From an uncultured Aquimarina sp. (GTDB lineage: Bacteria > Bacteroidota > Bacteroidia > Flavobacteriales > Flavobacteriaceae), in assembly GCA_937958985.1 (NCBI GenBank), contig CALGLV010000011.1, positions 1 to 64,000 of the forward strand: a stretch of 64,000 nt of DNA, in the 5' to 3' direction. This document shows positions 1 through 64,000 of the stretch, piece after piece. Below the pieces are notes generated by a model that worked only from the letters and a program-made list of their open reading frames with translations, made no database searches and was not told the DNA's origin. The position numbers and the translations under genes were made by a program. The stretch's first letter is position 1, and the number at the start of each line of letters is the position of its first letter.

Positions 1-142
1 ATTCAACATTCAACATTCAACATTCAACATTCAACATTCAACATTCAACATTCAACATTCAACATTCAACATTCAACATTCAACATTCAACATTCAACAT
101 TCAACATTCAACATTCAACATTCAACATTCAACATTCAACAT
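1..142. repeat. Perfect 7-bp tandem repeat (ATTCAAC)n
   Basis: Twenty uninterrupted copies of ATTCAAC run from the first base of the window and end two bases into a twenty-first copy, just before the stop codon of the Lnb-like gene on the minus strand. The array may extend to the left of the window. Because 7 is not a multiple of 3, every plus-strand frame reads the same open heptapeptide cycle (I-Q-H-S-T-F-N), while the minus strand hits TGA in every frame. There are no spacers, so this is not a CRISPR array. Such a pure array is prone to slippage. Confidence 0.97.
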
Positions 143-1258
143 CTAAACGGTTGCCCTAGAGTGTTCACGTTGCCTTAAGTTTATCCACAGCAGTGAAATT
201 AAAATAGGTAAAAAAGCAATATCGTAGCCTTGTATTTTAGAAATCCAAACGCCTAATGTTGTTAGTAAGCAAAGTATAAGTATGGTAGATAATGTTTTTA
301 AAAAATGCTTGTATTTTGTGAAGCGTAATCCCAAGCTTACTAAGTACAATGGGTTTAGCCATAGTAAATTGTAGTTGTATTGCACTTCAGGATGTTCTGA
401 AAAAAGATTGATAATTAAAACGATTAATCCTAAAAAACCGACACTAAAAATATAAGAGCGTATTAAAAATTTAGACTTTCCAAAAATCATTACAACTAAA
501 AGAAAAGCAAAAACTATAAATGGGGTAAGTTGCCATTTATCAGGGTTTGAGGGTTTTAAATTTTTGAATGTAGTAGTCGCTTTTTCTGAGAATGGCTTGT
601 TATTTAATGTTGCTTTGTCGATTTCTTGTTTTAAAAAATCGGGTAGAAACATGAGCTCAGCTGTGTCTATTTTTTTGTCAATAGTACTTCCTAATGCTAA
701 ATTAATTCCAAATTTAAACCAAGGAGTTTTTCGAGTATAATCGTCAAGATAATTACGGTAGGTACGATTGGTAGGTTGTGTATTATAAGTTGTGTTTTCA
801 AAAGTGTTAAGTAATAAATCCCTTACCTCAGTACTGCAATTGCGATTTAAAAAACGATAGCGATAATACCTGTTTTCAGGGCGGTATAAATGTTGAAGTT
901 TGTCGGCTAATTTTTGAGCTTGAGTAGCATTAAGATGTAGCTTTTGTTCAAAAACTTGCCTATTTTCACTAAAATAAGGCCTTAGCATAGGTTCGTAAGG
1001 CTGAATTCCTAACATGTAATCGAGCTTTCCAGTACAAAACTTCGCCAAAAAATTAGGGGTGTCAAAATCAAAAATCCCAAAATTATAAACCCAATCCGTT
1101 TGTTTAGCTTCGTCTTGAATTCTAATAGCGGTATGTCCAAAAACCGTATAGGATTCGTTTCCGGTTTCAAAAGTTAATAAGCTTATTTTAGGTTGCTGTT
1201 GCGTGTATCCAATTAATGAGATAAACAAACACAAGTAAAGAGCGAATTTAGTTTTCAA
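143..1258 (-). CDS. Lnb-like (DUF4105) membrane protein
   Basis: This 371-residue protein has a signal peptide (about residues 1-19), a periplasmic domain of the DUF4105 type and four or five hydrophobic segments from about residue 245 to 360. The DUF4105 motifs GHTAIRI (His42) and NRNCSTE (Cys141) are present. DUF4105 is the N-terminal domain of Lnb, described in Bacteroides as a lipoprotein N-acyltransferase, so the protein may complete lipoprotein acylation at the inner membrane. Treating His42 and Cys141 as catalytic is my inference. The start is TTG; no in-frame ATG fits the signal peptide. The gene diverges from truA, and its 3' end abuts the ATTCAAC repeat. Confidence 0.8.
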   Translation of the reverse strand: MKTKFALYLCLFISLIGYTQQQPKISLLTFETGNESYTVFGHTAIRIQDEAKQTDWVYNFGIFDFDTPNFLAKFCTGKLDYMLGIQPYEPMLRPYFSENRQVFEQKLHLNATQAQKLADKLQHLYRPENRYYRYRFLNRNCSTEVRDLLLNTFENTTYNTQPTNRTYRNYLDDYTRKTPWFKFGINLALGSTIDKKIDTAELMFLPDFLKQEIDKATLNNKPFSEKATTTFKNLKPSNPDKWQLTPFIVFAFLLVVMIFGKSKFLIRSYIFSVGFLGLIVLIINLFSEHPEVQYNYNLLWLNPLYLVSLGLRFTKYKHFLKTLSTILILCLLTTLGVWISKIQGYDIAFLPILISLLWINLRQREHSRATV

Positions 1259-1312
1259 CTTAAAAAATATTTAAAGAAGTGGTAATATGTTACAAGGACA
1301 ATTAAACTGCCT

Positions 1313-1320
1313 TATCTTTG
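1313..1320 (+). promoter_or_regulatory. Bacteroidetes -7 element (TATCTTTG) for truA
   Basis: TATCTTTG matches the Bacteroidetes primary-sigma -7 consensus TAnnTTTG. It lies 28 bases before the TTG start of truA, leaving a leader of roughly 20 bases. No clear TTTG -33 box was seen. Confidence 0.65.
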
Positions 1321-1347
1321 TGTAAATTTAGATACAAAAATTAAGAT

Positions 1348-2091
1348 TTGAGGTATTTTATAGAACTTTCCTATAATGGCGCTACATTTCACGGATGGCA
1401 AATTCAACCTGATGTTATTTCGGTACAAGAAAGTATTGAAAAAGCGCTATCGGTTTTATTAAGAAAGCCTCAAAGTATAGTTGGGGCAGGCAGAACAGAT
1501 GCAGGCGTTCATGCTAAGTTTATGGTGGCACACTTTGAGTCGGACGTTGATTTTGAAACCGAACAACTGAAGTTTAAACTCAATTCTTTTTTGCCAGAGA
1601 GTATTGCCATTTATAACATTTATAATGTCAAAAATGAAGCCCATGCTCGTTTTGATGCTATGGCAAGAGCATATGAATATCGAGTTGTAACTGAAAAAAA
1701 TCCTTTCGAAACAAAGAGTACACATTTAGTAAAACAGCCTTTGGATGTTAAGAAAATGAACTTAGCAGCAAAAAGAATGTTAGCCTACACAAATTTTAAA
1801 TGTTTTAGTAAGTCTAAAACAGATGTAAAAACATATAATTGCGATTTGTTTTATGCTTTTTGGGAGCAAGAAAATGACTGTTTGGTATTTAAAATATCTG
1901 CAAACAGATTTTTAAGAAATATGGTGCGAGCAATAGTGGGTACCCTTTTGGAAATAGGTAGTGGGAAGTTAGAATTAGAAGATATAGATCGTATTATTAG
2001 ATCTGAAAATAGGGGTGAAGCAGGGTATTCAGTACCTGCAAAAGGCTTATATTTAACCGAGGTATTATACCCAGAAAGCATACGTTTATAA
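1348..2091 (+). CDS. truA: tRNA pseudouridine(38-40) synthase TruA
   Basis: The enzyme isomerises uridines 38-40 in the tRNA anticodon arm to pseudouridine in the cytoplasm. At 247 residues it has the family's usual length. The catalytic motif GAGRTDAGVHA carries the nucleophile Asp51, and the N-terminus RYFIELSYNG and C-terminal FLRNMVR are typical. The start codon is TTG: the conserved sequence begins at residue 2, no in-frame ATG is near, and a TATCTTTG promoter lies just upstream. The ABC exporter gene follows after three bases, so the two are probably co-transcribed. Confidence 0.96.
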   Translation: MRYFIELSYNGATFHGWQIQPDVISVQESIEKALSVLLRKPQSIVGAGRTDAGVHAKFMVAHFESDVDFETEQLKFKLNSFLPESIAIYNIYNVKNEAHARFDAMARAYEYRVVTEKNPFETKSTHLVKQPLDVKKMNLAAKRMLAYTNFKCFSKSKTDVKTYNCDLFYAFWEQENDCLVFKISANRFLRNMVRAIVGTLLEIGSGKLELEDIDRIIRSENRGEAGYSVPAKGLYLTEVLYPESIRL

Positions 2092-2094
2092 TAA

Positions 2095-3858
2095 ATGAGT
2101 AAAGACGGAAATCCATACGATTTAAGTATCTTAAAAAAAGTTTTTGCTTTTGCAAAACCTTATAAAGGAACATTCTTTTTGGTTACCCTTACTGCTATTG
2201 GAGTTTCTGCATTTGCGGTAGCTCGACCTAAGTTTTTACAATTAGCCATTGATTTTGGTATTCAAAAAAACGACTCTGAAATTTTATTGAAGTTTGTATT
2301 ACTAATGTTATTGTCATTAGTTTTAGAGGTGACCTCGCAGTTAACATTTATTTACTATTCCAATTGGTTGGGGCAGCATATTGTTAAGGATATTCGCTCT
2401 CAGTTATTTAAACGCATATTGAATTTTAAGATGCAGTATTATGATAATTCTGCGGTTGGAAGGCTGGTTACGCGATCGGTAAATGATGTTGAGAAAATAG
2501 CAGAAATTTTTAGTCAAGGATTGTTTATGATTATTAGCGATTTGTTGAAAATGCTAGTAATTATAATTTTTATGCTTATAACGAGTTGGAAGCTAACTTT
2601 TATAGTATTAGCAGTAATGCCTATAATTGTCTATGCAACACGTGTTTTTCATAAAAAAATGAAAGTTGCTTTTGAGGAAGTGCGTACCGAGGTTTCAAAT
2701 TTAAATACGTTTGTGCAAGAACATATTTCTGGGATGAAAATAGTACAGCTGTTCGCTCGTGAAGATTCTGAATTCGAGAAATTTCAGCAAATTAACGAGA
2801 AACATAAAAATGGATGGATTAAAACAGTATGGTATAACTCTATTTTCTTTCCAATCGCCGAGCTTTCAGGGTCTTTGGCTTTCGGACTTATTGTTTGGTA
2901 TGGAGGTTTAAATAGCATTCAAGGCGATGCCATTACTTTAGGTATTATTACTAGTTTTATTCAACTTACAAATATGCTGTTTCGACCACTACGCCAAATA
3001 GCCGATAAATTTAATACCCTTCAAATGGGTATGGTGGCTTCACGAAGAGTGTTTAATGTGTTGGAGACTGAAGAAGCGATAGTCGAAAATATTACAGATA
3101 CTCTAGAAAATGTAAAGGGTGCTATTCAATTTGAAAATGTAAAATTTAGTTACGTTAAAGATGAAGAGGTTTTAAAAGGAATTTCATTTGAAGTTAAAGC
3201 TGGGCAAACAGTAGCTATTGTTGGTTCTACAGGTGCGGGTAAATCTACTATCGTGAATTTGTTGAATCGCTTTTATGAGATTAATGGAGGTACTATAAAA
3301 ATAGATGACACGGATATTCATAATTTATCATTAGAAAATTTAAGAAGTCACATTGCTGTAGTGTTGCAAGACGTGTTTTTGTTTGCGGACACTATTTATA
3401 ATAACATAACATTAAAAGACGAAACAATTTCTGAGGAAGAGGTAATTGGAGCTTCTAAGGAAATAGGGGTTCATGATTTTATCATGCAATTACCAGGAGG
3501 ATATCAATATAATGTTAAAGAACGTGGAACGATGCTTTCTTCAGGGCAACGACAATTGATTTCTTTTTTAAGAGCTTACGTGTCAAAACCGCGAATTTTA
3601 ATTTTAGATGAAGCTACCTCGTCAATAGATAGTTACAGCGAGCAACTAATACAAGATGCTACGGATAAAATCACCAAAGGAAGAACCTCAATAGTAATAG
3701 CTCATCGCTTAGCAACAATTCAAAACGCTGATGTGATTTTGGTAATGGATCAAGGTAAAATAGTAGAAAAAGGAACACACCAAGAGTTATTACAACATAA
3801 AAACGGATATTATAAAAACCTATACGAAGTGCAATTTGCAGTTCAGGAAGCTTCTTAA
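2095..3858 (+). CDS. ABC exporter, fused permease/ATPase (MsbA/MDR type)
   Basis: This is a 587-residue half-transporter that would work as a homodimer in the inner membrane. Six membrane helices occupy roughly residues 20-310, followed by a nucleotide-binding domain with Walker A GSTGAGKST (about 376-384), signature LSSGQRQL (about 480), Walker B ILILDEATSSID (about 500) and a switch histidine in IVIAHRLATI. The signature starts LSSGQ rather than LSGGQ, which is common in this subfamily. The substrate cannot be read from sequence; lipid A, lipids or drugs are all possible. It starts three bases after truA. Confidence 0.9.
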   Translation: MSKDGNPYDLSILKKVFAFAKPYKGTFFLVTLTAIGVSAFAVARPKFLQLAIDFGIQKNDSEILLKFVLLMLLSLVLEVTSQLTFIYYSNWLGQHIVKDIRSQLFKRILNFKMQYYDNSAVGRLVTRSVNDVEKIAEIFSQGLFMIISDLLKMLVIIIFMLITSWKLTFIVLAVMPIIVYATRVFHKKMKVAFEEVRTEVSNLNTFVQEHISGMKIVQLFAREDSEFEKFQQINEKHKNGWIKTVWYNSIFFPIAELSGSLAFGLIVWYGGLNSIQGDAITLGIITSFIQLTNMLFRPLRQIADKFNTLQMGMVASRRVFNVLETEEAIVENITDTLENVKGAIQFENVKFSYVKDEEVLKGISFEVKAGQTVAIVGSTGAGKSTIVNLLNRFYEINGGTIKIDDTDIHNLSLENLRSHIAVVLQDVFLFADTIYNNITLKDETISEEEVIGASKEIGVHDFIMQLPGGYQYNVKERGTMLSSGQRQLISFLRAYVSKPRILILDEATSSIDSYSEQLIQDATDKITKGRTSIVIAHRLATIQNADVILVMDQGKIVEKGTHQELLQHKNGYYKNLYEVQFAVQEAS

Positions 3859-3938
3859 TTAGTTGCTTTAAAAAAAATGAAACACTACTATTTTAAGATA
3901 AAGTGTTTCAAGGAGATATTAAGTGAAAAAATATTTAA

Positions 3939-3976
3939 AGCCAAAGAGCTTACTGCTATTAGCCAAAAGCTATAAC
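3939..3976. repeat. Degenerate heptad repeat upstream of hemF
   Basis: GC dinucleotides recur at 3940, 3948, 3955, 3962 and 3969, giving spacings of 8, 7, 7 and 7 within AGCCAAA, TGCTATT and AGCTATA-like units. The array ends two bases before the hemF ATG. The same class occurs at 8971-9050, 9765-9801 and 63806-63907. Confidence 0.6.
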
Positions 3977-3977
3977 G

Positions 3978-4886
3978 ATGAAAAAACAATTTTACAAATA
4001 CATAGAACAGCTTCAAGATCAAATTTGCAATGCTTTAGAAAAGCAAGATAAAAACGCAAAATTTAAAGAAGATTTATGGGAACGCCCTGAAGGCGGTGGC
4101 GGACGAACTCGAGTAATTGAAGGCGGAGACGTTATTGAAAAAGGGGGGGTGAATATTTCAGCAGTTCATGGGCCTTTGCCTAAAGCCATGCAAGCGTACT
4201 TTAAAGTAGAAGATGTTGATTTTTTTGCCTGTGGTTTAAGTTTAGTAATTCATCCTAAAAACCCTATGGCACCCACAGTACATGCTAATTGGCGTTATTT
4301 TGAAATGTATAATAAGCAAGGTGAAATTGTAGATCAGTGGTTTGGAGGCGGACAAGATTTAACGCCTTATTATTTGTTTGAAGAAGATGCAATTCATTTT
4401 CATCAAACGTGTAAAAATGCCTGCGACAAACACGACACTTCTTTTTATAAAAAATACAAACAAAAGTGCGATGAGTATTTTTATAATGCACACCGAAATG
4501 AAGGTAGGGGTATTGGAGGCTTGTTTTTTGATTATTGCAAAGCTGAAAACGGAAAATCTATTGAAGATTGGTTTAATTTTGTAACCGAGGTCGGAAATAG
4601 CTTTGTAGCAGCTTATGTGCCTATTTTAGAAAAAAGAAAGCATTTAAAGTTTACCAAAGCACAAAGAGATTGGCAAGAAATACGAAGAGGTCGTTACGTG
4701 GAGTTTAACCTAGTACACGATAAAGGAACTTTATTTGGGTTGCGAACAAACGGACGTATAGAAAGTATATTAATGAGTCTTCCGCCACATGTACAATGGG
4801 TATATGATCATCATCCAAAAGAAGACTCCGCAGAAGCCGAGTTGTTAGAGGTTTTGAAAAACCCAAAAGATTGGGTGGCTTATTAA
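3978..4886 (+). CDS. hemF: Oxygen-dependent coproporphyrinogen III oxidase
   Basis: HemF converts coproporphyrinogen III to protoporphyrinogen IX by two O2-dependent oxidative decarboxylations, late in haem synthesis in the cytosol. The 302-residue length is normal, and the conserved blocks WERPEGGGGRTRVIEGG, WRYFEMYN, WFGGGQDLTPYY and RGIGGLFFDY are all present. It lies about 54 kb from hemACDE in this window rather than beside them. A degenerate 7-nt repeat occupies the bases directly before its ATG. The MBOAT gene follows after 15 bases. Confidence 0.97.
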   Translation: MKKQFYKYIEQLQDQICNALEKQDKNAKFKEDLWERPEGGGGRTRVIEGGDVIEKGGVNISAVHGPLPKAMQAYFKVEDVDFFACGLSLVIHPKNPMAPTVHANWRYFEMYNKQGEIVDQWFGGGQDLTPYYLFEEDAIHFHQTCKNACDKHDTSFYKKYKQKCDEYFYNAHRNEGRGIGGLFFDYCKAENGKSIEDWFNFVTEVGNSFVAAYVPILEKRKHLKFTKAQRDWQEIRRGRYVEFNLVHDKGTLFGLRTNGRIESILMSLPPHVQWVYDHHPKEDSAEAELLEVLKNPKDWVAY

Positions 4887-4901
4887 ATTCAATTAAGATA
4901 T

Positions 4902-6296
4902 ATGCTTTTTGGCACACCGATTTTCTTGTTTTTATTTCTTCCTTTAGTTTTAGGGATATATTATTTATTACCCAAAAAATTCAGGAATTTCTTTTTGTTA
5001 CTTGCTAGCTTATTTTTTTACGCTTGGGGGGAGCAAAAACTAGTAGTTTTAATAATATTTTCTACAGTTGTTGATTACATAGCAGGCATTATTATCGATA
5101 AAGGCTTTCGTAAAACAGGATTATACTTATCTGTGATATTTAATATTTCGATGCTTCTATATTTTAAATATGCGGGCTTTGCGTTTAATAATATTAATAA
5201 ATTACTAGAAATTTTAAATGTTCAAAGCATCAATTTAGATTCCTTACTCTATGTAGTGTTACCTATAGGTATAAGTTTTTATACTTTCCAAACTATGTCT
5301 TATACAATAGATGTGTATAGAGGTAATGTAAAAGCGAATTATAATTTGATAGATTTTGCATGTTATGTTACTTTGTTTCCTCAACTAATAGCCGGTCCTA
5401 TTATTAAATATAAAGAAGTCTCTTTTCAGTTAAAAGATAGACTTTTCTCTTCAGCTCAATTTGTTGATGGAATTCAAAGATTTGTTTTTGGTTTGGCCAA
5501 AAAAATGATAATAGCTAATAATTGTGCTTTTTTAGCAGATGCTATTTTTTTACTCCCAAATTCTGAATTAAATATTTTTACAGCATGGCTAGGAGTTATA
5601 GCATTTACTATTCAAGTATATTTTGACTTCTCAGGGTATTCTGATATGGCAATTGGTTTAGGTAAAATGTTCGGGTTTGATTTTCAAGAAAACTTTAATT
5701 ATCCGTACGTTGCTCGATCAATTCAAGAGTTCTGGAGGCGATGGCATATTTCTCTGTCTTCGTGGTTTAAGGATTATGTTTATATACCCTTAGGTGGGAG
5801 TAGGCTTTCGGAGGGGCGTACTTACTTAAATTTAATTATAGTTTTTTTTATTACGGGTTTATGGCATGGAGCAGAATGGACTTATGTAATTTGGGGTCTA
5901 ACTCACGGTGTGTTTATGCTTGTGGAAAAAGCTTTTTTAAGTAAATTTCTATCTAAGCATAAAGTGTTTTCACACATGTATATGATTTTAGTATTACTTA
6001 TAAGTTTTCCAATTTTTAGATGTAAATCATTAGTTGACGCATGGTCCTATATCGGTAAAATGTTTTCGCTAGATAACAACACAAATTTAGAATACATTAG
6101 TTTTTATTTTACTACAGAGGTCAAATTGGCACTTCTTTTTGGTGTATTTTTTTCTATGCCTATTTATTTAAGATTTGAAAAAAAATTACTTCTAAATTAT
6201 ACACTACAAAAGTGTTTCTTGATAGGTGTTTTCTTAATATCTATTATATACGTTTCAATAAGTACTTATAATCCATTTATTTATTTTAGGTTTTAA
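4902..6296 (+). CDS. MBOAT family O-acyltransferase (AlgI/DltB-like)
   Basis: This is a 464-residue polytopic membrane protein of the membrane-bound O-acyltransferase family. The AlgI-type motifs EFWRRWHISLSSWFKDY and GLWHGAEWTYVIWG are present; His322 in the second is the expected catalytic histidine. AlgI-type proteins pass acyl groups across the inner membrane for O-acetylation of an exported polysaccharide. The next gene, two bases away, is an AlgX/AlgJ-like periplasmic partner, which supports this role. The target polymer is unknown because no synthase gene is nearby. Both genes look more AT-rich than their neighbours. Confidence 0.92.
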   Translation: MLFGTPIFLFLFLPLVLGIYYLLPKKFRNFFLLLASLFFYAWGEQKLVVLIIFSTVVDYIAGIIIDKGFRKTGLYLSVIFNISMLLYFKYAGFAFNNINKLLEILNVQSINLDSLLYVVLPIGISFYTFQTMSYTIDVYRGNVKANYNLIDFACYVTLFPQLIAGPIIKYKEVSFQLKDRLFSSAQFVDGIQRFVFGLAKKMIIANNCAFLADAIFLLPNSELNIFTAWLGVIAFTIQVYFDFSGYSDMAIGLGKMFGFDFQENFNYPYVARSIQEFWRRWHISLSSWFKDYVYIPLGGSRLSEGRTYLNLIIVFFITGLWHGAEWTYVIWGLTHGVFMLVEKAFLSKFLSKHKVFSHMYMILVLLISFPIFRCKSLVDAWSYIGKMFSLDNNTNLEYISFYFTTEVKLALLFGVFFSMPIYLRFEKKLLLNYTLQKCFLIGVFLISIIYVSISTYNPFIYFRF

Positions 6297-6298
6297 TT

Positions 6299-7396
6299 AT
6301 GAATAAGTCAAAAATAAATAAGATTATAATCATAGTTTTTTTTGGACTATTGCTTTTGCCTAATGTGCTTACTTTTTTAGGCGTTGATAAAACTTTTGTG
6401 TTGAATGAAAACAGGAAATTGCATAAGTTTTCAGAAATTAATTGGTTTAGTCCTAAGGAAGCTTTAATTGATTTTAAATGGGCTTATAAAGATAATTTTG
6501 GTTTTAAAAACATGTCATTTTCTTTTTATAGTTGGGTTAAAAGTAATTTGTTTGATGAATCTGCATTACAAACTAAAACAATAAAAGGAAGAGAGGGGTG
6601 GTATTTCTTAGGTAACGATGAAGGGAATGTATTGAATAATAGCGTTGGAATATCAAAATTAAGTAACAAGGAAAAAGTAATAGTACAGTCTAATATTAGT
6701 AGTTTATTTGAAAAGATGGATAAGCTGGATTTTCCTTTTTATATGGTAATATCAAGACACAAGCATGAAGTATATCCAGAGTATCTTCCTTTTACATTAA
6801 AAAACTCGAATTCTAAATTTGATGAACTATATGCTAATTGGGAGGATAGTTATTATCCTAAAGTTTTAGACTTAAAGCGTGTTGTACTCGAAAATAAACA
6901 TACAGGACAATTATACCATAAAACGGATACGCATTGGAATGAGCTTGGCGCGTTGTACGGCTTTAATGCAATTATTAATAGATTACAATTAAAGTTTCCG
7001 GAATTAGAAAAAGCTAAAAAAGAAAGTTATTTAATTAAAACAGAAGCAGTGTTACAGCAAGATTTGACTGCTATGATTAATATTGAGAAGCGAGAAGAAA
7101 TTGTTGTTTTAGAAAAAAAAACCAGCGAATTAGGTAAACGTGTGGAAGATTATAATAATAATTATTCTACTGCAAGATTTATTAATCCGGAAAAGCAATT
7201 AAAAGTATTGATTTTCAGAGATTCATTCTCCTTAGCTATGATGAAGTATTTTAAAGAGGCATTTGGAGAATGCTTATTTGTAAAAACAAGAAAGCCTGAT
7301 GTTGATTTGATTAAAGTCGAAAAGCCTGATGTAATTATTCTTCAAATAACGAGTAGAAGATTTCAGAGACTTGCCCAAGAAAAAGTATATTATTAG
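6299..7396 (+). CDS. AlgX/AlgJ-like SGNH acyltransferase
   Basis: This 365-residue protein has one N-terminal membrane anchor (about residues 9-26) followed by a periplasmic domain. The blocks KTDTHWNELGA (about 210) and FRDSFSLAM (about 305) match the Asp-His and Ser motifs of the AlgX/AlgJ SGNH-hydrolase-like family, which receive acyl groups from an MBOAT partner and place them on polysaccharide. It is two bases downstream of the MBOAT gene, so translation is probably coupled. The polysaccharide is not identified. No hairpin terminator was seen after the gene, only a T-run. Confidence 0.8.
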   Translation: MNKSKINKIIIIVFFGLLLLPNVLTFLGVDKTFVLNENRKLHKFSEINWFSPKEALIDFKWAYKDNFGFKNMSFSFYSWVKSNLFDESALQTKTIKGREGWYFLGNDEGNVLNNSVGISKLSNKEKVIVQSNISSLFEKMDKLDFPFYMVISRHKHEVYPEYLPFTLKNSNSKFDELYANWEDSYYPKVLDLKRVVLENKHTGQLYHKTDTHWNELGALYGFNAIINRLQLKFPELEKAKKESYLIKTEAVLQQDLTAMINIEKREEIVVLEKKTSELGKRVEDYNNNYSTARFINPEKQLKVLIFRDSFSLAMMKYFKEAFGECLFVKTRKPDVDLIKVEKPDVIILQITSRRFQRLAQEKVYY

Positions 7397-7421
7397 TTTT
7401 TTTGTAATTGAACATCGTAAA

Positions 7422-7436
7422 TCTCAATTATTGAGA
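7422..7436. promoter_or_regulatory. 15-bp palindrome upstream of leuC
   Basis: TCTCAATTATTGAGA is a perfect odd palindrome about 48 bases before a weak -7-like TAAATTCG (7484-7491) and 115 bases before the leuC start. Its position suits an operator, but no cognate regulator gene is visible. Confidence 0.35.
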
Positions 7437-7551
7437 GCCATTCTATTTAAATAAAATACGCACATTTACACTTCATATTTTCGTAAATTCGCATTCCTAA
7501 ATTGAGAATCAATATTTGGTTTCAGTTTAGAAAAGATTAAAAAAAACCGAA

Positions 7552-8952
7552 ATGAGTAAGACATTATTTGACAAAGTATGGGATTCTCACGTTGTGAGAA
7601 GTGTTGAGGATGGACCAGACGTGTTGTTAATCGACCGTCATATGGTACACGAAGTAACCAGTCCAGTAGCTTTCTTAGGAATTAAGAATCGTGGTATTGG
7701 AGTGCTTTATCCTAATAAAACATTTGCTACGGCAGATCATAATACACCTACAATCAATCAGCACTTACCAGTGCAAGACCCACTTTCTGCAAACCAATTA
7801 AAGGCTTTAGAAGAAAATGCAGCGGCGCACGGTATTAGCCACTGGGGATTAGGACATGAAAAAAATGGTATTGTACACGTTGTAGGGCCGGAATACGGTA
7901 TCACTCAGCCAGGAGCAACTATTGTTTGCGGTGATTCACATACATCTACGCACGGTGCCTTTGGAGCAATTGCTTTTGGTATCGGAACCTCAGAAGTAGA
8001 AATGGTATTGGCAACGCAATGTATTATGCAGCCAAAACCGAAAAAAATGAGAATCAATATTAAGGGAGACCTTAATTTTGGAGTTACTCCAAAAGATGTT
8101 GCTTTATACATTATTTCAAAATTAACTACTTCGGGAGCTACAGGATATTTTGTAGAGTACGCAGGAGAAGTTTTTGAAAACATGACTATGGAAGGTCGTA
8201 TGACCGTTTGTAACTTAAGTATTGAGATGGGTGCTCGTGGAGGAATGATTGCTCCCGATGAGAAAACTTTTGAATACATTAAAGGCCGCGAACATACTCC
8301 AAAAGGAGCTGCTTGGGATAAAGCAAAAGTATATTGGGATACGTTAAAAACAGATTCTGATGCTACTTTTGATAAAGAATTGACTTTTGAAGCTTCGGAT
8401 ATTGAGCCAATGATTACTTATGGAACCAATCCAGGAATGGGTATTGGAATCTCTAAAAGTATTCCTAATGCTAAAGACGTTCAGGGTGGAGAATCTACTT
8501 ACAAAAAGTCTTTAGGGTATATGGATTTTAATGAAGGTGAAGATATGATTGGTAAGCCAATTGACTTTGTTTTTATTGGAAGTTGTACTAACGGGCGTAT
8601 CGAAGATTTTAGAGCTTTTGCTTCTATTATCAAAGGACGTAAAAAAGCAGATCATGTAACAGCTTGGTTAGTACCAGGTTCACATAAAGTGGAAGCTGCA
8701 ATAAAAGAAGAAGGTATTTTAGATATTATTCATGAATCTGGTTTTGAATTACGTGAGCCAGGATGTTCAGCTTGTTTAGCAATGAATGACGATAAAGTTC
8801 CTGCAGGGAAGTTAGCAGTAAGTACTTCTAACCGAAACTTTGAAGGACGCCAAGGGCCAGGATCTAGAACATTGTTAGCTTCGCCATTAGTGGCAGCAGC
8901 AGCAGCGGTAACAGGTAAGGTAACCGATCCTCGTGAATTAATGACAAAATAA
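7552..8952 (+). CDS. leuC: 3-isopropylmalate dehydratase large subunit
   Basis: LeuC with LeuD isomerises 2-isopropylmalate to 3-isopropylmalate in leucine synthesis; the same enzyme can process citramalate toward isoleucine. The protein has 466 residues and the aconitase-fold iron-sulfur ligands Cys345 (GSCTNGR), Cys405 and Cys408 (GCSACLAMN). It heads a cluster with leuD and a citramalate/isopropylmalate synthase gene. The 155-base upstream spacer holds a 15-bp palindrome and a TAAATTCG -7-like box. No leucine-rich leader peptide was found. Confidence 0.98.
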
Positions 8953-8970
8953 TTCGCTTTGCGAACAAAC

Positions 8971-9050
8971 TATCAGCTATAAGTTATTAGCTAATAGTAT
9001 TTTTTAAAATTTTGGCAGGTAGCTTATAGCTAATAGCCGAAAGCTAAAAC
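8971..9050. repeat. Degenerate heptad repeats between leuC and leuD
   Basis: Two arrays share a strict 7-nt period. The first has GC/GT at 8976, 8983, 8990 and 8997; the second has GC at 9015, 9022, 9029, 9036 and 9043. Units resemble AGCTAAT, AGCTTAT and AGCCGAA. The repeats fill most of the 105-base spacer and end eight bases before the leuD ATG. Confidence 0.7.
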
Positions 9051-9057
9051 ATAAAAA

Positions 9058-9654
9058 ATGGCATACGATAAATTTGAAATATTAAAAAGTACGGCAGTTC
9101 CATTATCAATAGAAAATGTGGATACTGACCAAATAATACCAGCTCGTTTCTTGAAAGCAACTGAGCGTAAGGGGTTTGGGGATAATTTGTTCCGTGACTG
9201 GAGGTATAATAATGATGAATCTCCAAAAGCTGATTTTGTATTAAATGACAGTACATACTCAGGAAAAATATTGGTTGGAGGAAGAAACTTCGGGTCAGGA
9301 TCGTCTCGTGAACATGCAGCTTGGGCAGTTTACGATTATGGATTCCGTTGTGTAATCTCTAGTTTTTTCGCAGATATCTTTAAAGGAAACTGTTTGAATA
9401 TTGGAGTACTTCCTGTGCAAGTTAGTGCTGCTTTTGCAGATAAAATTTTTGCAGCTATAGCAGCAGATCCTAAAACTGAAATTGAAGTTAGCTTACCAGA
9501 ACAGAAGGTAACGCTTTTGGCTACTGGCGAAAGCGAGTCTTTCGATATCAATGGATATAAAAAAGAGAACATGCTTAACGGTTTTGACGATATTGATTAC
9601 CTTCAAGAAATGAAAGAGGAGATTAAAGCTTTTGTTGCAAACTCCCCTTTATAG
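9058..9654 (+). CDS. leuD: 3-isopropylmalate dehydratase small subunit
   Basis: This is the 198-residue swivelling small subunit that pairs with LeuC to form isopropylmalate isomerase in the cytosol. The family motifs NVDTDQIIPARFLK and GSGSSREHAAWA are present, and the length is that of a bacterial LeuD. It follows leuC but is set apart by 105 bases of 7-nt repeats. A strong hairpin with a T-run (9685-9718) lies just downstream, so transcription may partly stop before the next synthase gene. Confidence 0.98.
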   Translation: MAYDKFEILKSTAVPLSIENVDTDQIIPARFLKATERKGFGDNLFRDWRYNNDESPKADFVLNDSTYSGKILVGGRNFGSGSSREHAAWAVYDYGFRCVISSFFADIFKGNCLNIGVLPVQVSAAFADKIFAAIAADPKTEIEVSLPEQKVTLLATGESESFDINGYKKENMLNGFDDIDYLQEMKEEIKAFVANSPL

Positions 9655-9684
9655 ACTTTAAAGTCAACAAAGCATTTATAAAAT

Positions 9685-9718
9685 AAAAGCGTTTTGACTA
9701 TGAAGTCGAAACGCTTTT
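9685..9718 (+). terminator. Intrinsic terminator after leuD
   Basis: AAAAGCGTTTTGACT pairs with AGTCGAAACGCTTTT around a four-base loop, with one G-T wobble, and runs into a T-rich tract. It may separate leuCD from the synthase gene downstream. Confidence 0.75.
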
Positions 9719-9764
9719 GTTATTTAATATCAATACCTTAAACTTGTTTTAAGTTTATACAAAA

Positions 9765-9801
9765 ATAGCTAATGGCCTATAGCCTATAGCTCAAAGCTGA
9801 A
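9765..9801. repeat. Degenerate heptad repeat before the citramalate/isopropylmalate synthase gene
   Basis: GC dinucleotides fall at 9768, 9775, 9782, 9789 and 9796, an exact 7-nt period through units such as AGCCTAT and AGCTCAA. The array ends four bases before the ATG. Confidence 0.7.
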
Positions 9802-9804
9802 ATA

Positions 9805-11334
9805 ATGAGTAAACGATATATAGAAATAATGGACACCACACTCCGAGATGGTGAACAAACCTCAGGAGTTTCATTTTCTGCTTCAGAAAAATTAACCTTA
9901 GCAAAACTATTGCTTTTAGAGCTTAAAGTAGATCGTATTGAAGTTGCTTCTGCAAGAGTTTCAAAAGGTGAATTTCAGGCTGTAAAAGATATTACAGCAT
10001 GGGCTAAAGGGCATGATTTATTAGATAAAATTGAAGTGTTATCGTTTGTAGATAAAGGAATTTCTATTGATTGGATGCTGGATGCTGGAGCAAAGGTTCA
10101 AAACCTGCTCACCAAAGGCTCGTTAAATCACCTAACGCATCAACTTAAAAAAACGCCAGAACAACATTTTTCGGATATACAAGCTAATATTGAATTAGCC
10201 AATAGTAAAGGAATAGTTACCAATGTGTATTTAGAAGATTGGAGTAATGGAATGCGCGATTCAAAGGAATATGTGTTTCAATATTTAGATTTTTTAGTCG
10301 ATCAGCCTATAAAACGTATTTTATTACCGGATACTTTAGGAGTGTTAACTTATGAAGAATCTAAGTCTTTCGTTGCAGAGCTCACAAAACGTTATCCAAA
10401 TACGCATTTCGATTTTCATGCACATAATGATTATGACTTAAGTGTAGCTAATGTAATGGAAGCTTTAAAGTCAGGAGCCCACGGTTTGCATTTAACTATT
10501 AATGGAATGGGTGAACGAGCAGGAAACGCACCTATGGCAAGTGTGATAGCTGTTATAAACGATTTTTTAAGTGCTGATATTGAAATAGGAGTAGATGAAA
10601 AAGCTCTTTATAAGGTAAGTAAACTTGTTGAAAATTTTTCTGGTTTTAGAATCCCTGTAAATAAACCAGTAGTAGGTGCTAATGTATTTACTCAAACCGC
10701 AGGAATACATGCAGATGGCGATAATAAAAAGAATTTGTATTTCAACGATTTGATGCCTGAACGTTTTGGGCGAAAAAGAAAATATGCTTTAGGTAAAAGT
10801 TCGGGTAAAGCTAATATTGAAAAAAACCTTCAGGAATTAGGTTTAGAACTGAACCAAGAAGAAATAAAAAAAATAACCAAACGTATTATAGAACTAGGTG
10901 ATAAGAAAGAGGTATTGACTAAAGATGATTTACCTTATATTATTTCAGATGTTTTAGATACCAATATTGTTGAAACTAAAGTTGTTGTAGAGTCTTATGT
11001 GTTAACTCATGCAAAAGGTTTAAGACCATCGACAACCGTTTGTGTAAGTTTTGATGGCGAGTTGATAGAGGCTCATGCCCAAGGCGACGGACAGTTTGAT
11101 GCCTTTATGAATGCACTTCATAAATTATATGCAGAGAAGGGAAAATCAATTCCCGAATTGATCGATTATTCTGTACGGATACCACCAGGGAGTCATTCAG
11201 ATGCCTTGTGTGAAACAGTAATTACTTGGAAGGATAGCGAAAAAGAGTTTATTTCACGAGGATTAGATAGCGACCAAACGGTGTCGGCTATAAAAGCAAC
11301 TGAAAAAATGCTAAATATTTTAGAGATTGTATAG
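9805..11334 (+). CDS. LeuA-family synthase, probably (R)-citramalate synthase
   Basis: This 509-residue enzyme has a TIM barrel with TLRDGEQ (Arg14, Asp15) and metal-binding HAH in FDFHAHNDYD, then a LeuA-type allosteric domain (about 370-500). It would condense acetyl-CoA with a 2-keto acid. From memory it resembles the Leptospira citramalate synthase more than standard LeuA: it shares VDRIEVASARVSKGE, NLLTKGSL and NVYLEDWSNG. Leu79, Leu102 and Tyr142 line up with that enzyme's pyruvate pocket at a constant offset of two. It could still be 2-isopropylmalate synthase. It lies with leuCD, which serve both pathways; a terminator and heptad repeats separate it from leuD. Confidence 0.75.
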   Translation: MSKRYIEIMDTTLRDGEQTSGVSFSASEKLTLAKLLLLELKVDRIEVASARVSKGEFQAVKDITAWAKGHDLLDKIEVLSFVDKGISIDWMLDAGAKVQNLLTKGSLNHLTHQLKKTPEQHFSDIQANIELANSKGIVTNVYLEDWSNGMRDSKEYVFQYLDFLVDQPIKRILLPDTLGVLTYEESKSFVAELTKRYPNTHFDFHAHNDYDLSVANVMEALKSGAHGLHLTINGMGERAGNAPMASVIAVINDFLSADIEIGVDEKALYKVSKLVENFSGFRIPVNKPVVGANVFTQTAGIHADGDNKKNLYFNDLMPERFGRKRKYALGKSSGKANIEKNLQELGLELNQEEIKKITKRIIELGDKKEVLTKDDLPYIISDVLDTNIVETKVVVESYVLTHAKGLRPSTTVCVSFDGELIEAHAQGDGQFDAFMNALHKLYAEKGKSIPELIDYSVRIPPGSHSDALCETVITWKDSEKEFISRGLDSDQTVSAIKATEKMLNILEIV

Positions 11335-11459
11335 CTCTTAAGTTGTTTTCATCGATCTTTAACGCGCTTAATCGATGTTTTGTAAAAGGTTTTTCTTTTT
11401 GTGTTAGATAAAGTTAATTGCTAAAGTATATTGGAAATACACAAAACCAATAAAAAGAT

Positions 11460-11894
11460 ATGAAACAATTACTAAAATATTTATTTTTTGCTTTCTTAAT
11501 AGTAGCTCCATTAACAGCTACACAAGCTCAAAAAAAGAGTGCAACGAGTAAGACAGTAAAAAAGAAAAGTTCAAGTACCTCAAAAAAAGCAAGCTCCACC
11601 AAAAAAAAGGTGACATCTAGTGCAAAGAAAACGGCGGTTAAAACACCTGCTAAAAAGAGTTCAGCAGCAACTAAAACCGTAAAGAAAAAAACTCCTAGTA
11701 GTAATTCTGCAAAGAAAAAAACTTCTACTACTGCAAAAAAAGCAACAAGTTCAAAAAAAGTATATAACAAACCAAACAAGTCAAAAGACAAATCGGTTGG
11801 TAAAGATGCTAAAGGAAGAACGATTTATCAGGGTCCTAAAGGTGGGAAGTATTACATAAATAAAAACGGAAATAAAACATACGTAAAAAAATAG
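11460..11894 (+). CDS. Secreted Lys-rich basic protein with PBCV-type basic adaptor domain
   Basis: This 144-residue protein begins with a signal peptide (about residues 1-23, ending TATQA). Residues 25-110 are almost only Lys, Ser, Thr and Ala, resembling histone H1 tails. The C-terminus, GRTIYQGPKGGKYYINKNG followed by NKTYVKK, matches my memory of the PBCV-specific basic adaptor domain, known from chlorella-virus proteins and found at bacterial protein ends. The low-complexity stretch may bind anionic polymers such as DNA or LPS, which is inference. Function is unknown. A hairpin terminator follows. The minus-strand ORF inside it is a shadow of this composition. Confidence 0.75.
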   Translation: MKQLLKYLFFAFLIVAPLTATQAQKKSATSKTVKKKSSSTSKKASSTKKKVTSSAKKTAVKTPAKKSSAATKTVKKKTPSSNSAKKKTSTTAKKATSSKKVYNKPNKSKDKSVGKDAKGRTIYQGPKGGKYYINKNGNKTYVKK

Positions 11895-11917
11895 TAAATT
11901 GTTATTAGATTAATCTC

Positions 11918-11951
11918 AAAAAACGGTCATTTAATAATGATCGTTTTTTTT
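11918..11951 (+). terminator. Intrinsic terminator after the basic protein gene
   Basis: AAAAACGGTCAT pairs with ATGATCGTTTTT around a six-base loop with one wobble pair, followed by a run of T. Confidence 0.75.
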
Positions 11952-12002
11952 GGCTAAAAACTACATTCATTTAGTATCTTTTCACTGTAAAATAACAGAC
12001 AT

Positions 12003-12587
12003 TTGGAAAAAAAGTATTTTTCACATAAAACGGCAATTATACAGAATAATGTTACTATTGGAGTCGAAACAAAAATTTGGCAATTTTCCCATATTATGGA
12101 AAACTCTTTAATTGGAGCTAGGTGTACTATAGGTCAAAATGTGGTGATTTCTCCAAATGTAGTTATTGGTAATGGCGTTAAAATTCAAAACAATGTTTCT
12201 GTTTATACAGGAGTAATTTGTGAGGATGATGTGTTTTTAGGTCCTTCAATGGTATTTACCAATGTGATAAATCCTCGGAGTTTTATAATCCGTAAAGAGG
12301 AGTTTAAGGAAACCTATATTGAAAAAGGAGCTACCATAGGTGCTAATGCAACTATAATTTGTGGTAATCGAATAGGCAAATATGCTATGATTGGCGCAGG
12401 AGCTGTAATTACCAAGAGTGTAAAACCTTATGCCTTGGTATTAGGAAACCCAGGAAAGCAGATGGGTTGGGTAAGCAAAGCAGGGCACCGCTTAAATTTT
12501 GAGAGTAGCCAGTTGGTTTCTTGTATAGAATCAAAGGAACAATATGAAATTGACGGAGATTTTTTGAAAGTCAGTAGTATTGACTAA
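12003..12587 (+). CDS. Hexapeptide-repeat N-acetyltransferase (WbpD/WlbB type)
   Basis: This 194-residue left-handed beta-helix protein has repeated V/I-I-G-x-x hexapeptides (for example IGARCTIGQNVVISPNVVIG) and ends with the GNPGKQMGW block. It resembles WbpD/WlbB, which acetylates the 3-amino group of UDP-GlcNAc3NA on the way to a 2,3-diacetamido uronic acid of O-antigen. The WlbA-type dehydrogenase immediately downstream supports this. The start is TTG: an in-frame stop lies 15 bases upstream with no ATG between. A TATCTTTT box at 11975 may be its promoter. Confidence 0.85.
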   Translation: MEKKYFSHKTAIIQNNVTIGVETKIWQFSHIMENSLIGARCTIGQNVVISPNVVIGNGVKIQNNVSVYTGVICEDDVFLGPSMVFTNVINPRSFIIRKEEFKETYIEKGATIGANATIICGNRIGKYAMIGAGAVITKSVKPYALVLGNPGKQMGWVSKAGHRLNFESSQLVSCIESKEQYEIDGDFLKVSSID

Positions 12588-12644
12588 TTTTATATGTCAG
12601 TTGTTTAAAAAAAATAAGTTGACACTATTTACATGATGTAATTA

Positions 12645-13610
12645 ATGAAAAATTTTGCCATAACAGGTGTAGCAGGTTTTGTTGCTCCAAGACATTTAAA
12701 AGCTATAAAGGAAACGGGTAACCAGTTATTGTCTGCTTTTGATCCTAATGATAGTGTAGGTGTTATTGATTCGTATTTTCCAAAAGCACGATTTTTCACT
12801 GAATTTGAGCGTTTTGACCGTCATGTTGAGAAATTGCGATTAGAGCAACAACAGTCGGTAAATTACGTTTCTATTTGCACGCCTAACTATTTGCACGATG
12901 CCCACGTACGTTTTGCTTTAAGAAATGGTTCGGATGCTATTTGTGAAAAACCATTGGTTTTAAATCCATGGAATGCAGAGGCTTTAATGAAGTTGGAAGA
13001 AGCTTCTTCAAATAAAATAAATACAATACTTCAGTTAAGGTTGCATCCTTCGATTATAGCCTTAAAGAATAAAATAGCTTTAGGGCCTCAAGATAAAATT
13101 CACGATATTGATTTAACCTATATTACCTCTAGAGGGAATTGGTATTACGCTTCTTGGAAGGGACAATTGGAAAAATCCGGAGGCATATGTTCCAATATTG
13201 GAATTCACTTTTTTGATATGTTAATCTGGATTTTTGGAGATGTTCAAAAAAGTACGGTTCATTTAATGGAGCACGATAGAGCTTCGGGTGTTTTGCAACT
13301 TAAAAATGCTAATGTGCGATGGTTTTTATCTATAAACGCGGAAACCCTTCCGGCAGAAATTGTAGCGAAAGGACAACGTACATTCAGAACAATTAATATT
13401 GATGGTGAAGAATTAGAGTTTAGTGCAGGTTTTACAGATTTGCATACGGAATCCTACAAGCATATTGTTGCGGGTAATGGTTTCGGTGTTGGCGAAACGT
13501 TGAAGTCATTAGAGTTGGCATACGATTTGAGAAATGCAAAAGTAGCGGCAATAACAAATGATGCACATCCTTTTGCGGCTAAAAACTTATCGAAACACCC
13601 TTTTAAATAG
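12645..13610 (+). CDS. wlbA: Gfo/Idh/MocA oxidoreductase, WlbA/WbpB type
   Basis: This 321-residue NAD-dependent dehydrogenase has a Rossmann start (AITGVAGFVAPRHLKAI) and the CEKPL motif that carries the conserved lysine of the Gfo/Idh/MocA family. The signature NDSVGVIDSYFP and FFTEFERFDRHVEKLR are, from memory, those of WlbA/WbpB, which oxidises UDP-GlcNAcA to its 3-keto form before transamination and acetylation. The acetyltransferase of the same pathway is just upstream. The matching 6-dehydrogenase (WbpA) and aminotransferase (WbpE) are not in this window. A bidirectional terminator separates it from tyrS. Confidence 0.85.
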   Translation: MKNFAITGVAGFVAPRHLKAIKETGNQLLSAFDPNDSVGVIDSYFPKARFFTEFERFDRHVEKLRLEQQQSVNYVSICTPNYLHDAHVRFALRNGSDAICEKPLVLNPWNAEALMKLEEASSNKINTILQLRLHPSIIALKNKIALGPQDKIHDIDLTYITSRGNWYYASWKGQLEKSGGICSNIGIHFFDMLIWIFGDVQKSTVHLMEHDRASGVLQLKNANVRWFLSINAETLPAEIVAKGQRTFRTINIDGEELEFSAGFTDLHTESYKHIVAGNGFGVGETLKSLELAYDLRNAKVAAITNDAHPFAAKNLSKHPFK

Positions 13611-13624
13611 AAAAGGCATACTAT

Positions 13625-13664
13625 AAAAAAAGCTCCATTTTCAACTGAAAATGGAGCTTTTTTT
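13625..13664. terminator. Bidirectional terminator between wlbA-like gene and tyrS
   Basis: An 18-base stem (AAAAAAAGCTCCATTTTC with its complement) and a four-base loop lie between convergent genes, with A- and T-runs that serve both strands. Confidence 0.9.
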
Positions 13665-13682
13665 GATAAGTGGTTTACAGTT

Positions 13683-14978
13683 TTATACAAATCGTAATAC
13701 GAAATAATTTTTCTTACCACGTTGCAATAATATAAATTGATCGTTGATTAAGTCGCTTTCGGATAGTAAATAATCTTCTTTTACTTTTTCTTTGTTTACA
13801 GAAATTGAGTTTTCTTTAAGTGCGCGACGTGCTTCACCGTTAGATTTTAGGAAATTGGATTTTTCTCCAAGAGCACTAATAATACCTACACCTTCATTAA
13901 GCTCACTTTTGTTTATTTCCGCTTGCGGAACACCTTCAAAAACATCTAAAAAAGTGGCTTCATCTAAGTTTTTCAAATCTTCAGAAGTAGATTTTCCAAA
14001 CAAAATATTAGAAGCTTTAATGGCGTTATCTAAATCTTCTTGAGAATGAACATTTAAAGTAGTCTCTTCTGCTAAGCGCTTTTGTAATACACGTGCATGT
14101 GGGGCTTCTCTATGTTCAGTGATTAAGCTTTCGATAGTTGATTGGTCTAGGAAAGTAAAAATTTTAATATATTTTTCAGCATCCTCATCACTGCTATTTA
14201 ACCAGTATTGGTAAAACTTATAAGGAGAAGTTCTGTTTTTATCCAGCCAAACATTACCGCCTTCAGATTTTCCGAATTTTGAGCCGTCTGATTTGGTAAT
14301 AAGTGGGCAAGTAATGGCATAGCCTTTACCGCTTCCAATACGACGAACAAGTTCGGTACCTGTGGTTATGTTACCCCATTGGTCGCTACCACCCATTTGT
14401 ATAGAACAATTTTTGTTTTTATATAAATGAAGGAAATCATAACCCTGTACAAGTTGATATGTGAACTCAGTAAAAGACATACCATCTGAAGTTTCTCCAG
14501 ACAGCCGATTTTTTACAGAATCTTTCGCCATCATATAATTTACAGTAATGTGTTTACCTACATCTCTAATAAATTCTAAAAAAGAAAAATCTTTCATCCA
14601 ATCGTAATTATTGACCAATTCTGCTGCATTTTCGCTAGTTCCGTCAAAATCTAAAAATTGAGATAATTGTTTTTTTACAGCCTCTTGGTTGTGTCTTAAG
14701 GTAGTTTCATCTAGTAAATTACGTTCCGATGATTTTCCTGAAGGATCTCCAATCATACCAGTTGCACCACCAATTAATGCTATTGGTTTGTGTCCGCAAC
14801 GTTGGTAGTGGCTTAGAAGCATAATAGGTACTAAATTCCCTATATGAAGAGAATCCGCAGTTGGGTCAAACCCCACATAAGCAGATCGCATTGTTTCCAA
14901 TAAGTGTTCTTCAGTTCCGGGCATTGCATCGTGCAACATTCCTCTCCATGTAATTTCTTCTATAAAATTGGCAGCCAT
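13683..14978 (-). CDS. tyrS: Tyrosyl-tRNA synthetase
   Basis: TyrS charges tRNA-Tyr in the cytosol. It is a class I synthetase with the HIGH-like DSLHIGNL, the KMSKS-like KFGKSEGG and a C-terminal S4 RNA-binding domain (about the last 60 residues). I chose the ATG at 14978 (431 residues, [13 protein letters not shown]) over the ORF track's TTG at 15017. The TTG lies upstream of the expected transcription start set by the -7 box at 15000-15007, and homologues begin near MAAN. A bidirectional terminator lies at its 3' end. Confidence 0.95.
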
Positions 14979-14999
14979 AATTACGTCTTTTTCTGGGCG

Positions 15000-15007
15000 C
15001 AAAGATA
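15000..15007 (-). promoter_or_regulatory. -7 element (TATCTTTG) for tyrS
   Basis: On the minus strand TATCTTTG matches TAnnTTTG, with a GTTG -33-like box 17 bases further upstream. The predicted transcript starts near 14993, downstream of the annotated TTG at 15017, which decides in favour of the ATG at 14978. Confidence 0.75.
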
Positions 15008-15099
15008 ATAAACCCAAACAATTTCAACTTTTTTCTTTTGGAATAGTTTTAAGAAGTCTTCGAGTATTTATTATGTATTTTTACAAGTAAAGAGTTTAT

Positions 15100-16104
15100 A
15101 TGATACTAGTAACAGGGGGAACGGGTTTGGTAGGAATTCATCTGTTGATGAGGCTTTGTAAATTGCCAAGTCAGCATATTATTGCTATGTATAGATCTCT
15201 CGATAAACTAGAGAAAGCTTCTGTTTTGTTTCTTGAAAATAACACTTTAGCCGAGTGGAAGTTAATAGAATGGGTAGAAGGCGATATAACGGAAATTCCT
15301 TCATTAGAGTGTGTGTTTGATGCTTATAAAATTACACAAGTATACCATTGTGCAGCTTATGTTACTTTTCAGCGATCAGCTTTCGATACTTTGAAAAAAG
15401 TGAATATTGAAGGCACAGCTAATATGGTGAATTTTAGTGTGGATTATAAAGTGGAAAAATTCTGCTATGTGAGTAGTATTGCAACCTTAAATTCAGAAAC
15501 GAATCAAACGGTTTTTAATGAAACTTCGCGATGGAATTCAGAGCAAAACAATTCAGGCTATGCGATTTCAAAATTTGGAGGTGAAATGGAAGTGTGGCGA
15601 GGCTCAGAAGAGGGTTTGTCTGTAATTATAGTGCATCCTGGAGTTATTGTAGGTGAGGTGTTTAGGAAAGGAAGTAGTAGTGATATTTTTAAGAATTTAA
15701 AAAAAGGAATGCCTTTCTTTACTAATGGCGGCACAGGTTATGTTAGTGCTTTTGATGTAGCGAAAGCCATTACCGAGCTAATGGATTCCGATATAAAAAA
15801 TGATAATTTTATATTAGTTTCAGAAAACTTGAATCATAGAAAAGTAACTCAAACCATCACAGATATTTATGGTAAAAAAGGGCCGTTTTTTGAAGCTCCT
15901 AAATTTTTAGTGCTACTGGTGGCAAGGGCTGAGTATGTGTTAGATAATGTATTCGGCTACTGCCCTAAGATTGCTTTAGACATGGTTGACAGCCTTTTTG
16001 TAGTTTCGAAATATTCATCTAAAAAAATAGAAAAAGCGTTAGATTTTAAATTTGAGGCTATAATTCCTGTTTTAAAAAAAGTGGCTAAAAACGTTATAAA
16101 CTAA
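15100..16104 (+). CDS. NAD-dependent epimerase/dehydratase (extended SDR)
   Basis: This 334-residue protein has an extended short-chain dehydrogenase fold with the NAD(P) motif VTGGTGLVGIHLL at the N-terminus and the catalytic YAISK. The substrate is not evident; relatives act on nucleotide sugars or flavonoid-like ketones. It diverges from tyrS and converges with the DUF4296 gene, with which it shares a four-base stop-codon overlap (CTAA). No strong promoter box was found in the 120-base spacer. Confidence 0.85.
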   Translation: MILVTGGTGLVGIHLLMRLCKLPSQHIIAMYRSLDKLEKASVLFLENNTLAEWKLIEWVEGDITEIPSLECVFDAYKITQVYHCAAYVTFQRSAFDTLKKVNIEGTANMVNFSVDYKVEKFCYVSSIATLNSETNQTVFNETSRWNSEQNNSGYAISKFGGEMEVWRGSEEGLSVIIVHPGVIVGEVFRKGSSSDIFKNLKKGMPFFTNGGTGYVSAFDVAKAITELMDSDIKNDNFILVSENLNHRKVTQTITDIYGKKGPFFEAPKFLVLLVARAEYVLDNVFGYCPKIALDMVDSLFVVSKYSSKKIEKALDFKFEAIIPVLKKVAKNVIN

Positions 16105-16556
16105 TTTCTGGTTTTGTTTTTAAGTACGCTGGGAGAAGATTTTTTTTGTGAAATTTTAATGGATATACTGTCTATTTTTTCAGTCTCGGATTCTTGAATT
16201 TCCGATTGTTTTTCGATGAAATCGGTAATTTGGGTTTTTGATTTTTCTAGTGAATCATAAACTTTCTCATAAATTTCCTTTAACACATTTGGTTCGTAGC
16301 TGTAATACCTTAAGTTTTCTTGAAGGGTGGTACTATCAATATCGTGTTTAGCACATAAGTAATCATTTGAATTAATACCTATGTTTTCAAATTCTTTAGA
16401 ATAATTTGTTTTAATAATTTTGAATTGAGCAATGTCCATCAAAACCAAAGCCATTTGATTTTTAGTCAAAATTTTATCGGGTGCTATGTTTTTGTCTACA
16501 TTTTGGCAACTTAAAATGGATACGGATAATAAAATGTAAAGAAAATGTTTTGACAT
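16101..16556 (-). CDS. DUF4296 lipoprotein
   Basis: This 151-residue predicted lipoprotein has a signal peptide and lipobox (SVSILSCQN, Cys17) followed by the flavobacterial DUF4296 domain (PDKILTKNQMALVLMDIAQ). Its function is unknown. The C-terminal 50 residues are rich in Glu, Ser and Lys. In related genomes, as I recall, this family sits near pyrC and the polyprenol glycosyltransferase, as here. It has a good promoter (GTTG, 19 bases, TAACTTTG) and overlaps the stop codon of the epimerase gene. Confidence 0.8.
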   Translation of the reverse strand: MSKHFLYILLSVSILSCQNVDKNIAPDKILTKNQMALVLMDIAQFKIIKTNYSKEFENIGINSNDYLCAKHDIDSTTLQENLRYYSYEPNVLKEIYEKVYDSLEKSKTQITDFIEKQSEIQESETEKIDSISIKISQKKSSPSVLKNKTRN

Positions 16557-16583
16557 GCTTTTACGATTGCTATTTTAATACGT

Positions 16584-16614
16584 CAAAGTTACTATTTACT
16601 ATCATTATAGCAAC
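16584..16614 (-). promoter_or_regulatory. Promoter for the DUF4296 lipoprotein gene
   Basis: On the minus strand a GTTG box (16611-16614) is 19 bases from TAACTTTG (16584-16591), the expected Bacteroidetes -33/-7 spacing. Confidence 0.65.
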
Positions 16615-16738
16615 AATATTTTAGGTTGGAGTTAAATCATAATAGTGTAATTAATTAATTAAAAGTAATCAGGCGTAATTGTTTTGAAGATTTTGCGTTA
16701 TGTATAAACACCATTACTTAAACAGAAAAAATAGATTT

Positions 16739-17593
16739 ATGAAAAAAATATTGTTTGTAGGGGTAGCTGTATCTTTAATGTTAGCATCCTGTGTTTCTAA
16801 AAAAAAATATACTGACTTAGATTATAAGTTGCGTAAAAAGCAGGAGCTTTTAGATGATGCTACAATTAAATTAAATCTTTGCGAAGAAGAAAAGGCGGCA
16901 AATACGAGTGAAGTAAAAGTGCTAAGAGAGAAAGTGGCACTATTAAAAAACAATAATTCTTCGTTATTAAGCAATGTTGGTGATTTAGCATCTTTGTCTA
17001 AAAAAGAAGCGGAAAATTTAGAAAGGTCACTTGAGAGTATAAAGGAAAAAGACCTTCAGATAAAAACAATGCGCGATGCTATTAGTAAAAAAGATTCCGT
17101 GACAATAGCATTGGTTACAAGTTTAAAAGGCGCTTTAGGCAATTTAAATGATGAGGATATTGAGATTAATGTAGAAAAAGGAGTGGTGTTTATTTCAATA
17201 TCGGATAAGCTTTTATTTAATAGTGGTAGTTATAATGTAAGTAGCGAGGCAGAAAATGTATTAGGTAAGGTAGCAAAAGTTGTTAATAATAAACCTGATA
17301 TCGATTTTATGGTAGAAGGACATACAGACAGTGTGCCGTTTAAAAAAGGAGAGCTTTTAGATAACTGGGATTTAAGTGTGAAGCGAGCAACAGCTGTGGT
17401 ACGTGTACTTCAAAACAAATTTAATGTAAACCCAAACAGAATTACTGCAGCGGGTAGAAGTTACTACCAGCCATTAAAAGAGAATAACTCTAAAACGAAC
17501 AAAGCAGCAAATAGAAGAACAAGAATAATAGTGCTTCCTAAGTTAGATCAGTTTTATGATATGATTGAAGAAGGAATGAAGGCTGCAAAATGA
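16739..17593 (+). CDS. OmpA family lipoprotein
   Basis: Starting at MKKILFVG (284 residues), the protein has a lipobox LMLASC, a helical, probably coiled-coil region (about residues 25-125) and a C-terminal OmpA peptidoglycan-binding domain (about 150-275; VEGHTDSVPF, NRITAAGRS, NRRTRIIVLP). It should link the outer membrane to peptidoglycan. The ORF track's start 39 bases upstream would place the basic MYKHHYLNRKNRF before the signal peptide, so I reject it. A strong bidirectional terminator follows, shared with convergent pyrC. Confidence 0.9.
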   Translation: MKKILFVGVAVSLMLASCVSKKKYTDLDYKLRKKQELLDDATIKLNLCEEEKAANTSEVKVLREKVALLKNNNSSLLSNVGDLASLSKKEAENLERSLESIKEKDLQIKTMRDAISKKDSVTIALVTSLKGALGNLNDEDIEINVEKGVVFISISDKLLFNSGSYNVSSEAENVLGKVAKVVNNKPDIDFMVEGHTDSVPFKKGELLDNWDLSVKRATAVVRVLQNKFNVNPNRITAAGRSYYQPLKENNSKTNKAANRRTRIIVLPKLDQFYDMIEEGMKAAK

Positions 17594-17628
17594 TAGTGGG
17601 CTCAATAGAATGACCATAGGATATCCAT

Positions 17629-17663
17629 AAAAAAAGCCTTTGACATTGTCAAAGGCTTTTTTT
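17629..17663. terminator. Bidirectional terminator between OmpA gene and pyrC
   Basis: AAAAAAGCCTTTGAC and its exact complement flank a three-base loop, with A and T runs on both sides, between convergent genes. Confidence 0.95.
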
Positions 17664-17675
17664 ATAGATATTTTA

Positions 17676-19019
17676 CTAGCGGTCAAAAGTTAAGCGCATT
17701 GCTTTGCTTGGTTTGTCCAATATTTTGAAATTATGATATACTAAATTTCCGTTAAGAAAAGTATGTGTAATTCTAGATCTAAAGGTAGCGCCTTCAAATG
17801 GAGACCATCCACATTTGTATATAATATTCTCTTTAGATACTGTCCATGGCGCATTAAGGTCTACAAGTATAGCATCGGCATAAAAGCCTTCTTTAATAAA
17901 TCCTCTTTTTTCTATTTGGAATAATATAGCTGGATTGTGGCAAGCCTTCTCAACAACTTTTTCAATTGTAAGCTCTCCTCTATGTACCATTTCTAATAAG
18001 GCAGGGTATGCATGCTGTACCAAAGGTCCGCCGGAAGGCGCTTTAGTATAAATAGCATCTTTTTCCTCTAAAGTATGAGGAGCGTGATCTGTTGCAATCA
18101 CATCAATTTTATTTGATTTCAATCCTTCAATTAATCCTTGTCTGTCTTTTTCAGTTTTAACTGCGGGATTCCATTTTATATGAGTGCCTTTTGTTTGGTA
18201 GTCATCGCTGTTAAACCATAGGTGGTGTACACATACTTCGGCAGTAATTTTTTTGTCTTTTAAAGGTGTTTTTCCGTCAAACAATTCCAATTCTTTAGCT
18301 GTTGATAGGTGAAAAACGTGAAGACGAGCTCCGGTTTCTTTAGCAAGCTCTACGGCTTTAGAAGAGGATAAGTAACAGGCTTCTTCACTTCTTATAATTG
18401 GGTGAAGCTCTATAGGAATATCTTCACCATATTCTTCAATATGTTTGGCTAAGTTGGTTTTAATAGTTTCTTCATCTTCACAATGCACCGCAATTAATAA
18501 ATCGGTAGATTGAAATATTTTTTTAAGAACTTCAGGATCATCAACTAACATGTTACCTGTAGAAGAGCCTAGAAATAATTTTAAAGCGGCTACGTTTTTT
18601 TTGTCAACTTTTAGAATTTCTTCTAAATTATCGTTCGTTCCACCAAACATAAAAGAATAATTGGCATAACTACTTTCGTTGGCAGTTTTGAATTTATCGT
18701 CAAGTTTTTCAATAGTAGTTGCCTGTGGAACCGTATTGGGCATTTCTATAAAACTAGTAATACCACCAGCAATAGCTGCTCTGGATTCAGATCGGATATT
18801 TGCTTTATGTGTTAACCCAGGTTCTCTAAAATGTACTTGGTCGTCAATCATTCCAGGAAGCAAGTGTTTTCCTTCAGCGTCAATAACTTCTACATCGGGA
18901 GATTTTGGACTTATGCTTTCTGCTATTTCTTTAAAAAAACCATTTTCTATGTAAACATCACACTCAGTAATCCCATTTTGGTCAACAACTTTGGTGTTTT
19001 TAATTAAAATTTTATTCAT
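17676..19019 (-). CDS. pyrC: Dihydroorotase
   Basis: PyrC closes carbamoyl-aspartate to dihydroorotate in pyrimidine synthesis. The 447-residue protein is of the class I amidohydrolase type, with the metal-site segment DDQVHFREPG, the conserved lysine region ALKLFLGSSTG and the late ATDHAPH. The first histidine of the usual HxH pair reads Gln here (DQVH), as I recall it does in other Bacteroidetes enzymes. Its ATG overlaps the TGA of the upstream glycosyltransferase gene (ATGA), so translation is probably coupled. Confidence 0.95.
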   Translation of the reverse strand: MNKILIKNTKVVDQNGITECDVYIENGFFKEIAESISPKSPDVEVIDAEGKHLLPGMIDDQVHFREPGLTHKANIRSESRAAIAGGITSFIEMPNTVPQATTIEKLDDKFKTANESSYANYSFMFGGTNDNLEEILKVDKKNVAALKLFLGSSTGNMLVDDPEVLKKIFQSTDLLIAVHCEDEETIKTNLAKHIEEYGEDIPIELHPIIRSEEACYLSSSKAVELAKETGARLHVFHLSTAKELELFDGKTPLKDKKITAEVCVHHLWFNSDDYQTKGTHIKWNPAVKTEKDRQGLIEGLKSNKIDVIATDHAPHTLEEKDAIYTKAPSGGPLVQHAYPALLEMVHRGELTIEKVVEKACHNPAILFQIEKRGFIKEGFYADAILVDLNAPWTVSKENIIYKCGWSPFEGATFRSRITHTFLNGNLVYHNFKILDKPSKAMRLTFDR

Positions 19020-19753
19020 CTTTTATTGAATAGGCTATTTATTTTCATTTGAATTACTCCGAAAATTGCTTCAGAAATAATTCCTTTAGACATTTTAGAA
19101 ACTCCATGTGCTCTGTCGGTGAAAATCACAGGAATTTCTTTAAACTTCAAATTTTTTAAAAACGCTTTATACTTCATTTCTATTTGAAAAGCGTAGCCGA
19201 CAAATTTTATATTATTTAAATCGATAGTTTGCAACAATTTATTCGAATAACACACAAATCCTGCTGTAGTATCATGTATTGGCATTCGGGTAATTAACCG
19301 AACATATTTAGAGGCTAAATAAGATAATAGTACTCTGCTCATAGGCCAATTCACTACATTAACACCTTTAACATACCTGCTACCAATAACCATATCCAGA
19401 TTTTCTTCCTCACAAGTTTGCTTTAGTCGAACAAGGTCTAAAGGGTTATGAGAAAAATCAGCATCCATTTCAAAGACGTATTTATAGTTTCTCTTTAAAG
19501 CCCATTTAAATCCGTGAATGTAGGCAGTCCCTAAACCTAATTTTTGATTTCTTTTTTCTAAAAATAAGTTCGATGGATATGTTTTTTGAAGTTCGGAGAC
19601 TTTTAAGGCAGTGCCATCGGGCGAATTATCGTCTACAACTAATAAATCAAAAGATAAAGAATGTGAGAATTTTAAACTAAATACAGCATTAATAACAGCC
19701 TCTATGTTTTCTATTTCGTTATAGGTAGGTACTATTACTAAGCTGCTAGGCAT
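19016..19753 (-). CDS. Polyprenol monophosphomannose synthase (DPM1-like GT2)
   Basis: This 245-residue family 2 glycosyltransferase starts VIVPTYNEIENIEAVI and has VVDDNSPDGT and EMDADFSHNP, the pattern of dolichol/polyprenol-phosphate mannose synthases. These load a sugar from a nucleotide donor onto a lipid phosphate at the cytoplasmic membrane face for later transfer outside. No C-terminal membrane domain is present, so it is the soluble short form. It overlaps pyrC by four bases and diverges from DUF4271; a TATCTTTG -7 box lies 18 bases upstream. Confidence 0.9.
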   Translation of the reverse strand: MPSSLVIVPTYNEIENIEAVINAVFSLKFSHSLSFDLLVVDDNSPDGTALKVSELQKTYPSNLFLEKRNQKLGLGTAYIHGFKWALKRNYKYVFEMDADFSHNPLDLVRLKQTCEEENLDMVIGSRYVKGVNVVNWPMSRVLLSYLASKYVRLITRMPIHDTTAGFVCYSNKLLQTIDLNNIKFVGYAFQIEMKYKAFLKNLKFKEIPVIFTDRAHGVSKMSKGIISEAIFGVIQMKINSLFNKR

Positions 19754-19770
19754 TCAAATAAATTTGAATC

Positions 19771-19778
19771 AAAGATAC
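19771..19778 (-). promoter_or_regulatory. -7 element for the glycosyltransferase-pyrC operon
   Basis: TATCTTTG on the minus strand lies 18 bases before the start codon. No clear -33 box was found. Confidence 0.6.
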
Positions 19779-19800
19779 TACAAAACTCAATTTTAGCGTT

Positions 19801-19808
19801 TACATTTG
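19801..19808 (+). promoter_or_regulatory. -7 element for the DUF4271 gene
   Basis: TACATTTG matches TAnnTTTG and leaves a leader of about 25 bases before the TTG start at 19840. Confidence 0.55.
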
Positions 19809-19839
19809 TGATTATAATTTGTAATAAATACATAACAAT

Positions 19840-20493
19840 TTGGAAGCTACATTCAGAAATTTAATAGTCTCAGATTGGGTCATTGCTATTTATATTTTAG
19901 TAGCGCTTTTACTGATTATAGCAAAAAGAAAATCTAATTATAAATTATTAAATTTTAGTAGGTTATTTTTTTCAGATACTTATATAAAGACCTACAGAGA
20001 AGATAGTTTGTTGAAAGGATTTCATTTATTAATGTTAGGAATGTCTTTGCTTTTTTTTCCATTGATTATTCAGGTTTTACTGTTTAAAATAGGATATTTA
20101 ACTCAATTTGAATTTTCTGAATACCTAAAAATCGCGCTATTCTTTGGTTTTTTTTACTTGTTGAAGATGATGCTTCAGTTGCTTTTAGCTAGAGTAATTG
20201 GTTTTAAAAAAACTATTTCCCGCTACATTTTTCAAAAGCAAACTTATTTTTCATACCTAACATTCATAAGCTTACTACCTTTGTTATTCTTTATTTATAC
20301 ACCAGTTGTTGGTAGTTATTGGTTGTATTTATTTGTTATTCTGTGGTTTGTAATTTTTTCACTTTCAGTTTTATTAATTTTAACACACTTTAAAGAATTG
20401 TTTTTTAGCTATTTGGTTTATTTTATTTTGTATCTTTGCGCATTCGAAATTTCCCCAATTATAGGTGTGATTTATTATATTACAAGACTATGA
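19840..20493 (+). CDS. DUF4271 membrane protein
   Basis: This 217-residue integral membrane protein has about six hydrophobic helices. It matches the flavobacterial DUF4271 family by its pattern (FFSDTYIKTYREDS, FLLKMMLQLL-like helices) and by its constant position before a HemD-like gene. The function is unknown. The start is TTG: the upstream in-frame codons reach a stop at 19825 without an ATG. Its TGA overlaps the ATG of the HemD-like gene (ATGA), so the two proteins are probably made in step. Confidence 0.8.
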   Translation: MEATFRNLIVSDWVIAIYILVALLLIIAKRKSNYKLLNFSRLFFSDTYIKTYREDSLLKGFHLLMLGMSLLFFPLIIQVLLFKIGYLTQFEFSEYLKIALFFGFFYLLKMMLQLLLARVIGFKKTISRYIFQKQTYFSYLTFISLLPLLFFIYTPVVGSYWLYLFVILWFVIFSLSVLLILTHFKELFFSYLVYFILYLCAFEISPIIGVIYYITRL

Positions 20494-21269
20494 AGCAAGA
20501 TACTTTAGAAACACAGAAGTCTATGAAAGTGAAAACGATTTTGGTATCTCAGCCAGAACCTAAAATGGAGAACTCTCCATACCATGATATTGAAGAAAGA
20601 CAGAAGGTTAAGTTTGATTTTGTTCCTTTTATTCATGTTGAAGGATTAACATCAAAAGAAGTTCGTCATCAAAAAATTGATTTTTCTCAGTATACAGCAA
20701 TTATTTTAACCAGTAGAAATGCTATTGATCATTTCTTTAGAATCGCAGAAGAAATGCGTTTTAAAGTTCCTGATGCGATGAAGTATTTTTGTCAAAGCGA
20801 AGCAGTGGCTTATTATTTGCAAAAATATGTAGTGTACAGAAAACGTAAAATTTATGTAGGTACGCGAACATTTCCTGAGTTGGTGCCATTAATTAAAAAG
20901 TACAAACACGAAAAGTATTTACTTCCTTCCTCTGATAAACTTAAGCCGGCCATACCAGCATTGTTAGATGAATTAGAAGTGAATTGGAAAATAGGAACAT
21001 TTTACAGAACAGTAGTTAGTGATTTGTCGGAATTAAGAGATGTGTTTTACGACATATTAGTTTTCTTTAGTCCTTCAGGAATTCAATCATTATTTGAAAA
21101 CTTTCCTGATTTTAAGCAGAATGACACTCGTATTGCAGTGTTTGGTAATTCAACTGTTAAGGAAGCAGAATCAAGAGGGTTAGTGTGTAATATTGTAGCT
21201 CCTTCACCTGAAACACCGTCTATGACTATGGCGCTTAGGAAGTACATAGATAAGGCGAATAAGAAATAA
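20490..21269 (+). CDS. Uroporphyrinogen-III synthase family protein (HemD-like, paralogue)
   Basis: From the ATG at 20490 the protein has 259 residues and a HEM4-type fold of two alternating domains, with the motifs AIILTSRNAIDHFF, VFFSPSGIQSLFENF and PETPSMTMAL. This ATG overlaps the DUF4271 stop (ATGA); an internal ATG at 20523 (MKVKTILVSQPEPK) is the other plausible start, and the track start at 20436 is too early. A second HEM4 protein lies in the hem operon at 60361, so this one may be a paralogue with another role. A hairpin terminator follows. Confidence 0.82.
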   Translation: MKQDTLETQKSMKVKTILVSQPEPKMENSPYHDIEERQKVKFDFVPFIHVEGLTSKEVRHQKIDFSQYTAIILTSRNAIDHFFRIAEEMRFKVPDAMKYFCQSEAVAYYLQKYVVYRKRKIYVGTRTFPELVPLIKKYKHEKYLLPSSDKLKPAIPALLDELEVNWKIGTFYRTVVSDLSELRDVFYDILVFFSPSGIQSLFENFPDFKQNDTRIAVFGNSTVKEAESRGLVCNIVAPSPETPSMTMALRKYIDKANKK

Positions 21270-21294
21270 TAATAGAGTATTCTCTATTAATTTT

Positions 21295-21328
21295 AAGCTT
21301 CTAGGATTCTATTCTAGAAGCTTTTTTA
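21295..21328 (+). terminator. Intrinsic terminator after the HemD-like gene
   Basis: AAGCTTCTAG and CTAGAAGCTT form a 10-bp stem around a nine-base loop, followed by a T-run. Confidence 0.8.
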
Positions 21329-21422
21329 TGTTTAATTATCTTAATGTAAACAGTGTTAAAAAATACGTAACTTACACGAATTCAATATTTTATGTATATT
21401 TAGGGTCTAAAATATATAAATT

Positions 21423-22238
21423 ATGAAATGTTATGTGTTACTATTTGCTTCATTTTTACACTCAGTATTTTACAGTCAAAACGTGGGTGATTTGGTAATT
21501 ACGGAGATTATGCAAAACCCTAAAGTAGTAAGCGATTCTTTTGGTGAGTATTTTGAGATTTACAATACAACCTCAAATAGTATTGATATTAATGGATGGA
21601 TAATTAGAGATAATGATACCGATTCTCACATTATATCAAATGGAGGTCCTTTATTGGTGCCCGCTAATAGTTTTTTTGTATTTGGCAGAAATGGAGATAT
21701 AATGCTTAATGGAGGATACGCGCCAAATTACGTATACTCTTCCTTTTTATTAACGAATACTTCTGACGAAGTTGTATTAGCAACACCAACAGGTGTAATT
21801 ATTGATAGTGTTGAATATGATAATGGTGCTTCATTTCCAGATCCTGATGGGTCTAGTATGGAGTTTACAGGTATTACAGCAATAGAAAATGATGATGGTA
21901 CAAATTGGCAATCTTCTACAACACTTTTCGGTAGTGGTGATAATGGTACTCCAGGAACTTTGAACTCGAACAATTTAGCTCTTTCTGTAACTGATTTTTC
22001 TGACAAAAAATCGAAAGTTTCATTTTATCCCAACCCCACAAATACGGGTTATTCAACAATTAATATGCCTTCTTTGAAATATTCAAGTGTAGCTATTTAT
22101 AGCCTTTCAGGTCAGAAAATATTAGATACTAGTATAGAAAATAGTGTTTTAAATACCAATTCTCTTTCGACGGGAATTTACTTGATTCGGTTAATGGTTT
22201 CGAATAAATTAGCTACGGTTAAATTGATAGTAGAGTAA
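21423..22238 (+). CDS. T9SS-sorted lamin-tail-domain protein
   Basis: This 271-residue secreted protein has a signal peptide (about residues 1-18), a lamin-tail domain (about 22-150; VITEIMQNPK, GEYFEIYNTT, IDINGWIIRDN) and a type-A T9SS C-terminal sorting domain (about 195-271; VSFYPNPTNTG, LSTGIYLIRL). The domain order suggests export through the outer membrane by the T9SS and cleavage or anchoring at the surface. Lamin-tail domains in bacteria often accompany nucleases or adhesins, but no enzyme domain is present here. The gene stands alone after a terminator. Confidence 0.88.
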   Translation: MKCYVLLFASFLHSVFYSQNVGDLVITEIMQNPKVVSDSFGEYFEIYNTTSNSIDINGWIIRDNDTDSHIISNGGPLLVPANSFFVFGRNGDIMLNGGYAPNYVYSSFLLTNTSDEVVLATPTGVIIDSVEYDNGASFPDPDGSSMEFTGITAIENDDGTNWQSSTTLFGSGDNGTPGTLNSNNLALSVTDFSDKKSKVSFYPNPTNTGYSTINMPSLKYSSVAIYSLSGQKILDTSIENSVLNTNSLSTGIYLIRLMVSNKLATVKLIVE

Positions 22239-22323
22239 TAGCTTTCTAGAAAAGTTTGTTTTTTTGAAATTTATATAAGCATAAAAGAAAGGATTTATTT
22301 TTTCAATCGACTTACTCAAATAT

Positions 22324-22809
22324 ATGAGATCGATATTAAAAGCTTTACTTTTTTTGGGTATAACAACAATGTTGTTTTCGTGTAATCAAAATAAAACAAA
22401 CAAGCATTTTATGGAGAATAATGGTTTAGTAGTTAAGCAAAGTAAATTCGATTTTAATACTACTTATGCAAAATTACATGATGTTTTGGAGTCGAATCCA
22501 AACCTTAAAATTATATTGGAATTAGATCATAGTAAAAACGCTGCTTCCAAGGATTTGCAATTAAGACCTACTAAAATAATTTTATTTGGTAATCCAATGT
22601 TAGGAACACCATTAATGCAAAACAGCGCAACTGTAGCCCTAGATTTACCACAGAAAATAGTAGTTTTTGAAGCGGACAATATGGTTCAAGTTGCCTATAA
22701 CGACCCGTTATACTTAAAAAATAGACACGGTATTGACAACTCCGATGAAGTACTTACTAAAATTGCAGGCGCGTTAAATAAAATTACTGATGTAGCAGTG
22801 GGTAACTAA
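22324..22809 (+). CDS. DUF302 lipoprotein
   Basis: This 161-residue protein has a signal peptide and lipobox (TMLFSCNQ, Cys20) followed by a DUF302 domain (about residues 35-155). The family motifs LGTPLMQ, ALDLPQKIVVFE and VAYNDPLYLKNRHG are clear. DUF302 proteins are small and probably bind small molecules or metals in the envelope; the biochemical role is not known. It converges with the OmpA gene and overlaps its stop codon by four bases (CTAA). Confidence 0.9.
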   Translation: MRSILKALLFLGITTMLFSCNQNKTNKHFMENNGLVVKQSKFDFNTTYAKLHDVLESNPNLKIILELDHSKNAASKDLQLRPTKIILFGNPMLGTPLMQNSATVALDLPQKIVVFEADNMVQVAYNDPLYLKNRHGIDNSDEVLTKIAGALNKITDVAVGN

Positions 22810-24800
22810 AATTTGGTAATTTCAAATTCACTTCTACGATTGGTTTGATGTTCGTCTTCGGTACAAATTTTTGCTTTACAATTAATTAATGGTTGTGATT
22901 CTCCAGAACCTTCAAAACTAATACGGCGAGCGTTTACATAACCAACTAAAGCAAGGTAATTACGGGTAGATTCCGCTCTTTTTTCTGACAGTAATTGATT
23001 ATAAGATTCTGTTCCGCGACTATCGGTGTGTGCTCTTATTTTTATATGTAGTGTTGAATACTTTTCAAGCTTTAAGGCTAACTCATCTAATACTTTTTTA
23101 GAGTCAGCACGAATATTCCATTTGTTAAAATCAAAGTAAATAGGAGGCAGATTAAAAAATAACTTTCCGTTTATTTCTTTTACAGGTGGGCCAACTTTAT
23201 CTTTTAGTAACTGCTCTTTTATAGATAAAACTACAGGCTCCTTTTTTATAACAGGTATTTCTTTTTGTTTTAAGTACAAGGTGTATACTTCACCCTTTTT
23301 TTCTTTAACTAAAAAAGGTTTTGATTGCGCTATGTAATTATTAGCAGTTGCTGTTAAATCATACCTTCCTGGTAATATGTTAATGTCAAAAGCACTTATA
23401 CTATCGGTGGTTTTGGCGTAAATCTCTTGTTTGTCTCTATCAACTAAGCTAAGCGTAGTGTTTGGAATGTAATTTTGAGTAATCAAATCTTTCACTTCAA
23501 AACGTACTTTAATAGGCTCAGGGAAGATGTTTCCAACCTGACTAAAGTTGTAAATGTCATCTCCTTTTTTACTTCTGTTTGAGGCAAAAAAACCATTAGT
23601 TAAATCGTAAAATGTCATTGAAAAATCATCAAAACTTGAATTAATAGGAGCTCCTAAATTAATAGGTTTTTCGAATGTTTCTTGGTTGTTTTTACAGGCA
23701 AAAACATCGAGCATTCCAAGTCCTAAGTGTCCGTTAGAAGAAAAAAATAGGTCTCCATTTTCAGAAATAAAGGGAAATTGCTCTCTGTTAGAGGTGTTAA
23801 TTTCTTCTCCTAAATTTAGGGGCTTACCAAAGGTGTTATCTTCGTTAATAGCTACCACATATAAATCAAATTCTCCGTAGCCTCCAGGCATATTTGAAGA
23901 AAAATATAAATGTTTGCCATTAGGACTTAAGGCAGGATGTTCTGTAGTGTACGCGATATTATTAAAGGGTAATCTTTCGGGTTTAGACCATGTTTGTAGG
24001 CTGTCGTCCTTAAAAGATCTATATAGGTGTATCGCATTACTTCGGATGCTGTCAAATTTTCGATTTCCTCTTTCGTTATTACTTTTAGAGAGGTAAACTG
24101 TTTTTCCATCTTTACTGAAACAAAAATTACCTTCGTGTAGACTAGAATTTATTTTGGAAGAAAAGGAGGTGATTTCTCCAATAGGTTTATTGGTGCTATC
24201 AACGGCTACTTTATAAATATCTAAAAAAGGTCGGTGTGTCCATTTATAACGCTTTTCTAAAAGGTTGTTGGGGCTTCTGTCGGAAGTAAAATAGACTAAG
24301 CTGTCCTTTTTAATTGCTCCAAATTCGGCACTTTCACTATTAAAAGCAGCGGTTTTTATAGAAAAATCATCATCTTTTAATTTAAATTCTTCAATAGTTG
24401 CAATTACTTTAGCGGAGTTTTTTGGTGTTAATTTTTTATTTTTTTGATAAGTTTCTAGGTGTGGAATAGCTTTGTCGTACTCGCCTAAAGCGGAGAGTAC
24501 ATGGTATAATTTAAAGTTGAAATTATTGTCGTAATTTTTGTCCTTCCCTTTGAATTTACCTTTAACAATATAATTTAAGTAGCGGTATGCTTTTCTAAAT
24601 TGAAATGTATTGTAATAAGAAATAGCTAAATTTTGAATTGTTTTTTTTGAGAGGCTTGAGCTTTCCAATTCTTTTTGATAGGCGGAAATAGCATTGTAGT
24701 AATCCCCATTTTTAAAAAAACGATCGGCTCTAGTTTTGCGTTGAGAAAATGCGGTAAAGCATAAAAATAATGAAACGATGATAGTAAGGTAGTGCTTCAT
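22806..24800 (-). CDS. OmpA family protein with TPR and PD40-propeller repeats
   Basis: This 664-residue envelope protein has a signal peptide, TPR-like helices (about residues 22-130), a PD40/WD40-like beta-propeller (about 150-420; LYFSSNMPGGYGEFDLYV, DLFFSSNGHLGLGMLDVF), a regulatory beta-sandwich (about 440-510) and an OmpA peptidoglycan-binding domain (about 550-660; RAHTDSRGTESYNQLLS, NRRSEFEITKF). In Bacteroidetes this architecture commonly follows PorP/SprF genes. It is the last gene of the operon with the PorP/SprF protein (six bases away) and the large T9SS cargo, and probably anchors the complex to peptidoglycan. Confidence 0.92.
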   Translation of the reverse strand: MKHYLTIIVSLFLCFTAFSQRKTRADRFFKNGDYYNAISAYQKELESSSLSKKTIQNLAISYYNTFQFRKAYRYLNYIVKGKFKGKDKNYDNNFNFKLYHVLSALGEYDKAIPHLETYQKNKKLTPKNSAKVIATIEEFKLKDDDFSIKTAAFNSESAEFGAIKKDSLVYFTSDRSPNNLLEKRYKWTHRPFLDIYKVAVDSTNKPIGEITSFSSKINSSLHEGNFCFSKDGKTVYLSKSNNERGNRKFDSIRSNAIHLYRSFKDDSLQTWSKPERLPFNNIAYTTEHPALSPNGKHLYFSSNMPGGYGEFDLYVVAINEDNTFGKPLNLGEEINTSNREQFPFISENGDLFFSSNGHLGLGMLDVFACKNNQETFEKPINLGAPINSSFDDFSMTFYDLTNGFFASNRSKKGDDIYNFSQVGNIFPEPIKVRFEVKDLITQNYIPNTTLSLVDRDKQEIYAKTTDSISAFDINILPGRYDLTATANNYIAQSKPFLVKEKKGEVYTLYLKQKEIPVIKKEPVVLSIKEQLLKDKVGPPVKEINGKLFFNLPPIYFDFNKWNIRADSKKVLDELALKLEKYSTLHIKIRAHTDSRGTESYNQLLSEKRAESTRNYLALVGYVNARRISFEGSGESQPLINCKAKICTEDEHQTNRRSEFEITKF

Positions 24801-24806
24801 GGTAGT

Positions 24807-25724
24807 TTAGTAAAATCTAGGTGAAACGTATTTTTTTCCCAGCGAAAGCAAATCAAAATCTACGATAAGAATTACTTCATGGCTACCATTACTCAGCTGG
24901 CTAAAATTGCTAAGTGAGTAATCATAGGCGTAACCAATTTTTAGATTTTGAGTTATTTGAAAGCCTGCAATTGCCGAAACACTTTCTTGATAACGATAAG
25001 CGCTGCCGATTTCAAATCGGTTCGCATATAGGTAATTAATACCTGCGCTAAACGATAGAGGGGCACCTATGGCTTGTTGTACAATTACAGAAGGTTTTAG
25101 TTTTGATTCTTGAGAAAGCTCAAAGATATAGCCTGCAATACCAAATAGTTGATTCGCCCTTTCCGAAACTCCAATTCCGTTAAATTCCACCTTACGAGAT
25201 AAAATATTGGGAGATGAAATTCCCGCGTAGAAATTATTACTGTATAAAAATAATCCGACTCCTAATGTAATCGTATTATCGGAAATTCGATTAGAAAATG
25301 CCGGGTCATCGGCAACATCAGAGCCTAAAGCATTTAAGGAAAAATTATTGAAACCAACTTTTAAGCCATAAGAGAGTTTAAGGTTAGAAGAAACTTGAGT
25401 GATATAAGCAAAATCTAAATTCGCAAAATTAGTAGTTACTTTTATTGCATCACCAATTTCGTCTCTTACGTAATTTGCACTAAGTTCTACTTTATTTTTT
25501 ACAGGAAAATTAATAAAGGCGTTTGCCGTTTGTGGGCCGCCTTCAATTCCTTGCCATTGCTGTCGGTATAAAAGTCCTGCGGAGATCAACCCAGGTTGAT
25601 CTTTAACATAAGCAGGGTTTACCGTGCTCATGTTGTAAATATACTGAGTATATTGGGGATCTTGTTGCGCAAATACAGATAAGCAAACAACGAGCGCTAT
25701 AGCGTTTATAAAATATAATTTCAT
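24807..25724 (-). CDS. PorP/SprF family T9SS outer-membrane protein
   Basis: This 305-residue beta-barrel protein has a signal peptide (about residues 1-19) and the PorP/SprF opening QQDPQYTQYIYNMSTVNPAY followed by GLLYRQQWQGIEG. Members form outer-membrane barrels that bind the C-terminal domain of a type-B T9SS cargo; SprF is needed for secretion of the gliding adhesin SprB. Here the cargo gene lies three bases upstream and the OmpA partner six bases downstream, so this barrel is probably dedicated to the 1456-residue protein. Confidence 0.93.
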   Translation of the reverse strand: MKLYFINAIALVVCLSVFAQQDPQYTQYIYNMSTVNPAYVKDQPGLISAGLLYRQQWQGIEGGPQTANAFINFPVKNKVELSANYVRDEIGDAIKVTTNFANLDFAYITQVSSNLKLSYGLKVGFNNFSLNALGSDVADDPAFSNRISDNTITLGVGLFLYSNNFYAGISSPNILSRKVEFNGIGVSERANQLFGIAGYIFELSQESKLKPSVIVQQAIGAPLSFSAGINYLYANRFEIGSAYRYQESVSAIAGFQITQNLKIGYAYDYSLSNFSQLSNGSHEVILIVDFDLLSLGKKYVSPRFY

Positions 25725-25727
25725 AGG

Positions 25728-28700
25728 TTACTTACTTAAATAAAAACTCCCCTGTATAGGACTGTTATTTTTAAAATTAGGATTGAATACATAAAAATAG
25801 ACACCTGATGGTAAATCACCACCAAGACTTAAATTCACATTATTCTCTCCTCTAAATTCTTCAGTGTTTTTGTTTCCTTTAAATACAATAGTTCCAAAAC
25901 GGTTATATATTTCTAAGTTAAAATCAGGAAATGCTTCAGGAATATTATAGAGATCTTCTTTGGCGAGTTCAAAACGGTCGTTTTGATTGTCATTATTTGG
26001 TGTAACTCCATCTTGAAAATCAAGAGGGCAATCTACTCTTATTAAAATACCATCACTATTCAATACCTCAAATTCTTCTCCTACATTTAAAATTCGAATA
26101 GGTACTTCAACGCGATCAGATTCACAATTTTCAGAGTCTATATTAGTAAGATACAAAGTGGTGTTGTCCTCTAAAATAGGGTTGTCAATAATTGGATTTT
26201 CACTATTGGAAGAGGTGTACCAATTGTAATTTAAAACAGATACTTCAATATCATTTAAACGCATAGCATCCAAAATACAGAAGCCTGTAGTTGGAGTTTC
26301 GGGTGTTTCAAGAGCAATAATTTGTAATTCAATATTTAAAATCGAAGGCTCGCAAGGTGCTTGGTTGTTTAGGGTGTACCTAAAGTTATATGTTCCTGCA
26401 GCTAATATTTCAAAATTAACCCTACCATCTTCAGAAAGTGCTTGAGTATCTTGAGTATCAGTAAAAATGCCCTCTGTAGGAGTGTTATTACCTAGCAAAG
26501 AAAATAGATTTACACTACTGTCCGATTTACATCTGGTAAAGCGTAATATTTCTGTAATGGCAATAGGCTCTATAATTTCAACCTCTATGGTACTTGTACT
26601 GTTTGAATTGCTACAAACGCTATTAACGATTGAATAAGTATAGATACCATTTTCTAGTCTTGCTATGTTTGTGTCTGTATTGTTAAAAATAGCAGCGTTA
26701 GTTGTTGTACTATATCCAAAGGGGCCACTCCATGTTCCAGAAGTTGATGGATTACCCTCTAGCTGGTTAAATAAATTTAAATCAATATCATTGGAGCACA
26801 CTTTTATGGAATTACTTATTCCAGCGGTTTCCGAATTTAGAGTATCAATAATACTAATTTCAAGATTAAGGCTAGGAGATTCACATGCTAAGTTTGTACT
26901 TAACGTATATTGAAAATTATAGGTTTCTGTAACAAGAGTAGCTACATTTAATATAGTTCCGGATAGTGCATTGGTGTTACTTAAATCCGTAAAAATTCCG
27001 TTTTGAGGAATATTCGTTGGTAGTAAATCAGTTAAGTTTATGTCACCATCAGTTTTGCAAAAAGTGCTCTCAATTTGAGGGCCAAATTCAGCTATCGGTT
27101 CTTCTAATATAATCTCTACAGTAGCTTCAATATTTTCACTACAAGCATTTGGCATTTCAATGGTATAAGTGTAAATGCCTTCGAGAAGTCTTGGGAGATT
27201 TTGGTTATTGAAAATAAATTCTCCTAAATGATCAATTGATCTGTAATTTTCCGGTCCAGACCAAGTACCTGTAGTATCGGGGTTTCCTCCTAATTGTTCA
27301 AATAAAATAATATTTAAATCTGCGGAGCATACATTAATTTGAGAACTAATCCCTGCATTGTCAACAGCAATTTCATCTTGTATGCGCACTTGAATATTTA
27401 AACTAGGGATATCGCAAGGGGCTAAGTTGGGGAGTGAATATTCAAAGTTATATGAGCCAACATCAAGGTTTTCAAAGTTGAAAATAGAACCGGTTAAATT
27501 TCCGGTAATATCAAGTTCAGTAAATTCTCCATTCTGAACAGTGCCTATGGGAAGTACAGTTAAAAGATCCACGTTAAGTTCATCTTTACAAAAAGTAATT
27601 ACAATATCGCTTCCTATAGAATCAATAGGGTCTATTAATTCTATTGTTACCGTAGCAGTATCTTCGTTTCCGCAAGGACCCATGCTACCGGTGGCATAAA
27701 TGTATTCTCCAGCTTCAAGCCGCGGTAAATTTAAATTATTAAAAGCAAATTCACCTATGTGATCTGCAGATACATAACCACGAGGTCCTGTCCATATTCC
27801 GTTAGTAGAAGGTGCGCCTCCGAGGACATCAAACAGTCTAATATTTAAATTATCACTACAAATGGTTATGGTTGCATCTTCACCTGCAAGGTCAATAGTA
27901 TCTGTGTCTAATAAGTGAATTTGAATATTTAAACTAGGAATATCACAGGGAGCTAAATCGGGTAATGAATATTCAAAGTTATAAATGCCGGCTTCTAGTA
28001 AAGAGAAATCTACGCTGTTGATAGTTAATGCTCCGCTACCGTCTAAGTCCGTAAATATCCCAGTATTAATAGTTTCGGCACTCAAAAGTGTGAGTAAGTC
28101 GATACTATTGGTTTCAACTTTGCAAAAGGTAACATCAATATCTTCGCCTAAATTTTCTACAGGGTCAACAAATTCAATAGTTAATTCTGTTACAGAAACA
28201 GGATTACAAATGTTAGTGCCAGGAACTGTGTAGGTGTAAATTCCTTCTTCTAATCGCGGTAAATTTTGATTATTAAAAATAAATTCTCCCAGATGAGTAT
28301 TAGATTGATAGTTGTTCGGACCCGTCCAGATTCCTGTAGTTTCTGGAGTTCCATCTAATTGTTCAAAAAGGATAGTATTAAGATTGTCAGAACATACTTT
28401 AGTTGTTTTTTCTACTAAAGGTGTTTCTATAGTATTAATTATTGTGAAATTTAAGTTTGATACTTCTTCACATCTATCATCATTGTGAGATACGGTATAG
28501 GTAAAATCAAATGATTGGTCATTCGAAAGCTCTGGAAAAGTGAAGATGTTGTTTGTAGGATTACCTTCACTATCTGTCCATATTCCACCAGTTGTGATTT
28601 CTCCATTAGCAGGATTGCCTACAAGTAGTGAATTTAAGTCCACTTGCCCATCAACCTCACAAAGTTCAATAGAGCTAACATTTTCACCAGCATATAAAGG

Positions 28701-30098
28701 CGAAAGTATTTCTATTTCAATAGTGGTTGATTGTTCTGGACAAGGGTTTACGCCGGAGTTGTTAGTAACATTATATCCTAAACGATATTTTCCAGGATTA
28801 AGAAAGCGCTGAGTGTTATTAGGTTCTTCAACTTTCAAATTTAAAATACCATCGTTAGCGATATTTAATGATCGTAAAGATTCTTCAGGTATTGATTCAG
28901 GACCCGAGATAAAGCTCCAATTTCCATTGAAATAATCATAAGTAACATCATTTTCTTCAGTAAATTCTATTAAAGAAAACAAGTCAAAAGTACTAGGTGA
29001 AGAAAAGTTAGAGCATAATAAATTGTTGTTAGTATTTTGAGTAAATGGGCGAAGAGCTTCATGGAGATTAAATACTAAAAAAGCACTGTCATCCGAACAT
29101 ACTCCCGATCTTTTTTGAACAGTATATTGAAAAGTGAAGCGCACAACATCAAACCTACTCTCACTAGCTATCGTATTTTCATACAAACGCCTTAAGTTTA
29201 TAATTGAATCGTCTCGATCTGTAATCTCGCCTCCGGTATCGGCATTTTGAATCCAAAAACCTTCAATATCTTCTCCAGCTAAATAGTCATCATCTCTAAG
29301 GTCGATATCATTGTCAAAGTCTCCAGCAATGAGGTCATTTTCGCAAATAAAGATGGTTCTAACACCGCCAGAATCTCTAAGTCCGGCATTAACTTGTCTT
29401 ACTACCGATAATTTTATGATTGTTTCTTGAAGCAAACCGCAATTATTGTTGTTTGCTACGGTATATTTAAATTCAAAAACTCCCTCATCAATCAAAGGAG
29501 CTCCGGGTTGATAAGGAATTTCAATTTGTGGAAATGATCCTCCGATAATTTCAACAGTAGGTAAATCACCACCCTCGTAAGTCCACACGCCATTTAAATG
29601 TGGCGATGGTGTAGTACTATCAGAAACTAATGCACTAAATAAATCTATTCCTTCAAAATCACATACCTCTAAATTTACATCATTAATACCAAAAGAAGGT
29701 AACGCAACACCAGAGAAAGCCCCTAAAATAACATTGATGGTAACCGCAGCTTCGTTGCCACAATTGCTATTAAATAAAGTAAATTCATACTTATTTAAAT
29801 CACTATCGGTTACTGATTCTCTTAAATCCCATGTTAACACATCACCTGTCTCAGGAGTTAACGTAAACATTAATTCTGAACGAGTATTCCAAATACCTCT
29901 TTCAAGGTTTTCTCCTGTGATGTTAAAATACTCATCATATAAGTTTATAATTCCGTCAGGATTTCCATCGGTGTCAAAATCAATGATAGTAATGTCACAA
30001 ATAGTAATAGTTTCGGTGCGGTTACATTGTCCGTAACTTTGTAATACTGTTAGTAAACAGGCGATTGGAACAATAAGAATTCTTAGTAAAACAGTCAA
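25728..30098 (-). CDS. Large T9SS type-B surface protein with tandem repeats
   Basis: This 1456-residue protein has a signal peptide (to about residue 23) and a gliding-motility-associated C-terminal sorting domain (about 1365-1456; DGVTPNNDNQNDRFEL, EIYNRFGTIVFKGN, LPSGVYFYVF). The middle holds four tandem composite modules of about 178 residues, starting near 566, 741, 921 and 1099. Each pairs an A part (CSDNLNxxLFEQLxG ... IWTGP ... HLGEFIFNNxNLPRLExGIYTY) with a B part (FCK ... DLLTLL ... NGIFTDL ... YNFEYSL ... PCDIPSLNIQ). It is probably an exported adhesin or filament. The promoter TATTTTTG lies 21 bases before the start. Confidence 0.9.
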   Translation of the reverse strand: MTVLLRILIVPIACLLTVLQSYGQCNRTETITICDITIIDFDTDGNPDGIINLYDEYFNITGENLERGIWNTRSELMFTLTPETGDVLTWDLRESVTDSDLNKYEFTLFNSNCGNEAAVTINVILGAFSGVALPSFGINDVNLEVCDFEGIDLFSALVSDSTTPSPHLNGVWTYEGGDLPTVEIIGGSFPQIEIPYQPGAPLIDEGVFEFKYTVANNNNCGLLQETIIKLSVVRQVNAGLRDSGGVRTIFICENDLIAGDFDNDIDLRDDDYLAGEDIEGFWIQNADTGGEITDRDDSIINLRRLYENTIASESRFDVVRFTFQYTVQKRSGVCSDDSAFLVFNLHEALRPFTQNTNNNLLCSNFSSPSTFDLFSLIEFTEENDVTYDYFNGNWSFISGPESIPEESLRSLNIANDGILNLKVEEPNNTQRFLNPGKYRLGYNVTNNSGVNPCPEQSTTIEIEILSPLYAGENVSSIELCEVDGQVDLNSLLVGNPANGEITTGGIWTDSEGNPTNNIFTFPELSNDQSFDFTYTVSHNDDRCEEVSNLNFTIINTIETPLVEKTTKVCSDNLNTILFEQLDGTPETTGIWTGPNNYQSNTHLGEFIFNNQNLPRLEEGIYTYTVPGTNICNPVSVTELTIEFVDPVENLGEDIDVTFCKVETNSIDLLTLLSAETINTGIFTDLDGSGALTINSVDFSLLEAGIYNFEYSLPDLAPCDIPSLNIQIHLLDTDTIDLAGEDATITICSDNLNIRLFDVLGGAPSTNGIWTGPRGYVSADHIGEFAFNNLNLPRLEAGEYIYATGSMGPCGNEDTATVTIELIDPIDSIGSDIVITFCKDELNVDLLTVLPIGTVQNGEFTELDITGNLTGSIFNFENLDVGSYNFEYSLPNLAPCDIPSLNIQVRIQDEIAVDNAGISSQINVCSADLNIILFEQLGGNPDTTGTWSGPENYRSIDHLGEFIFNNQNLPRLLEGIYTYTIEMPNACSENIEATVEIILEEPIAEFGPQIESTFCKTDGDINLTDLLPTNIPQNGIFTDLSNTNALSGTILNVATLVTETYNFQYTLSTNLACESPSLNLEISIIDTLNSETAGISNSIKVCSNDIDLNLFNQLEGNPSTSGTWSGPFGYSTTTNAAIFNNTDTNIARLENGIYTYSIVNSVCSNSNSTSTIEVEIIEPIAITEILRFTRCKSDSSVNLFSLLGNNTPTEGIFTDTQDTQALSEDGRVNFEILAAGTYNFRYTLNNQAPCEPSILNIELQIIALETPETPTTGFCILDAMRLNDIEVSVLNYNWYTSSNSENPIIDNPILEDNTTLYLTNIDSENCESDRVEVPIRILNVGEEFEVLNSDGILIRVDCPLDFQDGVTPNNDNQNDRFELAKEDLYNIPEAFPDFNLEIYNRFGTIVFKGNKNTEEFRGENNVNLSLGGDLPSGVYFYVFNPNFKNNSPIQGSFYLSK

Positions 30099-30118
30099 TT
30101 TAACAAAAATTTAAGTCT

Positions 30119-30126
30119 CAAAAATA
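30119..30126 (-). promoter_or_regulatory. -7 element for the adhesin-PorP-OmpA operon
   Basis: TATTTTTG on the minus strand matches TAnnTTTG, with an ATTG box about 22 bases upstream. The leader would be about 14 bases. Confidence 0.55.
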
Positions 30127-30172
30127 CGATATTCATTTTCATTAGTAGCAATGGTGTAACGCTTTATTTAAA

Positions 30173-30189
30173 ATATTACTTAGTAATAT
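30173..30189. promoter_or_regulatory. 17-bp palindrome between the adhesin operon and leuS
   Basis: ATATTACTTAGTAATAT is a perfect palindrome in the 156-base divergent spacer, 47 bases upstream of both -7 boxes. It could be an operator serving either promoter; no regulator is known. Confidence 0.35.
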
Positions 30190-30235
30190 ACTTTTAAGCC
30201 TTTAAAATTAAGATAACAGCAACCGTTAAAAATCG

Positions 30236-30243
30236 TAAATTTG
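30236..30243 (+). promoter_or_regulatory. -7 element for leuS
   Basis: TAAATTTG matches TAnnTTTG. The predicted transcript starts about 30250, so the leader is only 5 bases for the ATG at 30255 or 14 for the ATG at 30264. Confidence 0.6.
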
Positions 30244-30254
30244 CACTTTCGAAA

Positions 30255-33215
30255 ATGCAACCAATGAATTACGATTTTAATAATATTGAAGCCAAATGGC
30301 AAAAATACTGGTCAGAAAATCAAACCTTCAAAGCCAGCAATTCTAGTACTAAACCAAAATACTATGCTTTGGATATGTTTCCTTACCCATCTGGGGCGGG
30401 TTTACATGTAGGGCATCCATTAGGGTATATAGCTAGTGATATTTATGCAAGGTATAAACGTCATCAAGGTTTTAATGTATTGCATCCGCAGGGATACGAT
30501 TCGTTTGGATTGCCAGCAGAGCAATATGCTATACAAACAGGGCAACACCCAGATTTAACCACAAAAACAAATATTGCCCGTTACCGCGAGCAATTAGATA
30601 AAATTGGTTTTTCGCTTGATTGGAGCAGAGAGGTACGCACCAGTAGTCCTGAATATTATAAATGGACACAGTGGATATTTGGAGAGTTATTTAACTCTTG
30701 GTACAATGTTGAAAGTGACAAAGCAGAAGCTATTGATACGCTAATTGAAAAGTTTGAAGTATCGGGTAATGCCGCTGTTGAAGCTATTTGCGATGAAAAA
30801 GTAACATTATTTTCGGGTACGGAATGGAATGCGTTTTCGGATAAAGAAAAGCAGCAAATATTATTACAATACCGACTTACCTTTTTGGCAGAAACCGAAG
30901 TGAATTGGTGCCCTTTTTTGGGGACTGTATTAGCGAATGATGAAATTGTAAATGGTCTTTCAGAACGAGGAAGCCATCCCGTGGTAAGAAAAAAAATGAC
31001 TCAATGGAGTATGCGTATTTCTGCCTATGCCGATCGTTTAATCCAAGGACTTAACGGCTTGGATTGGTCGGAAAGTATTAAAGAAACACAGCGTAATTGG
31101 ATTGGTAAATCTGTTGGAGCATCGGTTAAATTTCCTGTTCAAGATTCAAAAGAATTTATAGAAGTTTTTACAACGCGACCAGATACTATTTTTGGTGTGA
31201 GCTTTATGACTTTAGCTCCCGAACATCCTTTAGTATCTGAAATCACAACCGATTTACAAAAAGAAAAAGTAGCAGCCTACGTTGAAGCTACTTCGAAACG
31301 TAGCGAACGAGAGCGAATGGCTGATGTAAAAACAATATCAGGAGTTTTTACTGGCGCTTATGCCGAACATCCATTAAGTAAAAAAAGGGTGCCTATTTGG
31401 GTTGGCGATTATGTGTTAGCAAGCTATGGAACGGGTGCTGTAATGGCAGTACCATGTGGCGATCAGCGCGACTTTGATTTTGCAAATCATTTTGGAATTC
31501 CAATTTTAAATATATTTAAAGATGTTGATATTTCCGAAGAAGCATATACCGATAAAACAAATGCAATAATTACAAATTCAGACTTTTTAGATGATTTATC
31601 AGCGAAAGAAGCTAGTGTTATTGCAGTAAAAACTTTCGAATCTTTAGGTTGTGGTTTAGGTAAAACAAACTACCGTTTAAGGGATGCCGTATTTAGTCGT
31701 CAGCGTTATTGGGGAGAACCTTTTCCAATATATTATGTAGATGGAATGCCGCAGTTAATCGACACCAAACATTTACCAATAAACTTACCTGAGGTAGAAA
31801 AATATTTACCTACCGAAGAAGGAGAGCCGCCATTAGGCAGAGCAACCGATTGGGCTTGGAATACGGTAACAAATACTGTGGTTAATAACAGTGAAATTAA
31901 TAACACAACAATTCATCCACTAGAGTTGAACACTATGCCAGGTTGGGCAGGGAGTTCGTGGTATTTATTTCGTTACATGGATTCGGAAAATACGGAAGAG
32001 TTTGCTTCTAAAGAAGCCTTGGAGTATTGGCAAAATGTAGACCTTTATGTAGGAGGAAGCGAGCACGGTACAGGGCATTTATTATACAGTCGTTTTTGGA
32101 CAAAATTTCTGTTCGATCGCAATTTTTTATCGGTTGATGAGCCTTTTAAAAAGATGATTAACCAAGGAATGATTTTGGGAACGAGTGCTTTTGCCTATAA
32201 AGCCATTCCTTTTATGAAAACGGGATGTAGTTTAGATGAGAATACCGAAGATATAACTAAAAAAATCCCGCTGATTTTTGTTTCAAAAACTGCTTTCAAA
32301 TCGGATGATGAATTTGAGAAGGTGGTGCTAGATTATTTGTTAGATAACAAAATTATAGGTCATTTTGATGCTGAAATTTTAACTATCGCTAAAAGTCCAG
32401 TGCATGTGGATGTTTCGTTTGTAAATTCTTCAGACGAATTAGATACAGACGCGTTTAAAAATTGGAGAGCCGATTTTAAAGATGCTCAATTTATTTTACA
32501 GGACGGAAAATATAGTGTCGGTCGTGAGGTAGAAAAGATGTCCAAATCTAAATTCAATGTAGTTAACCCAGATGATATTTGTAATGAATATGGTGCAGAT
32601 ACACTTCGTTTATACGAAATGTTTTTAGGGCCATTAGAGCAAGCAAAACCATGGAATACAGCAGGTATTTCAGGAGTACATAACTTCTTAAAGAAATTAT
32701 GGAAACTCTACGTTGGGGAAAATGGAGTAAAGTTTAACGACTCCGAACCAACGAAAGACAATTTAAAAACGCTTCATAAAACTATAAAAAAGGTAATTGA
32801 GGATATTGAAAACTTTTCTTTCAATACTTCAGTAAGTACGTTTATGATTTGTGTTAACGAGTTGACTGCTCAAAAATGTACGAGTAAATCAGTACTAAGC
32901 GATTTGATGACTATAATAGCTCCTTATGCACCACATATAGCAGAAGAGCTATGGAATATTTTAGGAAATAGCCAGTCTATTTCAACAGCGAGTTTTCCAA
33001 AGTTCGAGGCTTCTCATTTAGTAGAAAGCGCTAAAGAATATCCAGTTTCTTTTAACGGAAAAATGCGTTTTAAATTAGAGTTGCCATTAGATATGTCCAA
33101 GGACGAAATAGAGAAAGTAGTAATGGCTCATGAAAAAACAATAAAACAACTAGATGGGCGTACACCTAAAAAGGTAATTATTGTTCCTGGTAAAATTATA
33201 AACATAGTAGGGTAA
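30255..33215 (+). CDS. leuS: Leucyl-tRNA synthetase
   Basis: LeuS charges tRNA-Leu. The 986-residue protein is longer than the usual 860. It has the HIGH motif in PYPSGAGLHVGHPLGY, a CP1 editing domain (FTTRPDTIFGVSFM) and the KMSKS loop (EVEKMSKSKFNVVNP). Two insertions explain the length: about residues 155-220 before the ETEVNW segment, and about 650-755 between the catalytic domain and KMSKS. I recall both from Bacteroidetes enzymes. The true start may be the second ATG at 30264 (MNYDFNNIEAKWQ), judging from the promoter. A SemiSWEET gene follows by one base. Confidence 0.96.
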   Translation: MQPMNYDFNNIEAKWQKYWSENQTFKASNSSTKPKYYALDMFPYPSGAGLHVGHPLGYIASDIYARYKRHQGFNVLHPQGYDSFGLPAEQYAIQTGQHPDLTTKTNIARYREQLDKIGFSLDWSREVRTSSPEYYKWTQWIFGELFNSWYNVESDKAEAIDTLIEKFEVSGNAAVEAICDEKVTLFSGTEWNAFSDKEKQQILLQYRLTFLAETEVNWCPFLGTVLANDEIVNGLSERGSHPVVRKKMTQWSMRISAYADRLIQGLNGLDWSESIKETQRNWIGKSVGASVKFPVQDSKEFIEVFTTRPDTIFGVSFMTLAPEHPLVSEITTDLQKEKVAAYVEATSKRSERERMADVKTISGVFTGAYAEHPLSKKRVPIWVGDYVLASYGTGAVMAVPCGDQRDFDFANHFGIPILNIFKDVDISEEAYTDKTNAIITNSDFLDDLSAKEASVIAVKTFESLGCGLGKTNYRLRDAVFSRQRYWGEPFPIYYVDGMPQLIDTKHLPINLPEVEKYLPTEEGEPPLGRATDWAWNTVTNTVVNNSEINNTTIHPLELNTMPGWAGSSWYLFRYMDSENTEEFASKEALEYWQNVDLYVGGSEHGTGHLLYSRFWTKFLFDRNFLSVDEPFKKMINQGMILGTSAFAYKAIPFMKTGCSLDENTEDITKKIPLIFVSKTAFKSDDEFEKVVLDYLLDNKIIGHFDAEILTIAKSPVHVDVSFVNSSDELDTDAFKNWRADFKDAQFILQDGKYSVGREVEKMSKSKFNVVNPDDICNEYGADTLRLYEMFLGPLEQAKPWNTAGISGVHNFLKKLWKLYVGENGVKFNDSEPTKDNLKTLHKTIKKVIEDIENFSFNTSVSTFMICVNELTAQKCTSKSVLSDLMTIIAPYAPHIAEELWNILGNSQSISTASFPKFEASHLVESAKEYPVSFNGKMRFKLELPLDMSKDEIEKVVMAHEKTIKQLDGRTPKKVIIVPGKIINIVG

Positions 33216-33216
33216 T

Positions 33217-33477
33217 ATGGATAAGTTTTATATTGAATTAATCGGAACTATAGCGGCCATACTTTCAACTGGCTCTTTTTTGCCCCAAGTATATAAAACA
33301 TGGCGAACCAAAGATGCTAAAAGCTTGTCGTTACCTATGGTATTAATGCTGTTTTTAGGAGTTTGCTTGTGGATAACTTATGGATTTTTAATTATGAGTA
33401 TTCCTATACTTGCCGCTAATGTGGTAACGGCTATGTGTGTTGGATTGTTAATTTCTTTTAAGCTAAAATATAAATAG
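33217..33477 (+). CDS. SemiSWEET sugar transporter
   Basis: This 86-residue protein has three predicted membrane helices and the PQ-loop motif (STGSFLPQVYKTWRTK), the pattern of bacterial SemiSWEETs. These act as dimers and let sugars move down their gradient across the inner membrane. The natural substrate here is not known. It starts one base after the leuS stop codon, so it is expressed with leuS, and it is followed by a good terminator. Confidence 0.92.
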   Translation: MDKFYIELIGTIAAILSTGSFLPQVYKTWRTKDAKSLSLPMVLMLFLGVCLWITYGFLIMSIPILAANVVTAMCVGLLISFKLKYK

Positions 33478-33505
33478 AAAATTCTTTTAAAGAATTGGTT
33501 ACTAT

Positions 33506-33536
33506 AAATCCTCGTCATTTGATGAGGATTTTTTTG
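33506..33536 (+). terminator. Intrinsic terminator after leuS-SemiSWEET
   Basis: AAATCCTCGTC pairs with GATGAGGATTT around ATTT, with one wobble pair and a T-run. Confidence 0.85.
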
Positions 33537-33565
33537 TATTTTAGTTACTCTAAAATGATATTATT

Positions 33566-34261
33566 ATGATGATGTATTATGCTATTGCAGGAATTGTTTT
33601 TCTGGTAAGTTCCTATGTAAGTAATAAGCTAAAAAGTAAATTCAAAGAATACTCTGAAGTTTCATTACAAAACGGAATGAGTGGAGCCGAGATTGCTGAA
33701 AAAATGTTACGTGACAATGGAATTAAGGATGTACGAGTAATTTCAACTCCTGGTCAATTAACCGATCATTACAACCCGCAAGACAAAACAGTTAATTTAA
33801 GTGAAGTAGTATATACGCAACGCAATGCAGCAGCAGCAGCAGTTGCAGCTCATGAGGTAGGACATGCCGTGCAACATGCGCAGGCTTATCAATGGTTAAC
33901 AATGCGTTCTAAAATTGTACCTGTAGTAGGTATTGCAAGTAAATTTTCCAATATTGTAATTATGGCGGGTATGGCGCTTGCTGCTGGTGGAACTGCTTTT
34001 GGGAGTTCTATTTTTTTAGTAGGTATTTTATTATTTGCAGTAACCACCGCATTTACCTTTATAACCCTTCCGGTAGAATATGATGCGAGTAACCGCGCAT
34101 TAGCTTGGTTGCAAAACTCTCCAGGTATGCTGAATAGAGAAGAACATGCAGCGGCAAAAGATGCCTTAAAATGGGCAGCACGCACTTATTTGGTTGCAGC
34201 ATTAGGGTCATTAGCAACACTGCTATATTTTGTAATGCAATATATGGGTAGCAGACGCTAA
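33566..34261 (+). CDS. YugP-like zinc metallopeptidase (membrane)
   Basis: This 231-residue protein has an N-terminal membrane anchor, an HEVGH zinc motif (His96 and His100 in AAHEVGHAVQHAQ) and further hydrophobic segments. It belongs to the YugP / Zn-dependent protease family. The catalytic glutamate is Glu97. The substrate is not known; family members are thought to act on membrane or envelope proteins. It stands alone between two terminators. Confidence 0.9.
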   Translation: MMMYYAIAGIVFLVSSYVSNKLKSKFKEYSEVSLQNGMSGAEIAEKMLRDNGIKDVRVISTPGQLTDHYNPQDKTVNLSEVVYTQRNAAAAAVAAHEVGHAVQHAQAYQWLTMRSKIVPVVGIASKFSNIVIMAGMALAAGGTAFGSSIFLVGILLFAVTTAFTFITLPVEYDASNRALAWLQNSPGMLNREEHAAAKDALKWAARTYLVAALGSLATLLYFVMQYMGSRR

Positions 34262-34283
34262 AAAATAGCATACAATATAAATT

Positions 34284-34323
34284 GAAAGCACTAAAAAGGT
34301 AAAACTTAGTAGTGCTTTTTTTG
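34284..34323 (+). terminator. Terminator-like hairpin after the metallopeptidase gene
   Basis: GAAAGCACT pairs with AGTGCTTTT across a long A-rich loop, followed by a T-run. Confidence 0.6.
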
Positions 34324-34345
34324 TTTAGAATTGGTTCTATCTTGG

Positions 34346-34381
34346 AATTATAATACACTAAAATTATAGTGTATTATAATT
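34346..34381. repeat. 36-nt perfect inverted repeat (15-bp arms)
   Basis: AATTATAATACACTA and its exact complement flank a six-base loop. It is followed by TTTG rather than a long T-run, so it is not a typical terminator. It lies in the gene-free spacer and may be an operator, a transcript hairpin or a palindromic element. Confidence 0.8.
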
Positions 34382-34599
34382 TTGTAACTATTAGCTCAGT
34401 AAAATTTAAATTAACTTAAGAAAGAGATCCCATATCTGAGGAATGAACTGTGTTTGTTACAATTCAATAGTTGTTGTAATAAATACACTTTGGGGATGTA
34501 CGCAAAACAATAGATAAGGCAGCCAAGTTTTAAAAGACTAAAGTAGTTTTAAAGCGATTCAAAGTAATGTTAAGTGAATATATCTATAGCCAGCCACTT
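34382..34599. other. Gene-free spacer between metallopeptidase and TM2 genes
   Basis: No coding sequence, tRNA or known riboswitch was recognised in this stretch, which is the bulk of the 398-base spacer 34262-34659. It lies between the 36-nt inverted repeat and the 58-nt palindrome. Since the metallopeptidase gene has its own terminator and the 58-nt palindrome would also stop plus-strand transcripts, a small RNA is possible but unproven. Confidence 0.4.
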
Positions 34600-34657
34600 A
34601 ATACTAATCCAAAAAAAAGACCGCTATTAATAGCGGTCTTTTTTTTGGATTAGTATT
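34600..34657. terminator. 58-nt perfect palindrome, bidirectional terminator
   Basis: Two 29-base arms (AATACTAATCC, A8, GACCGCTATT and complement) meet with no loop. The core GACCGCTATTAATAGCGGTC flanked by A8 and T8 is a textbook bidirectional terminator, and an outer 11-base arm extends the symmetry. It ends two bases before the TM2 stop codon on the minus strand. Confidence 0.9.
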
Positions 34658-34659
34658 TT

Positions 34660-35034
34660 TTAATTGAAGTCAGAATCTCCAGATATAATACGGATTGTGT
34701 CAACAAGTTGCCAAACCCAAGATACTAGTAATGGTAAGATTAATATTGCACCAGGGAAAGTCAATAAAGTTTGCCACAGTGCTTGTTTTTTTCTTCCTAA
34801 ATACCAGTTATGTAAACCAAAAGGAAGAAATATAACAGATACTAATGCTAATATTATAGAAACTGTTTTTCTGTCTGCTTTTGCAGCAGGAGAAGTTACT
34901 ACAACTTTTTCTTCTACGTTATCTTCAGCAAATTGTGCAGTTTGTGTAGTATATGAGCTTACAGGAAAACTAGCATACGAAGTAATTGAAGCAAAAGACA
35001 AAAGTAAAATCGATAATAATAATTTGATTTTCAT
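34660..35034 (-). CDS. TM2 domain protein with signal peptide
   Basis: This 124-residue protein has a signal peptide (about residues 1-21), a short polar linker (about 22-55) and a TM2 domain of two membrane helices (about 58-115) with the FLPFGLHNWYLGRKKQALWQ signature. TM2 proteins are small inner-membrane proteins of unknown function. It diverges from the next gene and ends at the 58-nt palindrome. Confidence 0.87.
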   Translation of the reverse strand: MKIKLLLSILLLSFASITSYASFPVSSYTTQTAQFAEDNVEEKVVVTSPAAKADRKTVSIILALVSVIFLPFGLHNWYLGRKKQALWQTLLTFPGAILILPLLVSWVWQLVDTIRIISGDSDFN

Positions 35035-35055
35035 AATAGTTTATATATTAAATGT

Positions 35056-35063
35056 TAATTTTG
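35056..35063 (+). promoter_or_regulatory. -7 element upstream of the 35084 gene
   Basis: TAATTTTG matches TAnnTTTG. The predicted start near 35070 leaves five bases to the ATG at 35075 but 14 to the ATG at 35084, so it favours the latter. Confidence 0.55.
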
Positions 35064-35083
35064 GACGAATATAAATGATTATA

Positions 35084-35947
35084 ATGAAATTAATTCTTAT
35101 TCTTTTTGTTTTTTTTCAATCTATTTGTTCTTTTAGTCAGCTAAATTATAAAGAGTTAACCGGTGTTGTTAGAATAAACGACTCCCTGTTTATTCCTTAT
35201 GAAGTATACCTGAAAAAAGATAATGTAAATGAAATTTCAGGCTATTCGATAACCGATAAAAACGGTGCGCATGAAACGAAATCAGCTATAAAAGGAATTT
35301 ACGACCCTTTAGTAGGAATATTAAAGTTTAATGAATTTGATATTTTATACACAAAATCTTCTTTTAACACCTTTGATTTCTGTTACATTCATTTTGAGGC
35401 TAAGGCAAAGAATTTTGAAAAGTTAAAAATGTTAACGGGTAATTTTTATGGGAAATATGATAACGGAACAAAATGCATTGATGGCAAATTGATTTTAGCA
35501 GATAAATCTAAAATAGAAGCAAAACAACAAAAAATAAAAAGGAAATTAAATAAGCCAAAATACAAAAAACCAATACAGGTAGTACAACCAGAAATAGATT
35601 CTATTCAGTTGAAAAATATAATTGCAAATGAAGCACTTACTGTTTTTGTAAAGTCTAAAAACTTCATGCTTTCTATTTATGATTCAGGAAAGATAGATGA
35701 TGATCGAATTAATCTTTTTATTGATGGTAAATTGATTTTAGAGGATTATTCAATAAAGAAGGAGAAAAAAGAAATTCCTTTACAATTATTAAACACAAAA
35801 ATAAGTGTTAAAGTAGTTGCGTTAAATGAAGGTACATCGGCTCCTAATACCGTGAAAATAGAAATCAAAGGAGAGCACCAATTTATAGAAACGAGAACCC
35901 TGTTAAAGGAAACAGAAACAGCTTCGCTTACGTTGATTCGGAAATAG
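35084..35947 (+). CDS. Secreted protein of unknown function
   Basis: I do not recognise a named family. Starting at MKLILILF (287 residues), the protein has a signal peptide ending around CSFSQ, a first beta-rich domain (about 20-125), a Lys/Pro-rich linker (about 145-165) and a second beta-rich domain (about 180-287) with FMLSIYDSGKIDDDRINL and VVALNEGTSAPNTVKIEI. The second domain recurs, as I recall, in other flavobacterial secreted proteins. The ATG at 35084 is chosen over 35075 because of the promoter. A terminator follows. Confidence 0.6.
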   Translation: MKLILILFVFFQSICSFSQLNYKELTGVVRINDSLFIPYEVYLKKDNVNEISGYSITDKNGAHETKSAIKGIYDPLVGILKFNEFDILYTKSSFNTFDFCYIHFEAKAKNFEKLKMLTGNFYGKYDNGTKCIDGKLILADKSKIEAKQQKIKRKLNKPKYKKPIQVVQPEIDSIQLKNIIANEALTVFVKSKNFMLSIYDSGKIDDDRINLFIDGKLILEDYSIKKEKKEIPLQLLNTKISVKVVALNEGTSAPNTVKIEIKGEHQFIETRTLLKETETASLTLIRK

Positions 35948-35970
35948 ATTTCTTTAAAGAGTTATAATTT

Positions 35971-36004
35971 ATAAACGCCTATAATTATTATTATAGGCGT
36001 TTAT
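35971..36004. terminator. Terminator hairpin between convergent genes
   Basis: ATAAACGCCTATAAT and its exact complement flank a four-base loop (15-bp stem). The T-run is short. Confidence 0.7.
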
Positions 36005-36033
36005 TTAAATATATGAATGCTTGTAAATTAAGC

Positions 36034-36708
36034 TTACCTAGGTTTTTTCCCTCTTTCTTTAGTAAGTACAAATTTGTCAAACTCAAAGCCATCTTCTCGC
36101 ATAGAAAATTGAATAGTATGAGTTCCAGGTCTATTTACAATAATATAGGCGCGTTTGGCGTTAGGGTCACAATCATCAGTACGGTTTCTTAGGTATGAAG
36201 ACCAACTCCATTTGTCTTGTCCGTCACAAAAATAAAGACCAGTTCCGCTTTCTTTCCATTTATCATTCATTCCTACATGAATACTGTTGTCTAAAGTACT
36301 AGAGCAATATCCTTTTACCCAAACATAAAATTTACCCGTAGTTTTAAAATTTACTTTATAATTCAAAACAGCAACTTTTCCCGGAGTTCTAGAAAAATTA
36401 ACCCCTTCTCTCATGGTTCTAGATTTATCTGTAAATGTCTCTGGTAGTACTTCAATATAAGTTCGATTACTAGCACCGCCTATATGTTTTTTGTCAGGAT
36501 CGGGTTTTATTTTTTTTGTTCGTTCATCACTAGTTATGTACCACGCCCTATTTTTTGTTAAATCTTGAGATTGAAAGCTTTCGGCTTCAACTTCGATGTA
36601 TTCTTCAACGGTTTTTATTTTTACCTGTTTTATACTACTAGCTTTTTGGGAATAGCTGTAGCTAAAAATAAGAATGGAAATTAAAAAGAAAGGTAGTTTT
36701 TTTAACAT
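36034..36708 (-). CDS. Secreted carbohydrate-binding-like protein (GH115 C-terminal type)
   Basis: This 224-residue exported protein has a signal peptide (about residues 1-20) and one beta-sandwich with EVEAESF at its start, FYVWVKGYCSSTLDNSIHVG in the middle and TIQFSMREDGFEFDKFVL at the end. This resembles the CBM-like domain found at the C-terminus of GH115 enzymes. The catalytic parts are absent, so it probably binds a glycan rather than cleaving it. It is alone, not beside a SusCD pair or other glycanases. No sorting domain is present. Confidence 0.68.
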   Translation of the reverse strand: MLKKLPFFLISILIFSYSYSQKASSIKQVKIKTVEEYIEVEAESFQSQDLTKNRAWYITSDERTKKIKPDPDKKHIGGASNRTYIEVLPETFTDKSRTMREGVNFSRTPGKVAVLNYKVNFKTTGKFYVWVKGYCSSTLDNSIHVGMNDKWKESGTGLYFCDGQDKWSWSSYLRNRTDDCDPNAKRAYIIVNRPGTHTIQFSMREDGFEFDKFVLTKERGKKPR

Positions 36709-36827
36709 AGGATATTTTTTATTAATTATTTTAAGCTAAAGTAGAAAATTTATCAGTCATTTTTGAATTTGCTTGAATATTCCATACTAATTATTAGATT
36801 ATTGTATTGATTTATAGGTTTTTAAAC

Positions 36828-37712
36828 CTATTTTGAAGCAGAATTTTTTGAAGTGAATCCATAAAAATTCTGTTTTAAAAAACTTTTCGGAAACTGTTCA
36901 TCTCCTTTAAAGCCTATTGGTATAGTGCCACTATCTTCAGGGATGTAATTGGTTTTAAAAATGTAATCCCATATACTTAGACTAATACCAAAATTCATGC
37001 CATAACTTCCTTTAGGGAGTGAATAGGCATGGTGATATAGGTGCATTACAGGATTATTTAAAATGTATTTTAAAGGACCCCAAGTTATTCTGAGATTAGC
37101 ATGATTAAGATGGCCAATAAGTATTGCAAAAAAATGAACAATGTAAGCTTGCTCTGGTTCAAAACCACCAAGTAGCATTACTGCTATTATTTTAAACGGT
37201 TTATACAATACGTTTTCCATCCAATGATAGCGTAAGTGTGCAGCAAAGCCCATTTCTTTAACACTATGGTGTACTTTGTGAAATTTCCATAGAAAGTAAT
37301 ATTTGTGTAGTAACCTATGTGTGTACCATTGTACAAAATCTAAAGTCACAAAAAATACAAGTAATTGGCTCCATATAGGCCAAGCGGAAATTGAAATTAT
37401 AGCCAAGCTTTGATTAGTGAAATTAAACTGTAGTAATAAAAACTCAATAGCCTTATAAAAACCACTAATTACAATTGTAAATACAAAAAAATTAAAAAAC
37501 ATATAACCTGTGTCCAGCCAAAAATCTTTTCGGAATAATGCTTGATTTTTCCGCCAAGGAAACAAAATTTCTAACCCCCATACAACAAGTGAAATCACAA
37601 TAAGCCCCCAGAAGTAATTTTTATACCAAGGCACCTCAAAAGTTATAGATTGAATAACCCATAGGAAAGTACCTTGAACAGTATTACTTATTTCATTAAA
37701 AAAAGTTGTCAT
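36828..37712 (-). CDS. Sterol desaturase / fatty acid hydroxylase family protein
   Basis: This is a membrane-bound di-iron enzyme with the histidine pattern HRLLH, HKVHH and the later HLYHHAY cluster, plus several membrane helices. The family hydroxylates or desaturates lipids such as sterols, fatty acids or carotenoids; the substrate here is not evident. The protein is 294 residues from the ATG at 37712 (MTTFFNEISN). The track's TTG at 37736 would overlap the upstream lipoprotein gene, so I reject it. It lies 11 bases downstream of that gene. Confidence 0.88.
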   Translation of the reverse strand: MTTFFNEISNTVQGTFLWVIQSITFEVPWYKNYFWGLIVISLVVWGLEILFPWRKNQALFRKDFWLDTGYMFFNFFVFTIVISGFYKAIEFLLLQFNFTNQSLAIISISAWPIWSQLLVFFVTLDFVQWYTHRLLHKYYFLWKFHKVHHSVKEMGFAAHLRYHWMENVLYKPFKIIAVMLLGGFEPEQAYIVHFFAILIGHLNHANLRITWGPLKYILNNPVMHLYHHAYSLPKGSYGMNFGISLSIWDYIFKTNYIPEDSGTIPIGFKGDEQFPKSFLKQNFYGFTSKNSASK

Positions 37713-37723
37713 AGGTATTGTAA

Positions 37724-38215
37724 TTAAAAGGCACAATTTGTTGGCAAAGGTTTCTTAATAGCCAAATCAGAGGCAAAATCATCAGTTAAAAGAACACTTT
37801 CAAAGCCCGTCGCTATCGAACCTGTGAAGGCTTGATTTCCATAGCCAGTAGTATTCATGTGAGCACGAATAATTAATACTTGATTTTGTGATACAAGTAC
37901 TCCATTTTGTGATCGTGTAAATGGTTGTTCGTTTACATGGCTATGAAGTAATATACGACGTGAAATTAATTGCCCCTCTTCGGAAATTATTTCCCACCAA
38001 TCGGCGTATTGATTACAGCCTGTATCGGGGCTATTGACAGAAACGCTAAAATTATAATTACCATCGTCTCCCGTAACAGAAACCGCATTAATTTCAGCTT
38101 CATTATTAAGAGTAGCTATTGGATTATTTGTATTAGAAACTTCGGCTTCCTTATCAGAAGCACACGAAAAACTAAAAAATAACAGCGCCATTAAAATGTA
38201 GGTGCATACTTTCAT
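37724..38215 (-). CDS. Lipoprotein of unknown function
   Basis: This 163-residue protein has a signal peptide and lipobox (FFSFSCAS, Cys18). The domain at about 45-160 has the repeat-free beta pattern NYNFSVSVNSPDTGCNQYAD, WWEIISEEGQL, LLHSHVNEQPFTRS and RAHMNTTGYG. I recall similar sequences in other marine bacteria but no function. It is upstream of, and probably co-transcribed with, the sterol-desaturase gene, so a lipid-related role is possible but only inferred. Confidence 0.7.
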   Translation of the reverse strand: MKVCTYILMALLFFSFSCASDKEAEVSNTNNPIATLNNEAEINAVSVTGDDGNYNFSVSVNSPDTGCNQYADWWEIISEEGQLISRRILLHSHVNEQPFTRSQNGVLVSQNQVLIIRAHMNTTGYGNQAFTGSIATGFESVLLTDDFASDLAIKKPLPTNCAF

Positions 38216-38230
38216 GATCTTTTTATATAA

Positions 38231-38263
38231 AGTTACCGTTTTTAATTCTTTTTATAGGTAACT
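38231..38263. promoter_or_regulatory. Inverted repeat upstream of the lipoprotein gene
   Basis: AGTTACC and GGTAACT face each other across a 19-base AT-rich spacer, just before the lipoprotein-desaturase operon, next to a TAACTTTA box. It may be a paired operator. The evidence is weak. Confidence 0.25.
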
Positions 38264-38384
38264 AAGGTTACAGTTAAATATTCAATAGCGTAGTAATTTT
38301 GAGAATGGACTTTACAGTATTAAAAAATAAGATCAGTATTGTGTTAGTCATTATTACAGTTATTTACTTTCAAAACTTATTATT

Positions 38385-38594
38385 ATGAAAAAAAACATGG
38401 GAACCTTGGACCGATCTATACGTTTAGTGGTAGCGTTAATTATTGCAGTGTTATTTTACATGGGTATATTATCGTCAACAATTGGTGTGGTATTACTTGT
38501 CGTGGCAGGAATTTTTACGGTAACTAGCTTTGTTAGCTTCTGCCCTTTATATTCGTTAGTGGGTTTGAATACCTGTAAAGTGAAAAATAATTAA
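38385..38594 (+). CDS. DUF2892 (YgaP-like) membrane protein
   Basis: This 69-residue protein has two predicted membrane helices and the DUF2892 start KNMGTLDRSIRLVVALIIA with a Cys-containing C-terminus (FCPLYSLVGLNTCK). DUF2892 is the membrane part of YgaP-like proteins; here no rhodanese domain is attached. The function is unknown. It lies 64 bases upstream of purE in the same direction. Confidence 0.88.
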   Translation: MKKNMGTLDRSIRLVVALIIAVLFYMGILSSTIGVVLLVVAGIFTVTSFVSFCPLYSLVGLNTCKVKNN

Positions 38595-38658
38595 TTTACA
38601 ATATGTACTTGTGACTTTAAAATTTTACCGAAATTTGTAGCTTTAATAAAACACAATT

Positions 38659-39147
38659 ATGAGTAAAGTTGGAATAATCATGGGGAGTACAAGTGACTTA
38701 CCTATAATGCAAAAAGCAGTTGATTTTTTAAAGGAAATAGGGGTTTCTGTTGAAGTAGACATTGTTTCTGCGCATCGTACTCCAGAAAAATTATACGATT
38801 ATGCAACTAATGCCCATAATAGAGGTGTAAATGTAATTATTGCAGGTGCAGGTGGTGCAGCACACTTACCAGGTATGGTGGCTTCAATGTCTCCTTTACC
38901 TGTTATTGGAGTTCCTGTAAAATCGAGTAATTCTATCGATGGTTGGGATTCAGTATTATCAATTTTACAAATGCCAGGAGGAGTTCCGGTAGCAACAGTA
39001 GCTTTAGATGGTGCATTAAATGCAGGTATTTTAGCAGCTCAAATTTTAGGATCTCAGGATAAAAATATTCAAGACAAAATTATTGCTTACAAGCAAGAAT
39101 TGAAACAAAAAGTAATTGCTGGTGCTGAGCAGGTTAAAAGCCTATAA
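38659..39147 (+). CDS. purE: N5-CAIR mutase PurE
   Basis: PurE converts N5-carboxyaminoimidazole ribonucleotide to CAIR in purine synthesis. The 162-residue protein has the conserved IIMGSTSDLPIM, SAHRTPEKLYDYA and AGAGGAAHLPGM segments. In many bacteria purE lies next to purK, but purK is not adjacent here. A strong hairpin terminator follows directly. Confidence 0.97.
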   Translation: MSKVGIIMGSTSDLPIMQKAVDFLKEIGVSVEVDIVSAHRTPEKLYDYATNAHNRGVNVIIAGAGGAAHLPGMVASMSPLPVIGVPVKSSNSIDGWDSVLSILQMPGGVPVATVALDGALNAGILAAQILGSQDKNIQDKIIAYKQELKQKVIAGAEQVKSL

Positions 39148-39164
39148 AGTCATCGATTTATAAA

Positions 39165-39209
39165 AAACCAAAAAAACTCAAGAAGTAATTTCTTGAGTTT
39201 TTTTGGTTT
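39165..39209 (+). terminator. Intrinsic terminator after purE
   Basis: AAACCAAAAAAACTCAAGAA pairs perfectly (20 bp) with its complement around a five-base loop, ending in a T-run. Confidence 0.95.
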
Positions 39210-39267
39210 AAAGAGAATCATTTAGTCTGTAATAGAGTTTTATAATTTTTTATTTAAATTGCTTGTT

Positions 39268-39966
39268 ATGAGTAGTTTAGAATCTAAATTTTCAATAAAA
39301 AACTGGAGTGAATCCGATAGGCCACGAGAAAAATTAGTGGCTCAAGGAAAAAAAATATTGTCAAATGCAGAATTAATGGCAATTTTAATTGGGTCGGGGA
39401 GTAGGAATGAGTCTGCAGTAAGTTTGTGTAAACGAATTTTAGCAAGCGTAGGTAACAACCTTAATGAAGTAGCTAAGTTAAACGTGCAACAACTTACCAA
39501 TTTTAAAGGAATTGGTGATGCCAAGGCCATAAGTATAGTTGCTGCTTTAGAGTTGGGCCGTAGGCAACAAGCACAAGCTGTACCCGTGCAACCTACCATT
39601 ACAGCAAGCAAAGATGTTTATAATTACATGCAACCGCTATTGGGGAATTTAAACCACGAGGAATTCTGGGTGCTTTTTCTAAATAATTCCAACAAAGTAG
39701 TACATAGAAAAATGATAAGTAGTGGCGGACAAACAGGAACTGTAGTTGATATTCGATTAATTTTGAAAACAGCTTTTGAGTTTGGTGCCGTAGCTATGAT
39801 TTTAGCACATAACCACCCCAGTGGTAGCTTACGCCCCAGTCAAGCAGATAAAACGACCACTATTAATATTGCTGAAGCAGGAAAAACAGTTACTATTAAA
39901 GTATTAGATCATTTAATTGTAACCGAGAAAAACTATTTTAGCTTTGCAGACGAAGGTTTAATGTAA
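39268..39966 (+). CDS. radC: RadC family JAB/MPN protein
   Basis: This 232-residue RadC family protein has a helix-hairpin-helix region (about residues 60-95; LTNFKGIGDAKAISIV) and a JAB/MPN metalloprotease-like domain with the zinc motif HNHPSGSLRPSQAD. RadC was once linked to DNA repair, but its role is unclear. The start is the ATG at 39268; the track's TTG at 39259 lacks a good leader. It is followed by an unrecognised exported protein gene after 45 bases. Confidence 0.92.
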   Translation: MSSLESKFSIKNWSESDRPREKLVAQGKKILSNAELMAILIGSGSRNESAVSLCKRILASVGNNLNEVAKLNVQQLTNFKGIGDAKAISIVAALELGRRQQAQAVPVQPTITASKDVYNYMQPLLGNLNHEEFWVLFLNNSNKVVHRKMISSGGQTGTVVDIRLILKTAFEFGAVAMILAHNHPSGSLRPSQADKTTTINIAEAGKTVTIKVLDHLIVTEKNYFSFADEGLM

Positions 39967-40011
39967 TTTTAAATTTGCTATAGAGTTGTTTAAAAGTAGA
40001 ATATAGGAATT

Positions 40012-40764
40012 ATGAAAAAATATTTAGTGTCATTATTTGTGTGCTTAAGTAGTATTTGCTTTGGTCAATCATTATCAAACTATAAATACGTTATGGTGCC
40101 AGCTACTTTTTCATTTCAAAAAACGCCCCATCAGTACAACTTAAATAAAATGACTCAATTTCTATTAAATAAATACGATTTTGAATCTTTTATCGATGGG
40201 GAAACCAATGAAGGTATTAAAAATATTGATGTATCAAAATTACTGAGATTACAAGTAGAAGAAAAGGGTGCGCTTTCATCTAAAATAATTTTCACTTTTT
40301 TAGATTATAAAGGAAGTACAATTTATACCTCAAAGGAAGGGAAAAGCAATCGAAAGGATTATAAAAAAAGCTATACAGAAGCTATCCGAAATGTATTTAA
40401 GGATGAAGTGATATTAAATCATGTATATAAGCCAAAGACGGAAAAAACAGTGTTAACAGAGGACAAAACACCCGTAAAATCAAAGGCTATAGCTTATTTA
40501 AAAACAGAAGCGTTTCAATTGAAATTTGAATTAAGAGGAAGGGAATATAGCTTTATTCCTTCATCAAAATTAGAATATACAATACAACAAAACACTAAAG
40601 TTATAGGAAAAGCAATATTGCAAAAAAACGGTGTTGATTATAAAATTGAGGCGGGGACGTTAACCGGTAGGGGCAGTTTTGACGATTTTGGAAACTTTAC
40701 AATAATACGTGTTAATCCAGCGAATAAAAAAGAGCTTATAGATACCATGATTAGGGTAAAATAG
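40012..40764 (+). CDS. Conserved secreted protein of unknown function
   Basis: I do not recognise a named family. The 250-residue protein has a signal peptide (about residues 1-18, ending CFGQ), a conserved N-terminal segment (NYKYVMVPATFSFQKTPHQY) and a long alternating beta/helix domain without cysteines apart from the signal peptide. From memory, homologues in other flavobacteria also lie after radC, which suggests a constant but unassigned role. There is no sorting domain, so it is probably periplasmic. Confidence 0.6.
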   Translation: MKKYLVSLFVCLSSICFGQSLSNYKYVMVPATFSFQKTPHQYNLNKMTQFLLNKYDFESFIDGETNEGIKNIDVSKLLRLQVEEKGALSSKIIFTFLDYKGSTIYTSKEGKSNRKDYKKSYTEAIRNVFKDEVILNHVYKPKTEKTVLTEDKTPVKSKAIAYLKTEAFQLKFELRGREYSFIPSSKLEYTIQQNTKVIGKAILQKNGVDYKIEAGTLTGRGSFDDFGNFTIIRVNPANKKELIDTMIRVK

Positions 40765-40804
40765 AGAAGCTTTTTTCAGATGAGATTAAAACCGTTTAAA
40801 ATGG

Positions 40805-40812
40805 TATATTTG
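40805..40812 (+). promoter_or_regulatory. -7 element for leuB
   Basis: TATATTTG matches TAnnTTTG, 37 bases before the leuB ATG, so leuB appears to have its own promoter. Confidence 0.65.
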
Positions 40813-40848
40813 CCGAGAATTTTTTGATAAAAGTATAAATAAAAACAT

Positions 40849-41907
40849 ATGAAACTTAATATCGCGCTATTAGCAGGAGATGGTATTGGACCAGAGGTTA
40901 TCGACCAGGCTGTAAAGGTTTGTGATGCCGTTGCAACAAAATACAAACACTCAATTAACTGGACACCGGCACTTACTGGTGCTGCAGCAATTGATGCTGT
41001 TGGAGAGCCTTACCCTGATGAAACACACGATATTTGTGTGGCTGCCGACGCGGTTCTTTTTGGAGCGATTGGTCACCCTCGTTTTGATAACGACCCATCA
41101 GCAAAAGTAAGACCAGAGCAAGGGTTACTTAAAATGCGTAAAAAATTAGGTTTATTTGCGAATGTTCGACCAACGTTTACTTTTCCATCATTACTGGATA
41201 AGTCTCCGTTAAAGGAAGAGCGTATCAAAGGAACTGATTTGGTTTTTTTACGTGAATTAACTGGCGGAATTTACTTTGGAGAGAAAGGTAGAAGAGACGG
41301 CGGAGAAACAGCTTTTGATAACTGTGTGTACACGCGCGCAGAAGTTCAGCGTTTAGCTAAAAAAGGTTTTGAATTAGCAATGACACGTTCTAAAAAATTG
41401 TGTTGTGTAGATAAAGCTAACGTGCTTGAAACTTCAAGACTTTGGAGAGAAACAGTACAGGCAATGGAGAAAGATTACCCAGAAGTTGAGGTTTCTTACG
41501 AATTTGTTGATGCTGTAGCAATGCGTTTGGTACAATGGCCTAATAGTTATGATGTATTAATTACTGAAAACTTATTTGGAGATATTTTAACTGATGAAGC
41601 ATCTGTAATTTCAGGATCTATGGGCTTAATGCCTTCAGCATCTGTAGGGGCAGAAACTTCTTTGTATGAGCCAATTCACGGATCATACCCGCAAGCAGCA
41701 GGAAAAGATATCGCAAACCCATTAGCAACAGTATTATCTGCAGCTATGATGTTTGAAGATGCCTTTGGATTGAAAGAAGAAGCTGAGGCTATTAGAGTGG
41801 TTGTAAACAAATCATTAGCTCAAGGTATAGTTTCTGAAGATTTAGCAGCAGGAAATAAAGCTTATAAGACAAGCGAAATAGGAGATTGGTTAGCAACTAA
41901 CGTATAA
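40849..41907 (+). CDS. leuB: 3-isopropylmalate dehydrogenase
   Basis: LeuB oxidises and decarboxylates 3-isopropylmalate to 2-ketoisocaproate with NAD+. The 352-residue protein shows LLAGDGIGPEV at the N-terminus, ELTGGIYFGEK, the metal-site region and the C-terminal PIHGSYPQAAGKDIANP. It can also act on 3-methylmalate in the citramalate route to isoleucine. It lies 29.5 kb from leuCD, with its own -7 box and terminator, so it is not in an operon with them here. Confidence 0.97.
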   Translation: MKLNIALLAGDGIGPEVIDQAVKVCDAVATKYKHSINWTPALTGAAAIDAVGEPYPDETHDICVAADAVLFGAIGHPRFDNDPSAKVRPEQGLLKMRKKLGLFANVRPTFTFPSLLDKSPLKEERIKGTDLVFLRELTGGIYFGEKGRRDGGETAFDNCVYTRAEVQRLAKKGFELAMTRSKKLCCVDKANVLETSRLWRETVQAMEKDYPEVEVSYEFVDAVAMRLVQWPNSYDVLITENLFGDILTDEASVISGSMGLMPSASVGAETSLYEPIHGSYPQAAGKDIANPLATVLSAAMMFEDAFGLKEEAEAIRVVVNKSLAQGIVSEDLAAGNKAYKTSEIGDWLATNV

Positions 41908-41937
41908 TTTACATACGTAGTAATAATAAACTTTTTT

Positions 41938-41972
41938 AAGGCTACCTTTCGTTTAGAAAGTGTAGCCTTTTT
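41938..41972 (+). terminator. Intrinsic terminator after leuB
   Basis: AAGGCTACCTTTC pairs with GAAAGTGTAGCCTT (one bulged T) around a five-base loop, followed by a T-rich tract. Confidence 0.8.
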
Positions 41973-41986
41973 ATTTTTAAAAATTT

Positions 41987-42553
41987 ATGAAGAAAGTAGT
42001 TTCCGTTTTAATAGTAATAGCTGTTTTATTGGGATGCAAAGAAACAGTGCAAACGCCTATAAGTAAAAAGGATGCCAAGGAGAATACCGCCAAATTATTA
42101 GAGGTGCCTCGTGTTGAATTACTAGTCTTAAATGCTACCGTTATTTCAAAATTAGAAGAGGTGTCCGAGTTTAAATTCATTAAAGAGCAAATGGATACTT
42201 TAAATACAAAGGCTTATTTTGGGGACAAAAATAACCTCCAATTATTAAGTGAAGAAGTGAATGATTTACCTAAATCACTTCCAAAAGAGTTGAAAAATAA
42301 TGGTGTTTTAAGCAGATTGAATCAATTAAATACGTATGTATTACTGCTAGAGGATACATTGGGAAATACAAAAAAAGCAGATTCTTTAACCCTAGAAAAT
42401 CAACTAAGTACTTTGTTTAAGGCTTACAACTCTTTAGTGGTTCAATTTAATGAAACTGAAAATAGTATTTCAGAAGATTTTAAACAAGAATTGGAAAAAG
42501 CTAAATTCGAAAGGGATTCTCTTAAACAAAGTGAGGTAGCTCCTTTATTTTAA
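41987..42553 (+). CDS. Lipoprotein of unknown function
   Basis: This 188-residue predicted lipoprotein has a signal peptide and lipobox (IAVLLGCKE, Cys17). The rest is mostly helical, with many Leu, Lys and Glu residues and no recognised domain. It begins 15 bases after the leuB terminator and converges with the TonB receptor gene, sharing a four-base stop-codon overlap (TTAA). Confidence 0.75.
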   Translation: MKKVVSVLIVIAVLLGCKETVQTPISKKDAKENTAKLLEVPRVELLVLNATVISKLEEVSEFKFIKEQMDTLNTKAYFGDKNNLQLLSEEVNDLPKSLPKELKNNGVLSRLNQLNTYVLLLEDTLGNTKKADSLTLENQLSTLFKAYNSLVVQFNETENSISEDFKQELEKAKFERDSLKQSEVAPLF

Positions 42554-44949
42554 AAAGTATAATTTGCCGCAGCGACAAAGTTAATTCCTGGCGCAGATAT
42601 TCCCGAGGAAAAAGGCCTATAGCGTTGGTCTGTTATGTTTTCCAGTGCCGTTGTAAATTTAATGTGATTGTTTATAGTGTAACTACCTCTAATATTTAAG
42701 GTGTACCAACTTGGTAAAAAAGGATTTCCATTTTTATCCCTTGCATAAATGTCAACCTTTAACTGTTCTGAAGGAGCAAGTTCATTAAAACGAAACCCCT
42801 GATTAAAGTCTGAAAACAAATCAATTTCCCATTTAGATAAAGTATATTTTAAATGAATATTTCCAAAGCCAGGAGGTACATGGCGAACATTTGTTTTAAA
42901 ACCGCTTGAAAGTATTTCTTCTCCCTTGGTTAAGCTATACAAAGCATTAATAGTAAGGTTTTTTGCAATAGGGATTTCTCCCGAAAATTCAAATCCGTAA
43001 ATTCTAGATCTATTACTATTTTGTATTGCGAAAACAGTACTTTCCTCTCCTCTAAAAAGAATGCTTTCCTGTCCGTTAAAATTAAAGTTGTCTTTTGTTA
43101 AAGCATCTTTTAAAAAGGTGTTGTATGCGGTTAATGAAAATTTATACTTGTTTTTTTTGTATAAAGCGCTAAATGAAAAATTATAAGCTAATTCGGGCTT
43201 TAGGTTAGGATTGGGTACGGTAATAGATCCAGGTTCGGAATCGCTAAAAATTTTACCAATATCATCAATATTTGGGGCACGAAAAGCGGTGTTAATATTT
43301 CCTTTAAAAGATATTGTAGAGTTTAATTGGTAGGTGTTGCCTAGGCTCCAGGTAAATGCTTGTACATTTAAAGAAGCATCATCAAAAGGAAACTCTAGTT
43401 CAGGCTCTTTAAAGTTAGCATTTAATTGTACTTGATTAAATCGAATACCCGCAGAAATATTTAATGATTGGCTCAATTCCCAATTCATAGCAGTGTAAAT
43501 ACCTAGAGACCTCCAATAAGAATTATCGGGATACCTTGTGGCAATATTCAATAGTCTTTCTTGGGTGTTTATATTAGTTGTTGAAGCATCACTGTGAATC
43601 CTGTTTGCAGCAAACTCTCCACCGTAATTTATTTTTATATGATGAAATATCTTTCTAGCGTCTAAATTTAAGGTGTATACATCTAATTTTTCGGTGTTGT
43701 TGTTTCGTATGGAAGAATTGAAGTTTCGGGTATTTCTACTTTCTTCGAAATACTGATAGGAACTAGAAAGTTTTATGCCATCAGTAAGAAGTGATTTTTT
43801 ATTATAAGAAATAGTTTGTAACCCCATAAACCATCTTTGCGGTCCATAAAACCACTCGGCACTTCTAAATTGACCGTTTCTTTTTCTTTGAAGCCTATCA
43901 TATCGATCAAAATCAGAGGTTGTTGTATAGATTATTTGAGCATCAAAACCCCATTTTTTATTAGGCTGGTAAGTGATTTTTTGAAGAAAATTGTATTGAC
44001 TGTATCCTGATGAAACCTGCTTTTTTGGATTTTTGTTAGCAACTACGGAATCTACGCCGTTGTTAGTAACCACAAAAGTAGTTCTTAAAAAATCGTCAGG
44101 GCCATTACTACCTTGTATTAAATCATCAAAACTGCTAAATGAAAAACTAGAGACCGAAGCAATTTTTTTAAAAGCCAAATTAACATCAGCATGCGCGGTC
44201 TTTTCTGAATTAGCAGTTGAGGTTCTATAAAAAAGATTACCGCTTACTGTTTTATTGGCTTCAGACTTGATTTCAGGAGATAATGTTTTGAAATTTAAAG
44301 TCCCACCAATGGCATCGCTACCGTAAATTACAGAGCCAGGACCAAGAATTATTTCAGCACTTTCCAATGAAAGTGGATCTATCGAAATAATATTTTGCAA
44401 GTTTCCGCTTCTAAAAATAGCATTATTCATGCGAACACCATCCACAGAAATTAAAAGTCTATTGGTAGAGAAGCCTCTAATAATAGGGCTGCCTCCTCCT
44501 TGTTGACTTTTTTGCACAAATACGCTAGCTGTCTTGGCTATAGCATCGGCTGTCGTTTGAGGATTTGTTTTGTGAATATCGTTTTTTCGAATACTGCTAA
44601 TTTTTTTAGAAATTTGTCGTTTAGGTTGTTTCCACTTAGTGTTTGAAATAACAACTTCTTCTAAAGATTCTACTACAGATAAATATACTTTGTTGTTTTG
44701 CAATACAATTGATTTGCTAGAAATTGTAGTAGGTTCAAAACCAATTGATTTAAAAATGAATTTTTCTGAGGTATTTGATAAATCCAACTCAAACTCTCCT
44801 TTAGTGTTAGGTTGAATATTGGCCCCCGTATTTTTAATAACAACAACATTAAAAAGAAGCTCCTTAGTATTCAAATGATATACTCTAACAATTTGAGCGT
44901 TCGCTAAAATTGGCAGTATAAAAAAAAGCGAAAAAATAAATTTCTTCAT
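42550..44949 (-). CDS. TonB-dependent receptor (haem/iron type likely)
   Basis: This 799-residue outer-membrane receptor has a signal peptide, a carboxypeptidase-regulatory-like domain (about residues 20-95), a TonB-box-like SLEEVVIS, a plug domain (about 115-230) and a 22-strand barrel. The plug segment IRGFSTNRLLISVDGVRMNN and the long barrel resemble receptors for haem or haemoproteins, but other ligands cannot be excluded. It is the last gene of a run with recO and porZ: recO ends one base before it. No SusD gene is nearby. Confidence 0.88.
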   Translation of the reverse strand: MKKFIFSLFFILPILANAQIVRVYHLNTKELLFNVVVIKNTGANIQPNTKGEFELDLSNTSEKFIFKSIGFEPTTISSKSIVLQNNKVYLSVVESLEEVVISNTKWKQPKRQISKKISSIRKNDIHKTNPQTTADAIAKTASVFVQKSQQGGGSPIIRGFSTNRLLISVDGVRMNNAIFRSGNLQNIISIDPLSLESAEIILGPGSVIYGSDAIGGTLNFKTLSPEIKSEANKTVSGNLFYRTSTANSEKTAHADVNLAFKKIASVSSFSFSSFDDLIQGSNGPDDFLRTTFVVTNNGVDSVVANKNPKKQVSSGYSQYNFLQKITYQPNKKWGFDAQIIYTTTSDFDRYDRLQRKRNGQFRSAEWFYGPQRWFMGLQTISYNKKSLLTDGIKLSSSYQYFEESRNTRNFNSSIRNNNTEKLDVYTLNLDARKIFHHIKINYGGEFAANRIHSDASTTNINTQERLLNIATRYPDNSYWRSLGIYTAMNWELSQSLNISAGIRFNQVQLNANFKEPELEFPFDDASLNVQAFTWSLGNTYQLNSTISFKGNINTAFRAPNIDDIGKIFSDSEPGSITVPNPNLKPELAYNFSFSALYKKNKYKFSLTAYNTFLKDALTKDNFNFNGQESILFRGEESTVFAIQNSNRSRIYGFEFSGEIPIAKNLTINALYSLTKGEEILSSGFKTNVRHVPPGFGNIHLKYTLSKWEIDLFSDFNQGFRFNELAPSEQLKVDIYARDKNGNPFLPSWYTLNIRGSYTINNHIKFTTALENITDQRYRPFSSGISAPGINFVAAANYTF

Positions 44950-44950
44950 A

Positions 44951-45670
44951 CTAACTAAATAATTCTTGAATTACGGTTAGGGATTTTGGTTTTTTAAAGC
45001 CATCCATGTGCAGAGAAAAGTAAAGCATTAAATTTTCTAGCAGCCTTAAACGATCAAATTTAGAAATTAATAAGTTAGGTAAATTATCAAGTTTTGTTTC
45101 CATTAAAGCTAAAAAAGCTATTAATTCTTCGTTTTCAATACAATAACCAGATTTAGAGGCAACCTCAAATTTACCGTCAGCTAAATTAAATTGCGGCAAA
45201 CTATTGTTGCAATTATCTGGAAAAAACCCTAAAAATAGGCTTAGGTGCAGTAAGAAATAATGAGGAAAAAGCGTGGGTTTTTCACTTTGATCGAGCCAAT
45301 ATATAGTTTTTTTTAAAAATGAAAATAACTCTTCATCGGGTTGATTGTCTATCAATACTTGATTTAAAATTTCAGAAATAAAAGAGGAAATACATCCTTT
45401 AATAATATTGGTGTGTAAAGATGTAAAATGTAATACGGGTTTTACCTCTTTAAGTCGAGCTAGTGAATTTTTATTATTGTGAATAGCATCGACTTCTAAT
45501 AAAGATAATGGCTGAAAAAAAGAACTTCTAATTTTTCCTTTTCTCGATTTTAACACGCCTCTAATTAAGTACGAGTGAATACCTTCTTTCTGAGTATACA
45601 GTTTTACAATTAAATCAGCTTCTCCATAGCGTATACTATGAATTACTAAAGCTTCCGTTTTTAATTGCAT
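44951..45670 (-). CDS. recO: DNA repair protein RecO
   Basis: RecO loads RecA in the RecFOR recombinational repair pathway. The 239-residue protein has the N-terminal OB fold (about residues 1-80; TEALVIHSIRYGEADLIVKLYT) and the helical C-terminal domain. The usual zinc-finger cysteines are not evident, as in many Bacteroidetes. Its ATG overlaps the porZ stop codon (TAATG), and its stop lies one base before the TonB receptor, so the three genes are tightly linked. Confidence 0.93.
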   Translation of the reverse strand: MQLKTEALVIHSIRYGEADLIVKLYTQKEGIHSYLIRGVLKSRKGKIRSSFFQPLSLLEVDAIHNNKNSLARLKEVKPVLHFTSLHTNIIKGCISSFISEILNQVLIDNQPDEELFSFLKKTIYWLDQSEKPTLFPHYFLLHLSLFLGFFPDNCNNSLPQFNLADGKFEVASKSGYCIENEELIAFLALMETKLDNLPNLLISKFDRLRLLENLMLYFSLHMDGFKKPKSLTVIQELFS

Positions 45671-47958
45671 TAGCGTACAATTAGCAGTTTACCCACTTTA
45701 GTTTCCGTTTGATCTTCACTGGTAATAAGGACTAAATAAACCCCTGAGGCCACTTTATTTCCGCTAAAAGATTGGGTATTCCATTCAATTAAACCACTAC
45801 CAGCGCCATTTATTACGGGGTTTTGATCTTCAAAAACTAAATTGCCCTCAATATCAGTAATTTTTACATTCGCTCCGGGTGTTAAACCTTCGATTCTAAC
45901 GGTTACATCTCCGTATTCTGGGCGCACAGGGTTTGGGAAAATTTTAAGTTGATTTAAGTTTTCCTGAGATTCAATAGTTTCAGATCTAAATTCAACAATA
46001 CCCTTAGTGGAGCCTATAAATACGGAACCTGTAGAATTGTCTATACTTAGGGTTTGAATTTCGTTAGAAGGTAAAGGGGAATTAGCACTGGTAAAATGTC
46101 TTAAGGTTTCTTGCCCATCTGCTGAAAATTGAAACACACCAGATCCTGAAGTTGCTACCCACTTGTTATTATCGGCATCTACTATAATTTTACTTATAAA
46201 TTGATCAACTAATAGTTCTTGAGGAATTCCATCGTCTAAAAAAATTATAGATTCTGCTTCTAATTGAGCGCCAGGCTCAAATAATTGATCTGGATTAGGA
46301 ATAACTCTTAAGCCTCGGTTTGTACCAAACCATAGTTCACCATCATTATCAAAGGCTAAAGTACGTACGGTTACAAATGGAACATTGTTTTCCTCGTCAT
46401 CTGACAAAGAAACTATGTTTTTTGTACTTCTATTAATTCCTACAACACCACCAGTTCTAGTAGCTAAAAAAATGTTTCCGCGGTCACTAAAAGCAATATC
46501 TGCAGATCTAAAATCTCTCATAATACCATTTAAATCCACATCATCACTTGTTGGTCCAGATGTCGAAAGGCGTTTAATTAAAATTTCATTATCATGGTTG
46601 GTAAACCAAAGGTTTCCATCGTCTGCAAATTCAAGAGCTAGTACTGGAGAGGTAGTTCTAGTTGGTCTAACTTCTATATTGCTGTTTTCTGATGTAAAAT
46701 TTTCAAATGTATTATTAGTTTCGTCGTACCTTAAAATTCCATCTAAAAAGCTACTAAAATAAACCTCATTTCTGTTTTCTGGATTTATGGCAATACCTAC
46801 AAGGCGCCTAGAATTATATGCATCAAAAGGAATATTTGTCCATTCGTTATTTCGTAATCTAGATATTCCATTATCAACACTTGGAGTATTATCGTTATAG
46901 GTAATCGATAGAGTTCCATAGACAACCCATAAATCTCCTTGTGAAGCTTCAATTGAAAACGGACTATTATTTAGAGGCCCTTCGGGTATAATTGATACAG
47001 GATTACTTAAGTTAAAATCAGCAGTTTTTTGAAGCCCTATTTCTTTTTGTAAAAAGAAGAATTCATCATCTACAAGTTGAAAATTAGATAGCTGATTAAC
47101 CAAAGGTTCTTGAAAAGGTATAGTTTGGGAAATTTCGAAATTAGTATTTAAAATAACGAGTTTTTCATTAAATGAAACTAATAACCGATTTCCAGATGTT
47201 GAGTAGCTTGTAATGTTTGAAGAGTCGGTATATACGGATTCAAAGATTACACCATTATATCTAAAAATAGAATTACCACTACGAGCAATTAGTTGTCCTG
47301 AGAATGTGATATAGTCCTCGAAAATAGTTGGTTGAATTGGATCCCAGTTACTAAATTGAATTAAATTCTGATCTCTTTTATTACCTATAAATGAACCTCT
47401 ATTGGCTATAGAAGTTATAATAAAATCACCTATTATGCCCACGCCCACAATGTCACTAACTACCCCAAGGGAGTCGCTTAGTAAGTAAGTATTTCTAAAA
47501 ACATTAGCCTCTAAGTCATATTCTACAACTCCAAATCCTGTAGCAATATATAGAATAGTATCATCTACAAAAAAAGCATTGATTTTAATTTGATCAGGAG
47601 GGAAATTTATTTGCCTTGTAATATCGTTTAAAGAAGTAATTTGATTGTTATTTTCATCAATTATTTCAATAAGGCCGTTACCAAAACCTACAACAATTAA
47701 GCCGCGATCATCAATATATTCTATTACACTAATGTCTTCGGCTGACAGTCCGTTAACGGTGGTGAATTGCGTATTGGTATTTTGAGCAATTGAATGTATG
47801 AATATAGAATTGTTTGCAGCAGCATAAATATTTGTATCCGAGGATGCTACGGCGACTATATTATTATACGAAAAATGACTTTTCCAGTTTCTGCTAAAAT
47901 CTTGATTCCATACTATTTGATGAATCAGAAATACAAAGAATGAAATTTTACGAAACAT
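45670..47958 (-). CDS. porZ: T9SS protein PorZ
   Basis: This 762-residue protein has a signal peptide, two seven-bladed-type propellers (about residues 30-650; repeats such as WFGTNRGLRVIPN and WVATSGSGVFQFS) and a T9SS C-terminal sorting domain (about 675-762; LKIFPNPVRPEYG, GVYLVLITSEDQ). PorZ is part of the T9SS attachment complex and in Porphyromonas binds anionic LPS for the sortase PorU. The usual neighbour recO overlaps it here. Confidence 0.92.
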   Translation of the reverse strand: MFRKISFFVFLIHQIVWNQDFSRNWKSHFSYNNIVAVASSDTNIYAAANNSIFIHSIAQNTNTQFTTVNGLSAEDISVIEYIDDRGLIVVGFGNGLIEIIDENNNQITSLNDITRQINFPPDQIKINAFFVDDTILYIATGFGVVEYDLEANVFRNTYLLSDSLGVVSDIVGVGIIGDFIITSIANRGSFIGNKRDQNLIQFSNWDPIQPTIFEDYITFSGQLIARSGNSIFRYNGVIFESVYTDSSNITSYSTSGNRLLVSFNEKLVILNTNFEISQTIPFQEPLVNQLSNFQLVDDEFFFLQKEIGLQKTADFNLSNPVSIIPEGPLNNSPFSIEASQGDLWVVYGTLSITYNDNTPSVDNGISRLRNNEWTNIPFDAYNSRRLVGIAINPENRNEVYFSSFLDGILRYDETNNTFENFTSENSNIEVRPTRTTSPVLALEFADDGNLWFTNHDNEILIKRLSTSGPTSDDVDLNGIMRDFRSADIAFSDRGNIFLATRTGGVVGINRSTKNIVSLSDDEENNVPFVTVRTLAFDNDGELWFGTNRGLRVIPNPDQLFEPGAQLEAESIIFLDDGIPQELLVDQFISKIIVDADNNKWVATSGSGVFQFSADGQETLRHFTSANSPLPSNEIQTLSIDNSTGSVFIGSTKGIVEFRSETIESQENLNQLKIFPNPVRPEYGDVTVRIEGLTPGANVKITDIEGNLVFEDQNPVINGAGSGLIEWNTQSFSGNKVASGVYLVLITSEDQTETKVGKLLIVR

Positions 47959-47986
47959 AGTTTTGAGCTTTAGAATTTACAAGAGC

Positions 47987-48451
47987 TTACAACGCTTTTT
48001 TTAAGGCTAAAATATAACCTAAGTGTATTCCTTCATGGAAATTATTAAAATTGAATGCATGGCTTATAGATTGTAGTTCAAATCCAGTACTTGTCATGTA
48101 ATTGGAATACTCCTTAAATATATTTGCGTCAATGTCTTTCTCTGTTTGTTCGATGGTTGAAAATAAAAAATCCTTTAATTGAATTAATTCATTTTCGTTA
48201 GCATCGCGTTTTGTTGAAGTCCCTTTTTTGTATAGTTCAATCCATTCTTCAGGAATATTTTTTTCTAACCCACTTAAGCCATAAACCAAAAGTTGTTGTG
48301 TAACAACTACGTGAGCAATATTCCAAAATAAGTTATTACTAAAACCTTCGGGAATTTCATTTAATTTTTCAAGCGTATAATGGTTTAGTATTTTAGCTAA
48401 TGCCTTACGATTGATTTTTGTGATTTCGAGTGCGTTTTTTAAATCTTCCAT
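47987..48451 (-). CDS. DinB family protein
   Basis: This 154-residue protein is a four-helix-bundle DinB family member. The three metal-binding histidines expected are His47 (NIAHV), His139 and His143 (HEGIHLGY). DinB-type proteins bind metals and several act as thiol-dependent transferases; the substrate here is unknown. It lies 28 bases upstream of porZ and may share its transcript. A TATTTTTG -7 box at 48471 serves it. Confidence 0.88.
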   Translation of the reverse strand: MEDLKNALEITKINRKALAKILNHYTLEKLNEIPEGFSNNLFWNIAHVVVTQQLLVYGLSGLEKNIPEEWIELYKKGTSTKRDANENELIQLKDFLFSTIEQTEKDIDANIFKEYSNYMTSTGFELQSISHAFNFNNFHEGIHLGYILALKKAL

Positions 48452-48470
48452 AGAATAACGAATTTAATAT

Positions 48471-48478
48471 CAAAAATA
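48471..48478 (-). promoter_or_regulatory. -7 element for DinB-porZ
   Basis: TATTTTTG on the minus strand matches TAnnTTTG, 20 bases before the DinB start codon. Confidence 0.55.
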
Positions 48479-48535
48479 TGTTTTTTCTGCCGGATTTCGT
48501 TTTCCTTTGTTATTAAATACTAATAAGCATTTGTA

Positions 48536-48895
48536 ATGATTAAAAAAGTATACTATTTAAGTACTTGCAGCACCTGTAAGCGTATTATAAAAGAATTAAA
48601 CTTAACAGAAGGCTTTGAACTTCAAAATGTAAAAGACCAGCCTATATCTGAAGTTGAATTGGATAGTTTAGTTAAATTTAGCGGGAGTTATGAGAGCTTA
48701 CTAAATCGCAGATCTGTTCTTTACAGAGAAAGAAAATTAAAAGAACAAAAATTATCAGAAGAAGATTATAAGGCCTTAATTTTAGAACATTACTCTTTTT
48801 TGAAACGTCCAATAATACAGGTAGATGAAATTTATTTTATAGGAAATTCAAAAAAAACTGTTGAAACCGCAAAAGAATTTATAGAAAATTTATAA
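48536..48895 (+). CDS. ArsC/Spx family protein
   Basis: This 119-residue thioredoxin-fold protein has the ArsC/Spx redox pair Cys11 and Cys14 (STCSTCKR). Arsenate reductase-type enzymes use a Cys with a partner thiol; Spx-type proteins act in transcription. Here the CxxC form and length suggest the Spx/YffB-like group, whose function in Bacteroidetes is not clear. It overlaps the EamA transporter gene by one base (TAATG). Confidence 0.85.
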   Translation: MIKKVYYLSTCSTCKRIIKELNLTEGFELQNVKDQPISEVELDSLVKFSGSYESLLNRRSVLYRERKLKEQKLSEEDYKALILEHYSFLKRPIIQVDEIYFIGNSKKTVETAKEFIENL

Positions 48896-49779
48896 TGACA
48901 AAACGCCAATTAGCACTTATAGCCGCTAGTTTTGTAGCTTTATTTTATGCTGCGAACTACAGTGTAGCAAAAGGTGTGATGCCTCATTATGTTAAGCCTT
49001 TCGGCTTTATATTGTTTAGGGTTACAGGAGCCTGTTTGCTGTTTTGGATAGTTGGTATTTTTGGCCCAAAAGAAAAAATTGAAAGGAAGCATTATCCTCG
49101 AATATTTTTCGGTGCTTTTTTTGGAATGGCACTTAATATGCTCGCCTTTTTTTACGGATTAAATTTAACTACGCCCATAAACGCTTCTGTAATGATGGTG
49201 ATGGCACCTATAATTACATTTATTTTGGCGGTAATTTTTTTAAAAGAAAGATTACAAATTAGGCGAATTATAGGATTGGTTATTGGTGTAATTGGAGCTG
49301 TAGTTATGATAGTTTACGGAAAAGGAAATGCAGAGAATGCGCCTAATCCAGGATTAGGAAATTTCCTAATTTTTATAAACGCTTCAGCTTTTGCAGCTTA
49401 TTTAGTAATAGTTAAAAAACTTACTCGTTTATATCATCCATTTACATTTATAAAGTGGATGTACACTTTAGGCGTATTAATGGTATTGCCTTTTGGATTA
49501 AATCAGGTTTTGGAAATGCCTTTTGAAACCATTCCCCCTTCAGGATATTTAAGTATTGCCTACGTTGTTGTGTTTGTAACTTTTGGGACTTATTTATTAA
49601 ATATTTTTGCTGTAAAAACACTAAAACCCACAACTGTAGCAGTGTTTATATATTTTCAGCCTTTTTTAGCATCTTTGTTTGCAACCTTTTTAGGAACAGA
49701 TTCGATTGATTCTACTAAAATAATTGCAGCATCTTTAATATTTGTAGGGGTTTACTTGGTAAGTACCAAGTCTAAATAA
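48895..49779 (+). CDS. EamA/DMT family transporter
   Basis: This 294-residue membrane protein has ten predicted helices in two EamA repeats (about residues 5-140 and 150-292), with the typical MVMAPIITFILAVIFLKER end of the first repeat. Such permeases move metabolites, often out of the cell. The substrate cannot be read from the sequence. It starts on the last base of the ArsC-like gene and lies eight bases before the phosphoethanolamine transferase gene, so these form one operon. Confidence 0.93.
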   Translation: MTKRQLALIAASFVALFYAANYSVAKGVMPHYVKPFGFILFRVTGACLLFWIVGIFGPKEKIERKHYPRIFFGAFFGMALNMLAFFYGLNLTTPINASVMMVMAPIITFILAVIFLKERLQIRRIIGLVIGVIGAVVMIVYGKGNAENAPNPGLGNFLIFINASAFAAYLVIVKKLTRLYHPFTFIKWMYTLGVLMVLPFGLNQVLEMPFETIPPSGYLSIAYVVVFVTFGTYLLNIFAVKTLKPTTVAVFIYFQPFLASLFATFLGTDSIDSTKIIAASLIFVGVYLVSTKSK

Positions 49780-49787
49780 TAATAAAC

Positions 49788-51368
49788 ATGAGTTCTAGTG
49801 TAAAGCATCAAATTAAGATAACTATTGTTTTGGTACTATTTCACATATTTATCTACGCCATATTTGTTTTTTTTGAGCAAATTAATACTAAGGAAATCAT
49901 AAAAGAAAGTATTTCTTTTATGATGGTAAATAGTGTTATTTTAAGTGTGGTTTTTTTAATTCCCGGAATACAATTTAGAAATATCATACTGTTTATTTCT
50001 AGTGCATTATTAATAGTCCTTTCTTTCATTAAGTTTAGTTTTTTACATCTGTACGATTCTAAAATTACAGATTCGGCATGGTTTATCATCTTTGAAACAA
50101 ATACAGAGGAAATTATAGAATATTTTCAGAATTACTTTACGGGTAAAATCGCCTTGTTGTCTGTCGTTTATTCTATAATGATAATTCTCTTTTTTAGGAT
50201 ATTTGTTTTTCAAAGAAAAACATGGTTAAAAGAATTAAAAACCAAATTATACACTAAGCTGATTTTAGTTTTAGTAGTGAGCTCTTATTTTTTTCAAAGT
50301 CCTCAACGTTTTTTGAATTATGATATTTTATACGGATTTTGTAATTCTATTGAGGGCTATCACCTTTATAGAAAGCAGTTGAAAAACACATTAAGCAATA
50401 ATTATTTACCACAGGGTGAAGCTGATAGTATGTGTTCGAATGATACGTTGCCAACAGTGCATGTTGTTGTGGTTGGAGAATCTCTAACAAATCATCATAT
50501 GAGTTTATATGGCTATCCAAGAAAAACAAACCCAAAACTTGAAAACATAAAAGAAGAGTTGCTAATATTTAAAAATGTAGTGAGTCCCCATGCTTATACT
50601 ATTGAATCTTTGTCAAAGGTATTAACCATGGCTAGTACAGCAAATCCTAGTCCGAAAAACAATTTTTCAATAATTCAATTAGCAAATGAAATTAATTTTG
50701 AAACCTATTGGATTTCAAACCAAAAACCAGTGGGCATATGGGAAAATTTAACGACCATTACAGCCACTGCATCAAAAAATAAATATTGGTTGCAAACAAA
50801 GGATTTTAAAACTCGAATTGAAGATGAATCAGTATTGCCTGTTTTAGCAAGGGTTTTAGAAGAACCAGCGGAAAATAAAGTAATTTTTGTTCATCTTATG
50901 GGGGTTCATGGAGCTTATGAAAAAAGATACCCCAAAACATATAATTACTTTGCCGATAAACCTCCAATACTATTTTTAGAGACTGATGAGGCTGTGAATA
51001 TGATAAATGAATATGATAATGCTGTGAGATATAACGATTATATATTACATTCGGTTATATCAATGGTGAAGACTAAAAATAAGAGTAGTATGGTTACTTA
51101 TTTTTCGGACCATGGAGAGGAAGTGTATGAGGAAATTGATTTTATTGGACATAACGAAGATATAGGAAGTAGTGCAATGTTTGACGTGCCATTACTGTTT
51201 TGGTTTTCAGAAAAATATATTGATCAGAATCAATTAAAAATAGAGGCCTTAAGGAGGCATGAATATAGAAAATACAACTTAGAGGATTTTCCGCATACTT
51301 TTGCTGATATATTAAAGATTAGGTCAAATAAATTGAACAATAAGAAGAGTATTTTAAATCCAAATTAA
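49788..51368 (+). CDS. Phosphoethanolamine transferase (EptA/CptA-like)
   Basis: This 526-residue protein has about five N-terminal membrane helices (residues 1-180) and a periplasmic sulfatase-fold domain (about 215-510). The motifs VVVVGESLTNHHMSLYGYPR, HAYTIESLSKVL (the Thr is the likely nucleophile), YFSDHGEEVYEE and IGHNEDIGS supply the metal ligands. The family moves phosphoethanolamine from phosphatidylethanolamine to lipid A or other glycans. The gene is followed by a GDPD-like protein, perhaps acting on a related phosphodiester. Confidence 0.9.
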   Translation: MSSSVKHQIKITIVLVLFHIFIYAIFVFFEQINTKEIIKESISFMMVNSVILSVVFLIPGIQFRNIILFISSALLIVLSFIKFSFLHLYDSKITDSAWFIIFETNTEEIIEYFQNYFTGKIALLSVVYSIMIILFFRIFVFQRKTWLKELKTKLYTKLILVLVVSSYFFQSPQRFLNYDILYGFCNSIEGYHLYRKQLKNTLSNNYLPQGEADSMCSNDTLPTVHVVVVGESLTNHHMSLYGYPRKTNPKLENIKEELLIFKNVVSPHAYTIESLSKVLTMASTANPSPKNNFSIIQLANEINFETYWISNQKPVGIWENLTTITATASKNKYWLQTKDFKTRIEDESVLPVLARVLEEPAENKVIFVHLMGVHGAYEKRYPKTYNYFADKPPILFLETDEAVNMINEYDNAVRYNDYILHSVISMVKTKNKSSMVTYFSDHGEEVYEEIDFIGHNEDIGSSAMFDVPLLFWFSEKYIDQNQLKIEALRRHEYRKYNLEDFPHTFADILKIRSNKLNNKKSILNPN

Positions 51369-51467
51369 TTAGATCGCCATAATGTTTGAAGGGATAATCA
51401 GATGTTTTAAACAACTATTTAACAGGGATAAAGGATGCTGGAAAACAGTTAAATAATTCAAATTAGG

Positions 51468-52241
51468 ATGCTTCACTTATTCAAAAAAAATAAATCGATA
51501 ATACTATTATTAATATCGGTATTAGTCTTCGTTTATTTGGTGTTGAGTTATCAAACAAATATTTTTAAATATTTATTTCCTTCAAAGGTATGGGCGCACA
51601 GAGTAATTACGATTGATAAATACAAAGAAGTTCAAGGTGTTTTTAAGGGGGCAGAACTTGATTTGGTATTCGATTTATCAAAAAACAATTTTGAGGTTAA
51701 TTACCCTCCTTTAAAGTCTATTGGTTTGACTTTAGTTGATTTTTTAAAGCAAAAAAAAACATACAATAACTTTAATATATGGCTTGATTTTAAAAACCTA
51801 AATAATTCTAATTACCGACAATCTGCCGAAAAATTGGAATCAATAGTTAGATTATTAAACATCAATTTGAAAAATATTATTGTTGAGTCAAAAAAGCCGT
51901 TTTTTTTAAAAGAATTTTCTAAAAAAGGATTCAAAACAGCGTATTATTTGCCTTCCAATATATCAATGTTTACATCAGAAGATATTGTAACCACATCCAA
52001 ATTAATACAATCAACCAATGTAGATTTTATATCGTCCGATATTAAAGATTATTCTTTTATGAAAGAGTATTTCCCAAAAACCAAAATTATAACTTGGGTT
52101 ATCGATACGCCTAGATCTATAAAAAGCAGGTATAATTTGAAGCGATCTATCGTGAATTTTATAAGAACTTTTAGAGTTCTAAATGACAATAATGTAGAGG
52201 TTGTATTAGTTAAGTTTGTAGCAAGGTCAGGAAATAGATAA
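51468..52241 (+). CDS. GDPD/FAM151-like phosphodiesterase-fold protein
   Basis: This 257-residue protein has an N-terminal membrane helix (about residues 10-28) and a TIM-barrel-like domain. The segment WAHRVITIDKYKE followed by FKGAELDLVFD and NIWLDFKNLN recalls glycerophosphodiesterases and especially the FAM151/Menorin group. The usual second His-Asp of GDPD enzymes reads NYPP, so activity is uncertain. It lies 99 bases after the phosphoethanolamine transferase, in the same direction; a link to phospholipid or lipid A turnover is inference. Confidence 0.65.
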   Translation: MLHLFKKNKSIILLLISVLVFVYLVLSYQTNIFKYLFPSKVWAHRVITIDKYKEVQGVFKGAELDLVFDLSKNNFEVNYPPLKSIGLTLVDFLKQKKTYNNFNIWLDFKNLNNSNYRQSAEKLESIVRLLNINLKNIIVESKKPFFLKEFSKKGFKTAYYLPSNISMFTSEDIVTTSKLIQSTNVDFISSDIKDYSFMKEYFPKTKIITWVIDTPRSIKSRYNLKRSIVNFIRTFRVLNDNNVEVVLVKFVARSGNR

Positions 52242-52242
52242 A

Positions 52243-52734
52243 TTAATTTAGATTACCTAAATCAATATTTATTGGCTGAACGCCCTCTAATCGCATAGTT
52301 TTAGGATCTAAGATTTTGAAATCGTCACAACGGTCTTTACGCATTAGTTTTTCTATGATCTCAGTATGTGGAGGCGTAATTTTTCGAGTATTCATATCAA
52401 TCCAAGTACCCGTCATAATTCCTCTGGCAAAATTATCGCCTTTGTGATTGTAAAAGTTATGACGTATTTCATAAAAAGTCCCATCTTCACTCAATCCAGA
52501 AACTTCTTGACTTACATAAATGGGTTTTCCAGGGAATACTTCTTTAAAATAATGAATTTGCTCTCTTAAAACTACTGGCCCCAGTGCCCACGTTTTTAAA
52601 TCCCCATAGCTCACACCATTGGTGACCATATGTTTCATTCTTGTAGCACTCATTAAATTCATATAAGCAGAGTTTGCTAAATGTTGGTTAGGATCTAAAT
52701 CACTCCAACGAATTTCCATTTTATTTAAAAACAT
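52243..52734 (-). CDS. Hotdog-fold acyl-CoA thioesterase
   Basis: This 163-residue protein has a 4-hydroxybenzoyl-CoA thioesterase-type hotdog fold. The motif RWSDLDPNQHLANSAYMNLM carries the conserved Asp near the active site. Substrates are probably acyl-CoAs; the exact one is not known. It converges with the GDPD-like gene, whose stop codon is one base away, and diverges from lysS. The first ATG is used. Confidence 0.88.
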   Translation of the reverse strand: MFLNKMEIRWSDLDPNQHLANSAYMNLMSATRMKHMVTNGVSYGDLKTWALGPVVLREQIHYFKEVFPGKPIYVSQEVSGLSEDGTFYEIRHNFYNHKGDNFARGIMTGTWIDMNTRKITPPHTEIIEKLMRKDRCDDFKILDPKTMRLEGVQPINIDLGNLN

Positions 52735-52840
52735 AGCTTTCTTTCAAAATTGATACCTAAAGGTACTTAATTTCATTATGCGCTCACAGTATTAATGGAT
52801 TTTAAGTAATATATATAGTGCTTTATTAAGACGAAAAGCA

Positions 52841-52875
52841 AATTCATAATTCATAATTCTCAATTCCTAATTTAG
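52841..52875. repeat. Degenerate AATTCNN heptad repeat upstream of lysS
   Basis: Five consecutive 7-nt units, AATTCAT, AATTCAT, AATTCTC, AATTCCT and AATTTAG, end six bases before the lysS -7 box. The unit shares ATTCA with the perfect ATTCAAC array at 1-142. Confidence 0.75.
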
Positions 52876-52880
52876 ATGAT

Positions 52881-52888
52881 TATCTTTG
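52881..52888 (+). promoter_or_regulatory. -7 element for lysS
   Basis: TATCTTTG matches TAnnTTTG, 20 bases before the lysS ATG. The heptad repeat occupies the region where a -33 box would lie. Confidence 0.7.
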
Positions 52889-52907
52889 CGCTTCTTAAAA
52901 GTATACT

Positions 52908-54617
52908 ATGCAATTATCCGAACAAGAATTAATCCGTAGAGACAAGCTTAAAACACTTCGCGAAATGGGAATCAACCCTTATCCAGCAGATTTGTTTCCT
53001 TTAGATAATACTTCTAAAAGTATTAAGGAAAACTATGAAGAAGGAAAGAAAGTAATTATTGCTGGTCGTTTAATGCGAAAAAAAATACAAGGAAAAGCTT
53101 CTTTTGCTGAAATTCAAGATTCCGAAGGACGTATTCAGGTATATTTTAATAGAGATGAAATTTGTACTGGTGAAGACAAAACAGCTTATAATGATTTGTT
53201 TAAGAAATTACTAGACTTAGGTGATTTTATAGGGATTGAAGGAGAATTGTTTACTACCCAAGTAGGTGAGATAACTGTTTTTGTAAAAGAATTTAAGCTT
53301 TTGAGTAAAGCTTTGAAACCATTACCATTACCTAAAACAGATAGTGAAGGAAAAACTTACGATGAGTTTAATGATCCTGAGTTACGATACCGTCAGCGTT
53401 ATGCAGATTTGGTAGTAAACCCACATGTAAAAGAAGTGTTTGTAAAGCGAACCAAGCTTTTTAATGCTATGCGACAGTTTTTTAACGACCGCGAATATTT
53501 TGAAGTAGAAACCCCTGTATTACAACCAATCCCAGGAGGAGCTTCAGCACGTCCATTTACAACACACCACAATTCATTAGATATTCCTTTGTATATGAGG
53601 ATTGCTAATGAATTATATTTAAAAAGATTAATTGTTGGTGGTTTTGATGGGGTGTACGAATTTTCTAAAAACTTCCGTAACGAAGGAATGGACCGTACGC
53701 ACAATCCAGAGTTTACAGCTATGGAGATTTACGTAGCTTACAAGGATTACAATTGGATGATGGATTTTACCGAACAGCTTTTAGAGCACTGTGCCATTGC
53801 TGTAAACGGAACTTCAGAAGCCACTTTTGGAGAACATACCATAAACTTTAAAGCGCCATACGCTCGAGTAACTATGGCAGACTCAATTAAGCACTTTACA
53901 GGATTTGATATTACAGGAAAATCGGAAGAAGAACTTTTTGAAGCCGCAAAGGGCATGGGAATTGAAGTGGATAAAACCATGGGTAAAGGAAAGTTAATTG
54001 ATGAGATGTTTGGTGAAAAATGTGAAGGAAATTACATCCAACCCACATTTATTACTGACTACCCTAAAGAAATGAGCCCGTTGTGTAAAACACACCGAGA
54101 TAATCCAGAATTGACAGAACGTTTTGAATTAATGGTTTGTGGAAAAGAAGTCGCAAATGCGTATTCTGAATTAAATGATCCAATAGATCAGTTAGAACGT
54201 TTTGAAGCACAATTAAAATTAGCCGCTCGCGGAGATGATGAAGCGGGAGAATTCATAGATTACGATTTTATTCGTGCTTTAGAATACGGAATGCCTCCGA
54301 CTTCTGGATTAGGAATAGGGATGGACCGCTTGATTATGTATTTAACGAATAACCAATCGATACAAGAGGTATTATTTTTTCCTCAAATGCGACCAGAAAA
54401 AAAGGCAATTGCACTTACTGACGAAGAAAAAGCAATAGTGGCTATTTTAAAGAAAAATTCGCCAATAGACCTTAATGGGCTTAAAGAACAATCAGGTTTA
54501 AGTAATAAAAAGTGGGATAAAACCATTAAAGGCTTAACTAAAAACAAAGTAGCCGCTGTAACTAAAACAGATGAAGGCTTGTTTGTGGCTTTGGTGCAAT
54601 TATTTAAAGTTAATTAA
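52908..54617 (+). CDS. lysS: Lysyl-tRNA synthetase, class II
   Basis: LysS charges tRNA-Lys. The 569-residue protein has the OB-fold anticodon domain (about residues 40-150), motif 2 (FRNEGMDRTHNPEFTAMEIY) and motif 3 (GLGIGMDRLIMYLT). The core normally ends near residue 500; here about 70 residues follow, with LNGLKEQSGLSNKKWDKTIK resembling a winged helix. I recall this tail in other Bacteroidetes. The promoter and heptad repeat lie just upstream, and a strong terminator follows. Confidence 0.96.
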   Translation: MQLSEQELIRRDKLKTLREMGINPYPADLFPLDNTSKSIKENYEEGKKVIIAGRLMRKKIQGKASFAEIQDSEGRIQVYFNRDEICTGEDKTAYNDLFKKLLDLGDFIGIEGELFTTQVGEITVFVKEFKLLSKALKPLPLPKTDSEGKTYDEFNDPELRYRQRYADLVVNPHVKEVFVKRTKLFNAMRQFFNDREYFEVETPVLQPIPGGASARPFTTHHNSLDIPLYMRIANELYLKRLIVGGFDGVYEFSKNFRNEGMDRTHNPEFTAMEIYVAYKDYNWMMDFTEQLLEHCAIAVNGTSEATFGEHTINFKAPYARVTMADSIKHFTGFDITGKSEEELFEAAKGMGIEVDKTMGKGKLIDEMFGEKCEGNYIQPTFITDYPKEMSPLCKTHRDNPELTERFELMVCGKEVANAYSELNDPIDQLERFEAQLKLAARGDDEAGEFIDYDFIRALEYGMPPTSGLGIGMDRLIMYLTNNQSIQEVLFFPQMRPEKKAIALTDEEKAIVAILKKNSPIDLNGLKEQSGLSNKKWDKTIKGLTKNKVAAVTKTDEGLFVALVQLFKVN

Positions 54618-54625
54618 TTAAAAAT

Positions 54626-54664
54626 AAAGAAGCGGATGTCTATTTTTTAGGCATCCGCTTCTTT
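54626..54664. terminator. Intrinsic terminator between lysS and the YdeP-like gene
   Basis: AAAGAAGCGGATGTC pairs with GGCATCCGCTTCTTT around a nine-base AT loop, between convergent genes. Confidence 0.9.
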
Positions 54665-54707
54665 TATCTTGTTTACATTTAAAGACTTCTATATTAGCAT
54701 AAATAAT

Positions 54708-56999
54708 TTACGCATTTTTCTTAAAAATCCTCACCACCACAGATTTACTAATAGGGGTGTTACTCTTATCGGCATAATGATTATACGGTACCAATACATT
54801 AGTTTCAGGAAAGTATGACGCTACATTTCCTTTAGGGATATCGTAGCTAATTAACTTGAAGTTTTCGGCATGTCTGGTAACACCATCGTAGGTGCTTGTT
54901 AAGTTTACAATGTCTAAAGGTTGAAATCCGAAAGTTTCTATATCATTAGGATTCATTAAAATGACTCTACGCTCATTATAAATACCACGGTAACGATCAT
55001 TCATTCCATAAATAGTAGTGTTAAACTGATCGTGTGAACGAATGGTCATCATTAAAAATTCATCTTCTTTTAAATTGTGATTTGGAAGTTCGCAATTACT
55101 AAATTGAGCTTTGTTATTGGGAAGCATACTAAAATTCAAATCTCGTACATTATTAGGCAGGTAAAACCCAGAACCTTTCGATTTGGTATTTATTCCCTTA
55201 AAGGAAGGAATTACAGCAGCTATTTTTTCGCGTATTAACGCGTAATCTTTGCTTAAAGATAACCAATCCACAGGGTGATTTCCTTCAAAATAAGCTTCGG
55301 CAATACCACCAATAATTTCAGGTTCACTTTTTAAGTTTTTAGATGCAGGTGTTAAAAGTCCTTTGGACTGATGTACTTTTCCCATGCTGTTTTCTACGGT
55401 GAAAAATCGAGCTTTACCTTTACTGGTATCAAATTCAGAACGTCCAAGTGTGGGTAAAATTAAAGCTGTTTTACCCGCAGTAGTATGCGATCGATTTAAT
55501 TTGGTACTCACCTGTACGGTTAAATCACATTTTTGTAATGCTTGTGCAGCATAATTAGTATCAGCAACTGCCGAAACAAAATTTCCGCCTAAAGCGAAAA
55601 AAACCTTTGCTTTACCTTCGTGCATTGCAGGAATAGCCTTCACAGTATCTAAACCTTCTTTGTTGGGGCAATCAAATCCAAATACATTTTTGATAGCAGT
55701 ATTTAGTTGTTCTGAAACATGATGCATTATTCCGACAGATCTATCTCCTTGGACATTACTATGTCCGCGAACAGGACAAGTACCGGCTCCTGGTTTTCCT
55801 AAGCTTCCTTTTAGTAATAATAAATTGACACACTCTTTAATGTTTTCAACACCATTTTTATGTTGCGTTAAGCCCATAGCCCAACAAATAATAATTTTTT
55901 CTTTTTTAGCTAAAATCGAAACAGCTTCATCAATATGGGTTTCGTCAACTCCCGATTGTTGTATTAAATCGGCTAAGTCATAGTCTTTTAAATGATCCAT
56001 TAAGGAATCGTAACCATTGGTATGCTTTTCTATAAATTTATGGTCAAACACATTTTGATTTAGAGCATCCAAAAGTGCTAGTTTTTTAATTATAGCTTTC
56101 AGTAGTGCTACATCTTCATTTATTTTTACACGTAAGTGAATATCGGTTATCGCTTCGCCACCTAGTAGTGCGCCTTTAATTTCTTGCGGATTTTTAAAGC
56201 GAATTAAACCAGCTTCTTCAAGAGGATTAACACTAATTACTTTACCCCCGTTTTCCTTGCATTTTTGTAAGGCGGTAAGCATTCTGGGGTGGTTAGTTCC
56301 TGGGTTTTGCCCAATAACCATTACTACATCAGCTTTGTCAAAATCTTCGAGTTTTACAGAGCCTTTACCTATTCCTAAAGTTTCTTTTAGTGCAAACCCA
56401 CTAGATTCATGACACATATTAGAGCAGTCGGGCATATTATTAGTGCCAAAAGCCCTAATAAATAATCCATACAAAAAAGCCGCTTCGTTACTCGATCTTC
56501 CCGAAGTATAAAAAATAGCCTCATCCGGATGATTCAAGTTCTTAAGTTGCTTAGCAATTAAACGGTAAGCGTCTTCCCAGGCTATGGGTTGGTAGTGAAT
56601 GCTGTTTGGATACAAAACCATAGGTTCGGTTATGCGTCCGCTTTTGCCAATTTCATAATCCGTCCAATTCGAAATTTCTTCCACTGAGTATTTGGAAAAA
56701 AAAGCAGCATCTACTTTTTTGTTTGTAGCTTCTTCGGCAAGTGCTTTAGCTCCATTTTCACAATATTCAGCTACTTTGGAAGGCTTTTCTGGGTCGGGCC
56801 ATGCGCAGCCCGGGCAGTCAAAACCTTCTTTTTGGTTCATTTGAGCAAGGCCTTTAACAGATTTACTCACTCCCATTTCTTTAAAGGCATGTTGTAATGC
56901 TACTTTTACAGCTTTGGTTCCTGCGGCATATTTGGCAGGTTCTTTAAGTTGTAAATCCGAAAAATTAGTGTTTCCAGTTATTGAAATATTTCTTTTCAT
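54708..56999 (-). CDS. FdhF/YdeP family molybdopterin oxidoreductase
   Basis: This 763-residue protein belongs to the formate-dehydrogenase-like molybdopterin family, YdeP subgroup. It shows CPGCAWPDP near the N-terminus, FYTSGRSSNEAAFL, CSNMCHESSGFALKETLG and the bis-MGD region VIGQNPGTNHPRML. There is no typical N-terminal 4Fe-4S motif. The substrate is unknown. I chose the ATG at 56999 (MKRNISITGNTNF) over the TTG at 57050. It lies downstream of the AraC regulator on the same strand, 82 bases away, so the regulator may control it. Confidence 0.88.
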   Translation of the reverse strand: MKRNISITGNTNFSDLQLKEPAKYAAGTKAVKVALQHAFKEMGVSKSVKGLAQMNQKEGFDCPGCAWPDPEKPSKVAEYCENGAKALAEEATNKKVDAAFFSKYSVEEISNWTDYEIGKSGRITEPMVLYPNSIHYQPIAWEDAYRLIAKQLKNLNHPDEAIFYTSGRSSNEAAFLYGLFIRAFGTNNMPDCSNMCHESSGFALKETLGIGKGSVKLEDFDKADVVMVIGQNPGTNHPRMLTALQKCKENGGKVISVNPLEEAGLIRFKNPQEIKGALLGGEAITDIHLRVKINEDVALLKAIIKKLALLDALNQNVFDHKFIEKHTNGYDSLMDHLKDYDLADLIQQSGVDETHIDEAVSILAKKEKIIICWAMGLTQHKNGVENIKECVNLLLLKGSLGKPGAGTCPVRGHSNVQGDRSVGIMHHVSEQLNTAIKNVFGFDCPNKEGLDTVKAIPAMHEGKAKVFFALGGNFVSAVADTNYAAQALQKCDLTVQVSTKLNRSHTTAGKTALILPTLGRSEFDTSKGKARFFTVENSMGKVHQSKGLLTPASKNLKSEPEIIGGIAEAYFEGNHPVDWLSLSKDYALIREKIAAVIPSFKGINTKSKGSGFYLPNNVRDLNFSMLPNNKAQFSNCELPNHNLKEDEFLMMTIRSHDQFNTTIYGMNDRYRGIYNERRVILMNPNDIETFGFQPLDIVNLTSTYDGVTRHAENFKLISYDIPKGNVASYFPETNVLVPYNHYADKSNTPISKSVVVRIFKKNA

Positions 57000-57046
57000 T
57001 AGTAAATCGTAGCCTATAAATGGGTAATAATTTTGAGTATTCAGAA

Positions 57047-57067
57047 ACAATGAAATTGTATCATTGT
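57047..57067. promoter_or_regulatory. Inverted repeat between the AraC and YdeP genes
   Basis: ACAATGA and TCATTGT face each other across seven bases, 48 bases before the YdeP ATG. It may be an operator or a weak terminator of the regulator gene. Confidence 0.3.
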
Positions 57068-57081
57068 AATTTATTTAAACT

Positions 57082-57969
57082 TTAGTTATGGTTACTAACA
57101 TACTTTTTAGGAGTAGTACCAAACTTTTTCTTAAAAGCTGCTATAAAATGGCTCGAAGTACTGTAGCCAATCTTTAAACCAACTTCACTAACATTATCGC
57201 CTTCGGCTAATAGTTTACAAGCCAATTCCATTTTATGATCAAATAAAAAGGTAAATACAGGCTCTCCATAAATTTGTTTAAATCCGTCTTTTAGTTTTTT
57301 TAATGATAGGCCAACTTCTAAAGCTAAATCTTGAAGCGTTGGAGGTTCAGCCATGCGGTGAATAATTATTTTTTTGGCTTGCTTTATTTTTTGAACATTT
57401 ATTTCATCTGCTAAAAAAGGACATTGCTCTACATCAGCATCTTCGGGTTTGTTAAAATGAAGACTTAATAATTCGTAGGCCTTAGCTTTATAGTATAGTT
57501 GCTTAAGGGAGCTGTGCACATTAAAATTCATTAATTGATTTAAAACTACAGCCATCGATGGTGAAATAGCCATATCGGAATAGTATTTCTTATCCTTATT
57601 TTCTTCACTTAAAAAAGGAATATAATTAGCTTCCATGGAAAATAAACTATGAAATTTTTTAATTGAAACGAGTAAGGTAATTAACCATGAGTTAGGCTCA
57701 ATTTGTAAATTCATAGGAAGCTCGCGAGTGGGGTTATAAAGCAGTAACGAGGTTTCTTCGCGCATAGGCATGGTGTAAGAGCCATTGTTAAAACTAAATG
57801 TTCCAGAGCCTTTTATGGCGTAATGAAATTGAATAAAACTACTATCTATATCTCTGATTACAGTTTGCTTTTCCTTAGTCTCATTTTGAAATTTCAATAT
57901 TTGAAAATGCTCTTCCAAGCGAATTTCTTCCATTAACCCTTCGGCGATATTTTTTGAAATTAATTCCAT
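57082..57969 (-). CDS. AraC family transcriptional regulator
   Basis: This protein (295 residues from the ATG at 57969) has an N-terminal beta-barrel-like sensor domain (about 10-150), a segment with EQCPFLADE, and a C-terminal pair of helix-turn-helix motifs (about 195-290; TLQDLALEVGLSLKKLKDGF and VSEVGLKIGYSTSSHFIAAF). The track's TTG start at 57999 is less likely. It diverges from hemA with a 199-base spacer and leads toward the YdeP gene, so it may control either. Ligand unknown; similar PchR-like regulators sense siderophores or iron, which is only an analogy. Confidence 0.88.
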   Translation of the reverse strand: MELISKNIAEGLMEEIRLEEHFQILKFQNETKEKQTVIRDIDSSFIQFHYAIKGSGTFSFNNGSYTMPMREETSLLLYNPTRELPMNLQIEPNSWLITLLVSIKKFHSLFSMEANYIPFLSEENKDKKYYSDMAISPSMAVVLNQLMNFNVHSSLKQLYYKAKAYELLSLHFNKPEDADVEQCPFLADEINVQKIKQAKKIIIHRMAEPPTLQDLALEVGLSLKKLKDGFKQIYGEPVFTFLFDHKMELACKLLAEGDNVSEVGLKIGYSTSSHFIAAFKKKFGTTPKKYVSNHN

Positions 57970-58122
57970 AGTTGATGTTATAGATGTTGTTTTTATCAAT
58001 TATAAATAACGTTTAAATATACAGTATTATTGGTGTTTATGCAGTGTAATTAACATATTTTCAACACAAAATTGTTCAAAATACTTTTAACGATATTTTT
58101 TAATCTTGTGGCGTTATTTTTC

Positions 58123-58145
58123 AGTCGCCTAAGCGACTAGTTTTG
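58123..58145 (+). promoter_or_regulatory. hemA promoter with overlapping palindrome
   Basis: TAGTTTTG (58138-58145) matches TAnnTTTG, 23 bases before the hemA ATG. AGTCGC-CTAA-GCGACT (58123-58138) is a palindrome that sits directly against and one base into this box, a plausible operator. No -33 box was found at normal spacing, so the promoter may need an activator. Confidence 0.6.
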
Positions 58146-58168
58146 TAGTTAAATTAACACTTTTTTTA

Positions 58169-59419
58169 ATGGAGCCTCATTTACGAGCTAAAGGCACTAA
58201 TTTTTACAGTATAGGACTCAGCTATAAAAAGGCAGATGTTGTTACTCGCGGGAATTTTAGTGTTAGTGATGAGGGTAAGAAAAACATTTTAAAACAAGCG
58301 AAGGAAGAGGGAGTAGAATCTCTTTTGGTAATGTCTACTTGTAACCGAACGGAATTACATGGTTTTGCCCAACACCCATTTCAACTTATTAAATTACTGT
58401 GCGAGCACACTCATGGTACCGTTGAAGAATTTGAAAAGGTGGCTTATGTTTTTAAAAACTCCAAAGCTATATCTCATTTATTTAAAGTAGGGACCGGTTT
58501 AGATAGTCAAATTTTAGGCGATTTTGAAATTATAAGTCAAGTAAAGCAAGGCTTTAAAATGGCTAAAAAATCCCAAATGATTAATCCTTTTATGGAGCGT
58601 TTGGTAAATGCGGTAATACAAGCAAGTAAGCGTATAAAAAATGAAACCGAGATTTCTTCTGGGGCAACTTCGGTATCCTTTGCTTCTGTGCAATACATAC
58701 TTAAAAATGTAAAAAGTGTATCCGAAAAAAATATACTGTTATTTGGTACGGGAAAAATAGGCAGGAATACCTGTGAAAATTTAATTAAACATACCAAAAA
58801 CGAGAATATTACACTAATTAATAGAACCAAAACCAAAGCAGAAAAAGTTGCTGGTAAGTTTAATTTAATAGTAAAAGAATACGCAAATATTCAAGCTGAA
58901 ATAGCGCAAACAGATGTTTTAGTTGTCGCTACAGGTGCGCAAAATCCAACGATTTCTAAACAACTTATACACACCAACAAGCCATTATTAATATTGGACT
59001 TGTCAGTGCCTAGGAATGTTTCTGATAACGTGACTGATTTGCCTAATGTAAGTTTAGTACATTTAGATAATCTATCTCAAATTACCGATGATACATTAGC
59101 TAAAAGAAAACTGCAAATACCTAATGCAGAACTTATTATAGAGGAGATTATCGTTGAATTTAATAGCTGGTTAGAAACTCGAAAATTTGCACCTACAATT
59201 AAAGCTCTAAAGCAAAAATTAACGGTGTTACGCGATACAGAAATTAATCAGCATTGTAAAAAAAATAATGATTTTAATGCTAATGATGCAGCGGTTATTA
59301 GCGATAAAGTAATTCAAAAAATAACGGCACAAATTGCGCATCACCTTCGCGAAACGCAACACAATGCCGACGAAAGTATCGAATTGATACAAAAAGTATT
59401 TCAACTTCAAAACTTATAA
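58169..59419 (+). CDS. hemA: Glutamyl-tRNA reductase
   Basis: HemA reduces glutamyl-tRNA to glutamate-1-semialdehyde, the first step of C5 haem synthesis. The 416-residue protein has the catalytic cysteine in VMSTCNRTELHGF, DSQILGDFEIISQVKQ, the NADPH-binding LLFGTGKIGRNTCENL and a C-terminal dimerisation domain. It heads the tight hemA-hemC-hemD-hemE run. A palindrome overlaps its promoter and an AraC gene diverges from it. The next enzyme, HemL, is not in the window. Confidence 0.97.
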   Translation: MEPHLRAKGTNFYSIGLSYKKADVVTRGNFSVSDEGKKNILKQAKEEGVESLLVMSTCNRTELHGFAQHPFQLIKLLCEHTHGTVEEFEKVAYVFKNSKAISHLFKVGTGLDSQILGDFEIISQVKQGFKMAKKSQMINPFMERLVNAVIQASKRIKNETEISSGATSVSFASVQYILKNVKSVSEKNILLFGTGKIGRNTCENLIKHTKNENITLINRTKTKAEKVAGKFNLIVKEYANIQAEIAQTDVLVVATGAQNPTISKQLIHTNKPLLILDLSVPRNVSDNVTDLPNVSLVHLDNLSQITDDTLAKRKLQIPNAELIIEEIIVEFNSWLETRKFAPTIKALKQKLTVLRDTEINQHCKKNNDFNANDAAVISDKVIQKITAQIAHHLRETQHNADESIELIQKVFQLQNL

Positions 59420-59421
59420 TA

Positions 59422-60336
59422 GTGGACAAAGTTATTCGTATAGGTACCCGAGATAGTGAATTAGCACTTTGGCAAGCCAATACTGTTCAGCAACAATTAG
59501 CGGATTTAGGATATCAGTCCGAATTAGTTCCTGTAAAATCAACAGGCGATTTAATTTTAGATAAACCTTTATATGAATTAGGGATTACGGGGGTTTTTAC
59601 TAAAACTTTAGATATTGCCATGATTAATAACCAGGTAGATATCGCAGTGCATTCTATGAAAGACGTACCTACGTTATTGCCAAAAGGTATTGTCGAAGCA
59701 GCAATTTTACCTCGTGCACAAACTCAAGATATTTTAGTTCATAAAAACTTTTCTCCCTCTAATAACAACACCATAATTGCAACAGGTAGTTTACGCCGTC
59801 AAGCACAATGGCTTCATAAATATCCAAACCATACAATGGTAGATTTACGAGGGAATGTAAATACACGTATGCAAAAGTTAAGCGATAGTGATTGGCAAGG
59901 AGCTATTTTTGCAAAAGCAGGACTTGCTCGCATAGGGCTTACGCCAGAAAAAACTATTGATTTAGATTGGATGATACCAGCACCAGCACAAGGAGCAATG
60001 CTTGTAGTTGCTATGGAGAACGATGAATTTTGCAGAAAAGCGTTGGCTAAATTAAATGATAAGAATACGGAAACGTGTGTGCATGTAGAGCGTAATTTTC
60101 TGAAAAAACTAGAAGGTGGCTGTACAGCTCCTATAGGAGCTTTAGCTACTATTAAAAATGGGAAAATATATTTTGAAGGAGCTTTGTTTTCATTAGATGG
60201 AAAACAAAAAATAAGTATCATTAAAGAATGTGCCATTAATAAAGCTGAAAATATAGGAGAAATTTACGCAGAGGAACTGCTGGTTAAAGGAGGTAAAGAA
60301 TTGATGAAAGAGATTAAGGCGCAAATGGCTTCTTAA
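59422..60336 (+). CDS. hemC: Porphobilinogen deaminase
   Basis: HemC joins four porphobilinogens into hydroxymethylbilane. The 304-residue protein has IGTRDSELALWQA, HSMKDVPTLLP, RRQAQWLHKYP and the dipyrromethane cofactor cysteine Cys234 in LEGGCTAPIGA. The start codon is GTG at 59422, two bases after the hemA stop, so translation is likely coupled. HemD follows within 25 bases. Confidence 0.97.
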   Translation: MDKVIRIGTRDSELALWQANTVQQQLADLGYQSELVPVKSTGDLILDKPLYELGITGVFTKTLDIAMINNQVDIAVHSMKDVPTLLPKGIVEAAILPRAQTQDILVHKNFSPSNNNTIIATGSLRRQAQWLHKYPNHTMVDLRGNVNTRMQKLSDSDWQGAIFAKAGLARIGLTPEKTIDLDWMIPAPAQGAMLVVAMENDEFCRKALAKLNDKNTETCVHVERNFLKKLEGGCTAPIGALATIKNGKIYFEGALFSLDGKQKISIIKECAINKAENIGEIYAEELLVKGGKELMKEIKAQMAS

Positions 60337-60360
60337 TACTTAACGACACAAAAGGTATTG

Positions 60361-61005
60361 ATGAAAACAGTATTATCTACAAAAAAATTAACTAAATCTC
60401 AAAAAGAGCATTTGCTTAATGCGGGATTAGCTGTTGTAGATGTTGATTTTATTAAAACAGAGGTAATAGATTTTGAATGTGAAAACACTATTGAAAATGC
60501 CATTTTTACAAGTAAAAATGGGGTGAAAGCGGTTTTTGATAAATCAATTAATATTGAAAATGTCTGTTGCGTAGGAAAAAGAACAGAGCAATTAATAAAT
60601 GATTTTGGTGCTAAAGTTCAAATTTTTGCTGAAAATGCAGAAAAATTAAGCAACGCTATTATTGAAAATGTTTCTGATAAAAAGTTTTATTATTTCTGTG
60701 CTGAAGACCGGTTAGATACTTTGCCAAATAAATTAACCGAAGCAAATATAAGCTGGAAAGAAATCCCCGTTTATAAAACACAGTACACACCAAAAAAATA
60801 TAACCAACAATTTCACGGTGTATTGTTTTACAGTCCGTCAGGAGTAGAAAGTTTTTTTAGTGTAAATACAATGCCAGAACATAGTTTTTGTATAGGTGAA
60901 ACCACAGCAAAAGCAGTAAAAAAATACACAAAAAATTATACTGTAGCAACAATAACTACAGTAGAGAATGTGCTTGTAAAAGCTATAAAATATTTTAAAC
61001 AATGA
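60361..61005 (+). CDS. hemD: Uroporphyrinogen-III synthase
   Basis: HemD cyclises hydroxymethylbilane to uroporphyrinogen III. The 214-residue protein (ATG at 60361; the track's TTG at 60358 is one codon earlier) has the loosely conserved HEM4 fold, with [12 protein letters not shown] and [14 protein letters not shown] as the best motifs. Its place between hemC and hemE makes it the likely pathway enzyme, while the paralogue at 20490 is outside. Its TGA overlaps the hemE ATG (ATGA). Confidence 0.92.
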
Positions 61006-62027
61006 TTAAAAACGATCTATTTTTAAAAGCATTAAAAGGAGAAACGGTACAAAGACCTCCAGTTTGGATGATGCGTCAAGCGGGAAGGTATTTGCCAGAT
61101 TTCATGAAGCTAAAAGCGAAGTATGATTTCTTTACGAGATGCCGTACACCAGAATTAGCTACCGAAATTACAGTAATGCCAATTCATCAAATTGGTACTG
61201 ATGCAGCAATATTATTTAGCGATATTTTAGTAGTACCACAAGCCATGAATGTTGAGGTGCAAATGAAAGACGGTATAGGTCCATGGTTACCAAATCCTAT
61301 ACGATCTCAGAAGGATGTAGATCAAGTAATTGTTCCTAATGTAGAAGAGGAGTTGAGCTATGTATTGGATGCCATAAAAATGACTAAAGAAGCCTTGAAT
61401 GATGAAGTGCCGTTAATTGGTTTTGCGGGCTCTCCATGGACTATTTTGTGTTATATGGTGCAAGGGCAGGGTTCTAAGAATTTTGATAAAGCAAAGGCTT
61501 TTTGTTTTCAAGAGCCTATAGCGGCGCATACATTATTACAAAAAATAACCGATACTACTATAGCATATTTAAAAGCTAAGGTTGTAGCAGGCGTAGATGC
61601 AGTTCAGGTTTTCGATAGTTGGGGCGGAATGTTATCTCCTGTAGATTATCAAGAATTTTCTTGGAAATACATTCAACAAATTATAGATGCTTTAAAAGAT
61701 GATATTCCAGTAATTGCTTTTGGAAAAGGATGTTGGTTTGCTCTTAAAGAAATGGGGCAATCGGGTGCTTCAGCACTCGGAGTAGATTGGACATGCTCAG
61801 CAGCAAATGCGAGGTATTTATCGGGAGGAAAAATCACATTGCAAGGTAATTTCGATCCTTCTCGATTGCTATCTCCGCCAGCAGAAATTAAAAAAATGGT
61901 TACTCAAATGATAAATGAATTTGGGAAAGATCGCTACATAGCTAACTTAGGACATGGAATTTTACCCAATATTCCTGTTGCTAATGCGCAGGCTTTTGTA
62001 GATGCGGTAAAGGAGTATAGAGGATAG
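61002..62027 (+). CDS. hemE: Uroporphyrinogen decarboxylase
   Basis: HemE removes four carboxyl groups from uroporphyrinogen III to give coproporphyrinogen III. The 341-residue protein has the [16 protein letters not shown] signature, [24 protein letters not shown] and [12 protein letters not shown]. Its ATG overlaps the hemD stop, and a strong palindromic terminator follows. HemF, which uses its product, lies at the other end of the window. Confidence 0.98.
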
Positions 62028-62114
62028 TTGCATATTTTGAAGGCAAAATAATCGATTTTTCTTTTGTAATTTAATAAAGGTTTAAGTTTATCTAAAGCTT
62101 ATTTTCAAAATAAA

Positions 62115-62148
62115 AATAGCCCACAAAAATTAATTTTTGTGGGCTATT
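62115..62148. terminator. 34-nt palindromic terminator between hemE and groL
   Basis: AATAGCCCACAAAAATT and its exact complement meet with no spacer (17-bp arms). It lies between convergent genes and can serve both. Confidence 0.85.
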
Positions 62149-62166
62149 AAATTTTATGAAAATGAT

Positions 62167-63907
<1,741 letters not shown>

Positions 63908-64000
63908 TTATACGATTGCAAGTATATCATCCTCACGCATTATAATATAGTCTCCACCTTCTTCTTTTAATTCTGTACCGGCATATTTTCCGTAAAGAAC
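63908..64000 (-). CDS. groS: Co-chaperonin GroES, 3' end (partial)
   Basis: The last 30 codons and stop of groS lie on the minus strand, cut by the window end, so they were too short for the ORF track. They read [16 protein letters not shown] followed by [14 protein letters not shown], the conserved GroES C-terminus. GroES caps the GroEL ring. The gene lies upstream of groL in the same operon. Confidence 0.93.

Follow-up and report, generated by a model that had tools for sequence, protein, structure and literature searches.

The window analysed here is the first 64,000 nucleotides of contig C11 in the genome of an uncultured Aquimarina sp., and coordinates refer to it unless another contig is named. 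An earlier note on this DNA had named genes in it, and the names hemF, leuC, leuD, CimA-like citramalate synthase, lysS and groEL hold. On the plus strand, leuC (7552-8952; NCBIfam TIGR00170) lies upstream and leuD (9058-9654; NCBIfam TIGR00171) downstream of a spacer that carries an element with two arms. The left arm, AACTATCAGCTATAAGTTATTAGCTAATAGT (8968-8998, plus strand), keeps an exact 7-nt phase when the sequence is read directly. The right arm, GGCAGGTAGCTTATAGCTAATAGCCGAAAGCTAAAACA (9014-9051, plus strand), ends 6 nt upstream of the leuD start codon (ATG at 9058) and fits AGCNNNN x4 at 9021-9044 with no mismatch. When the spacer is folded, the left arm pairs with the right (z -3.3). 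A short palindrome, TTCGCTTTGCGAA (8953-8965), abuts the leuC stop codon, and similar small palindromes are found in several relatives (L099-L102).

Further arrays occur in the window. Before citramalate synthase there is a single right arm, AGCTAATGGCCTATAGCCTATAGCTCAAAGCTGAAATA (9767-9804, plus strand), which directly abuts the ATG at 9805; this array is present in the close relative L099, and none was found in relatives L100-L102. The spacer between leuD and citramalate synthase also holds a terminator-like hairpin, AAAAGCGTTTTGAC-TATGAA-GTCGAAACGCTTTTGTT (9685-9721), so the array may not be strictly operon-internal. On the minus strand, the groS-groL element consists of the groL right arm, AGCTAACAGCTAAATGCTGGAAGCTATAAAG (63807-63838; groL start codon at 63801), which is followed by one 8-nt step, and a left arm that reads GCTATTGGCTATGGGTTATTGGCCTTTAGCT in gene orientation (63874-63904); the lag-7 score of the whole spacer has p<0.0005. 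The stretch at 3940-3977 (plus strand), directly before the hemF ATG at 3978, is weakly AGC-phased: it has one mismatch to AGCNNNN x4, with p=0.027 for the AGC phase and p=0.72 for lag 7. Upstream of lysS, Tandem Repeats Finder reports an AATTCAT/AATTCNN array (52841-52872, plus strand; lag-7 p<0.0005), which is single-armed, lies in a divergent spacer and differs in its unit from the AGC family. Finally, the contig starts with a perfect ATTCAAC array, an exact 7-periodic run of 142 nt (1-142, assigned to neither strand).

At 8968-9052, 9767-9804, 63807-63904 and 52841-52872, none of 2000 dinucleotide shuffles of the respective spacer reaches the observed lag-7 score, and AGC-phased matches in the window number 18, compared with 2.6 expected. 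Rfam gives no match above its gathering score in the window. Thus, of the AGCNNNN arrays in the earlier note, those before leuD, citramalate synthase and groL stand and the one before hemF is weak; the single 8-nt steps that it saw at two sites are present, before hemF and groL. It was also right that the array before lysS shares the period and has another unit. The ATTCAAC array is perfect and lies at a contig end. Its proposal that six loci form one dispersed family is correct in that a dispersed degenerate heptad family exists, but the six loci fall into three or more distinct kinds.

Perfect 7-nt runs of 136 nt end two other contigs as well, C50 of the same genome and one in genome G022. 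The lengths of such arrays are therefore taken as assembly limits, and the ATTCAAC array is probably longer than the 142 nt assembled. The Aquimarina genome has further perfect heptad arrays, of ATTGAGA (G000:C35:5844-5973) and of AGCATTC (at the end of C50; L031:10665-10800). In genome G007, units of the dispersed families themselves form perfect arrays, AATCTAA (~93 copies) and AGCCAAC, of at least 400 nt. The G007 arrays are what one would expect if the elements arose neutrally, by replication slippage in 7-nt steps with palindrome correction by template switching, in spacers that tolerate them; heptamers, moreover, rank first among the long simple repeats of many bacteria (Mrazek et al. 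2007, as cited in PMC4679880). For reasons that appear with the evidence below, we regard such a neutral origin as unlikely.

The genome (2.12 Mb in 52 contigs, 80.5% completeness) has Aquimarina as its nearest relatives by LeuD. The earlier note had made a genome-wide excess of 7-nt periodicity the test of its proposal. In 670 kb chosen independently of any matches, intergenic DNA shows only background autocorrelation at lag 7 (z 0.9), and so does each spacer class (z -1.0 to 0.5). By the note's own test, a 7-nt period that pervades the intergenic DNA of this genome is thereby ruled out. The AGC-phased pattern itself gives 39 matches versus 0 in the reversed control, and 77 versus 7 when the pattern is longer and more mismatches are allowed. 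Hence a specific AGC-phased family is real, though the generic period is not raised.

These matches group into ~13 loci, which with few exceptions lie in same-strand spacers immediately upstream of start codons, the right arms being ~0-20 nt from most start codons; several sites are single-armed. The loci include trpF-trpB, hemF, leuC-leuD, leuD-cimA, groS-groL, argE-argH, argG-argC and the region upstream of argG, together with sites before tyrA, before DAHP synthase and at sufS-sufE, which bears out the remark on housekeeping genes: most arrays lie close to biosynthetic or housekeeping genes. An excess in same-strand spacers, relative to the genome's own share of them, does not reach significance (p 0.06; p 0.18 in relatives), a result that suits neutral slippage. 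At trpF-trpB, the two genes overlap or nearly so in the majority of the other genomes of this class, so that a conserved array is rejected there and the present one looks lineage-specific. In one distant genome, L306, an array of AAACCCA heptads precedes trpB.

For the leuC-leuD junction, 80 loci were fetched by their LeuD protein, the choice being blind to the spacer, and the 73 spacers of at least 30 nt, from Flavobacteriaceae, Sphingobacteriaceae, Chitinophagaceae and Spirosomataceae, were analysed. The best lag is 7 in 58 of the 73, with lags 14 and 21 next. The lag-7 match is 0.515 versus 0.320 in shuffles, with a z of 25.8 that is descriptive only, the species of this set not being independent samples. 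The spacer after leuD at the same loci shows no lag-7 signal (z 1.3), and the second spacer after leuD shows periods of both 7 and 8. In the spacer two genes past leuD, still within this operon region, L112, L128, L133, L138 and L150 have 8-nt arrays of the AACTTAGA/GAACCTTA type; in that spacer, period 8 rivals 7.

The units at leuC-leuD differ between lineages: AGCYAAA in Aquimarina, some Maribacter, a Lutibacter and Dyadobacter; AAATCAA, AAATCTA or AGCYTAA in Flavobacterium; ATTGATA in Muricauda and Flagellimonas; GACTATN in Mucilaginibacter and others. Evidently, the leuC-leuD spacer keeps its 7-nt rhythm across many Bacteroidota while the unit gets swapped. It is periodic in ~80% of the species, as against 0-8% of ordinary tandem spacers in which heptad arrays pass the score threshold, a disparity that counts against neutral slippage.

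The earlier note had described only the array before the start codon and had overlooked that inverted arms lie at both edges of the spacer. In spacers of at least 95 nt, the lag-7 signal reaches z 21 over the 40 nt that follow leuC and z 23 over the 40 nt that precede leuD, compared with only 6.6 in the middle. The two halves of a spacer pair with each other (mean z -3.2 relative to halves shuffled separately), and the left arm contains the spacer's own right-arm unit in reverse complement in 31 of 40 spacers; a match to another unit type was seen in 0 of 80 tests. Most leuC-leuD spacers thus carry two inverted arms of matching unit type, one at each edge.

An A-rich tail of a few to ~20 nt separates the right arm from the start codon; the transcript has no T-run there, so that an intrinsic terminator is not indicated. 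AGC-family elements have their T-rich arm on the left and their A-rich arm on the right in all spacer classes (motif counts 76:5 and 83:16), and this orientation relative to the spacer is identical in tandem, convergent and divergent spacers. Such polarity is not universal, the left arm being A-rich in Desertivirga (L163) and in L129. Many AGC palindromes of Dyadobacter are nearly perfect and occur in tandem as well as convergent spacers. One Dyadobacter spacer (L179:6084-6238) contains a nested palindrome with outer AGC-type arms and inner GGAGGAA/TTCCTCC heptads.

A tree built on the flanking leuC-leuD sequence of 54 Flavobacteriaceae requires at least 12 changes of unit type; inside Flavobacterium, the AGC, AATC-GTT and AATC-TA types are intermingled. 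Because left and right arms match in type, they switch together. A simultaneous change in both arms is not what neutral slippage predicts. In seven Flavobacterium genomes, the GTT-centred pattern AATCNNNAATCGTTAATCNNNAATC (at most one mismatch) has 108 sites; close inverted pairs of it are arranged -/+ in 11 cases and +/- in 0, and 40 of 59 exact matches have AAA as the three bases ahead of the GTT heptad, which gives a common ordered core, AATCAAAAATCGTTAATC. The AATC-GTT type is therefore a dispersed repeat family and not a random heptad array. Many loci, in more than one species, share this ordered core with its position-specific heptads, which again speaks against slippage; the AATC family largely shows what common descent of copies at different loci would leave, such as identical variant heptads in order. 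In Flavobacterium xanthum (G130:C25:19833-20856), ~10 AATC-GTT cores lie on one strand within 1 kb, many of them ~65 nt apart; this spacing is a higher-order tandem array.

In other genomes, the dominant families are AGC in Dyadobacter (143 matches versus 1 in the control), ATTG in Muricauda and AATC in F. limicola, and some genomes have two. Interiors are not common to the copies within Dyadobacter, as judged by eye, unlike in a classical MITE. Genes for Y1 transposases (PF01797) do not track the number of elements, and none lies beside any listed array; PF01797 is absent in G058, G063 and G125 and marginal in G062. An origin by a Y1/RAYT transposase is consequently unsupported.

An invariant core inside a unit that differs between lineages could also mean that the arrays are putative binding sites of a heptad-reading DNA- or RNA-binding protein that co-evolves with the unit. 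Here the conservation of the arms is of interest: across 11 Flavobacterium AATC-GTT loci, the arms are 0.89 and 0.93 identical, compared with 0.62 for leuD fourfold sites and 0.47 for the loop, and the right arm is more identical than the fourfold sites in 55 of 55 pairs, values that are biased upward because the loci were picked by unit type. Arms more conserved than synonymous sites would suit such a protein, although homogenisation by other copies could produce the same conservation without selection. No candidate protein is at hand, however, and a single genome can carry more than one unit family (AGC together with AATC in G057), which makes a dedicated reader very improbable in our judgement.

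A further possibility is a selected RNA structure, that is, an intercistronic mRNA hairpin that acts on stability, processing or translation uncoupling, for which heptads would be a convenient build of complementary arms. Hairpin potential is indeed higher in heptad leuC-leuD spacers (mean z -3.2, n=57) than in random tandem spacers (-1.5; p 8e-9). The position of the right arm shortly upstream of the start codon, with its A-rich tail, would fit, and the STRR hairpins of cyanobacteria likewise lie between hupS and hupL, also the subunits of one enzyme (PMC2670836). Against this stand four observations: (I) on the transcript strand, G-U pairs in the stems are not in excess over A-C (36 versus 70; 13 versus 33 when shuffled), in a test that is weakened by the shared ancestry of the stems; (II) only one compensatory pair is found among 31 in Flavobacterium, in an aligned set that varies too little for stem covariation; (III) the leuC-leuD spacers of heptad-less species, several of them short, are no more structured than random; (IV) the same palindromes occur in convergent spacers. 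Since the spacers of heptad-less species are as unstructured as random, the hairpin is dispensable, and a universally required leuC/leuD hairpin is ruled out. In view of (I) to (III), an RNA role of the heptad elements is possible and no stronger claim is made; that selection on the transcript is the main explanation seems to us rather unlikely.

Taken together, the reading that we prefer, and to which we give about an even chance, is that the AGC arrays are REP/STRR-like dispersed non-coding palindromes whose arms are made of degenerate 7-nt units. It builds on direct observations, namely the periodicity, the matched inverted arms, the concerted switching of units, the dispersal of the Flavobacterium core and the high occupancy of leuC-leuD. 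The uniform orientation relative to the spacer and the conservation of the arms also speak for it; against it are that no copying enzyme was found, that the Dyadobacter copies have no interior in common and that several sites of the Aquimarina genome are single-armed. The units here are AGCYAAN in the right arm and their complement, NTTRGCT, in the left, one arm at each edge of a short gene spacer, and related bacteria combine this plan with other units (AATCNNN, ATTGNNN, GACTATN and others). The palindromes may behave as families at the DNA level, spreading by some presumed copying mechanism and being replaced whole, both arms at once, while individual arms would shrink, and presumably lengthen, in 7-nt steps. 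Once transcribed, a palindrome would form a hairpin between two cistrons. The occupancy of leuC-leuD may have been kept since the element is useful there, the likeliest benefit being an effect of the intercistronic hairpin on mRNA stability or on translation uncoupling of the two subunits. A more far-reaching version, in which Bacteroidota keep a heptad palindrome at particular junctions, leuC-leuD foremost, with period and architecture constant across families and the unit now and then replaced in both arms together, and in which some factor or process recognises the 7-nt period itself, strikes us as quite unlikely.

To our knowledge, heptameric repeats have been noted for decades in cyanobacteria and a few other bacteria, with no function given. 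The leuC-leuD junction offers one locus with many natural alleles in culturable species, which makes the heptad-repeat question testable, and Flavobacterium supplies a defined dispersed core for such tests of heptad function. The literature searched, which covered few subscription papers, contained no description of heptad hairpins in Bacteroidota.

Several known systems invite comparison. REPs are not built of heptads and associate with RAYT (Y1) transposases. Like the REP and BIME elements of Proteobacteria, the present elements are short, dispersed extragenic palindromes, many of them between operon genes; unlike REPs, they have no association with a RAYT/Y1 transposase. A defined sequence, as REPs have, is seen in the Flavobacterium AATC-GTT core (108 sites in 7 genomes), whereas the AGC family of the Aquimarina genome is degenerate. 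The perfect ATTCAAC, AGCATTC and ATTGAGA arrays of this genome resemble long simple sequence repeats and contingency loci, from which most elements described here differ in being degenerate and ordered.

We know of no report of a conserved orthologous junction with units swapped across families for the cyanobacterial STRRs. The likeness to cyanobacterial heptameric repeats that the earlier note drew is apt for the dispersed family of degenerate heptads described here: STRRs (short tandemly repeated repetitive sequences) have 7-bp units (PMC2670836), and they share with the present elements tandem 7-nt intergenic units and a potential for hairpins between adjacent co-transcribed subunit genes. 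They differ in phylum and units, the host here being a member of the Bacteroidota with a LeuD nearest to Aquimarina, and the likeness is one of description. TAACTGA direct repeats are known from marine Beggiatoaceae, Cyanobacteria and five Bacteroidetes (MacGregor 2015, PMC4679880), mostly just before start codons and with no functional pattern of genes; they are described as a single fixed heptamer repeated a few times in direct orientation, with no structure predicted, and in Flexibacter litoralis one set lies reverse-oriented after a stop codon (PMC4679880). The heptamers here similarly lie just upstream of start codons, and the reverse set of F. litoralis resembles our left arm; the elements here are instead degenerate, with two inverted arms and many unit families. 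The TAACTGA unit is absent among the window's units (AGCNNNN, ATTCAAC, AATTCNN), and AACTGAT x4 was seen only in the relative Allomuricauda (L130). The elements thus resemble the known STRR and TAACTGA repeats and differ from them in unit, in degeneracy, in their two-arm plan and in the swapping of units at a conserved junction.
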